DNA from: Candidatus Ornithospirochaeta stercorigallinarum
GTDB lineage: Bacteria; Spirochaetota; Spirochaetia; Sphaerochaetales; Sphaerochaetaceae
Direction of reading: 5' to 3'
NCBI GenBank assembly: GCA_018711525.1
Contig: DVIF01000039.1
Location: forward strand, 1 to 34,123
DNA: 34,123 nt
Position numbers and translations under genes: made by a program. Within the stretch, counting starts at the first letter, position 1, and each line of letters begins with the position of its first letter. The notes below the pieces were generated by a model. The model saw only the letters and a list, made by a program, of their open reading frames with translations. It ran no database searches and had not been told where the DNA came from. Below are positions 1 to 34,123 of the stretch, one piece after another.

Positions 1-129
1 CGAAGATGATGGTGCTGATAATCTATGCATATATGAACGGCACATTCTCATCCCGCGAGATAGAGAAGCTGATGAGGAGGGACTGCGTATGCATGAGGGT
101 TCTTGGAATGGACGGGATACCCGACCACT
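1..129 (+). pseudogene. Truncated transposase N-terminal fragment (IS1182-like, DUF772 domain)
   Basis: The reading frame is open from the left edge and reads (P)KMMVLIIYAYMNG, then SSREIEKLMRRD, then VLGMDGIPDHS. This is the usual layout of the DUF772 N-terminal domain of IS1182/IS5-type transposases: a 'P-K-M-x-L-x-I-Y-A-Y' segment, then 'SSRxIE', then 'PDHS'. In intact proteins 'PDHS' is followed by 'T(I/F)xRFR' and several hundred residues with the DDE core. Here the similarity stops at about base 129 and the frame runs on as phenylalanine/leucine-rich non-homologous sequence into the glpK promoter. The upstream part lies outside the window, so the 5' side may be intact. No terminal inverted repeat is visible. 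The call rests on recalled family motifs. Confidence 0.62.
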
Positions 130-144
130 CCTTCTTCTTTTTGT

Positions 145-173
145 TTGCCCTCACTCTCCTCATGTTTTATAAT
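145..173 (+). promoter_or_regulatory. Probable sigma-70-type promoter for glpK and the downstream genes
   Basis: A perfect -10 box TATAAT lies at 168-173. A TTGCCC -35 box (4 of 6 matches to TTGACA) lies at 145-150, and the spacer is 17 bases. Transcription would start near 180 and leave a leader of about 20 bases carrying an AAAGGGAG ribosome site before the glpK ATG at 199. The promoter begins about 15 bases after the transposase fragment ends. Confidence 0.6.
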
Positions 174-198
174 TTTCAGAAACAAAGGGAGTTTTTCT

Positions 199-1692
199 AT
201 GGGAAAGGAATATATCGGGGCGATCGATCAGGGCACCACTAGTACAAGGTTCATCATATTCGATAACGAGGGCATGATAGTCTCTTCGGCTCAGAAGGAG
301 CACAGGCAGATCTTTCCTCGTCCGGGCTGGGTGGAGCATGATGTGGATGAGATCTGGGCTAACACGGAGTATGTGATAAGAAAAGCCATCGAAACCTCCG
401 GCCTTGACGGCTCAGACATCAAGGCGATCGGGATAACGAACCAGAGGGAGACCATAGTTCCTTTCTCCCGTAAGACGGGCAGGAAGATACATAACGCCGT
501 CGTATGGCAGGATCTCAGGGGTTCTGAGATCATAGAGAGGATGAAGAAGGAGGTTCCTGAGAGCTTCATACGTGAGAAGACCGGGCTATTGTACAGCCCG
601 TATTTCAGTGCGAGTAAAATAAGGTACCTCATAGAGAACTCCCCAAAGGTAAGGGCATTCAATGGAAATCCCGATTTATGCTATGCCACGATGGATGCAT
701 ATCTTTCATATAAGCTGACAGGGCGTTGCGTCACCGATGTCACAAATGCGAGCCGTTATATGATCATGAATATCAAGACGCTGAAATGGGATGCCGAGAT
801 GCTCTCGCTGTTCGGCATAGATGAGGCTAATCTCCCTGAGATAGTCTCATCCACAGGCCTTATCTATGGATATACCGATGAAAATGGACCTTTCGGAGCA
901 CGAATCCCTCTTTGCGGAATACTCGGAGACCAGCAGGCGGCCCTCTTCGGACAGGCTTGTTTCAGACCGGGGGAAAGTAAATGTACATACGGCACAGGAT
1001 GCTTCATGCTCTCAAATACAGGCAGCGACCTCTATCTGAGCAAGCATGGCCTTATATCCACAGTTGCGTACCGAAAGGAAGGGGAGGAGGCCGTATATGC
1101 GCTCGAGGGATCTGTTGCAGTCGCAGGCTCCCTTGTCCAATGGACACGGGACAGCCTGAAGATGGTCAATGATGCAAAGGAGCTGGATGCCCTTGCCGCA
1201 TCGGTCCCGGACTCCGCAGGGGTGTATATCGTTCCTGCTTTCGCCGGTCTTTTCGCCCCTTATTGGCGCAGTGACGCCCGTGGAGTCATCGCCGGCCTTA
1301 CCGGATTCGCTACAAGGGCACATATCTGCCGTGCCGTATTGGAGGCGACGGCATTCCAGGCATATGATATCTTCAATGCCATGGCTCTGGACTCGGGAAT
1401 AAACCTCAAAACCCTCAAGGTCGATGGCGGCATGACCAATTCCGGACCTCTGATGGCCTTCCAGAGCGACATACTCAATGTCCCTGTAATCAGGCCGCAG
1501 GTGGTGGAGACCACCGCGCTTGGAGCTGCGTATGCTGCAGGTCTTACAGTCGGGGTATGGAAAAATATCGAGGAACTTGCACAATATTGGCATGAACAGC
1601 TTCGTTGGACTCCGACCATGGATGACAAAGAAAGGGAAAAAAAGGTAGGATTCTGGAAGAAGGCTGTATCAAGGACTTTGGATTGGGTATAG
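199..1692 (+). CDS. glpK: Glycerol kinase
   Basis: ATP-dependent cytoplasmic kinase of the FGGY family that makes sn-glycerol 3-phosphate from glycerol. The 497-residue length is standard for GlpK. The N-terminal phosphate-binding loop GAIDQGTTSTR (residues 8-18) is present, as are the 'ITNQRET' and 'WQD.R' substrate segments, GDQQAALFGQ near residue 245 with the catalytic Asp, and the C-terminal ATP-site segment KVDGGMTNSGPLMAFQ. The frame is open from 103, but the upstream 32 codons are low-complexity and not GlpK-like. The ATG at 199 has AAAGGGAG seven bases ahead and gives the family N-terminus. No glycerol facilitator or glycerol-3-phosphate dehydrogenase gene is nearby. cdaA begins 20 bases after the stop, so the two are probably co-transcribed. 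Confidence 0.96.
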   Translation: MGKEYIGAIDQGTTSTRFIIFDNEGMIVSSAQKEHRQIFPRPGWVEHDVDEIWANTEYVIRKAIETSGLDGSDIKAIGITNQRETIVPFSRKTGRKIHNAVVWQDLRGSEIIERMKKEVPESFIREKTGLLYSPYFSASKIRYLIENSPKVRAFNGNPDLCYATMDAYLSYKLTGRCVTDVTNASRYMIMNIKTLKWDAEMLSLFGIDEANLPEIVSSTGLIYGYTDENGPFGARIPLCGILGDQQAALFGQACFRPGESKCTYGTGCFMLSNTGSDLYLSKHGLISTVAYRKEGEEAVYALEGSVAVAGSLVQWTRDSLKMVNDAKELDALAASVPDSAGVYIVPAFAGLFAPYWRSDARGVIAGLTGFATRAHICRAVLEATAFQAYDIFNAMALDSGINLKTLKVDGGMTNSGPLMAFQSDILNVPVIRPQVVETTALGAAYAAGLTVGVWKNIEELAQYWHEQLRWTPTMDDKEREKKVGFWKKAVSRTLDWV

Positions 1693-1712
1693 CTTCAGGA
1701 GGATAGGCGGTA

Positions 1713-2564
1713 ATGCTTGAGGTACTCTCGACTTTAGGGTTCATCGATTATGTGAGATTGCTTGCGGAGACCCTGATTCTGGCTTTTGTCTTTTATAGGG
1801 TTTATATCGCTTTGGATGCGAGCAAGGCAAAACAGCTTGTCATGGTCCTTGTATATTTTGCAATCTGCTATGCTGTTTTCGCACTCCTTTCATTCGATGT
1901 TCTGACACATATAATGCAGGAGCTTTTCGTTCCGTTCCTGATGCTTCTCTTCGTCTTCTACCATCCTGAGCTCAGAAGGGCCTTCTCAATGTCTTTCATC
2001 AAAAAGAGGAGATTCTTCAGGATAGGTCAGCAGACTACGGGAGAGCAGATCGATTCGATACTCAATGCCTGCAACATTCTTGTTGAGAAGAAGAGGGGAG
2101 CCCTTATCGTGTTTCCAAGACATATAGACATCAAAAGTGTCCTGGACTCCGGTACGAAGATAAATGCGGATCTCTCTTCGACCCTCATCCTTACAATATT
2201 CGACCATGACACACCGCTTCATGATGGAGCCTGCGTCGTACAGGGAGGTCGTCTCACTTATGCCGCATGCTATCTGCCTCTGAGTGAGCAGACCGGGATC
2301 AAGGCGAGCTTCGGAACGAGGCACAGGGCGGCTCTTGGACTTGCTGAAGTAAGTGATGCCGCAGTGATCGTCGTCTCTGAGGAGACAGGTGCGATCAGCC
2401 TTGCCTACAATGCGAACATATACTATGACCTCTCGAACGAGACCATAAAGCAGGTGCTTCTCGCACTCTTTACATATCGTGATGTGCTTCCTACAGAGAT
2501 AAAGGAGCAGCAGAGTGCGCCATCTGAGACGGCAGAGGTGCAGACTTCAGGAGGTAAGGAATGA
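1713..2564 (+). CDS. cdaA: Membrane diadenylate cyclase (CdaA/DacA type)
   Basis: Makes the second messenger c-di-AMP from two ATP. The 283-residue protein has the CdaA layout. Three hydrophobic helices lie at about residues 15-34, 41-61 and 67-83, followed by a short linker and a DAC domain. The DAC catalytic motifs are intact: Asp-Gly-Ala at 171-173 in TPLHDGACVV, and Arg-His-Arg at 203-205 in FGTRHRAALG. A ribosome site AGGAGG lies at 1697-1702. The C-terminal tail after about residue 265 is polar and low-complexity. The stop overlaps the next start as ATGA, coupling it to a YbbR-domain protein, the usual CdaA partner (CdaR). c-di-AMP commonly controls potassium, osmolyte and cell-wall homeostasis; nothing here shows its target. 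Confidence 0.94.
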   Translation: MLEVLSTLGFIDYVRLLAETLILAFVFYRVYIALDASKAKQLVMVLVYFAICYAVFALLSFDVLTHIMQELFVPFLMLLFVFYHPELRRAFSMSFIKKRRFFRIGQQTTGEQIDSILNACNILVEKKRGALIVFPRHIDIKSVLDSGTKINADLSSTLILTIFDHDTPLHDGACVVQGGRLTYAACYLPLSEQTGIKASFGTRHRAALGLAEVSDAAVIVVSEETGAISLAYNANIYYDLSNETIKQVLLALFTYRDVLPTEIKEQQSAPSETAEVQTSGGKE

Positions 2565-2950
2565 AACAGGGTTTGAAATTCTTCTCCTCATGGAGTACGA
2601 AGGTCTTTTCCTTCCTTCTTGCAGTTGCTGTCGTCCTGATAGTCGAGTTCTCGAATATCTCGAACCGTGTGGTGACGATTCCACTCTCCGTAGCCCTTCC
2701 TGATGGCCTGGTGGCGGAGTCCCTCGTCCCAGAGACTGTTGATATCGTGATAAGTGGAAGCGAGCAGCTCATATACCTCGTCGATCCTTCCATCATCAAC
2801 GCCTATGCCGATTTCTCCGATGTGGATAATTCTGGAATCGCAAGGGTCCCCGTCGTCCTCGATTTCAATCAGGATGTATTCCGCCAGAGCAGCATAAGTG
2901 TGAAGGCACAGCCATCATCTGTAAGGATCCTGTTCTCTTTCGGGGAGTGA
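2561..2950 (+). CDS. cdaR: Short YbbR-domain (CdaR-like) membrane-anchored protein
   Basis: A 129-residue protein with one N-terminal membrane segment at about residues 14-30 (VFSFLLAVAVVLIVEF). The remaining about 100 residues, outside the membrane, resemble a single YbbR repeat (VVTIPLSVALPDGL, then VDIVISGSEQLIYLV, then ARVPVVLDF). In Firmicutes CdaR has several YbbR repeats, binds CdaA and modulates c-di-AMP synthesis. This one is much shorter. The assignment depends on the domain plus the 4-base ATGA overlap with cdaA. Its stop overlaps the acpS start as TGATG. The gene is a recognisable but minimal member of the family, and its regulatory role is inferred. Confidence 0.78.
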   Translation: MKQGLKFFSSWSTKVFSFLLAVAVVLIVEFSNISNRVVTIPLSVALPDGLVAESLVPETVDIVISGSEQLIYLVDPSIINAYADFSDVDNSGIARVPVVLDFNQDVFRQSSISVKAQPSSVRILFSFGE

Positions 2951-3309
2951 TGATGGTACTTGGCGTAGGAATAGATATCGTAGAGAACCGAAGGTTTTCT
3001 GATAAAGAGGAGAAGTTCCTTTCAAGGATTTTCACAGAAAAGGAGATGTCCCTTTCACCGCGCGTTGGGAAAGAGGAGTATTATGCCTCCCGTTTTGCCT
3101 CAAAAGAGGCTTTTGTGAAAGCCTTGGGAACGGGATTCACATCTCTTTCTCCCTTGGATATAGAGATAGCAGAGGATGGGAATGGAAGGCCTTATGTGGT
3201 GATGAATGAGAAGGTCTCAGGCATCTTGGATTCCTCTTCTGCCCATCTGTCGATAAGCCATGAAAAGGAATATTCTGTGGCAATGGTGGTGATTGATGGC
3301 ACGCTCTGA
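2950..3309 (+). CDS. acpS: Holo-[acyl-carrier-protein] synthase
   Basis: Transfers the 4'-phosphopantetheine group of CoA to apo-ACP for fatty acid synthesis. The small single-domain protein (about 119 residues) carries the AcpS signatures: GVGIDIVENRRF near the N-terminus with the metal-binding Asp, FTEKE, then YYASRFASKEAFVKALGTG with the second acidic ligand, and the C-terminal HLSISHEKEYSVA. Start choice is uncertain. ATG 2950 overlaps the preceding stop as TGATG, while ATG 2953 lies five bases after GGGGAG and is equally plausible. A GTG at 2947 is also in frame. Its 3' end overlaps truA by 14 bases. Confidence 0.94.
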   Translation: MMVLGVGIDIVENRRFSDKEEKFLSRIFTEKEMSLSPRVGKEEYYASRFASKEAFVKALGTGFTSLSPLDIEIAEDGNGRPYVVMNEKVSGILDSSSAHLSISHEKEYSVAMVVIDGTL

Positions 3310-4135
3310 CTGGAATAGGCCGTCTTCCTTCAAGGGCCTTGAAGATGGGGAACGCAGGATAAGGCTCTTTCTATCGTATGATGGTTCCGGCTTTTCCGGC
3401 TGGCAGAGGCAGGATGGAGAGAGGACTGTCCAGGAGGAGATCGAGGCTGTCCTTTCCTCCATACTTGGAGAGGAGATAACACTATTCGGTTCAGGGCGGA
3501 CGGACAGCGGGGTCCATGCCTTGAGGCAGGCGGCTCATTTTGATACCAGAAGCCGTATCGAGGCTGGGAAGTTCAGGATCATTTTGAATACTCATCTTGC
3601 AAAAGATATAAGAATCCTCTCCTCGGATGAGGTCGGGGCCGGTTTCCATGCCCGTTTCTCAACAGAGAGCAGGGAGTACTGGTATCTGATAAAAAGAATG
3701 GAGGACATGCTCGCATTTGATGACAAAAGGGTGACGGCTGTGAAAAGATTCTATCCGCTTGAGAGGATGAACGCCCTTGCAAAGGTCCTGGAAGGTACTC
3801 ATGATTTCACCACATTCTCATCTGCGAGGGATAAGAGCCTGTCGAAGACCAGGGACATATACATCTCATCATGGGATGAGATAAGTGATGCTTATGGATG
3901 CAGGATACTGCGCTACCGTGTCGCAGGAAACGCCTTTTTATATCATCAGGTGAGGAGCATGGTGGGTACTATGCTCTCCTTTCTTTCAAAGGGTATGAAA
4001 GAAGATGAGTTTCAAGCTATATTAGATAGCAGGGATAGGTCCAAGGTACATAAGACTGCGCCATCGGATGGACTGTATCTGGCTGATGTGAGCTATGACA
4101 GGGAAAAGTATGAGTGGTTTGAAAGAAAGCATTGA
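3296..4135 (+). CDS. truA: tRNA pseudouridine(38-40) synthase
   Basis: Isomerises uridines 38-40 in the anticodon stem-loop of tRNAs. Of 279 residues, TruA homology starts near residue 22 (RIRLFLSYDGSGFSGWQRQ). The catalytic Asp is residue 70 in FGSGRTDSGVHA. Later family segments include HARFSTESREYWYLI, GTHDFTTFSSA and FLYHQVRSMVGTML. ATG 3296 is preceded by GGTGGTG; a TTG at 3293 is also in frame. No later start precedes the conserved region, so about 20 extra N-terminal residues appear real. The gene overlaps acpS by 14 bases and the following gene by 26 bases. Confidence 0.96.
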   Translation: MARSDWNRPSSFKGLEDGERRIRLFLSYDGSGFSGWQRQDGERTVQEEIEAVLSSILGEEITLFGSGRTDSGVHALRQAAHFDTRSRIEAGKFRIILNTHLAKDIRILSSDEVGAGFHARFSTESREYWYLIKRMEDMLAFDDKRVTAVKRFYPLERMNALAKVLEGTHDFTTFSSARDKSLSKTRDIYISSWDEISDAYGCRILRYRVAGNAFLYHQVRSMVGTMLSFLSKGMKEDEFQAILDSRDRSKVHKTAPSDGLYLADVSYDREKYEWFERKH

Positions 4136-4769
4136 ATCCATTCTGGAGCTCAGGGATGAAATAGAGAGGGCATATTCGGACCCGTTGGGGGAGAGAGGCA
4201 TCTATTGCTATGATTTGAAAAAGGTCGCAGAGACATCCGTTCCTGACGAAAAGGGAGGAAAGACATCTCCTTCTGATTGCCATGAATGTCCGCTATGGGA
4301 GAACAGGATCGTCAGTCTTTTCTATTTCAATCCCAAAAAAGCAAGACTTCTTTCTGTGGTGCCTGCTGCAGAGAAAAGCGGTGCTATCCTCCTTCCTGAT
4401 GCCGAGCAGATGTATGAGAACCAGATGAATGCGATAAACGTTCCACGCTCAAGTCGTGCGCTTGTGTCCCTTTTGAAGTGCCCTTCAAACGTCTTTTCCA
4501 AGGAGTATGCGGATAAATGCCGTTCGTTCCTGAAGGAGGATATGCTCTCTTTCTCTCCCGAGGTGATGATTCTCTTCGGTCTTGACCTTGCTCACTATAT
4601 CCTTAACAACAATAAGAGCTACGAGGAGATCAGGGCGAGGAACAAGAGTTTCAAGGTCAATGGGATAAGGACCTTCGTCACATACAGCCAGAGGGAGTGC
4701 ATAGATGATCCTTCCTGCAAGAGGGCTGTCTGGGAGGACCTTAAAGTGATAGGGAAGGCATTAAGTTGA
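4110..4769 (+). CDS. Degenerate family-4 uracil-DNA-glycosylase-like iron-sulfur protein
   Basis: The 219-residue protein follows the family-4 UDG plan. A CHECPLWENR segment (Cys57, Cys60) is followed by an 'NPxxARLL' strand, then Cys124 in SLLKCPSN and Cys137 in ADKCRSF, a FSPEVMILFGLDLAHYIL segment, and a C-terminal DPSCKRAVWEDL. The four cysteines match those that bind a 4Fe-4S cluster in family 4. The catalytic elements are changed. Where the family has GEAPG-x-(D/E)ED this protein has VVPAAEKSG (83-91), and the C-terminal 'TYHP' motif is TYSQ (191-194). It may bind DNA or uracil without excision, or be divergent. ATG 4110 is chosen because AGGG lies six bases upstream; ATG 4095 is also open. 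The stop overlaps the priA start. Confidence 0.7.
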   Translation: MSGLKESIESILELRDEIERAYSDPLGERGIYCYDLKKVAETSVPDEKGGKTSPSDCHECPLWENRIVSLFYFNPKKARLLSVVPAAEKSGAILLPDAEQMYENQMNAINVPRSSRALVSLLKCPSNVFSKEYADKCRSFLKEDMLSFSPEVMILFGLDLAHYILNNNKSYEEIRARNKSFKVNGIRTFVTYSQRECIDDPSCKRAVWEDLKVIGKALS

Positions 4770-6742
4770 GATATGCACTTGTAACCCTTGCCGTTCCTCT
4801 CTATAGCAGTACATTCACCTATTCTTTTGACGAGGCGCTCTTCCCATCCCCTTTGTATAAGAGGGTGACGGTGGATTTCAACCACAGGAAGATGACTGGT
4901 TTCGTGATAGAAGTCAGCGATGAGAAGCCTGAAGGCGATTATGAGATAAAGAGCATATTGAAGGTCATAGATAAGCAAGATGTCATAAATGAGGAGCTTA
5001 TAAGGCTCAGCCGCGACATGAGCTATCTATATAAGAACTCCATGGGGCAGTGCCTTTCCCTGATGGTTCCTAACGCAAAACGGGATACCGATGCCGCACC
5101 TTTCTTCGAAGAGGGGGGTTTTTCCCCGATTGAGGCTCTGAGCCCCGATCAGGAAAGGGTGCTACGGGAGTACCATGGAAAAAGAGAGGAGGGAAAGACT
5201 CTTTTCTATCTCTATGGCGTCACAGGTTCGGGAAAGAGCGAGGTCTATCTGCGTATCGCGGAGGAGGTCATAAGAGAGGGCGGCCAGGTGCTCTACATGG
5301 TTCCAGAGATAACCCTATCCGAGCAGCTTTCGAAGAGTGTGAAGAACCGTTTCAAATCGCGTGTCCAGATTCTTCACTCCTCCCTTACCCCTGCCCAGCG
5401 TCTTAAAAGCGCCCGCCTTGTGAAGAACGGGGATGTCGATATCGTAATAGGTGCACGCAGTGCGATCTTCGCGCCGTTCAAGAATCTGAAGCTCATCATC
5501 ATGGATGAGGAGCATGAGAGCTCATACAAGGCATCAAACGCCCCGCGCTACCATGCCAGACAGCTTGCACAGCTCAGAAGCAGATACAATGATGCTCCCC
5601 TGATCATGGGCTCTGCTACTCCGAGCTTTGAATGCTATAAACTGATGAAGGAAGGTAGGATCGAGACTCTGATCCTTCCCAGACGTATCGGAAAAGGTGC
5701 TTTCCCACATATAAGGATCGTGAATACCCTCGGGCAGAGGGGTAACATCAGCAGTATCCTCAACGATGAGATAAAGAGTGAGCTTGAGAAGAAGAACGGG
5801 GTCATCCTCTTTTTAAACAGACGTGGCTATTCCACCGCTGTCACATGCAACAGCTGCGGGGAGGTCGTCAGATGTCCCAACTGCTCTATAAGTCTTACTT
5901 ATCATAAGAGAAGCAGAAGTCTTAAGTGCCATTCATGTGGTTTTTCCCAGAGTATGATAGAGACTTGTCCGACCTGTCACAGCCATGATCTCTTAAGCAC
6001 GGGTTTCGGTACGGAAAAGATAGAGGAGGAGCTTCGATGCCTATATCCTTTTGCATGCATAAAGAGGCTTGACGGGGACATCGCACAGAACGACAGGGAA
6101 TATGTCTCCACAATCCTTGGAGAGTTTGAGCGTGGAGAGATAGACATACTCCTCGGCACCCAGATGATCGCAAAGGGGCTTAATTTCCCGAAAGCGACAC
6201 TTGTCGGTGTTGTCAATGCGGATATGGGACTCTTCCTGCCGGACTTCAGGGCGAACGAGAGGACTTTCGAGCTTCTTCAGCAGGTCTCGGGAAGGGTTGG
6301 CCGCTATCGGGATGATGGACGGGTGGTCATCCAGACAAGCCAGGTCGACAACCCTGCGATACGGGCTGTAGAACTCAATGATCCTGAGGAGTTCTACAGA
6401 AGTGAGATGGAGATAAGGAGAAAGCTGGGCTACCCTCCGTATTCCCGCATGATAAACATACGCATACGTAGCAGAAGGGAGGAGAGGGCGAGAGCGGAGG
6501 CTGAGGCGATAGAGGAGTTCCTCTCCTCGTATTTCGAGAGTGAGGGCGGCATAGAGATGTATCCTGCAACCAGCGCTCTGATTGAGATGATAAACAACTA
6601 CTACCGCTACCATGTCCTGATAATCGCAAAAGATGATGCATTCCCTTATGCCCTCAAGGTGCTTGAAGTGTTCCGCTCATCATATAGGACGGATTCCCTA
6701 TGTCAGGTCGAGATAGATACGGATCCCATTGATATGTTTTAG
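4766..6742 (+). CDS. priA: Primosomal protein N' (replication restart helicase PriA)
   Basis: A 3'-to-5' DNA helicase that recognises stalled forks and reloads the replisome. It has 658 residues. The N-terminal 3'-DNA-binding domain starts ALVTLAVPLYSSTFTYS. Walker A is GVTGSGKSEVY (151-161), and the DEEH box MDEEHESSYK is near 246. Eight zinc-binding cysteines in four CxxC pairs lie at about 361-405 (first CNSCG, last CPTC). Helicase motifs DILLGTQMIAKGLNFP and QQVSGRVGR follow. The start is TTG 4766, overlapping the previous stop as TTGA, with GGGAAGG eight bases ahead; the next residues R-Y-A-L fit the PriA N-terminus and no ATG is available. In many bacteria def-fmt follows priA; here a toxin-antitoxin module intervenes. 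Confidence 0.97.
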   Translation: MRYALVTLAVPLYSSTFTYSFDEALFPSPLYKRVTVDFNHRKMTGFVIEVSDEKPEGDYEIKSILKVIDKQDVINEELIRLSRDMSYLYKNSMGQCLSLMVPNAKRDTDAAPFFEEGGFSPIEALSPDQERVLREYHGKREEGKTLFYLYGVTGSGKSEVYLRIAEEVIREGGQVLYMVPEITLSEQLSKSVKNRFKSRVQILHSSLTPAQRLKSARLVKNGDVDIVIGARSAIFAPFKNLKLIIMDEEHESSYKASNAPRYHARQLAQLRSRYNDAPLIMGSATPSFECYKLMKEGRIETLILPRRIGKGAFPHIRIVNTLGQRGNISSILNDEIKSELEKKNGVILFLNRRGYSTAVTCNSCGEVVRCPNCSISLTYHKRSRSLKCHSCGFSQSMIETCPTCHSHDLLSTGFGTEKIEEELRCLYPFACIKRLDGDIAQNDREYVSTILGEFERGEIDILLGTQMIAKGLNFPKATLVGVVNADMGLFLPDFRANERTFELLQQVSGRVGRYRDDGRVVIQTSQVDNPAIRAVELNDPEEFYRSEMEIRRKLGYPPYSRMINIRIRSRREERARAEAEAIEEFLSSYFESEGGIEMYPATSALIEMINNYYRYHVLIIAKDDAFPYALKVLEVFRSSYRTDSLCQVEIDTDPIDMF

Positions 6743-6748
6743 ATTAAA

Positions 6749-6777
6749 TTGATTTTATCTTCCTTTTATGGTATATT
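6749..6777 (+). promoter_or_regulatory. Promoter of the toxin-antitoxin module
   Basis: The -35 box TTGATT lies at 6749-6754 and the -10 box TATATT at 6772-6777, separated by 17 bases. TGG directly before the -10 makes an extended -10. The start site would fall at about 6784, inside the inverted repeat at 6782-6798, which suits repression by the module's own DNA-binding protein. Confidence 0.65.
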
Positions 6778-6781
6778 GTAA

Positions 6782-6798
6782 ATTACCTGATAGGTAAT
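6782..6798. promoter_or_regulatory. Inverted repeat, probable HigA-type operator
   Basis: Two perfect 7-base arms, ATTACCT and AGGTAAT, flank the 3-base centre GAT. The palindrome lies five bases after the -10 box of the promoter at 6749-6777 and would cover the transcription start. Autoregulated HigBA-type modules usually have such an operator. Binding by the HTH domain of the downstream gene is inferred. Confidence 0.6.
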
Positions 6799-6817
6799 CT
6801 CGAGCGCGAGGATTTGA

Positions 6818-7189
6818 GTGGAAATTGAGTTTTCATCAGAGAAAGTAAAGTTACAATGTACAGATACTAAAGTTGCAGGGAGGCTTTTCGGAGGAGATAA
6901 GATACTTGTCGTAAGTCTAATGGCTCGAATAAATGCTTTGAAGAGTGCGGAGACAATCATGGATATTATCAGGATGCCTACTTTCAGATTTCATAAACTT
7001 AGAAATAAAAACGGACGAAATCTGGAAGGTTGTTTTGCTATGGATGTAAAAACCATCAGAGAACCATGGAGGATAATATTGCAGCCTTTGACAGAAGAAA
7101 GAGAATCTTATCTGGCGTCCAATATGGATGAAATTGCTTCTAAAGTGAAAATTGTGGAAATAATGGAGGTGAGTAGGCATTATGAGTAA
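6818..7189 (+). CDS. RelE/HigB-like toxin of a type II toxin-antitoxin module
   Basis: A 123-residue small protein. The central part (FRFHKLRNKNGRNLEGCFAM, then KTIREPWRIILQP) and the last residues (VKIVEIMEVSRHYE) fit the RelE/HigB fold, in which a basic 'H-L..K.G...G.....I...WRI.F' core is followed by a strand ending '(D/E)Y(H/Y)'. HigB toxins cleave mRNA in or near the ribosome. The protein is somewhat longer than HigB (about 90-110). The start is GTG 6818 with GAGGA five bases ahead. The toxin precedes the antitoxin, as in higBA, and overlaps it by 8 bases. Base composition is visibly AT-richer than in priA or fmt, suggesting acquisition. The family call is from motif shape. Confidence 0.8.
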   Translation: MEIEFSSEKVKLQCTDTKVAGRLFGGDKILVVSLMARINALKSAETIMDIIRMPTFRFHKLRNKNGRNLEGCFAMDVKTIREPWRIILQPLTEERESYLASNMDEIASKVKIVEIMEVSRHYE

Positions 7190-8267
7190 CTATGTTGAGT
7201 ATAATGGAAAAATCGCATTCCATCCCGGATATTATATCAAGGAAATTGTGGACAATAGTGGGCTGACTCAAGAGGATTTTGCAAAAAGGCTTGATACCAC
7301 CCCTAAGAATCTAAGTGTTTTAATCAGAGGAGAGCAAAGTCTTTCGGTTGATATGGCCATGAAATTTTCAAGAATGTTGAATACAAGTATAATTTATTGG
7401 CTGAATCTACAGAATGCATACGATGCTTTAATCGCAGAATTCAAATCAGAAAAAGAACTGGAAAACGAACGTAAAGTATTCGCTTTGTTTGATTACAAAT
7501 ATTTTAAAGATAATTTTGGCTTGCCTGATCTGCCTCGAAAAATTGATGAGCAGATAAAAGAGGTCAGGAACTTTCTTGATGTGTCGACTCTTTCTGTCCT
7601 TTGCAAAAAGGATATGGCAGTAAGTTTTAGAAGTTCCGCAACTGAAATGAGTGAAGCTAACATCATAAAGGCAAATATTATGGTTCAGATAGCAACAAAT
7701 ATGGCTTTAAAAAGAAAAGCTCCACAATTCAATCGAAAGAAGTTTGAAGAATCCATAAGGTATGCTTTGACTCTTACAAAAGAACATGACAGGTTCTACA
7801 AGTTGGTTTATGATGCCTTCTTTGATTCCGGTGTAGTATTCATAATACTTCCTAATCTTCCTGGTTCAAAGATAAACGGAGCTACAAAGAAAATCGGTGA
7901 CAATATTATGTTGATGGTAAATAACAGAAGACTTTATTCCGATACGTTCTGGTTTACGTTATTCCATGAGATTGGTCATATCATTAACAATGACTTCGGT
8001 ATCTCCTTTGATGACGAATGTGGGGAAGCAGAAGAATTTGCTGATGAATTTGCTAGGAATAGTCTGATACCTCTGAAGGAATATGAAGAATTTGTGGATA
8101 TGAAGGACTTTACGGTTCCGGCAATAAAAAACTTTTCCTCTCGCATTGATCGAGATCCTGCTATAGTTCTCGGTCGATTACAAAATGACGGATTTTTGGA
8201 TTATAACGATTGGAATACCAAATCTCTACGATATAAATACAATGTGAAAGTAAAGTATAGCATATGA
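7182..8267 (+). CDS. HigA-type HTH antitoxin fused to an ImmA/IrrE-family metallopeptidase
   Basis: A 361-residue two-domain protein. Residues about 12-80 form a HigA-like XRE helix-turn-helix (FHPGYYIKEIVDNSGLTQEDFAKRL, then TTPKNLSVLIRGEQSLS and a 'YWLNLQNAYD' helix). After a linker, residues about 200-330 form a Gly-zincin-like peptidase. The HEIGH zinc motif has ligands His262 and His266 and catalytic Glu263, and a downstream EAEEFADEFA segment provides the third ligand. ImmA/IrrE peptidases cleave or inactivate DNA-bound repressors. In this fusion the enzyme could control antitoxin lifetime in cis or in trans, which is inference. A strong ribosome site GGAGGTGA lies about 10 bases before ATG 7182. 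The sequence is AT-rich: line 7501-7560 has 20 G/C of 60. Confidence 0.88.
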   Translation: MSNYVEYNGKIAFHPGYYIKEIVDNSGLTQEDFAKRLDTTPKNLSVLIRGEQSLSVDMAMKFSRMLNTSIIYWLNLQNAYDALIAEFKSEKELENERKVFALFDYKYFKDNFGLPDLPRKIDEQIKEVRNFLDVSTLSVLCKKDMAVSFRSSATEMSEANIIKANIMVQIATNMALKRKAPQFNRKKFEESIRYALTLTKEHDRFYKLVYDAFFDSGVVFIILPNLPGSKINGATKKIGDNIMLMVNNRRLYSDTFWFTLFHEIGHIINNDFGISFDDECGEAEEFADEFARNSLIPLKEYEEFVDMKDFTVPAIKNFSSRIDRDPAIVLGRLQNDGFLDYNDWNTKSLRYKYNVKVKYSI

Positions 8268-8293
8268 GGTTTGTTGTCAGGTTTTACAAGGAG

Positions 8294-8322
8294 TGTACAA
8301 TTTCCCTTTTTAATGCTATATT
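8294..8322 (+). promoter_or_regulatory. Extended -10 promoter of def, suggesting a leaderless mRNA
   Basis: TATATT at 8317-8322 is preceded by TGC, giving an extended -10. TGTACA at 8294-8299 is a weak -35 (4 of 6) with a 17-base spacer. The def ATG at 8329 follows the -10 after only six bases (CTTTGT), so the predicted transcription start coincides with the start codon. There is no purine-rich ribosome site before the ATG. Confidence 0.52.
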
Positions 8323-8328
8323 CTTTGT

Positions 8329-8838
8329 ATGCTAGATATTTATACGCTTGATGATGAAGTTTTAAGAGAAGATACGGAGAGCGTCAAATCTTTTGACAGC
8401 TCCCTCAGGATGCTTGTTGATGCGATGTTCGAGACCCTTACTGAAGCAGACGGGGTGGGACTTGCCGCTCCTCAGGTGGGAGTCAGCAGGAAGTTCTTCA
8501 TTGTCGACCTGCATGAAGGTGAGAAGGGAAGATATGTATTTGTGAACCCTGAGATAATCGAGACAAGCATCGAGGAAGGCCCTTATGAGGAGGGATGCCT
8601 TTCCATCCCCGGGTTCTATCGCGAGGTCATGAGGCCTTTGAGGGTGAAGGTCCAGGCGCAGGATGTGAACGGCAAGCATTTCACAATAGATGCATCCGGG
8701 CTTCTTGCCCGTGTGATCCAGCACGAGAACGACCATCTGAACAAGACCCTTTTCATCGATCATCTGAGCGAGGAGGAGAGGGATAGGGTCGTCAAGGCGT
8801 TCAGAAAGAAGAACAAGAAGAAGAGGAAAAAAGATTGA
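8329..8838 (+). CDS. def: Peptide deformylase
   Basis: Removes the formyl group from the N-terminal methionine of nascent proteins in a metal-dependent reaction. The 169-residue protein has all three family motifs: GVGLAAPQVG (42-51), EGCLSIPG (88-95, metal ligand Cys90) and QHENDH (131-136, metal ligands His132 and His136, catalytic Glu133). The N-terminus MLDIYTLDDEVLRE is typical, so ATG 8329 is secure even though it lacks a ribosome site. The tail is lysine-rich. It overlaps fmt by 4 bases (TTGA). Def and Fmt act at opposite ends of the same formyl-methionine cycle. Confidence 0.97.
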   Translation: MLDIYTLDDEVLREDTESVKSFDSSLRMLVDAMFETLTEADGVGLAAPQVGVSRKFFIVDLHEGEKGRYVFVNPEIIETSIEEGPYEEGCLSIPGFYREVMRPLRVKVQAQDVNGKHFTIDASGLLARVIQHENDHLNKTLFIDHLSEEERDRVVKAFRKKNKKKRKKD

Positions 8839-9764
8839 AGATACTCTTTGCCGCAACAGGAAGCATAGCAGTACCGACCCTTGAGAAGCTTAATGAGCTT
8901 GGACTTGTAAAAGCGGTTCTCACATCTCCAGATGAGAAGGGTGGAAGGGGAAATAAGATTATACAGCCCCCTGTGAAGATCAAGGCAGAGGAGCTATCCC
9001 TGCCGTATTATCAACCGCAGAGCCTCCGTACTGAGGCCCGTGGATATGTACGCACACTTGGTTGCGATACCCTCGTCTCTTTCTGCTATGGAAAGATTTT
9101 CGGACCTAAGTTCCTCTCTCTTTTTGAGAACAAGTACAACATCCACCCATCCCTATTGCCTAAGTATCGTGGCTGCTCCCCGCTTTATGAGAGCATAAAG
9201 AACCTTGACAGGGAAGGCGGGATAAGCATTCAGGAGATAGCGTTGGAAGTGGACAGCGGGGACATAATCGCGAGTATGTCCTTCCCCCTGGATGGGACGG
9301 AGACACTCTCCTCCCTTGAGGCGGAGGTGGCATTGATCTCTGCAGAGTTTGCAGGTTCTGTTTTTTCCAACATAGGCTCTTATGAGAAGAGGAGTCAGAA
9401 CGGGACTCCTTCTTTTTCCCGTTTGCTTGCAAAGGAGGATGGAGAAGTTGATTTCTCAGCATCCGGGGCGGCGATCCATGCCCTGATCAGGGCAAGCTAC
9501 CCATGGCCTAAGGCCTTTACGACATATAACGGAGAGAAGCTTTCTCTATGCTCCGTCTCCGGCTCTGCATTCTCCCTTGAGGAAAACAATGAGTATGAGG
9601 CGGGGACTGTGGTCGCCCTTGATAGGAAGAGAGGCCTGAAGATAGCTGCAAAGGATTCGTTCATCTATGTCGACAGGCTTCAGTCTCCAAGCAGGAAGGA
9701 GCTGGATGCACTCTCTTTCGTAAATGGAAACCGTGACATAATAGGTGCACATCTTGGAAGGTGA
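8835..9764 (+). CDS. fmt: Methionyl-tRNA formyltransferase
   Basis: Formylates initiator Met-tRNA with 10-formyl-tetrahydrofolate. The protein has 309 residues. The catalytic region NIHPSLLPKYRG (102-113) holds Asn102 and His104; the third catalytic residue is Asp140 in EVDSGDIIA. The C-terminal tRNA-binding domain has AIHALIRASYPWPKAFTTYNG. The start is TTG 8835, overlapping the def stop as TTGA, with AGAGGA about eight bases ahead; the following KILFAATGSIAVPTLE matches the family N-terminus. The next gene starts 3 bases after the stop, so co-transcription continues into the patatin gene. Confidence 0.96.
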   Translation: MKILFAATGSIAVPTLEKLNELGLVKAVLTSPDEKGGRGNKIIQPPVKIKAEELSLPYYQPQSLRTEARGYVRTLGCDTLVSFCYGKIFGPKFLSLFENKYNIHPSLLPKYRGCSPLYESIKNLDREGGISIQEIALEVDSGDIIASMSFPLDGTETLSSLEAEVALISAEFAGSVFSNIGSYEKRSQNGTPSFSRLLAKEDGEVDFSASGAAIHALIRASYPWPKAFTTYNGEKLSLCSVSGSAFSLEENNEYEAGTVVALDRKRGLKIAAKDSFIYVDRLQSPSRKELDALSFVNGNRDIIGAHLGR

Positions 9765-9767
9765 GAG

Positions 9768-11960
9768 ATGAAGAGGCTTCTTTCCGTTCTGCTTGTCGTT
9801 CTGCTTTCTCTTTCCCTTCATGCATCGGATAAGACTTTCGCACTCGTCCTCTCCGGAGGGGGTGCGAAGGGGATTGCAGATATAGAGATACTTAAGGAGC
9901 TCGACAGAAGGGGGCTTTATCCCGACTATGTCGTTGGAACAAGCATAGGTGCTGTAATCGGTGCATTCTATGCCGCCGGATATTCAGGAGAGGAGATAGA
10001 GAAGCTCATAGCAGATGCTGATCTGATGGATATGTTCCTGCATATATACTCCAGAAGCGGCAGAATCCTCCTTGAAGGAGGAAATGAGACTCCGCTTTCG
10101 AATCTTCTGACACTCGATTTCTCGTCTGAGGATGTCGGAGCGGCGAACGGCATCATAGATGACCAGTATGTGGCGGCATTCCTGCGCTCAAATCTGGCGA
10201 AGGTGCTTGAAATAAAGAATTTCGATGATTTCCCGATTCCATACAGGGCTGTTGGAACGGATCTCGAGAGCGGAGGGGAGATAGTCTACTCCTATGGCTC
10301 CATCTATAGCGCTCTTCGCGGATCTATGGCCATCCCGATCGTATTCACTCCCGCAAAGACGGACGACGGATCGGCCTATGTGGTCGACGGAGGGATGGTG
10401 AACAACCTCCCTGCGGATATCGCACGCAACCTGGGTGCTGATATCGTGCTTGCCGTAGACCTCAACGATGTGATGAAGCAGCATAACGATGGCATGATAT
10501 ACAACAACATCGACACCCTTACAGGTGTGGCGTTCCAGACACTTGACCTGGTGACCGCACCGAATGTGGTCGAGCAGTACCCGAATGCCGATTATGTGAT
10601 CGTTCCAGAGCTTTCAAAGATAGGCACGCTCGATTTCGGGAAGGCTGAAGAGATTCTTGCGATAGGAAGAAAGGCCGTTGAAGATAACGCGGATGTCTTT
10701 GATGCGATAGAAGACGCTCTTGCAGACAGTGAGAGGAGAAAACCCGTCTCCTACTTTGAGATTGAACCTTTCGAGATAAAATCCATCGTATACGATGGCC
10801 TTCGCAGATACAGCGATATCATGGAGTATTTCATAGGGCTGAAGGCCGATACTCAGACAATGGCGGAATTCGAACAGGCCCTGATGTATATAAAGAAGGA
10901 AGAAGGGCTTAAGAGCATCGGCTATAATGTATATGAGGATGGAATCATCATAATAAAGAGTGAGGAGTTTACAAATCTATCATCCTCTGTCTCCTTCGGC
11001 CTCAATCTTGAAGCCGGGATAAAAGGAAGCATAAGCGACAGTCCTCTTCTATTCTATTTCATTCCGAAGGCAAGCATGTTCTTCAACATAGACCTGCCAT
11101 CAGACTATGGTACCCTGCTTACAGGGATAGACATCAACGACTATGCAGCACTCTTCGCATCATACTATTATGATTTCGACAATGCATTCTCCGCTTTCGC
11201 CTCGGCCCGCATCGGGGTCGGGGATGTCTCAATGCTCTCTGTCTCAGACTATGTTGACAGGATGGATACCTCCGATTTCATCTTCTCCCTGGAGGGAGGG
11301 GCTGCCTATGAGCATTTGAATGACCTGCGCCTGGAGCTCTCTTTCGATTTCGATCTTTTCTCTCTTGGTAGTCTGAAGTCCTTCGACAGCATAGATACGG
11401 TGATTAATCGTGAGGTATATGCGGATCCGAAGGTCAATTTCAATCTGAAATACCGTACTCTTGAAACTTCAGGGCTCTATGATGACGGCATCGATATCGA
11501 TATGGATGTCGACATATATCTCCGCCCTCCGTTCATGTATGATATCAGGCTGATGTTTGAAAGCATAATCCCATCCCCGATAGAATCCTCCAAGTTCTAT
11601 ATCTCAGGAGAGGCCGATGTTCTCAGGGGAAATGAGAAAATAGGTACGAGCTATACTACGAACAAGAGCGGAATGCTGACAAGGGATTACCTGCTGCTCG
11701 AAGTCGGTGGTCGTGTCATATTCTCCGATTCCTTCTTCATGGATGTAGGGGTCTTTGCAGAGGGGTATGAGACAAGGCGATATGGCTCACGTTTCTGGCC
11801 CCGTGTCGAAGAGAGGAACCTCATTCCGTTTTCTCTTCTGAATGACTGGGCTGTCGGTTTCTCCCTCTCAGTCGGTAACAGAAGCTCATGGGGCGATGTG
11901 CTGCTCTTTCTTGATGTCACTCATCACGGGACATATTCAATCGGAGTGCTGCTCAGATGA
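9768..11960 (+). CDS. Patatin-like phospholipase with a C-terminal outer-membrane barrel (type Vd-like)
   Basis: A 730-residue protein with three regions. A signal peptide occupies about residues 1-19 (basic start, leucine-rich core, LHAS cleavage site). The patatin lipase domain, about 23-310, has the oxyanion loop GGGAKG (30-35), nucleophile Ser59 in GTSIG and catalytic Asp207 in VDGGMVNNLP. Residues about 330-400 (FEIKSIVYDGLRRYSDIMEYF) resemble a POTRA domain. The last about 320 residues have many alternating hydrophobic/aromatic strands typical of an Omp85-type beta-barrel and end in TYSIGVLLR. This matches PlpD-like type Vd autotransporters, which secrete or display a lipase. All catalytic residues are present. 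Its stop overlaps the next start (ATGA). Confidence 0.87.
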   Translation: MKRLLSVLLVVLLSLSLHASDKTFALVLSGGGAKGIADIEILKELDRRGLYPDYVVGTSIGAVIGAFYAAGYSGEEIEKLIADADLMDMFLHIYSRSGRILLEGGNETPLSNLLTLDFSSEDVGAANGIIDDQYVAAFLRSNLAKVLEIKNFDDFPIPYRAVGTDLESGGEIVYSYGSIYSALRGSMAIPIVFTPAKTDDGSAYVVDGGMVNNLPADIARNLGADIVLAVDLNDVMKQHNDGMIYNNIDTLTGVAFQTLDLVTAPNVVEQYPNADYVIVPELSKIGTLDFGKAEEILAIGRKAVEDNADVFDAIEDALADSERRKPVSYFEIEPFEIKSIVYDGLRRYSDIMEYFIGLKADTQTMAEFEQALMYIKKEEGLKSIGYNVYEDGIIIIKSEEFTNLSSSVSFGLNLEAGIKGSISDSPLLFYFIPKASMFFNIDLPSDYGTLLTGIDINDYAALFASYYYDFDNAFSAFASARIGVGDVSMLSVSDYVDRMDTSDFIFSLEGGAAYEHLNDLRLELSFDFDLFSLGSLKSFDSIDTVINREVYADPKVNFNLKYRTLETSGLYDDGIDIDMDVDIYLRPPFMYDIRLMFESIIPSPIESSKFYISGEADVLRGNEKIGTSYTTNKSGMLTRDYLLLEVGGRVIFSDSFFMDVGVFAEGYETRRYGSRFWPRVEERNLIPFSLLNDWAVGFSLSVGNRSSWGDVLLFLDVTHHGTYSIGVLLR

Positions 11961-12931
11961 GATGGAACACGTACTCCGACTACCTGAGGGAAAAATATGG
12001 GATGAGCGTATTCCGAATAGGTGTGGATGCCTTATTCTCATGTCCAAACAGGACGAAGGAGAGGAAAGGAGGCTGTGCATTCTGTGATGGAACAGGGGCG
12101 GTTTCAGTCTACCAGAGGACAGGCGAGGGAGGCTTCAGACATGATTCAGAGTACAACGGGATTGTCGCCGAGGGGAATACTGCCTACAAGGGCGGCATGA
12201 AAGAGCAGATAGAGAAGGGAAAGGAGTTTCTGAAAAGACGCTACAAGGCCGAGGCGTACAGCCTCTACTTCCAGTCTTTTACAAACACATATGCCCCTTT
12301 GGAGCGTTTGAGAGAGGTCTATGACAGTGCTCTTGAGTATGGTCCTTTCAAGGAGCTTATAATCTCCACCCGTCCCGATTGCCTGGAGGATGAGAAGCTA
12401 TGTCTCATCGCTGGATACAAGGAGAAGGGGCTTGATGTGGAGATCGAGCTAGGGCTTCAGAGTGCGAATGATAAAACCCTTGAGTATATCAACAGAGGGC
12501 ATGACACAGCCTGTTATCTCGATGCTGCAAGGAGGGTGAGGGAGAAGGGGCTTTTCCTCTCGACTCATGTCATCCTTGGTCTTCCCGGGGAGGGGATGGA
12601 GGATTTCATGCGTACAGCAGAGGTAGTGAGCCTCTATTCGAATGCCGTGAAGATACATAATCTTGATATTGCGGGTGGAACGAGGTTCGCAGATGAGTAT
12701 CTTAACGGCAGGATAAGGCTTTTAAGCCTTGATGAATATCTTGAGGCGGTCGAACTTTTCATCGCACATCTAAGACCTGATATCATAATCCAGCGTCTTA
12801 AGAGCGAGACTCCATCCCATCGCCTGATCGCTCCACGCGATTTCCCCGATAAATCAAAATTCATAGCAATGCTTGAAAAGAAGATGGAAGAAGATGGCCT
12901 TATGGAGGGCTCGTTGTATGAAAAGACTTGA
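11957..12931 (+). CDS. Radical SAM protein, YhcC/TIGR01212 family
   Basis: The 324-residue protein begins with the family's characteristic stretch MRWNTYSDYLREKYG. The 4Fe-4S cysteines are spread out as in this family: Cys29 in FSCPNR, then Cys40 and Cys43 in GCAFCDGTG, rather than the classic CxxxCxxC. Further segments are YFQSFTNTYAP, ISTRPDCL, VEIELGLQS, FLSTHVILGLPGE and KIHNLDI. S-adenosylmethionine chemistry is expected, but the substrate is not established from sequence. The start is ATG 11957, overlapping the patatin stop. The 3' end overlaps the fumarase alpha gene by 14 bases. Confidence 0.9.
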   Translation: MRWNTYSDYLREKYGMSVFRIGVDALFSCPNRTKERKGGCAFCDGTGAVSVYQRTGEGGFRHDSEYNGIVAEGNTAYKGGMKEQIEKGKEFLKRRYKAEAYSLYFQSFTNTYAPLERLREVYDSALEYGPFKELIISTRPDCLEDEKLCLIAGYKEKGLDVEIELGLQSANDKTLEYINRGHDTACYLDAARRVREKGLFLSTHVILGLPGEGMEDFMRTAEVVSLYSNAVKIHNLDIAGGTRFADEYLNGRIRLLSLDEYLEAVELFIAHLRPDIIIQRLKSETPSHRLIAPRDFPDKSKFIAMLEKKMEEDGLMEGSLYEKT

Positions 12932-13766
12932 AGAGGAGATAAAGAACAAGGTCATTGAGGCATCAAGAAAACTTAGCCCCGATGTCTATGAGAAGCTCAA
13001 GAAGGCTTATGAGAGAGAGGATGGAGAAGAGGGAAGGATAGTGCTTAAGGCGATTCTCGATAACATAGGGATAGCCTCTAAGACCGGACTGCCTCTCTGT
13101 CAGGACACAGGTATGTTCTGGGTCCTGGTCTCATATGCATCTTCATCACCCTATTCTCTGAATGAGCTTTTGGATACCGTGAAATCTGCGTTGGAGAAAG
13201 CTGCAGAAGAGGGGTATTTCAGGAAAAGCATCGTTTCCGAGCCTGTGTTTGACAGGTTGAATACGAAGAGCAACCTGCCTGCGGTCATCAACATCGAACT
13301 CATAGAAGGGGATGTGAGCACAGTTGATGTCCTCTTGAAAGGGTTTGGAAGCGAGAACTGCTCTGCTGTGAGGATGCTCAATCCTACTGCGGGAAAGGAA
13401 GGAGTCGTCTCCGCTGTGCTTGAGATGGTGAAGGCAGCCGGAGGAAAGCCGTGTCCTCCTATGTTCCTCGGCATCGGCATAGGAGGGAGCCTGGACAGGG
13501 CCGCACTGCTGAGTAAGAAGGCCTTGATAGCCAAAAGAGAGCATGATGATGAGCGCTATGACGAGCTTGAGGAGGAGATCCTTGAGAAGGTGAACACACT
13601 TGGAATCGGAGCTGGAGGGCTTGGAGGGAAGAACACCGCACTTGAGGTGAACATAGAGTATGAAGGCACACACATTGCAGGGCTTCCTGTTGCACTTTCC
13701 GTCTCATGCTGGGCGGACAGGAAGGCACATATCGAAGTAAGGAGTCAGCTATGGAAAGAAGACTAG
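12918..13766 (+). CDS. Class I fumarate hydratase (or tartrate dehydratase), alpha subunit
   Basis: The iron-sulfur domain of a two-subunit class I fumarase, which interconverts fumarate and malate. In 282 residues, the three cysteines expected to hold the 4Fe-4S cluster are Cys61 (GLPLCQDTGM), Cys179 (GGKPCPPMFLG) and Cys264 (VSCWADRKAH). Their spacing of 118 and 85 is close to that of single-chain class I enzymes. Conserved KGFGSEN and LGIGAGGLGGKNTAL segments are also seen. ATG 12918 is chosen because GGAGGG lies about eight bases upstream and it gives the usual N-terminus; the frame is open to 12873. L-tartrate dehydratase (TtdA) cannot be excluded. The beta subunit overlaps by 16 bases. 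Confidence 0.9.
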   Translation: MKRLEEEIKNKVIEASRKLSPDVYEKLKKAYEREDGEEGRIVLKAILDNIGIASKTGLPLCQDTGMFWVLVSYASSSPYSLNELLDTVKSALEKAAEEGYFRKSIVSEPVFDRLNTKSNLPAVINIELIEGDVSTVDVLLKGFGSENCSAVRMLNPTAGKEGVVSAVLEMVKAAGGKPCPPMFLGIGIGGSLDRAALLSKKALIAKREHDDERYDELEEEILEKVNTLGIGAGGLGGKNTALEVNIEYEGTHIAGLPVALSVSCWADRKAHIEVRSQLWKED

Positions 13767-14278
13767 TCCTGCCTTATGAAAGCATTGAAGAGATAAAGGC
13801 TGTGAATGCAGGGGACCATGTGCTCATAAGCGGAACCCTTTATGTAGGGCGCGACCAGGTCCATAAGAGGCTGAGCATCATGATAGAGGAGAATGAGGCT
13901 CTTCCGTTCATCTTCAAAGGCAATGGGATATACTACATGGGACCTTCTCCGAAAATGCCGGGGTACGCTCTTGGAGCGGCAGGTCCTACGACAAGCCAGA
14001 GAATGGATCCTTATTCCCCTCTTCTAATGAAGCATGGACTGCTTGTCATGGTAGGCAAGGGGCCGCGGAAGAGTGAGGTCGTTCAGGCGGTGAAAAAGTA
14101 TTCAGGAATCTATCTTCAGGCCTTCGGAGGTTGCGGCGCCCTTTATTCAGAACGGATAAAGAGTGCAGAGGTCGTGGCGTTCGAGGACCTGGGGCCTGAG
14201 GCGCTTCTGCGTCTTGAAGTCGAGGATTTCCCGACGATATGCGTGCTGGACAGCCAAGGCGCAAGTCCATACTTTTAG
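13751..14278 (+). CDS. Class I fumarate hydratase (or tartrate dehydratase), beta subunit
   Basis: The 175-residue partner of the preceding alpha subunit. It corresponds to the 'fumarase C-terminal' swivelling domain. Recognisable segments are GDHVLISGTLYVGRDQVHKRL, YYMGPSPKMPGYALGAAGPTTSQRMDPY, a glycine/lysine-rich MVGKGPRK, and FGGCGALYSERIKS near the C-terminus. ATG 13751 has AAGGAG eight bases ahead and gives the family length; the open frame extends to 13706 inside the alpha gene. Two-subunit class I fumarases are oxygen-sensitive and common in anaerobes, which suits a spirochaete lifestyle. Confidence 0.9.
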   Translation: MERRLVLPYESIEEIKAVNAGDHVLISGTLYVGRDQVHKRLSIMIEENEALPFIFKGNGIYYMGPSPKMPGYALGAAGPTTSQRMDPYSPLLMKHGLLVMVGKGPRKSEVVQAVKKYSGIYLQAFGGCGALYSERIKSAEVVAFEDLGPEALLRLEVEDFPTICVLDSQGASPYF

Positions 14279-14287
14279 GAGGAGGAT

Positions 14288-15052
14288 GTGAGAAAGTCGT
14301 TGTTTCTGATATTCCTTTCAATCGCCATCCTCTTTTCCTCATGTGATGAGAATAAGAAAAGGGAAGAGGCCCCGCCTCTCGTCTCCGATAACGGCGTCAT
14401 GGCCGAGGCGGAATATGATATAGACAGCCTTGGTGCTCCTGAAAGCCTTATCGAGAGATTCAGTTACGCCTACGGAAATCTTCTGGCTGAAAGCCTGGAG
14501 AATGCCTCCCAGGATGTCGATGCATCATATTTCGTAAGAGGCTTCCTTGACTATTACGGCACTCCTTTCTTCACGGAGGATGAGCTTGATGCAATCTTCC
14601 TTGAATACCAGAACAGGATGCTGGAGGAGGCTGCAATCGCATATGAGAGGGAGAGCGAGGAGAATCTGAGGGAGGCCGAGGAGTTCCTGAAGACCAACGG
14701 GATGAGAAGTGGCGTCGTCACCACAGGAAGCGGCCTTGAGTACGAGGTCGTCAGGGCGGTATCCGATGATGCTCCTTCCCCTGATGAGGATGACAGTGTA
14801 CTGATCGACTACACCATGACCCTTTTAAGCGGTCAGGTCGTAGACTCCAGCTATGACAGGAGGGCGAGTGCCGAGATAAAGGTCTCAGACCTCATAGAAG
14901 GGGCAAAAGAGGGGCTGATGCTTATGCAGGAAGGAGAGCGTTTCAGATTCTGGATTCATCCTGATATGGGCTATGGCGAAAGCGGTGCATCCGTAATAGG
15001 GCCTAATGAGCTTCTAATATTCGAGGTCGAGCTTGTCGATATACTCAAGTAG
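14288..15052 (+). CDS. FKBP-type peptidyl-prolyl isomerase lipoprotein (Mip-like)
   Basis: The 254-residue exported protein has a signal peptide with a spirochaete-style lipobox (LFSSC, lipidated Cys19). A helical FKBP N-terminal dimerisation region occupies about residues 45-150 (YAYGNLLAESL, then EEFLKTNG), linked by the usual 'SGLEYEVV' strand to an FKBP domain (about 160-254) with VLIDYTMTLLSGQVVDSSY, GAKEGLMLMQEGERFRFWI and FEVELVDI. Such proteins assist folding of envelope proteins. The start is GTG 14288 with GGAGGAGG just ahead; ATG 14286 is followed directly by a stop. The last 39 bases overlap a convergent gene on the minus strand. Confidence 0.9.
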   Translation: MRKSLFLIFLSIAILFSSCDENKKREEAPPLVSDNGVMAEAEYDIDSLGAPESLIERFSYAYGNLLAESLENASQDVDASYFVRGFLDYYGTPFFTEDELDAIFLEYQNRMLEEAAIAYERESEENLREAEEFLKTNGMRSGVVTTGSGLEYEVVRAVSDDAPSPDEDDSVLIDYTMTLLSGQVVDSSYDRRASAEIKVSDLIEGAKEGLMLMQEGERFRFWIHPDMGYGESGASVIGPNELLIFEVELVDILK

Positions 15053-15697
15053 CTCATCATAGGATGAGACGGAGTAGTCCGCCAGAGGGCTTTCATCTCC
15101 TTTGAAAGAGATGAATATGCTTTTCAGACCTGCATTCAGAGCTCCTTTTATGTCGCTTTTCTCACTGTCTCCGATTACGATAGTCCTTTTCCTGTCGAGA
15201 TTCTCTTCTCCCATGACGATGTCGAAGAAGGCTTTCTCGGGCTTCTGCGTACCCATCTCGGTCGAGATGAACAGACGTTTGAAGTACTTTCCCGTACCGG
15301 TGCCGTCTATCCTTCCATGCTGGGTTTTTGCTATCCCGTTTGTGATTATGTAGAGATTGTGGCGGCCGTATAGTTTTTCCAACAGTTCGATGGCACCGTC
15401 GATCATGATGCCGTTGGATGCAAGATAGTCCGTATAAAGCTCTCCCGCTTCCTTTGCGTCATACCCGAGGCCAAGGGCGGAGAAGAAGTCTTCGAACCTC
15501 TTCCAGCTGATCATATCCTGACTGATCAGGCCTTTCTCATAAAGATCCCATAGATGTGAGTTCTTCTCATGGTAGAGGTCTATGTTCTCACTGCTGTAGT
15601 CTATGCCGTAATGCTCGAAAACTTTTCCCAGGCTTATGTTTTCCGTAGCCTTGAAATCATAAAGTGTGCCGTCTGCATCAAAAAGAAGGTTCAACAT
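15014..15697 (-). CDS. HAD-superfamily hydrolase, YjjG-like nucleotidase
   Basis: The 227-residue haloacid dehalogenase-type phosphatase has motif I FDADGTLYDF (nucleophile Asp7, general acid Asp9), motif II IITNG near residue 117, the motif III region TQKPEKAFFD, and motif IV VIGDSEKSDIKGALNAG. The F/D-A-D-G-T-L-x-D-F form and length fit the YjjG branch (noncanonical pyrimidine nucleotidases), but substrate cannot be read from sequence. The gene is convergent with the FKBP lipoprotein gene and shares 39 bases with its 3' end. The start at 15697 is only 44 bases from the divergent membrane-protein gene. Confidence 0.88.
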   Translation of the reverse strand: MLNLLFDADGTLYDFKATENISLGKVFEHYGIDYSSENIDLYHEKNSHLWDLYEKGLISQDMISWKRFEDFFSALGLGYDAKEAGELYTDYLASNGIMIDGAIELLEKLYGRHNLYIITNGIAKTQHGRIDGTGTGKYFKRLFISTEMGTQKPEKAFFDIVMGEENLDRKRTIVIGDSEKSDIKGALNAGLKSIFISFKGDESPLADYSVSSYDELLEYIDKLDLEY

Positions 15698-15741
15698 GGC
15701 CTTATGCTACAAAATCATGTTAATATTTAATAGAGGTGAAA

Positions 15742-16308
15742 ATGAAAAAGCTCATATCCAGTATAATAACCGCACTCATTCCTTTTGTATTGGCCGTCCT
15801 GATGCTTGCATTTCCGAGCAGGACTGTCAGCATCGTCTTCTTCATGCTTGCCCTGTACATCCTTTATGGGGCTCTAAGGGATCTGTATATCGTATTGAAG
15901 GTGGATGCGCTTCCATCGAGGGTGAGGAATGTCTCTGTAGTGAAGAATGCGTTGAACATAATCCTTTCTGTGATTGTCATATTCCTCTCCTTCGCGAATC
16001 CTCAGGCGCTATTGGACATAGTCGTTTACATAATCGCACTGGATCTGCTTCTGACCGCGATTGCGGACAGCCTCGATTATGTGCTTCTCAGGCGTATGGG
16101 TATCAGGGACATCATCGCCATGGATGTCATCCTCAGGTATGTCTTTGCCTTAGTCATGTTCTTCTTCCCGTCTTTTATCTCGAGTACTTTCATCAAGATT
16201 GTCGCAATCATAATACTGGTGCTCTCCTCCCTTTATATTGCTTTCTGCGTTTTCGCATACAGAAATAAAAAAGATGAAATAATCGTAGAATACGAGGAGA
16301 AAGATTGA
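15742..16308 (+). CDS. Small multi-helix membrane protein (DUF308/HdeD-like)
   Basis: The 188-residue protein has about six hydrophobic segments arranged in pairs (for example IPFVLAVLMLAFP, VSIVFFMLALYILYGAL, ALNIILSVIVIFLSFANP, YVFALVMFFFPSF, IVAIIILVLSSLYIAFCVF) and a charged C-terminal tail. The 'I.L...P...(L/I)......L......GI' spacing recalls DUF308/HdeD proteins, but no catalytic or binding residue identifies a function. ATG 15742 follows GAGGTG closely; a GTG at 15736 is in frame two codons earlier. The gene is divergent from the HAD phosphatase and stops 32 bases before the his leader peptide. Confidence 0.7.
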   Translation: MKKLISSIITALIPFVLAVLMLAFPSRTVSIVFFMLALYILYGALRDLYIVLKVDALPSRVRNVSVVKNALNIILSVIVIFLSFANPQALLDIVVYIIALDLLLTAIADSLDYVLLRRMGIRDIIAMDVILRYVFALVMFFFPSFISSTFIKIVAIIILVLSSLYIAFCVFAYRNKKDEIIVEYEEKD

Positions 16309-16332
16309 CCAAAGTACTTTCTTTGGTTTAAA
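16305..16332 (+). promoter_or_regulatory. Candidate promoter of the histidine operon
   Basis: TTGACC at 16305-16310 (5 of 6 matches to -35) and TTTAAA at 16327-16332 (4 of 6 to -10) are 16 bases apart. TGG directly precedes the -10 (extended -10). The -35 overlaps the stop codon of the preceding membrane-protein gene. Transcription would start near 16339, just ahead of the leader-peptide ATG at 16341. Confidence 0.45.
16308..16327. repeat. Perfect inverted repeat within the his promoter
   Basis: Two 7-base arms, ACCAAAG (16308-16314) and CTTTGGT (16321-16327), are separated by TACTTT. The palindrome fills the -35/-10 spacer of the candidate his promoter, so it could be a repressor operator. 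It could also fold as a weak terminator for the upstream membrane-protein gene, but no T-run follows it. Confidence 0.5.
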
Positions 16333-16340
16333 AAAGGAAT

Positions 16341-16382
16341 ATGAAAGCTATTAAGAGACATCATCACCACTTTGTTTTCTGA
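16341..16382 (+). CDS. hisL: Histidine operon leader peptide
   Basis: A 13-codon open frame reads M-K-A-I-K-R-H-H-H-H-F-V-F, then stop, with four consecutive His codons (CAT CAT CAC CAC) at 16359-16370. It lies 84 bases before hisG, upstream of a terminator hairpin and a competing structure, exactly where an attenuation leader peptide belongs. In E. coli and Salmonella, hisL carries seven consecutive His codons and ribosome stalling there under histidine shortage prevents termination. A possible ribosome site AAGGA lies at 16334-16338, only two bases from the ATG, so initiation efficiency is uncertain. Four adjacent His codons at this position are very unlikely by chance. Confidence 0.77.
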   Translation: MKAIKRHHHHFVF

Positions 16383-16436
16383 CTTGTTTACCAGACGAGG
16401 TGGTTTTTGTCATATCAAAAGGTCGTCCTTTCTGGT
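16363..16436 (+). promoter_or_regulatory. Alternative RNA pairings of the his attenuator (1:2 helix and antiterminator)
   Basis: The segment ACCAGA-(C)-GAGG (16390-16400) can pair with CCTTTCTGGT (16427-16436). Six Watson-Crick pairs are followed by a bulged C and four more pairs, one of them G-U. This helix would occupy the loop region of the terminator at 16417-16448 and exclude it. Separately, ATCACC inside the His codons (16363-16368) can pair with GGTGGT (16399-16404). A ribosome stalled on the His codons would block that second helix and leave the antiterminator free. These pairings were found by eye, without energy calculation. Confidence 0.6.
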
Positions 16437-16448
16437 CGGCCTTTTTTT
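16417..16448 (+). terminator. Intrinsic terminator of the his attenuator
   Basis: AAAAGGTCG (16417-16425) pairs with CGGCCTTTT (16437-16445), with one G-U wobble. The stem can be extended inside by two G-C pairs after a U-U mismatch, leaving the short loop TTTCT. The stem runs straight into a T-run ending at 16448. The hairpin sits 18 bases before the hisG start codon and after the leader peptide, so it would end transcription when histidine is plentiful. Confidence 0.75.
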
Positions 16449-16466
16449 GTTTCCAAGGAGGTTGAG

Positions 16467-17336
16467 ATGCAAGAGGTTTTGAAAGTTGCGATACAGAAAA
16501 GCGGGAGGCTGAGCGAAAAGAGCCTTGAGATCATCAGAAGCTGCGGTATCGACTTCGCCACAGACAGCAGGGTCCTGAGGGAGAGGGCTGGGAACTTCCC
16601 CCTTGAGTTCCTTTTCGTCCGCGATGATGACATCCCGACATATGTACGCGATGGTGTTGCCGATATCGGAATCGTCGGAAGGAACGAATTCGATGAGTCC
16701 GGGTTCTATCTTGAGGTGGTGAAGGACCTTAAGTTCGCCAAGTGCAGGCTCAGCATCGCAGTCCCGAATGATTTCGACTACAAGGGGCTTGAGAGCCTTG
16801 AGGGAAAGAGGATTGCGACAAGCTACCCGAACATCATGATGAAGATATTGAAGGAGAAGGGTGTGAATGCGACTCCGGTGGTCGTTTCCGGCTCTGTGGA
16901 GATAACCCCCCAGGTCGGGATAGCGGACTGCATCTGCGACATAGTATCGACGGGGACGACCCTCAAGATGAATGGGCTTAAGGAGGCAGAGGAGATCTAC
17001 CGCTCATCTGCAATCATGATCGCTCGTCCGGGATTCACAAACACAGTCTCGGAGAAGAACAGGATATTGCAGCGCCTATTGGAGAGGATGGATGCTGTCG
17101 AGCTTGCAAAGAACAAGAAGTACATCCTTTTCAACCTTCCCTCAGAGAAGCTTGATGAGGCTGCATCAATCATCGGAGGTATGAAGAGCCCGACTGTGAC
17201 TCCGCTTATGGACAGGTCATGGCTCAGCGTCCAGTCCGTTGTGAGCGAGGACCGTTTCTGGTCCGTATTCGAGGATTTGAAGGCGATAGGAGCTGAGGGA
17301 ATCCTTGTAATGAACATCGAGAAGATGACGGAGTAG
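16467..17336 (+). CDS. hisG: ATP phosphoribosyltransferase, long form
   Basis: First step of histidine synthesis: ATP and PRPP give phosphoribosyl-ATP. At 289 residues this is the long form with a C-terminal ACT-like domain that binds histidine for feedback inhibition (about 215-289, FNLPSEKLDEAASIIGGMKSPTVTPL region). No hisZ is needed or seen. The N-terminus VLKVAIQKSGRLSEKSLE and the PRPP-loop segment CDIVSTGTTLKMNGLKE are characteristic. ATG 16467 follows a strong AAGGAGG (16455-16461). The frame is open to 16407, but that part covers the attenuator. hisD starts 3 bases after the stop. Confidence 0.96.
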   Translation: MQEVLKVAIQKSGRLSEKSLEIIRSCGIDFATDSRVLRERAGNFPLEFLFVRDDDIPTYVRDGVADIGIVGRNEFDESGFYLEVVKDLKFAKCRLSIAVPNDFDYKGLESLEGKRIATSYPNIMMKILKEKGVNATPVVVSGSVEITPQVGIADCICDIVSTGTTLKMNGLKEAEEIYRSSAIMIARPGFTNTVSEKNRILQRLLERMDAVELAKNKKYILFNLPSEKLDEAASIIGGMKSPTVTPLMDRSWLSVQSVVSEDRFWSVFEDLKAIGAEGILVMNIEKMTE

Positions 17337-17339
17337 TGT

Positions 17340-18623
17340 ATGTTGGATTTCTTCTATAACCCGGATGAGAAGGAGCTTGATAGGCTTCTTGAGAGGAACA
17401 ACGATAACAATGAGGACATTCTTTCTTCTGTGAGAGCCATCATGGAGGATGTGAGGACAAGGGGGGATGAGGCGCTTTATGAATATGCCCTCCGCTATGA
17501 TAACTCAGACCTCGACAGCCTCTTTGTCTCGAAAGAGGAGATCGATCAGGCCGAACAGATGATAAAGCCTGAACTCAGGGATGCCATCCGCCTCGCCGCA
17601 TGCAATATAAGGACGTTCCATGAGACGCAGATAAGAGAGGGGGAGAGATGTGAGACGATGGAAGGAGTCGAGCTTTGGAGGAAGATAGTTCCTATATCAA
17701 AGCCCGGTCTCTATGTCCCTGGAGGAACGGCTCCTCTTTTCTCGACCGTCCTGATGCTTGCAATCCCCGCCCATGTGGCAGGCTGCAGGGACATAATGCT
17801 TGCAACACCTGCGAAGGACAACAGGATGAACCCCGCAATACTCTATGCCGCCAAACTCTCCGGTGTCGACAGGATACTCAAGGTCGGAGGGGCTCAGGCG
17901 ATTGCCGCATTCACATACGGCACCGAGAGTGTTGAGAGAAGGAACAAGATCTTCGGACCCGGCAACAGGTTCGTCTCCTTTGCAAAGATGGAGGCGAGCC
18001 GCACTGTCTCAATAGACATGCTTGCAGGGCCGAGCGAGGTGATGGTCCTTGCCGACAGCTCCGCCAGTCCTTTATATATCGCAACCGATCTTCTTTCCCA
18101 GGCTGAGCATGGCCCTGACAGCCAGGCGATCCTGGTGTTCATCGGAAAAAGGAAAGATGCAGAGGAGATGAAGGATGATGTGCTGAGGGAGACGGAGCGC
18201 CTTTTAAGGGAACTTGAAAGAAGTGAATACATGCTTAAAAGTCTTGAGCATTCGAGGATTCTTGCATTCTCCTCAACAGAAGATGCCATGAAAGCTGTGA
18301 ACGAGTACGCGCCTGAGCATCTGATAATAAACACAGCAGATCCTGAGAGTCTGCTAGAGCTTGTCGAGTCTGCAGGATCCGTGTTCCTCGGACCTTACAG
18401 CCCCGAGAGTGCAGGGGACTATGCAAGCGGGACGAACCACACCCTTCCCACAAGCGGATTCGCCAAGTCCTCTTCCGGGGTCTCCGTGGATTCCTTCATC
18501 AAGAAGATTACAGTACAGAAGCTCAGCAGGAAGGGCGCTGAGAACATAGGAAGGGCCGTCATGGAGATGGCTGAGGCTGAGAGCCTTTATGCACATAAGG
18601 AGGCGATGAGGGTACGATTATGA
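17340..18623 (+). CDS. hisD: Histidinol dehydrogenase
   Basis: Last two oxidation steps, L-histidinol to L-histidine with NAD and a catalytic zinc. The 427-residue length is standard. Family segments are YVPGGTAPLFSTVLMLAIPA, GGAQAIAAFTYGTESV, GPGNRFVSFAKM and AGPSEVMVLAD. The zinc/catalytic residues lie in QAEHGPDSQA (near 254-257), in YAPEHLIINT, and in AGDYASGTNHTLPT (near 360-366). The start is ATG 17340, three bases after hisG; no other start fits better. The stop overlaps the hisC start as ATGA. Confidence 0.97.
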   Translation: MLDFFYNPDEKELDRLLERNNDNNEDILSSVRAIMEDVRTRGDEALYEYALRYDNSDLDSLFVSKEEIDQAEQMIKPELRDAIRLAACNIRTFHETQIREGERCETMEGVELWRKIVPISKPGLYVPGGTAPLFSTVLMLAIPAHVAGCRDIMLATPAKDNRMNPAILYAAKLSGVDRILKVGGAQAIAAFTYGTESVERRNKIFGPGNRFVSFAKMEASRTVSIDMLAGPSEVMVLADSSASPLYIATDLLSQAEHGPDSQAILVFIGKRKDAEEMKDDVLRETERLLRELERSEYMLKSLEHSRILAFSSTEDAMKAVNEYAPEHLIINTADPESLLELVESAGSVFLGPYSPESAGDYASGTNHTLPTSGFAKSSSGVSVDSFIKKITVQKLSRKGAENIGRAVMEMAEAESLYAHKEAMRVRL

Positions 18624-19678
18624 TAGCAGATTATATGAGAAGCCATATTCTCAGCCTTGAAAGCTATACATCGGCACGTGATGAGTTCTCAGGGTATGCA
18701 GAGGTATATCTGGATGCGAATGAGAACTGGAAGGATTTCTCCCTCTCAGGTAAGAACAGATACCCCGATCCCCATGCCTCAGAGCTGAGGAGAAAAATAG
18801 AAGAGGTGATGGGCTTTAGAGTGGAGAATACCGTGCTTGGTAACGGTTCCGATGAGCTGATAGACATGCTTATCAGGATCTTCGCAGAGCCCGGGAAGGA
18901 TTGTGTCCTGATAGAGCGGCCTACATATGGGGAATACAAGGTGTTCGCAGAGATAAACGGGGTGGAGGTGATCAACGTCCCACTGACTGATTCCCTTGAG
19001 CTTGATGTCGATGCGATAAAGAGCTCAATTGATGAGAAGAGCCCCAAGATCGTATTCATCTGTTCTCCGAACAACCCCACAGGCAGAAGCTATGACATTG
19101 ATGTGATCAGAGAGATCGCCGACTACAATCCGTCCCTTACAGTAATAGATGAGGCTTATGCCGATTTCGATCCTTCATTTGTCAGTGCCTATACCCTGCT
19201 TAAGGATAATGAGAGGGTGGCAGTCTTAAGGACGTTCTCCAAGTATTGGGCCCTTGCCGCATCACGTATCGGCATACTCATAGCATCCCCTGTGGTGATA
19301 AAAGCGGTCAACAAGATAAAAGCTCCGTACAACGTCTCACTTTCTGCACAGCGTGACGGTCTTGAGGCCCTAGGGAATGCCGATGGGAGAAAGGCCGTCC
19401 TTGAAGAGATCCTTGGAGAGAAGAAGAGGCTTGAAGGGGAGTTTGGAAGGTTCTCTTTTGTTGAGAAAATCTACAGAAGTGATGCCAACTTCCTCCTGAT
19501 AAAGGTCAGCGATGCCGACGCTCTCTATTTATATCTCATGAAGAAGGGTATAATCGTCCGTAACCGGAGCCGTGAACCGCTTCTTTCCAACACCCTCAGG
19601 ATCACCATCGGTTCCAAAGAGGAGAACGACAAGCTTCTGGAGGCTTTTGATGAAAGGGAAAAAAGTACTGTTTCTTGA
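18620..19678 (+). CDS. hisC: Histidinol-phosphate aminotransferase
   Basis: PLP-dependent class I/II aminotransferase that converts imidazole-acetol phosphate and glutamate to histidinol phosphate. In 352 residues, recognisable segments are YLDANENWKDF, RYPDPHASELRRKI, LGNGSDELIDMLIR, the substrate loop CSPNNPTGRSYD, and VIDEAYADF (cofactor Asp). The Schiff-base Lys208 is in TFSKYWALAASRIG, and RITIG with the carboxylate-binding Arg is near the end. It overlaps hisD by 4 bases and hisB by 29 bases. Confidence 0.96.
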   Translation: MIADYMRSHILSLESYTSARDEFSGYAEVYLDANENWKDFSLSGKNRYPDPHASELRRKIEEVMGFRVENTVLGNGSDELIDMLIRIFAEPGKDCVLIERPTYGEYKVFAEINGVEVINVPLTDSLELDVDAIKSSIDEKSPKIVFICSPNNPTGRSYDIDVIREIADYNPSLTVIDEAYADFDPSFVSAYTLLKDNERVAVLRTFSKYWALAASRIGILIASPVVIKAVNKIKAPYNVSLSAQRDGLEALGNADGRKAVLEEILGEKKRLEGEFGRFSFVEKIYRSDANFLLIKVSDADALYLYLMKKGIIVRNRSREPLLSNTLRITIGSKEENDKLLEAFDEREKSTVS

Positions 19679-20774
19679 CCGTGACGGGGTCATAGTGAAT
19701 GAGACCCAGGTCGACAGCTATGAGAGGATAATCTACATCCCTCATGTGTTCGAGGCCCTGAGGAGGCTGCGTCGTGAAAGCGATTTTGAATTCGTCATGG
19801 TCTCCAACCAGGATGGGGTGGGAACCCCGTCGTTCCCATATGATGATTTCAAGAAATGCCAGGAGAGGATAATCGCAACGCTCGAAGGGGAGGACATCTA
19901 TTTCGATGATATAAACATAGATTTCTCCCTTCCTGAGGACAGCTGCCCGACACGTAAGCCATCAAGCCTGATGGTCGAGGACTATAAGAGCGGAGAGTGG
20001 GACCTTTCATCTTCCTTCATGGTCGGAGACAGGATCACCGATATGATTCTTGCAAAGAACATAGGATGCAGGGGGATACTTCTGAACAAGGGTGTTGAGA
20101 TTCCTGAGGATTTGAAGGATACGGTTTCCCTTGAGACGGATTCCTGGCTTGAGATTCTATCATTCCTCCTTCCCGATCGCAGTCTGCTTCCTCATAGGAG
20201 GGCGGAGCTGGAGAGGAAGACCAAGGAGACCGATATTTCACTTTCGATAGACCTCGACGGTACGGGCAAAGGTGAGATTGTTACTGGAATCGGGTTTTTC
20301 GACCATATGCTTTCTCAGATTGTGAGGCATTCACGGTATGACATAAACGGCACGGTCAAAGGGGACTTTGATGTGGATGAGCACCATAGTGTGGAGGACC
20401 TTGCCATCACCCTGGGCTCTCTTATCGGAAAAGCCCTGGGGGACAAGAGGGGGATAGAGCGGTACGGATATGAGATACTCACAATGGATGATGTCGTTGC
20501 GACAGTCGCCCTCGATTTCTCAGGACGTCCGGATTTCATTTATGATGTGGATATCAGAAGGGAGTATATAGGATCGTTTCCTGTCGAGATGATAAGGCAT
20601 TTCTTCAAATCATTTTCCGACAGCGCACGGATGAACCTTTACATAAAAGTCTCTGATGGGAACTCCCATCATCAGGCGGAGGCCGTTTTCAAAGCCTTTG
20701 CACGTGCCCTCAGGAAAGCCAGCAGACGGATTGCCGGAGCAACTGATATCTCAAGTACGAAAGGAGTTCTGTGA
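19650..20774 (+). CDS. hisB: Bifunctional histidinol-phosphatase / imidazoleglycerol-phosphate dehydratase
   Basis: A two-domain fusion of 374 residues. Residues 1-165 are a HAD phosphatase (FLDRDGVIVNE with Asp10 and Asp12; VMVSNQDGVGT; MVGDRITDMILAKNIGCRG). Residues about 185-374 are the dehydratase, with paired histidine motifs DEHHSVEDLAITLG and GNSHHQAEAVFKAFARALR and the end SSTKGVL. In E. coli the phosphatase loop 'CPHxPxDxCxCRKP' binds zinc; here it reads DFSLPEDSCPTRKP, keeping only one of the four ligands. This form recalls Bacteroidota HisB rather than enteric HisB. ATG 19650 follows GGAGG; the frame is open to 19572 within hisC. Confidence 0.95.
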   Translation: MKGKKVLFLDRDGVIVNETQVDSYERIIYIPHVFEALRRLRRESDFEFVMVSNQDGVGTPSFPYDDFKKCQERIIATLEGEDIYFDDINIDFSLPEDSCPTRKPSSLMVEDYKSGEWDLSSSFMVGDRITDMILAKNIGCRGILLNKGVEIPEDLKDTVSLETDSWLEILSFLLPDRSLLPHRRAELERKTKETDISLSIDLDGTGKGEIVTGIGFFDHMLSQIVRHSRYDINGTVKGDFDVDEHHSVEDLAITLGSLIGKALGDKRGIERYGYEILTMDDVVATVALDFSGRPDFIYDVDIRREYIGSFPVEMIRHFFKSFSDSARMNLYIKVSDGNSHHQAEAVFKAFARALRKASRRIAGATDISSTKGVL

Positions 20775-21364
20775 TGACCGTTGTCATAAAATACAATGCA
20801 GGCAATGTGCAGAGCGTGATGTGCGCCCTCAAGCGTCTGGGCATCGAGGCGGTACTCAGTGATGATGAGCATCTTATCAGAAGTGCCGACCATGTGATCT
20901 TCCCCGGTGTGGGGGAGGCCGGGTCCGCGATGTCGTACCTGGAGGAAAAGGGCATGGTGGATATCATCAGAGGCCTCAGGATGCCGTTTCTAGGCATATG
21001 CCTTGGTATGCAGCTCCTCTCTTCCTTCTCAGAAGAAGGGAGTGCGAAGTGCCTGGATATAATACCTGTCGGGATAAAGCTTTTTGAGAGGAACAGGGGG
21101 TATAAGATTCCTCATATCGGGTGGAACAATGTCTCTTTTGAAACTGACTGCCCCCTTTTCAGAGGCATCGGTAAAGACAGCTGGTTCTATTTTGTACACT
21201 CATATTACGCAACCCTTTCAGACTATACCATCGCAAGGACGGATTATGATGGAATTACTTTTTCCTCCGCACTCTCCCGCGATAACTTCTATGGTGTGCA
21301 GTTCCATCCGGAGAAGAGCGGGGATGCGGGGCTGAAGCTTCTTAAGAACTTTCTGGAGATGTGA
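20774..21364 (+). CDS. hisH: Imidazole glycerol phosphate synthase, glutaminase subunit
   Basis: Supplies ammonia from glutamine to HisF. In 196 residues it has the class I glutamine amidotransferase triad: nucleophile Cys76 in FLGICLGMQLL, and His178 and Glu180 in VQFHPEKSG. The N-terminus TVVIKYNAGNVQSV and the oxyanion segment FPGVGEAGSAM are typical of HisH. The start is ATG 20774, overlapping the hisB stop as TGATG, with AAGGAG seven bases ahead; a GTG at 20771 is also in frame. Confidence 0.97.
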   Translation: MTVVIKYNAGNVQSVMCALKRLGIEAVLSDDEHLIRSADHVIFPGVGEAGSAMSYLEEKGMVDIIRGLRMPFLGICLGMQLLSSFSEEGSAKCLDIIPVGIKLFERNRGYKIPHIGWNNVSFETDCPLFRGIGKDSWFYFVHSYYATLSDYTIARTDYDGITFSSALSRDNFYGVQFHPEKSGDAGLKLLKNFLEM

Positions 21365-21366
21365 AT

Positions 21367-22086
21367 ATGGATATCATACCTGCTATAGACATAATGGACG
21401 GGCATTGCGTGCGACTGAGAAAAGGGGATTACGGGAGTGCTAGAAGCTACTCCTCAGATCCCCTCTCCATGGCCAGGACTTTTGAGGATGCGGGTCTTCA
21501 TCGTCTTCATCTTGTGGACCTTGACGGGGCGAAGGGAAGGGGGATCTGCAACCTTGATGTGCTTGAGAGGATTGCGTCAAAGACCAGTCTTGTAGTCGAT
21601 TTCGGAGGTGGGATAAAAAACGAGGAGGCAATCGCTTCTGCGTTTAATGCAGGGGCTGCCTATGTCACATGCGGCTCTCTCGCAATCAAGGACAGGCCTC
21701 TTACCCTCTCCTTCCTGGAAAGATACGGTGGCAGACTGATCCTAGGGGCCGATTCCGAGAACGGGCGGGTAAAGGCCTCTGGCTGGCTTGAGGATGGAGG
21801 GGTCGATGTCATCGATTTCATAAAAAGCTATGAGGGTAGAGGATTCAGCTATCTCATACCTACGGATATCGCAAGGGATGGAATGCTCTCAGGTCCTTCC
21901 TTCTCCCTTTATGAGAAGATAATGAAGTCTTCATCAATCCCCCTGATAGCATCGGGAGGCATCTCTTCCCTCTCCGATCTCGTAGCCTTGAAGAAGATGG
22001 GGCTCTCAGGTGCGATTGTCGGCAAGGCGTATTATGAAGGGCTTATTACACTCGATGATATGAAGGAGGTCTCTGATGCTTGCTAA
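21367..22086 (+). CDS. hisA: ProFAR isomerase (phosphoribosylformimino-5-aminoimidazole carboxamide ribotide isomerase)
   Basis: A beta/alpha-barrel isomerase for the Amadori rearrangement step. In 239 residues the catalytic Asp8 is in [20 protein letters not shown], and the second acid is in [10 protein letters not shown]. The phosphate-binding loops are VDFGGGIKN and [16 protein letters not shown] 21367 lies eight bases after GGAG; the GTG at 21361, two codons earlier, is less likely. It overlaps hisF by 11 bases. Confidence 0.97.
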
Positions 22087-22840
22087 AAGAATAATCCCAT
22101 GTCTCGATATAAAGGACGGACGTGTCGTCAAGGGAATAAACTTCCTCTCCCTCCGTGATGCGGGAAGCCCTGTGGAGATGGCTCGGCTCTATAGTGAGCT
22201 CGGTGCGGATGAGCTTGTCTTCCTGGATATCACGGCAACGGTTGAAAAGAGGAAGAACCTTGCCTCCCTTGTGCGGGATATAAGTGAGAACATCAGCATC
22301 CCTTTCACAGTCGGAGGAGGGATCAAGAGCGTTGATGATGCATATGATGTGATAAACAGCGGTGCGGACAAGGTCAGCATAAACAGTGCCGCCGTCCGTC
22401 GTCCTTCCTTGATTGATGAGCTTGCAGGGACTTTCGGGAGCCAGTGCGTCGTTCTTGCCGCAGATGTGAGGAGAAGCACAGAGCATGAATCGGGGTATGA
22501 AATCGTAATAGACGGAGGAAGAAGGCGTACAGGAATCGATGCCCTGTCCTGGATAAAGGAGGCGGAAGGGAGAGGAGCGGGGGAGATCCTGCTTACTTCA
22601 ATGGACCATGACGGTACAAAAAACGGCTTTGCTATTGACTTGAATTCAAGAATAAGTAGTAATATTGATATTCCACTGATTGCTTCTGGTGGCGCAGGTA
22701 AGATGGACGATTTCTATGACGTCTTCACAGAAGGGAGGGCCGATGCAGCTCTAGCCGCTTCGGTGTTCCATTTTCATGAAATAGACATCATGGAGCTCAA
22801 AAGGTATTTAAAAAGTAGGGGAATAGCTGTTAGAATTTAA
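22076..22840 (+). CDS. hisF: Imidazole glycerol phosphate synthase, cyclase subunit
   Basis: A beta/alpha-barrel cyclase that works with HisH to make imidazole glycerol phosphate and AICAR. In 254 residues the catalytic residues are Asp11 ([15 protein letters not shown]) and Asp130 (VVLAADVRR). The phosphate loops are [11 protein letters not shown] and [13 protein letters not shown]. The AICAR product links this operon to purine metabolism. AAGGAGG precedes ATG 22076 inside the end of hisA. A stretch at about 22620-22680 is more AT-rich than the rest, without breaking the frame. Confidence 0.97.
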
Positions 22841-22852
22841 CTGGAGGAGAAG

Positions 22853-23461
22853 ATGACGATAGATTTTGCTAAGGGTGATGGACTGGTTCCTGCAATCGTA
22901 CAGGATGCTATTACGAAAAAGGTTTTGATGCTCGGCTATATGAACGAGGAGGCATACCGATTAACCCTTGACCGTCGTCTTGTGACCTTCTGGTCCAGAA
23001 GCCGTAAGAGGATATGGACAAAGGGGGAGACCAGTGGCAATTTCCTGCACCTGAGGGAGATTCTTGCCGACTGCGATGGGGATACGCTTCTTGTGAAGGC
23101 CATCCCGTCAGGCCCTGTATGCCACACTGGAACAGATACCTGCTTCGGAGAGGAGAACCAGACCTCTGAGATCTCATCTTCCGAGTTCCTCTTCTACCTT
23201 GAGGATGTCATAAAGGACAGACGCGACAATCCTGTCGACGGCAGCTACACAAACCATCTCTTCTCCAGAGGGCTTAATAAGATAAGTCAGAAGGTGGGTG
23301 AGGAAGCCGTGGAGCTTGTAATCGAGAGCAAGGATAACGACAAGGACCTCTTCCTGGGAGAGGCTGCAGACCTCATGTACCATCTTCTTGTACTCCTTGT
23401 GCAGAAGGAGTGCTCACTTTCCGAGGTCGTGGATGTCCTTAAGGCAAGACATTCTAGATAA
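22853..23461 (+). CDS. hisI: Bifunctional phosphoribosyl-AMP cyclohydrolase / phosphoribosyl-ATP pyrophosphatase
   Basis: HisIE fusion of 202 residues covering steps two and three of the pathway. The HisI half (1 to about 112) has MLGYMNEEA, TFWSRSR and the metal sites DCDGD (73-77) and CHTGTDTC (Cys90, His91, Cys97). The HisE half (about 113-202) has SYTNHLFSRGLNKISQKVGE, then EEAVELVIESK and EAADLMYHLLVLL with the MazG-like acidic residues. A ribosome site GGAGGAG lies just ahead of ATG 22853. It is the last biosynthetic gene of the operon and overlaps the following pentapeptide gene by 29 bases. Confidence 0.96.
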   Translation: MTIDFAKGDGLVPAIVQDAITKKVLMLGYMNEEAYRLTLDRRLVTFWSRSRKRIWTKGETSGNFLHLREILADCDGDTLLVKAIPSGPVCHTGTDTCFGEENQTSEISSSEFLFYLEDVIKDRRDNPVDGSYTNHLFSRGLNKISQKVGEEAVELVIESKDNDKDLFLGEAADLMYHLLVLLVQKECSLSEVVDVLKARHSR

Positions 23462-24035
23462 TGACGAAATCTTCGATCTGGAGATAGAAGGGGAGGACCT
23501 GTCCTATCTCGACTTCTCCGGGAAAAGCTTTGAGAACATCAGATTCTCAGATGTGCGCTTCATAAGCACAAACTTTGAAAAAGCGAGCCTGAGGAATGTC
23601 TCTTTCATTTCATCCGACCTCTCTTTTACAATCTTCGACAATGCATTCCTTTCCTCATCTGTCTTTACAGAGTCCCTTTTCAAGGGAACATCTTTTCTCA
23701 ATGCCGATATGAGGAAGACAATATTCGATAATATAAACGTTCTCTATGGGGTGTTCTCATCCTCTGTGATGAAAGAGTGTGCAATCAGGAATTCCTCCTT
23801 CAAGGATTCTGATTTCACTGACATTAAAAGCGTCAAAAGCATTTTAAGTGATGTCGAGTTCAAAGGTTCATCTTTTTTCAATACAACTCTTAATTCATTT
23901 AAGATGGACAAGGTTTCATTCCTATCTTCCAATTTTTCTGAAAACCTTAAGGAGCTTAAAGGGGTGAAGATAAACCTCGAGAGTGCCGCCTCTGTTCTGA
24001 AAGGATTCGGCATAGACCTCGACCTGTCTTTATGA
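23433..24035 (+). CDS. Pentapeptide-repeat protein at the 3' end of the his operon
   Basis: A 200-residue protein. After a short acidic N-terminus, residues 26-170 form 29 uninterrupted five-residue units with Phe/Leu/Ile/Met at the centre (such as LDFSG, KSFEN, IRFSD, VRFIS, TNFEK), diagnostic of a right-handed quadrilateral beta-helix. The C-terminal segment LESAASVLKGFGIDLDL resembles the short helical cap seen in dimeric pentapeptide proteins. Qnr/MfpA proteins of this fold mimic DNA and protect gyrase, but many others have no known role, and nothing here shows gyrase binding. ATG 23433 has GAGG six bases upstream and lies within hisIE, so translation is probably coupled. An in-frame start at 23388 is poorer. 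Confidence 0.85.
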   Translation: MSLRQDILDNDEIFDLEIEGEDLSYLDFSGKSFENIRFSDVRFISTNFEKASLRNVSFISSDLSFTIFDNAFLSSSVFTESLFKGTSFLNADMRKTIFDNINVLYGVFSSSVMKECAIRNSSFKDSDFTDIKSVKSILSDVEFKGSSFFNTTLNSFKMDKVSFLSSNFSENLKELKGVKINLESAASVLKGFGIDLDLSL

Positions 24036-24040
24036 ACCAA

Positions 24041-24071
24041 ATAAAAGAAGGCCTTGTTTCCAAGACCTTCC
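24041..24071 (-). terminator. Intrinsic terminator of the hpt-purA operon
   Basis: Read on the minus strand, GAAGGTCTTG pairs with CAAGGCCTTC (ten pairs, one U-G) around a GAAA tetraloop, followed by TTTTATTT. It lies 9 bases past the purA stop codon. On the plus strand the same hairpin has a C-A mismatch and no T-run, so it should mainly stop minus-strand transcription. Confidence 0.85.
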
Positions 24072-24079
24072 TTCGATGC

Positions 24080-25360
24080 TTAGCGGACTATGAGCTGTTC
24101 TCTCTTAGGCCCGACTGAGATGTATGTGATTTTTGTGTTCATAAGCTTTTCAAGTGCAAGCACATAGGCTTTTGCCTTCTCTGGAAGCTCATCCCATGTC
24201 CTGCATTTGCTTGTGTCCTCCATCCAGCCGTCGAACTCTTCGTAAATGGGTTTCGCCCTCTCCTGGAGGAGTGTTTCAGGCAGATAGGAATAATACTCAC
24301 CGTCGATCATGTAGCCTGTACATACCTTGATCTTTTCAAATGTGTCAAGGACATCCATCTTCGTGAGTGCAACATCCGTAACTCCGTTCATATAGCAGGC
24401 ATAGTCTGCAGCTACGGCATCGAACCAGCCACATCTTCTCGGACGACCTGTAGTCGCGCCGTACTCCCCTCCGATTTCTCTCAGCCTATCAGCAGTCTCA
24501 TCGAAGAGTTCGGTCATATACGGACCTCCTCCGACGCTTGTCGAGTATGCCTTTGCAACTCCGACGACCTTCTGTATCGCCCATGCAGGGATTGCCGAAC
24601 CGTTGCATGCTCCACCGACTGTCGGGTTGCTTGATGTGGTATATGGGTAGATGCCCCAGTCGTTGTCCCTCATGATTCCAAGCTGTCCTTCAAGAAGGAT
24701 CTTCTTACCGCTTTCGACAGCCTCCCTTACAACAGGGACAGTGTCTATGATATGGTCTCCGAATTCCTTCAGCCATTTGTCGCAGAGTGCCATGAGGTCC
24801 TCTACAGTGTAGGTCTTGAGCCCATAGTACTCCAGTTCCCTGTTCTTTTTCGGAACGAGCATCTCCAGTCTCTTCTGGAGGAACTCCGTGTTCCTGAGGT
24901 CTCCCGCCCTGATGCCGAATCTTGCCGCTTTATCTGTATAGCAGGGTCCGATTCCTCTCTTTGTAGTTCCGATCTTGTCCCCTGACGCCCTCTTTGATTC
25001 CTCGGCACCATCCAGGTCGCAGTGATAAGGCATTATGAGATGTGCACGGCTGTCGATGAAGACATTGTCGATCTCGAGTCCTGATTTCTCCCTGATGTTC
25101 TCAAGCTCGGAGTGCATCGTGTCGAAGTTGACGACAGTTCCCGCTCCTACGATGTTCATCGTATCAGGGTTGAAGATGCCGCTTGGAAGGATATGGAGTG
25201 CGAACTTTCCATTGTCGTTTATGACGGTGTGTCCTGCATTATCCCCGCCCTGGTAGCGGATTACGATATCTGCATCCTGTGCAAAGTAGTCTACGATTCT
25301 TCCTTTTCCCTCATCGCCGTACTGTACTCCGACAACGGCTGATACATTCGTCTTCTTCAT
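24080..25360 (-). CDS. purA: Adenylosuccinate synthetase
   Basis: Joins IMP and aspartate, using GTP, in the first committed step to AMP. In 426 residues the catalytic loop is VQYGDEGKGR (Asp16), with His44 in GGDNAGHTV. Other signatures are GTTKRGIGPCYTDKAAR, GQLGIMRDNDWG(I)YPYTTSSN, GATTGRPRRCGWFD and ISVGPKR near the end. The start at 25360 overlaps the stop of the preceding phosphoribosyltransferase by 4 bases (ATGA). It is last in a minus-strand operon with two phosphoribosyltransferases, so IMP made by salvage can be passed directly towards AMP. Confidence 0.97.
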   Translation of the reverse strand: MKKTNVSAVVGVQYGDEGKGRIVDYFAQDADIVIRYQGGDNAGHTVINDNGKFALHILPSGIFNPDTMNIVGAGTVVNFDTMHSELENIREKSGLEIDNVFIDSRAHLIMPYHCDLDGAEESKRASGDKIGTTKRGIGPCYTDKAARFGIRAGDLRNTEFLQKRLEMLVPKKNRELEYYGLKTYTVEDLMALCDKWLKEFGDHIIDTVPVVREAVESGKKILLEGQLGIMRDNDWGIYPYTTSSNPTVGGACNGSAIPAWAIQKVVGVAKAYSTSVGGGPYMTELFDETADRLREIGGEYGATTGRPRRCGWFDAVAADYACYMNGVTDVALTKMDVLDTFEKIKVCTGYMIDGEYYSYLPETLLQERAKPIYEEFDGWMEDTSKCRTWDELPEKAKAYVLALEKLMNTKITYISVGPKREQLIVR

Positions 25361-25920
25361 ACGAAAAGCTCCTTTCCTTCCTTCTTCATGCGTTCGAACA
25401 TCTCTTTCTCCAGCCTTTCCTGTTCATCGATGTCATCTGCATCCCAAGGGTATTTGATCCATGTGTCCTCGACTTCGAGTGCGGGGTAGTATCTCTTGAT
25501 CTCCGGTGGAAATTCAACATCCTTCTGCTTCAGTTTGTTGTGGAGGATCAGGACGGCGATCTCCTCCGGCTCATAGCTCAGAAGCTCCCCAACGCAGTAG
25601 GCCAGTGTAGCTCTGGTATCGTCAACCTCGTCGATCAGGAGCACCTTCTTCCCCCTCAGCTGTCCCTGGACCTCGTCGATCCACTGTATCTTGGTAGGAT
25701 GCTCCCTGTGCTTATGGTCTATTCCATAGTAGGAGATTCCGACTGCATAGATCGGTCTGTTTATGAAGGTCTTTAGTATGCGGGCCGGGATGAATCCACC
25801 AGATCCGATAGCAACGATTACATCCGGATCGAATCCTGAATCGGTGATCTTCTTAGCAAGTTTCTTGATCAACTTGTGAACCGTGTTGTAGCTTACATAG
25901 AGTTTTTCTTCTGCCATCAT
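25357..25920 (-). CDS. Phosphoribosyltransferase (COG2236, xanthine/Xpt1-like)
   Basis: A type I phosphoribosyltransferase of 187 residues. It has a flexible-loop region FIPARILKTFINRPIYAVGISYY and the PRPP-binding motif VLLIDEVDDTRAT (93-105), which differs from HPRT by having 'DEVDDT'. The tryptophan-containing C-terminal segment EDTWIKYPWDADD is typical of the COG2236 group, which includes yeast Xpt1-like and other purine/nucleobase transferases. Substrate cannot be fixed from sequence; xanthine or guanine are reasonable guesses from the purine context. The first two codons are ATG ATG; GAGGA upstream is better spaced for the second (25917). It overlaps purA by 4 bases. Confidence 0.87.
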   Translation of the reverse strand: MMAEEKLYVSYNTVHKLIKKLAKKITDSGFDPDVIVAIGSGGFIPARILKTFINRPIYAVGISYYGIDHKHREHPTKIQWIDEVQGQLRGKKVLLIDEVDDTRATLAYCVGELLSYEPEEIAVLILHNKLKQKDVEFPPEIKRYYPALEVEDTWIKYPWDADDIDEQERLEKEMFERMKKEGKELFV

Positions 25921-25929
25921 TAATCCTCT

Positions 25930-26493
25930 TTATTTCTTAGGATACATCTCCGCAATATAAGGGAGTGTCCTATACTGCTCTTTATAATCGAGGCCGTAAC
26001 CTACGACCCAGACATCCGGGATTTCAAAACCTACATATTCAACGGGGACATCGATCTCATGACGTTCCGGCTTGTCTAGGAACACCGCAGTCTCAATGCT
26101 TTTCACCCCTCGGCTCTTGAATGTCTTTATGAGGTATGAGAGTGTGTTCCCACTGTCCAGGATGTCTTCTACGATGAGGACATGATGGTCTGCAAGGTTC
26201 TCCCTTGTGTCCATTAAAAGCCTTACCTCACCCCTCTTGTCACCTTTTTCGCCGTATGAGGATATTGCGATGAAATCGACAGTGTGCTTGATTGTCAGTT
26301 TCCTTGAGAGGTCCGCCATGAAAATAAAAGAACCTTTGAGAACTCCGACTAGGATCAGCGGCTCATCAAGGTCCTTGTACTTCTCGTCAATCTTATGTGC
26401 AAGTTCATCCACTCTCCTGGAGATGGTGTCCGCATCAATAAGAATCCTGCTTAAGTCCTTTGTTAAAGGTGGAATCGATAATGTTGGTGCCAT
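25930..26493 (-). CDS. hpt: Hypoxanthine(-guanine) phosphoribosyltransferase
   Basis: Salvages hypoxanthine (and probably guanine) to nucleotides with PRPP. In 187 residues, signatures are LILVGVLKGSFIFMADL, DFIAISSYG, the PRPP motif VLIVEDILDSGNTL (105-118) and the base-contact end VWVVGYGLDYKEQYRTLPYI. The frame is open to 26562, but ATG 26493 is preferred: AAGGAAG lies about seven bases before it and the protein then has the normal HPRT length, whereas the extra 23 residues are not HPRT-like. It is first in the operon, with the next gene starting 9 bases after the stop. Confidence 0.95.
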   Translation of the reverse strand: MAPTLSIPPLTKDLSRILIDADTISRRVDELAHKIDEKYKDLDEPLILVGVLKGSFIFMADLSRKLTIKHTVDFIAISSYGEKGDKRGEVRLLMDTRENLADHHVLIVEDILDSGNTLSYLIKTFKSRGVKSIETAVFLDKPERHEIDVPVEYVGFEIPDVWVVGYGLDYKEQYRTLPYIAEMYPKK

Positions 26494-26576
26494 TGAAACT
26501 TCCTTATCAAAAATACCATTTAATCTTATATGATTAATGCCCTTGTGAAAAGACTTTTTCAAAACTCCTTCTGATA

Positions 26577-26585
26577 TGCTATGGT
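26577..26585 (+). promoter_or_regulatory. Extended -10 element, possible leaderless start of the AAA/nuclease gene
   Basis: TGC followed by TATGGT (4 of 6 to -10) ends six bases before the ATG at 26592, the same geometry as at def. No convincing -35 box is present, and no ribosome site precedes the ATG. An alternative extended -10, TGA-TATGCT, lies at 26572-26580. The case is weaker than at def. Confidence 0.35.
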
Positions 26586-26591
26586 AAAGCT

Positions 26592-28193
26592 ATGGAAAGA
26601 AAGCTGAAGGAAATAGTAGTAGACAAGAGTTCTCTGAGCTGGCTTAGAGACGTTGACGGTCTTTATGTGGATAAGACAAAATATCTATTAAAGCTGATCT
26701 GCAGCGGCTCCTATTTCCTCCTCTCCCGTCCCCGCAGGTTTGGAAAGAGCCTTACAATCGACACCCTTGAGCAGATATTCATAGGGAACAAGGAGCTTTT
26801 CAAAGGGCTCTACATCTACGATGAATACGATTTCGAAGAATACCCTGTAATAAGACTCAACATGAGTCTCACACCGTTTTCTGATCTGAAAGGGCTTATG
26901 TCGAATCTTTATGAACTACAGATTTATGATATTGCTGAGAGATACGGCATAATAAACTGTCTCAACAGGGCTAGCTCTCCTTCTGTATGGCTTCATACTC
27001 TTATAAAGGCACTGAGAGATAGATATGATAAGAAGGTCGTTGTCCTGATTGATGAATACGACAACAGCCTGTTGAAGACAGTATACGATAGGGCGTTGTT
27101 CGAGGAGGTGAGGAACCTCTTTGCAGGGTTCTATGAGGTGTTGAAGACTGACGGGGACTACATCCGTTTCTGCTTCATAACGGGGGTGACCAGGTTCCAG
27201 CAGGTCTCGATATTCTCCCAGCTGAACAACCTGATAGACATCTCCTCATCCCCTGAGTATGCAGCGCTCTGCGGCTATACAGATGAAGAGCTCGATTATT
27301 ATTTCGCAACATACATTGAGAAGTATTATGAAGATAACAACATAGTGGAGCAGGAGGCGTTCAGGAAAAGCATCAAGGACTATTACGACGGCTACCGCTT
27401 CAGCATCAGGAACGATGTCACCATGTACAATCCCGTCTCTATAGGCAAGTTCTTCAACGGGGGATGCTCTTTCGACAACTTCTGGATAGAGACCGGTGCT
27501 CAGAGCCTCGTCAATGAGATAATAAGGAAGTATCCCGACCTCTTCAAAAGCGGGAAGGTCTTCTATACCTATGAATCGGCGATGAGCACCATGAACGTCA
27601 GCGACATAATGGAAGGCTGTGCAAATGCAGAGTCGGTCTACTCGTATCTCGTACAGGCTGGATACATGACGATAAGCGGGACGGAGTACGGCAAGCTCCT
27701 CCTCTCGTATCCCAACCGCGAGGTCAGCGATACGATGAATGCAAAGGTGCTCTCGACATATGGCCTCGAGATAGACGGCAAAAGGTTCCCGTATCTATAC
27801 GAAGCCTTTGCGACCGGGGATACTGAAGGAATCATAGCGATGTTCAGGGACGCGTACATGAACATACCGTATGACATGTTCATGGAGAAGGAGAACAACT
27901 ACCAGATAGCGTTCTATCCTGCACTTATGTTCCTCGGCTTTGATAGTGTGGAGGCAGAGGAGAAGACGAATATAGGGCGGATGGACATCAGTGTGAAGGT
28001 GAAGGACGACCTCTACTATATAATAGAGCTCAAGCTTGATGAGTCTGCAGAAAAGGCGCTTAAGCAGATAAAAGAGAAGAGGTACTATGAGAAGTACGAG
28101 AAGAAGGGGAGTACGATACACCTTCTCGGGATAAACTTCTCATCTAAAGAGAGGAACATCAGAGACTGGAAGGAGGAGATTCTCCTCAAATAG
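26592..28193 (+). CDS. AAA-ATPase-like / PD-(D/E)XK nuclease-like protein (DUF1703 type)
   Basis: A 533-residue protein. An N-terminal 'YVDKTKYL' signature (25-32) is followed by a Walker A-like RPRRFGKSL (46-54) and Walker B VVLIDEYDNSLL near residues 152-160. A middle helical region follows. A C-terminal nuclease-like domain has GRMDISVK (Asp near 463) and the E-x-K core IIELKLD near 480, with ALKQIKEKRYYEKY after it. This is the AAA-ATPase-like/DUF1703 architecture, multicopy in many gut Bacteroidota, Firmicutes and spirochaetes. Mobile-element or defence-related roles have been suggested but function is unknown. All core residues are intact. It stands alone, divergent from hpt, with no ribosome site before the ATG. 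Confidence 0.88.
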   Translation: MERKLKEIVVDKSSLSWLRDVDGLYVDKTKYLLKLICSGSYFLLSRPRRFGKSLTIDTLEQIFIGNKELFKGLYIYDEYDFEEYPVIRLNMSLTPFSDLKGLMSNLYELQIYDIAERYGIINCLNRASSPSVWLHTLIKALRDRYDKKVVVLIDEYDNSLLKTVYDRALFEEVRNLFAGFYEVLKTDGDYIRFCFITGVTRFQQVSIFSQLNNLIDISSSPEYAALCGYTDEELDYYFATYIEKYYEDNNIVEQEAFRKSIKDYYDGYRFSIRNDVTMYNPVSIGKFFNGGCSFDNFWIETGAQSLVNEIIRKYPDLFKSGKVFYTYESAMSTMNVSDIMEGCANAESVYSYLVQAGYMTISGTEYGKLLLSYPNREVSDTMNAKVLSTYGLEIDGKRFPYLYEAFATGDTEGIIAMFRDAYMNIPYDMFMEKENNYQIAFYPALMFLGFDSVEAEEKTNIGRMDISVKVKDDLYYIIELKLDESAEKALKQIKEKRYYEKYEKKGSTIHLLGINFSSKERNIRDWKEEILLK

Positions 28194-28219
28194 AAAGCTT
28201 TTGTATGAATGTTCTTTGA

Positions 28220-28246
28220 TTGACATCACGTCTATTAGGCTATATT
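28220..28246 (+). promoter_or_regulatory. Candidate promoter of the E1 dehydrogenase gene
   Basis: A perfect -35 box TTGACA (28220-28225) and TATATT (28241-28246) are separated by only 15 bases, shorter than ideal. TTGATT at 28216-28221 would instead give 19. Transcription would start near 28253, leaving about 40 bases of leader with GGAGG before ATG 28294. Confidence 0.45.
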
Positions 28247-28293
28247 CTCAAATCAGCAGAAGCTAATTGGACTCGAGATCCTTGGAGGCTTGG

Positions 28294-30234
28294 ATGGATG
28301 AAATTGAGATATTGAAAGCTATGCTCCGCTCAAGGAGTTTTGAGAACAAGCTTTCCCATATGTTCAAGAAAGGTGCCTTCTATGGCACGACACATTTGAA
28401 TATAGGGCAGGAAGCCAGCCATGTAGGGCTTATAGCAGGCCTTGATGATAAAGACTGGATTGTGCCCACACACCGTTGTCATGGATTTAATATCGCAAGA
28501 GGTACAAAACCAGAGAAGATGTTTGCCGAGATGTTCGGATCAAGGTATGGCGTGTGCCGTGGCCTTGGTGGATCCATGCATATGACGGAGATCTCCACAT
28601 GCAATGCAGGCAGCAGCGCAATTGTAGGCTCGGGTGTCCCGATTGCAACCGGTCTTGCATTCGCCTTAAAAAGAAAGGGAAGGGAGAACATCGCAGTTGC
28701 GATATTCGGTGATGGTGCTACGAGCAGGGGAAGCGTGCATGAGGCGATGAACATGGCATCGGTATGGAACATCCCTGTTCTTTTCTATCTCGAGAACAAC
28801 CATTACGGGATGAGCGCCTCAGAGAAGAATGCGATAAGCACCGATAATCTCTCCCTCCGTGCAGATGGATACTCGATAAAGCATATCAAGATTGATGGAA
28901 ACGATGTCGCCCTTGTAAGGGATACGGTTGCTAAAGCGAGGAAGTATATCCTTGAGAACAGCAGGCCGTTCTTCATCGAAGTCGATACCTACAGGCTTTG
29001 CGGACACAGTAAATCAGACAGGCTGGTATACCGCACAAGGGAGGAAGAGGAGATGTGGAGGAAAAAGGATCCAATCTGTCGTTTCTCCTCATCCCTTATT
29101 GAAAAGGGCGTGATCAGCGAAGATGATTACCATAGGATGGAAAAGGAGATCGATGAAGAGATCGAGGACGCATACATCAAGGCAGAGGCTGAGAAGGACG
29201 ATGCCTTGACACTCAGGGAGCTGGACAGCTTCCTCTTCGCACCATCTCCTATCTCCAGGAATACGAAAGGAGAGGTGCATAAGGCAAGCTACAGAAGAGC
29301 AATCTATGAAGCCCTTGATGAGATCCTGAGAGAGGATGCTTCGGCATTCCTCATGGGAGAGGACATAGGGCTTTATGGTGGATGTTTCGGTGTGACTTCC
29401 GATTTATATGAAAAACACCCTGGAAAGGTTCTTGAAACCCCTGTTTCTGAAGAAGGCTTCACATCCATCGCCGTCGGGGCCAGTATGCTCGGCCTCCATC
29501 CGATAGTCGAGATAATGTATGCCGATTTCTCAACTCTTGCCTCTGACCCGCTTATAAACCATGCCGCAAAGACTTATTTCATGTCTGCCGGTCAGCTTAA
29601 CTGTCCTCTTGTCTACCGCGCTCCAATCGGAAGCGGGACAGGACATGGTAGCCAGCACACTGCGAACATCGAGTCGATGTTCCTAAACACCCCGGGCCTT
29701 ATAGTAGTGGCTCCAAGCGATCCGTACAGCGCCAAGGCTCTTCTCAAGAGCGCGCACAGGGACAACAATCCAGTCCTCTTTTTCGAGCATAAGGGGCTAT
29801 ATGACACTCAAGGGGATGTAGGGGATGAAAACACTTATCTGCCGCTGGGAAAAGCGATAGTCTCTGAATATGGGAGCGAGCTTCTCCTGATCGGATACTC
29901 CCATGCCTTCCATACCGCCTTTGAATCGACAGAGGATATAAGGGAAAGGCTTACATATATCGACCTTGCAACCATCAGTCCCTTGGATAAGGATACCATC
30001 ATCGGCTATGCCTCATCCTTTGACAAGATCCTCATTGTCCAGGATACCCCTGAGTGTGGAAGTGTAGGCGACAGTGTCATCAGCCTGATCGCCAGGAACT
30101 GCAATGGACGGAAGGATATCCGGCTGGTTGCAGCCCGCTCCCTTCCCATTCCTTTCTCCAGAAATCTTGAAAAGAATGTGATTCCCACCACCGAAGAGAT
30201 AAGGAAAGCGGTATTTGAGCTTCTGAATGCTTAA
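28294..30234 (+). CDS. Fused alpha-beta E1 component of a thiamine-dependent 2-oxoacid/acetoin dehydrogenase
   Basis: A 646-residue single chain. Residues 1 to about 320 are an E1-alpha subunit (FYGTTHLNIGQEA, then THRCHGFNIARG, GGSMHM, and a thiamine-diphosphate motif starting GDGATSRG near 139 and ending ENNHYGMS). Residues about 330-646 are an E1-beta subunit (ALDEILREDASAFLMGEDIGLYGG, ETPVSEEGF, GVTSDL and a transketolase-C-like end). This matches fused pyruvate/acetoin/branched-chain E1 enzymes, which decarboxylate a 2-oxoacid or cleave acetoin and pass the acyl group to a lipoyl E2. No E2, E3 or lipoate gene is in the window, so the substrate is unassigned. ATG 28294 follows GGAGG; a TTG start at 28267 is possible. 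Confidence 0.88.
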   Translation: MDEIEILKAMLRSRSFENKLSHMFKKGAFYGTTHLNIGQEASHVGLIAGLDDKDWIVPTHRCHGFNIARGTKPEKMFAEMFGSRYGVCRGLGGSMHMTEISTCNAGSSAIVGSGVPIATGLAFALKRKGRENIAVAIFGDGATSRGSVHEAMNMASVWNIPVLFYLENNHYGMSASEKNAISTDNLSLRADGYSIKHIKIDGNDVALVRDTVAKARKYILENSRPFFIEVDTYRLCGHSKSDRLVYRTREEEEMWRKKDPICRFSSSLIEKGVISEDDYHRMEKEIDEEIEDAYIKAEAEKDDALTLRELDSFLFAPSPISRNTKGEVHKASYRRAIYEALDEILREDASAFLMGEDIGLYGGCFGVTSDLYEKHPGKVLETPVSEEGFTSIAVGASMLGLHPIVEIMYADFSTLASDPLINHAAKTYFMSAGQLNCPLVYRAPIGSGTGHGSQHTANIESMFLNTPGLIVVAPSDPYSAKALLKSAHRDNNPVLFFEHKGLYDTQGDVGDENTYLPLGKAIVSEYGSELLLIGYSHAFHTAFESTEDIRERLTYIDLATISPLDKDTIIGYASSFDKILIVQDTPECGSVGDSVISLIARNCNGRKDIRLVAARSLPIPFSRNLEKNVIPTTEEIRKAVFELLNA

Positions 30235-30260
30235 CATTTTCATCAATTCCTTTGTATAAT
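30231..30260 (+). promoter_or_regulatory. Promoter of pheST
   Basis: TTAACA at 30231-30236 (5 of 6 to -35) overlaps the stop codon of the E1 gene. A perfect TATAAT lies at 30255-30260 after an 18-base spacer. The predicted leader is about 32 bases with a GAGGAG ribosome site, too short for a T-box or an attenuator. Confidence 0.62.
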
Positions 30261-30298
30261 CTCTAGAAGATTTTGTTAAATAACTTTGAGGAGCATAT

Positions 30299-31840
30299 AT
30301 GGATATTGATGTAAAGAAGCTGCATCCGCTGGAAGTCAAGCTCTTGAGACATGTATCCCTGGGAGAGAGGATCGACCATGAGAGGATCATGAAAGAGCTG
30401 GGCTATAAGGTAGGGCAGTCCAACCAGGCATTCTCCTGGCTTAGTCAGAAACAGCTTTTAAAAGAAGTTGAGAGAAGTGTTAAAGTCGTTTACGAACTTA
30501 CAGATTATGGCCGCACCCTTATGACAGAGGGGCTTCCTGCAGAGCGCATCTTTACATTCCTTTCAGAGAACGGACCTCATACCATGCCTGAGATCGCAGA
30601 GGCTCTCAAGATGGATAAGAGCGATGTGGGATCGGCATTCGGAGCTCTTAGCGGCAAGAAGGCCGTAGCACTGAATTCAGAGAGGAAGGCCGAGAAGATT
30701 GCAGATGACCTTCCTGATGATGTGAAGCTTCAGAGGGCTCTTCTTGAGAAGGCATCTTCCTCAGGAGAGCTTGAAGAGAGCACTCTCAGTGAAGCAGAAA
30801 AGAAGACTATTTCCCAGATGGCGAAGAAGAGGGGTGCAAGCCTCTCTCCGTTCAAGCTCAGCGAGAAGGAGATTGTTGTTTACGAACTCACCGAAGAGGG
30901 GGAGAGGGCAAAGAAGGCGCTTGAGGAGGCGAACATCACTGGAGAGGAGTTCGGCAACCTCACACATGAGATGCTCAAGAGCGGCTCATGGAAGAGCGGC
31001 ACATTCCGTCCTTATGGGGTGGATGCACCGACTTCCCGTCTGATTCCGGGACGCAGGAATGCGTATGGCAGCTACCTCCAGTGGGTGAAGGATAAACTTA
31101 CATCCCTTGGCTTTGAAGAGTTCGACGGACCACTTGTAGAGAACGAGTTCTGGAACGGAGATGCGCTTTTCATGCCTCAGTTCCACTCTGCACGTGACAT
31201 CCATGATGTCTATTATGTAAAGGAACCAAGACATGCGAAGAAGATAGACGAGCCATGGCTCAGTCAGGTTGCAACTACACATGAGAACGGATGGAACACA
31301 GGTTCCCGTGGCTGGGGGTATGCCTTCGACCATGAATTCACACGCCGCCAGGTTCTCAGAAGCCAGGGAACGGTGCTTTCGGCTCATCAGCTGACAAAAG
31401 CGAAGATCCCTGGGAAATATTTCGGAATCGTAAGATGCTTCCGCTATGACCAGGTCGATGCCACCCATGGTGCTGACTTCTACCAGACGGAGGGAATCGT
31501 ACTGGGAGAGGATGTGAACCTGAGAAACCTTTTAGGGCTTTTAAAGATGTTCGCAGAGGAGATTGCAGGAGCTGAGGAAGTGAAGTATGTTCCCGGCTAT
31601 TTCCCGTTCACAGAGCCGAGCATCGAGGTGCATATCAAGCACCCTGTCCTCGGATGGTTCGAGCTTGGAGGATCAGGAATCTTCCGTCCGGAGGTGACCA
31701 AGGCCCTCGGAATCGATGTCCCTGTCCTTGCATGGGGTCTTGGAATCGACAGGATGGCCCTGATGCACCTCGGTCTTAATGACCTCAGGGAGCTCTTTAC
31801 TCCAAACATTGAATCTGTAAGAACCAGGAGGGGAAACTAA
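30299..31840 (+). CDS. pheS: Phenylalanyl-tRNA synthetase alpha subunit, archaeal/eukaryotic type
   Basis: Catalytic subunit of PheRS. At 513 residues it is far longer than the usual bacterial PheS (about 330-350). Residues 1 to about 210 are winged-helix tRNA-binding domains (LHPLEVKLLRHV, then VYELTDYGR and a second VVYELTEEGE), as in archaea and eukaryotes. The class II catalytic core follows: DGPLVENEFWNGDALFMPQFHSARD, motif 2 with FGIVRCFRYDQVDATH, and motif 3 WGLGIDRMALMHLG. GAGGAG precedes ATG 30299. The stop overlaps the pheT start by one base (TAATG). The type supports a spirochaete origin for the window. Confidence 0.96.
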   Translation: MDIDVKKLHPLEVKLLRHVSLGERIDHERIMKELGYKVGQSNQAFSWLSQKQLLKEVERSVKVVYELTDYGRTLMTEGLPAERIFTFLSENGPHTMPEIAEALKMDKSDVGSAFGALSGKKAVALNSERKAEKIADDLPDDVKLQRALLEKASSSGELEESTLSEAEKKTISQMAKKRGASLSPFKLSEKEIVVYELTEEGERAKKALEEANITGEEFGNLTHEMLKSGSWKSGTFRPYGVDAPTSRLIPGRRNAYGSYLQWVKDKLTSLGFEEFDGPLVENEFWNGDALFMPQFHSARDIHDVYYVKEPRHAKKIDEPWLSQVATTHENGWNTGSRGWGYAFDHEFTRRQVLRSQGTVLSAHQLTKAKIPGKYFGIVRCFRYDQVDATHGADFYQTEGIVLGEDVNLRNLLGLLKMFAEEIAGAEEVKYVPGYFPFTEPSIEVHIKHPVLGWFELGGSGIFRPEVTKALGIDVPVLAWGLGIDRMALMHLGLNDLRELFTPNIESVRTRRGN

Positions 31841-34095
31841 TGCCAAAGATCGACGCACCTGAGAAAATCTTCTTCTCTCTTCTTGGAAAAGAGATGAGCG
31901 ATGAAGAGCTTGTAGATATCTTCCCGGTCGCAAAGGCCGAACTTGACGGACATGATACAAAGGATCATGTCATAAAGATCGAGCTCAATGATACGAACCG
32001 TCCCGACCTCTGGTCTGCCGCCGGTGTCGCACGTGCATTGAAGACATACGAGAGCGGAGAAGTCAGGAAATATGATTTCTTCAGCACGAAAGAAAACAGC
32101 CTTCCAAGTGATGGCAGGGCTGTGATAGATGATGAGAGTGCCATCGGCATAAGGGATTACTCGATTGGATTTGCTGCCCGTGGAAAGGTTGTGGACAACG
32201 ACCTTCTCATAAACCTGATCCAGAGCCAGGAGAAGCTCTGTACTAACTTTGGAAGGAAGAGAAAGACGATTGCACTCGGAATCTACCGCTCGGACCTTAT
32301 CAAATACCCGGTTCACTATGCTGCTGTAGATCCCGATAAGACTGCATTCGTTCCTCTTGGAATGGAAGAGAAGCTTACCCTACGTGAAATCTGCGAAAAG
32401 CATCCGAAGGGGAAGGAGTACGGGTATATCGTCTCCGATAAGCCCCGCTTCCCTTATCTTTATGATGACAACAACGACACCCTCTCATTCCCTCCTGTAA
32501 TCAACAGCGCGAGGATCGGAGCGGTTGAGGTAGGAGACTCTGATCTTTTCGTCGAGCTTTCAGGTCCGATTCTTGAGGATCTGCTCCTGACTGCATCGAT
32601 TCTTTCCTGTGATATGGCTGACATGGGCTTTGAGATCCTTCCTGTAAAGGTTGAGCTTGCAAAGGAGACCAAGTACGGCAAGGAGATCACAGTCCCGTTC
32701 TATTTCCAGGATACACAGAAGTGCTCTGTCAAGGCAGTCGAGAAGAAGCTTGGACTCAAGCTAAGTGGTGATGACTGCGTCAAGGCGCTTAAGAGGATGG
32801 GGGTTGAAGCAACTTGTTCAGGTGATGAGATCACTGTGTTCTGCCCTCCATACAGGAACGATTTCCTGCATGAGGTCGATGTGATCGAGGACATCATGAT
32901 CGGTCATGGCCTCGAGAACTTCTCTCCTCTCATGCCTCATGACTTCACTGTGGGACGCTTAAGCCCTGCAGAGGAGTTTGCCAGAAAAGTAAAGGAGATC
33001 ATGGTGGGCCTTGGCTTCCAGGAGATGATGTACAACTATCTGGGGTCGAAGAAGGAGTACATCGAGAGGATGCACACGGATGGAAAGGATGCCGTATTCA
33101 TTCTCAATCCTATGAGTGAGAACTATGAGGTGGTGCGCCCCTCTGTAATTCCAAGCCTTCTGGAGAGTGAGAGCGTGTCAGGGCATGCCGTATACCCTCA
33201 TAACATCTTCGAGGTCGGTAAGATCTGTATAAAGGACAAGCATGACAACAGCGGGACTGTGACGAAAAACAGCCTCGGCTTCCTTGTCTCAGACAATCAG
33301 GTGGGATACAACGAGGCATCCAGCCTCATCTACACACTCATGTATTTCCTCAACAAGGAATACATCCTCACCCCGGTAGAGAATGACCCGAGGTTCATCC
33401 CAGGCCGAGCTGCCAACATCATCTATAACAGCAGGAAAGTGGGTCTCTTCGGAGAAATCCATCCCCAGGTCCTCGAAAGCTGGGGCTCTGATATGCCGAC
33501 CATCGCAGCAGAGATAGATCTTGATGCACTTCTTGAAGAGAAGAAGCCGGAGGTGAAGAAGGAGAAGAAGACAGAGCCTCAGGAGGAGGAGAGCATCACA
33601 GAGCAGTTCAAGAAGAAGGTGATACTCAAGGTCTCCAGGATTGTCGATGTCCAGAGGCATCCTGGCGGGGACAAGCTCTACATCCTCAAGCTCGATACAG
33701 GGGAGGGGGAAAGAAGGCAGATAGTCTCCTCCATCGTCCCGTACTACAAGGAGGAGGAGCTTATGGGGCGCAACATAATCCTTGTATCGAACCTCAAGCC
33801 TGCGAACTTCCGCGGAGTGAAGTCCAACGGGATGCTTCTTGCCGCAAGCGAGAAGGATGACACGGAGCATAGGACATGCGAACTCATATTCGCAGACGAT
33901 CTTCCAGTGGGAGCTGTCATAGAGTTCGACAACCAGGAGCCTGTTGAGAAGATAAAGACGTATCTCAAGCCCGAGCACTTCTTCGCACTACCGATGAGAG
34001 TGGTGGACGGCACTGTGTGTGTCGAAGGCAATCCTCTCGGCTATGGCGGAAAGCATCTGAAGGTATACAAGTACATAGACGGAAACGTCGGTTGA
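31840..34095 (+). CDS. pheT: Phenylalanyl-tRNA synthetase beta subunit, archaeal type, with C-terminal EMAPII-like domain
   Basis: Editing/structural subunit of PheRS. Residues 1 to about 565 follow the archaeal PheT plan (start MPKIDAPEKIFFSLLGKEMS, then ELNDTNRPDLWS, the B3/4 editing region, B5, and the PPYRNDFLHEVDVIEDI segment). A charged Lys/Glu linker (about 566-586) leads to a tRNA-binding OB-fold at about 590-690 (VSRIVDVQRHPGGDKLYIL, QIVSSIVPYY, VSNLKPANFRGVKSNGMLLAAS). A further about 55-residue tail (YLKPEHFF, then VCVEGNPLGYGGKHL) resembles the C-terminal extension of EMAPII and human TyrRS. Normal archaeal-type PheT lacks these parts, and ordinary bacterial PheT has its tRNA-binding domain at the N-terminus. 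AGGAGGGG precedes the start. Confidence 0.94.
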   Translation: MPKIDAPEKIFFSLLGKEMSDEELVDIFPVAKAELDGHDTKDHVIKIELNDTNRPDLWSAAGVARALKTYESGEVRKYDFFSTKENSLPSDGRAVIDDESAIGIRDYSIGFAARGKVVDNDLLINLIQSQEKLCTNFGRKRKTIALGIYRSDLIKYPVHYAAVDPDKTAFVPLGMEEKLTLREICEKHPKGKEYGYIVSDKPRFPYLYDDNNDTLSFPPVINSARIGAVEVGDSDLFVELSGPILEDLLLTASILSCDMADMGFEILPVKVELAKETKYGKEITVPFYFQDTQKCSVKAVEKKLGLKLSGDDCVKALKRMGVEATCSGDEITVFCPPYRNDFLHEVDVIEDIMIGHGLENFSPLMPHDFTVGRLSPAEEFARKVKEIMVGLGFQEMMYNYLGSKKEYIERMHTDGKDAVFILNPMSENYEVVRPSVIPSLLESESVSGHAVYPHNIFEVGKICIKDKHDNSGTVTKNSLGFLVSDNQVGYNEASSLIYTLMYFLNKEYILTPVENDPRFIPGRAANIIYNSRKVGLFGEIHPQVLESWGSDMPTIAAEIDLDALLEEKKPEVKKEKKTEPQEEESITEQFKKKVILKVSRIVDVQRHPGGDKLYILKLDTGEGERRQIVSSIVPYYKEEELMGRNIILVSNLKPANFRGVKSNGMLLAASEKDDTEHRTCELIFADDLPVGAVIEFDNQEPVEKIKTYLKPEHFFALPMRVVDGTVCVEGNPLGYGGKHLKVYKYIDGNVG

Positions 34096-34100
34096 CTATT

Positions 34101-34123
34101 GCGGAGCTCGAAAGGCTCCGCTT
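34101..34123 (+). terminator. Probable intrinsic terminator after pheT (cut by the window end)
   Basis: Perfect 7-base arms GCGGAGC (34101-34107) and GCTCCGC (34115-34121) enclose a 7-base loop, five bases after the pheT stop. Only TT of a possible T-run is visible before the window ends. Confidence 0.7.

Follow-up and report, generated by a model that had tools for sequence, protein, structure and literature searches.

The window, i.e. the whole stretch of 34,123 nucleotides analysed here, belongs to a 1.93 Mb genome in 92 contigs assigned to Candidatus Ornithospirochaeta stercorigallinarum. Pfam searches revealed a his operon of eight genes at 16467-23461, of which those following hisG occupy 17340-23461. 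The nearest relatives of its hisG are found in Spirochaetaceae/Sphaerochaetaceae gut genomes, e.g. Bullifex porci and Candidatus Ornithospirochaeta. The upstream neighbour of the operon displayed a weak Pfam match to DUF308 and ends 32 nt before a leader of 126 nt, which precedes hisG. The features of the leader and the genes of the operon are listed in Table 1.

Table 1. Features of the his leader and his operon in the window (positions are those of the whole stretch).
Feature	Position	Strand	Basis or remark
-35 element TTGACC of the predicted his promoter	16305-16310	+	starts 36 nt 5' of the leader ATG; shares bases with the stop codon of the DUF308-like gene upstream
-10 element position, TAAAAA in the window (family: TAnnGT, -12 to -7)	16329-16334	+	position weight matrix, 80 leaders
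Predicted transcription start, A of the leader ATG (leaderless mRNA)	16341	+	-35/-10 spacing; 97% of leaders have C or T at -1
Leader peptide gene, MKAIKRHHHHFVF followed by the stop codon	16341-16382	+	frame read directly; homologous His-run leaders in relatives
Four His control codons CAT CAT CAC CAC	16359-16370	+	sole CAY x4 run of the window
Segment 1, pairs with 16393-16404 if ribosome-free (protects the terminator)	16366-16377	+	folds; duplex -15.6 kcal/mol
Segment 2, alternative partner of segments 1 and 3	16390-16410	+	folding and stepwise folding
Segment 3, partner of segment 2 (antiterminator) or of segment 4 (terminator)	16417-16436	+	folds, swap test and stepwise folding
Intrinsic terminator, stem-loop 16417-16445 (-14.3 kcal/mol) and T7 16442-16448	16417-16448	+	terminator search
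Shine-Dalgarno sequence AAGGAGG of hisG	16455-16461	+	read directly; outside the alternative stems
hisG, long form (HisG and HisG_C domains)	16467-17336	+	Pfam PF01634, PF08029
hisD	17340-18623	+	ORF and Pfam
hisC (aminotransferase)	18620-19678	+	ORF and Pfam
hisB (HAD-IGPD)	19650-20774	+	ORF and Pfam
hisH (amidotransferase)	20771-21364	+	ORF and Pfam
hisA	21361-22086	+	ORF and Pfam
hisF	22076-22840	+	ORF and Pfam
hisIE	22853-23461	+	ORF and Pfam

The leader opens with a frame of 13 codons, in which ATG AAA GCT ATT AAG AGA precede and TTT GTT TTC TGA follow the four consecutive His codons. With His at 4 of 13 positions, this short ORF is enriched in codons for the very amino acid that the operon makes. 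A scan of both strands of the whole window revealed no second run of four CAY codons, and a frame combining the promoter spacing with a His run also occurs only once. An intrinsic terminator is located between this frame and the first structural gene. Folding of the leader revealed two further helices. The 1:2 helix, formed by segment 1, includes the last His codons, and the 2:3 helix joins 16391-16409 with 16417-16436 in two blocks. The first-pass annotation had described the frame, the terminator hairpin with its T-run and their location before hisG, all of which were confirmed. The competing helix that it had placed at 16390-16400/16427-16436 is real, but was drawn too short and represents the loop-proximal part of the 2:3 helix. 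It had missed the 1:2 helix and the spacing between TTGAC and the leader ATG, which is not preceded by a Shine-Dalgarno sequence.

To this locus we compared hisG upstream regions from 100 relatives, a scan of the collection, 395 genomes of the class and extra stretches. Removal of identical sequences left 90 His-run leaders before a long-form hisG, including one doubtful Marinimicrobia record (L067). Nearly all of them belong to the Spirochaetia. Within the window's family they come from 13 genera, one of them that of the window itself, and they also occur in four more families of this class (f3, f4, f5 and f17). Carriers include G197 and the named isolate Bullifex porci (L038). Of the long-form his operons examined, nearly all have retained the His-run leader. 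The first-pass annotation had proposed to look for a His-codon frame and a terminator in related his operons; both are present in the relatives, as is the competing helix. The residues flanking the His run vary widely among groups (MERRNGHIHHSLVQS, MKTNQNRVHHHHHLCNRP, MNSDIIIAAQHHHTHHFTSA and others), and the run itself is the conserved portion of the leader peptide. The full signature was detected in 35 of 39 hisG upstream regions vs. none in 487,190 bases of flanking DNA from the same loci, searched on both strands.

The leader is absent from two genomes of the window's genus (G018 and G025), which have retained the his operon and the DUF308-like gene. Leader and terminator have been lost there, and GCTAGAGATTAGAATCCT is found instead directly before hisG, in a region of about 100 bases upstream of this gene. 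Likewise, no leader was found in G079, whose HisG is 44% identical, or upstream of distant or short-form HisG genes. In five genomes labelled as the window's genus, the sole HisG is distant or of the short form (33-38% identical) and has no His leader, which points to his operons of two origins within this genus. At 2818-2895, ahead of hisG, the Marinimicrobia MAG (L067; HisG 48% identical) contains the frame MSNNLKTWPSTHCHHHTMWMQVTCF together with a strong terminator. We did not count it as the same element, since it has no supported 2:3 helix and no TTGAC promoter; it is possibly an independent His attenuator.

When 80 leaders were aligned on their ATG, TTGAC began 35-37 bases before it in 79 of them and 40 bases before it in the remaining one. 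These 80 leaders, all without a Shine-Dalgarno sequence, were used to build the promoter matrix, which gave the -10 consensus and the preference at -1 listed in Table 1; the TAAAAA of the window is weaker than this consensus. The mean anti-Shine-Dalgarno energy was -1.6 kcal/mol before the leaders vs. -10.1 kcal/mol before hisG in the same genomes. As the -35 and -10 elements are locked to the ATG and no Shine-Dalgarno sequence is present, a leaderless mRNA is predicted for the leader, with a sigma-70 promoter that would place +1 on the A of the leader ATG. This holds for the family; in the window the -35 element is well placed and the -10 element is weak. It is unlikely that the element is instead an ordinary attenuator with a conventional 5' UTR and a weak AAGGA, which would make TTGAC a decoy and invalidate the leaderless reading. 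Such an arrangement would fit the window copy, with AAAAAAGGAAT before its ATG, and eight leaders near Bullifex by genus label, which have a clear AGGAG and a -35 element further upstream. However, it does not agree with the fixed promoter spacing in the 80 leaders or with their anti-Shine-Dalgarno energies, and an upstream shift of the -35 element in the Shine-Dalgarno-type leaders is what would be expected of alternative modes of initiation.

Some of the Bullifex-related leaders have switched from a leaderless to a Shine-Dalgarno-led start, and the -35 element of the latter is located about 49-60 bases or more before the ATG. A small share of leaderless genes has been reported for Spirochaetes, on average 3.9% in those genomes in which any were found (PMC3160421). 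In a set of 40 genomes of the class, the leaderless promoter pattern TTGACA-N16-18-TANNNT-N5-7-ATG exceeded its reversed control severalfold in most cases. Many leaderless genes are suggested for the Spirochaetia by this pattern, among them an apparent rnhA-like frame that several Sphaerochaeta-type genomes share. A looser promoter-His pattern returned mostly chance matches over the class and is useful only where hisG follows. Matches to equivalent leaderless Trp leaders were near the reversed-pattern control in many genomes, and none was evident among the matches listed. Only tentatively, and with a rather low likelihood, we propose that the lack of a 5' UTR contributes to the mechanism. The ribosome would load on the AUG once this exits the polymerase, and leaderless initiation would replace the synchronisation of ribosome and polymerase by a pause hairpin; it would have been kept family-wide for that reason, with a secondary switch to a Shine-Dalgarno-led start in some Bullifex relatives.

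Terminators were located in 87 of the 90 leaders, with a few weak calls (L143, L146 and L170). Their stems diverge yet keep their pairing (AAAAGGTCG/CGGCCTTTT, GGCCTCCC/GGGAGGCT, GACTCCGC/GCGGAGTT and AAGGCCTGC/GCAGGCCTT), and in most leaders no more than about 10 bases separate the start of segment 2 from the stop codon of the leader peptide. A MAFFT alignment was rejected for covariation counts, because loop lengths differ and the terminator columns were misaligned, and a swap test was used instead. Helices formed by segments 2 and 3 of the same species had a mean energy of -13.7 kcal/mol vs. -10.1 kcal/mol with segments of unlike species (n = 83); p-values of this test and of the stepwise folding described below treat related sequences as independent and are only indicative. 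The Sphaerochaeta-like group showed no preference for its own segments. Taken singly, the 2:3 helix was stronger than in dinucleotide shuffles (p < 0.05) in only 27 of 87 leaders, a weak single-sequence significance that reflects the GC-rich segment 3. The fold of the whole leader is not unusual on its own (z = -1.33), and the case for the element therefore rests on comparative evidence.

Folding at equilibrium was uninformative as a test of the switch, since in the window, with segment 4 present, the terminator formed in every ribosome state. Stepwise folding was used instead. Here, leaders were folded only to the end of segment 3 and the bases under the ribosome were removed, mimicking transcription; this models kinetics crudely and places the front of the ribosome, by assumption, at A-site +13. 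The expected number of 2:3 pairs (n = 82) reached 12.6 when the ribosome stood at the first His codon and was 5.5 both when it stood at the stop codon and when it was absent, and the His-stalled value dropped to 6.8 with a shuffled spacer as control. The difference between the His stall and the stop codon exceeded 3 pairs in 69 of 82 leaders, and the reverse was found in none. For the window alone, the corresponding values were 16.2 (His stall), 6.9 (no ribosome) and 2.9 (stop codon). A mutually exclusive antiterminator that depends on the ribosome position is thus seen in silico by stepwise folding and the swap test, but not at equilibrium in the window, and the switch of the window must be kinetic as the terminator wins at equilibrium in all states. 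Control by attenuators is generally held to be kinetic. Folding with alternative structures, as the first-pass annotation had advised, yielded the 1:2 helix; the switch of the window appeared in stepwise folding only.

In MER-type leaders (L011, L013, L014 and others) the 5' transcript end GGAAAGAAG is complementary to a stretch just past the terminator (TTTTTCTTTCC). The resulting helix exceeded shuffles in 8 of 25 MER-type leaders and did not in the others, so that such a pairing is suggestive, and for MER-type leaders only.

We consider it very probable, from the sequence comparisons and the modelled folding, that the element is a ribosome-mediated transcription attenuator by which the supply of charged His-tRNA would control the his operon. 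The relatives' His-codon frames, terminators and competing helices and the stepwise folding support this reading, which the first-pass annotation had already put forward. According to the conserved spacing, a sigma-70 RNA polymerase would start at the A of the leader ATG and translation of the leader peptide would use a leaderless mRNA. If His-tRNA is in short supply, the ribosome would, as in classical systems, stall on one of the four His codons and cover segment 1, leaving segment 2 free. The emerging segment 3 could then pair with segment 2, as folding and covariation suggest, no terminator would form and hisGDCBHAF(IE) would be transcribed. When His-tRNA is plentiful, the ribosome would reach the stop codon and its front would cover the start of segment 2, so that the 3:4 terminator could form and transcription would stop near 16448. 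If no ribosome is present, segment 2 would be trapped in the 1:2 helix and the terminator would form too.

Three other readings have to be weighed against transcription attenuation. A leader that regulates the translation of hisG, through coupling or sequestration of its Shine-Dalgarno sequence, appears improbable: such variants of amino-acid attenuators exist (PMC9413887), but a GC-rich stem with T-run is retained in nearly all leaders and the hisG Shine-Dalgarno sequence is located outside the alternative stems. T-boxes control his genes in many Firmicutes (PMC9413887). A His-specific T-box or another tRNA- or ligand-binding riboswitch with incidental His codons is nevertheless very improbable here, as no T-box or other Rfam family reached the gathering score in the window or 14 relatives, no sub-threshold match was convincing, a leader of 126 nt is short for a T-box and what is conserved of the peptide is its His run; neither a covariance model match nor a specifier loop with T-box bulge was found. 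A chance His-run frame over a constitutive intergenic terminator, or over the terminator of the upstream gene, for which the nearby end of the DUF308-like gene and the unremarkable whole-leader fold could be invoked, has a negligible probability, since frame, His codons, switch geometry and promoter are conserved over 90 leaders and the signature, present in 35 of 39 upstream regions, is absent from 487 kb of flanks, which excludes a chance origin.

Ribosome-mediated His attenuation is classical in Gammaproteobacteria. The enteric his attenuator (RF00514) shares with the element a leader peptide with a His run, mutually exclusive RNA pairings and a terminator before hisG. In contrast to it, the spirochaete leader has a simple 1:2 / 2:3 / 3:4 layout whose segment 2 begins at the stop codon of the leader, a predicted leaderless start, a different phylum as host and no Rfam match, and sequence homology is not claimed; the His_leader covariance model found no match in the leader with E up to 10. 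It would therefore work like known attenuators, yet by sequence is not the Rfam His_leader. Its layout corresponds to that of the E. coli trp attenuator, a three-hairpin geometry whose segment 2 is masked by a ribosome that has reached the stop codon of the leader; the two differ in amino acid, in operon and in how translation of the leader starts. The enteric logic assumed by the first-pass annotation thus holds for the principle of attenuation; the layout is of the three-hairpin trp type and no copy of the enteric his leader.

Within the Firmicutes, His attenuation has been predicted for the B. cereus group, Peptostreptococcaceae and Erysipelotrichales (PMC9413887), as has a His leader of hisS/hisZ for bacilli (PMC2965389). 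These leaders share 3-5 His codons, terminator and antiterminator and the same comparative logic with the element. They belong to another phylum; PMC9413887 does not mention Spirochaetes, and its passages on these leaders that were consulted describe no leaderless start. Leaderless leader peptides are described for the Streptomyces Trp, Leu, Ilv and Thr attenuators (S. lividans trpL, leuL and ilvL; PMC8079986) and for Sinorhizobium meliloti trpL (PMC7298713). These likewise have the leader ATG at the 5' end of the transcript; however, they respond to Trp, branched-chain and other amino acids in other phyla, and none was found that senses histidine. The open literature searched describes no His or other leader-peptide attenuator for Spirochaetota, in line with the doubt expressed in the first-pass annotation.

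The element would extend ribosome-mediated His attenuation to the Spirochaetota. These leaders recur before nearly all long-form operons examined and Rfam detects none of them, which suggests that the trick arose again or is far wider than the catalogues say. The replacement of a leaderless by a Shine-Dalgarno-led start within one genus offers a natural comparison for the coupling of leaderless translation to transcription, and a cultured host exists in Bullifex porci DSM 105750 (PMC7738495). Compared with the known systems, the spirochaete leader, as read from sequence and folding models, appears as the classical principle of the ribosome-mediated attenuator in a new phylum and with a leaderless twist.
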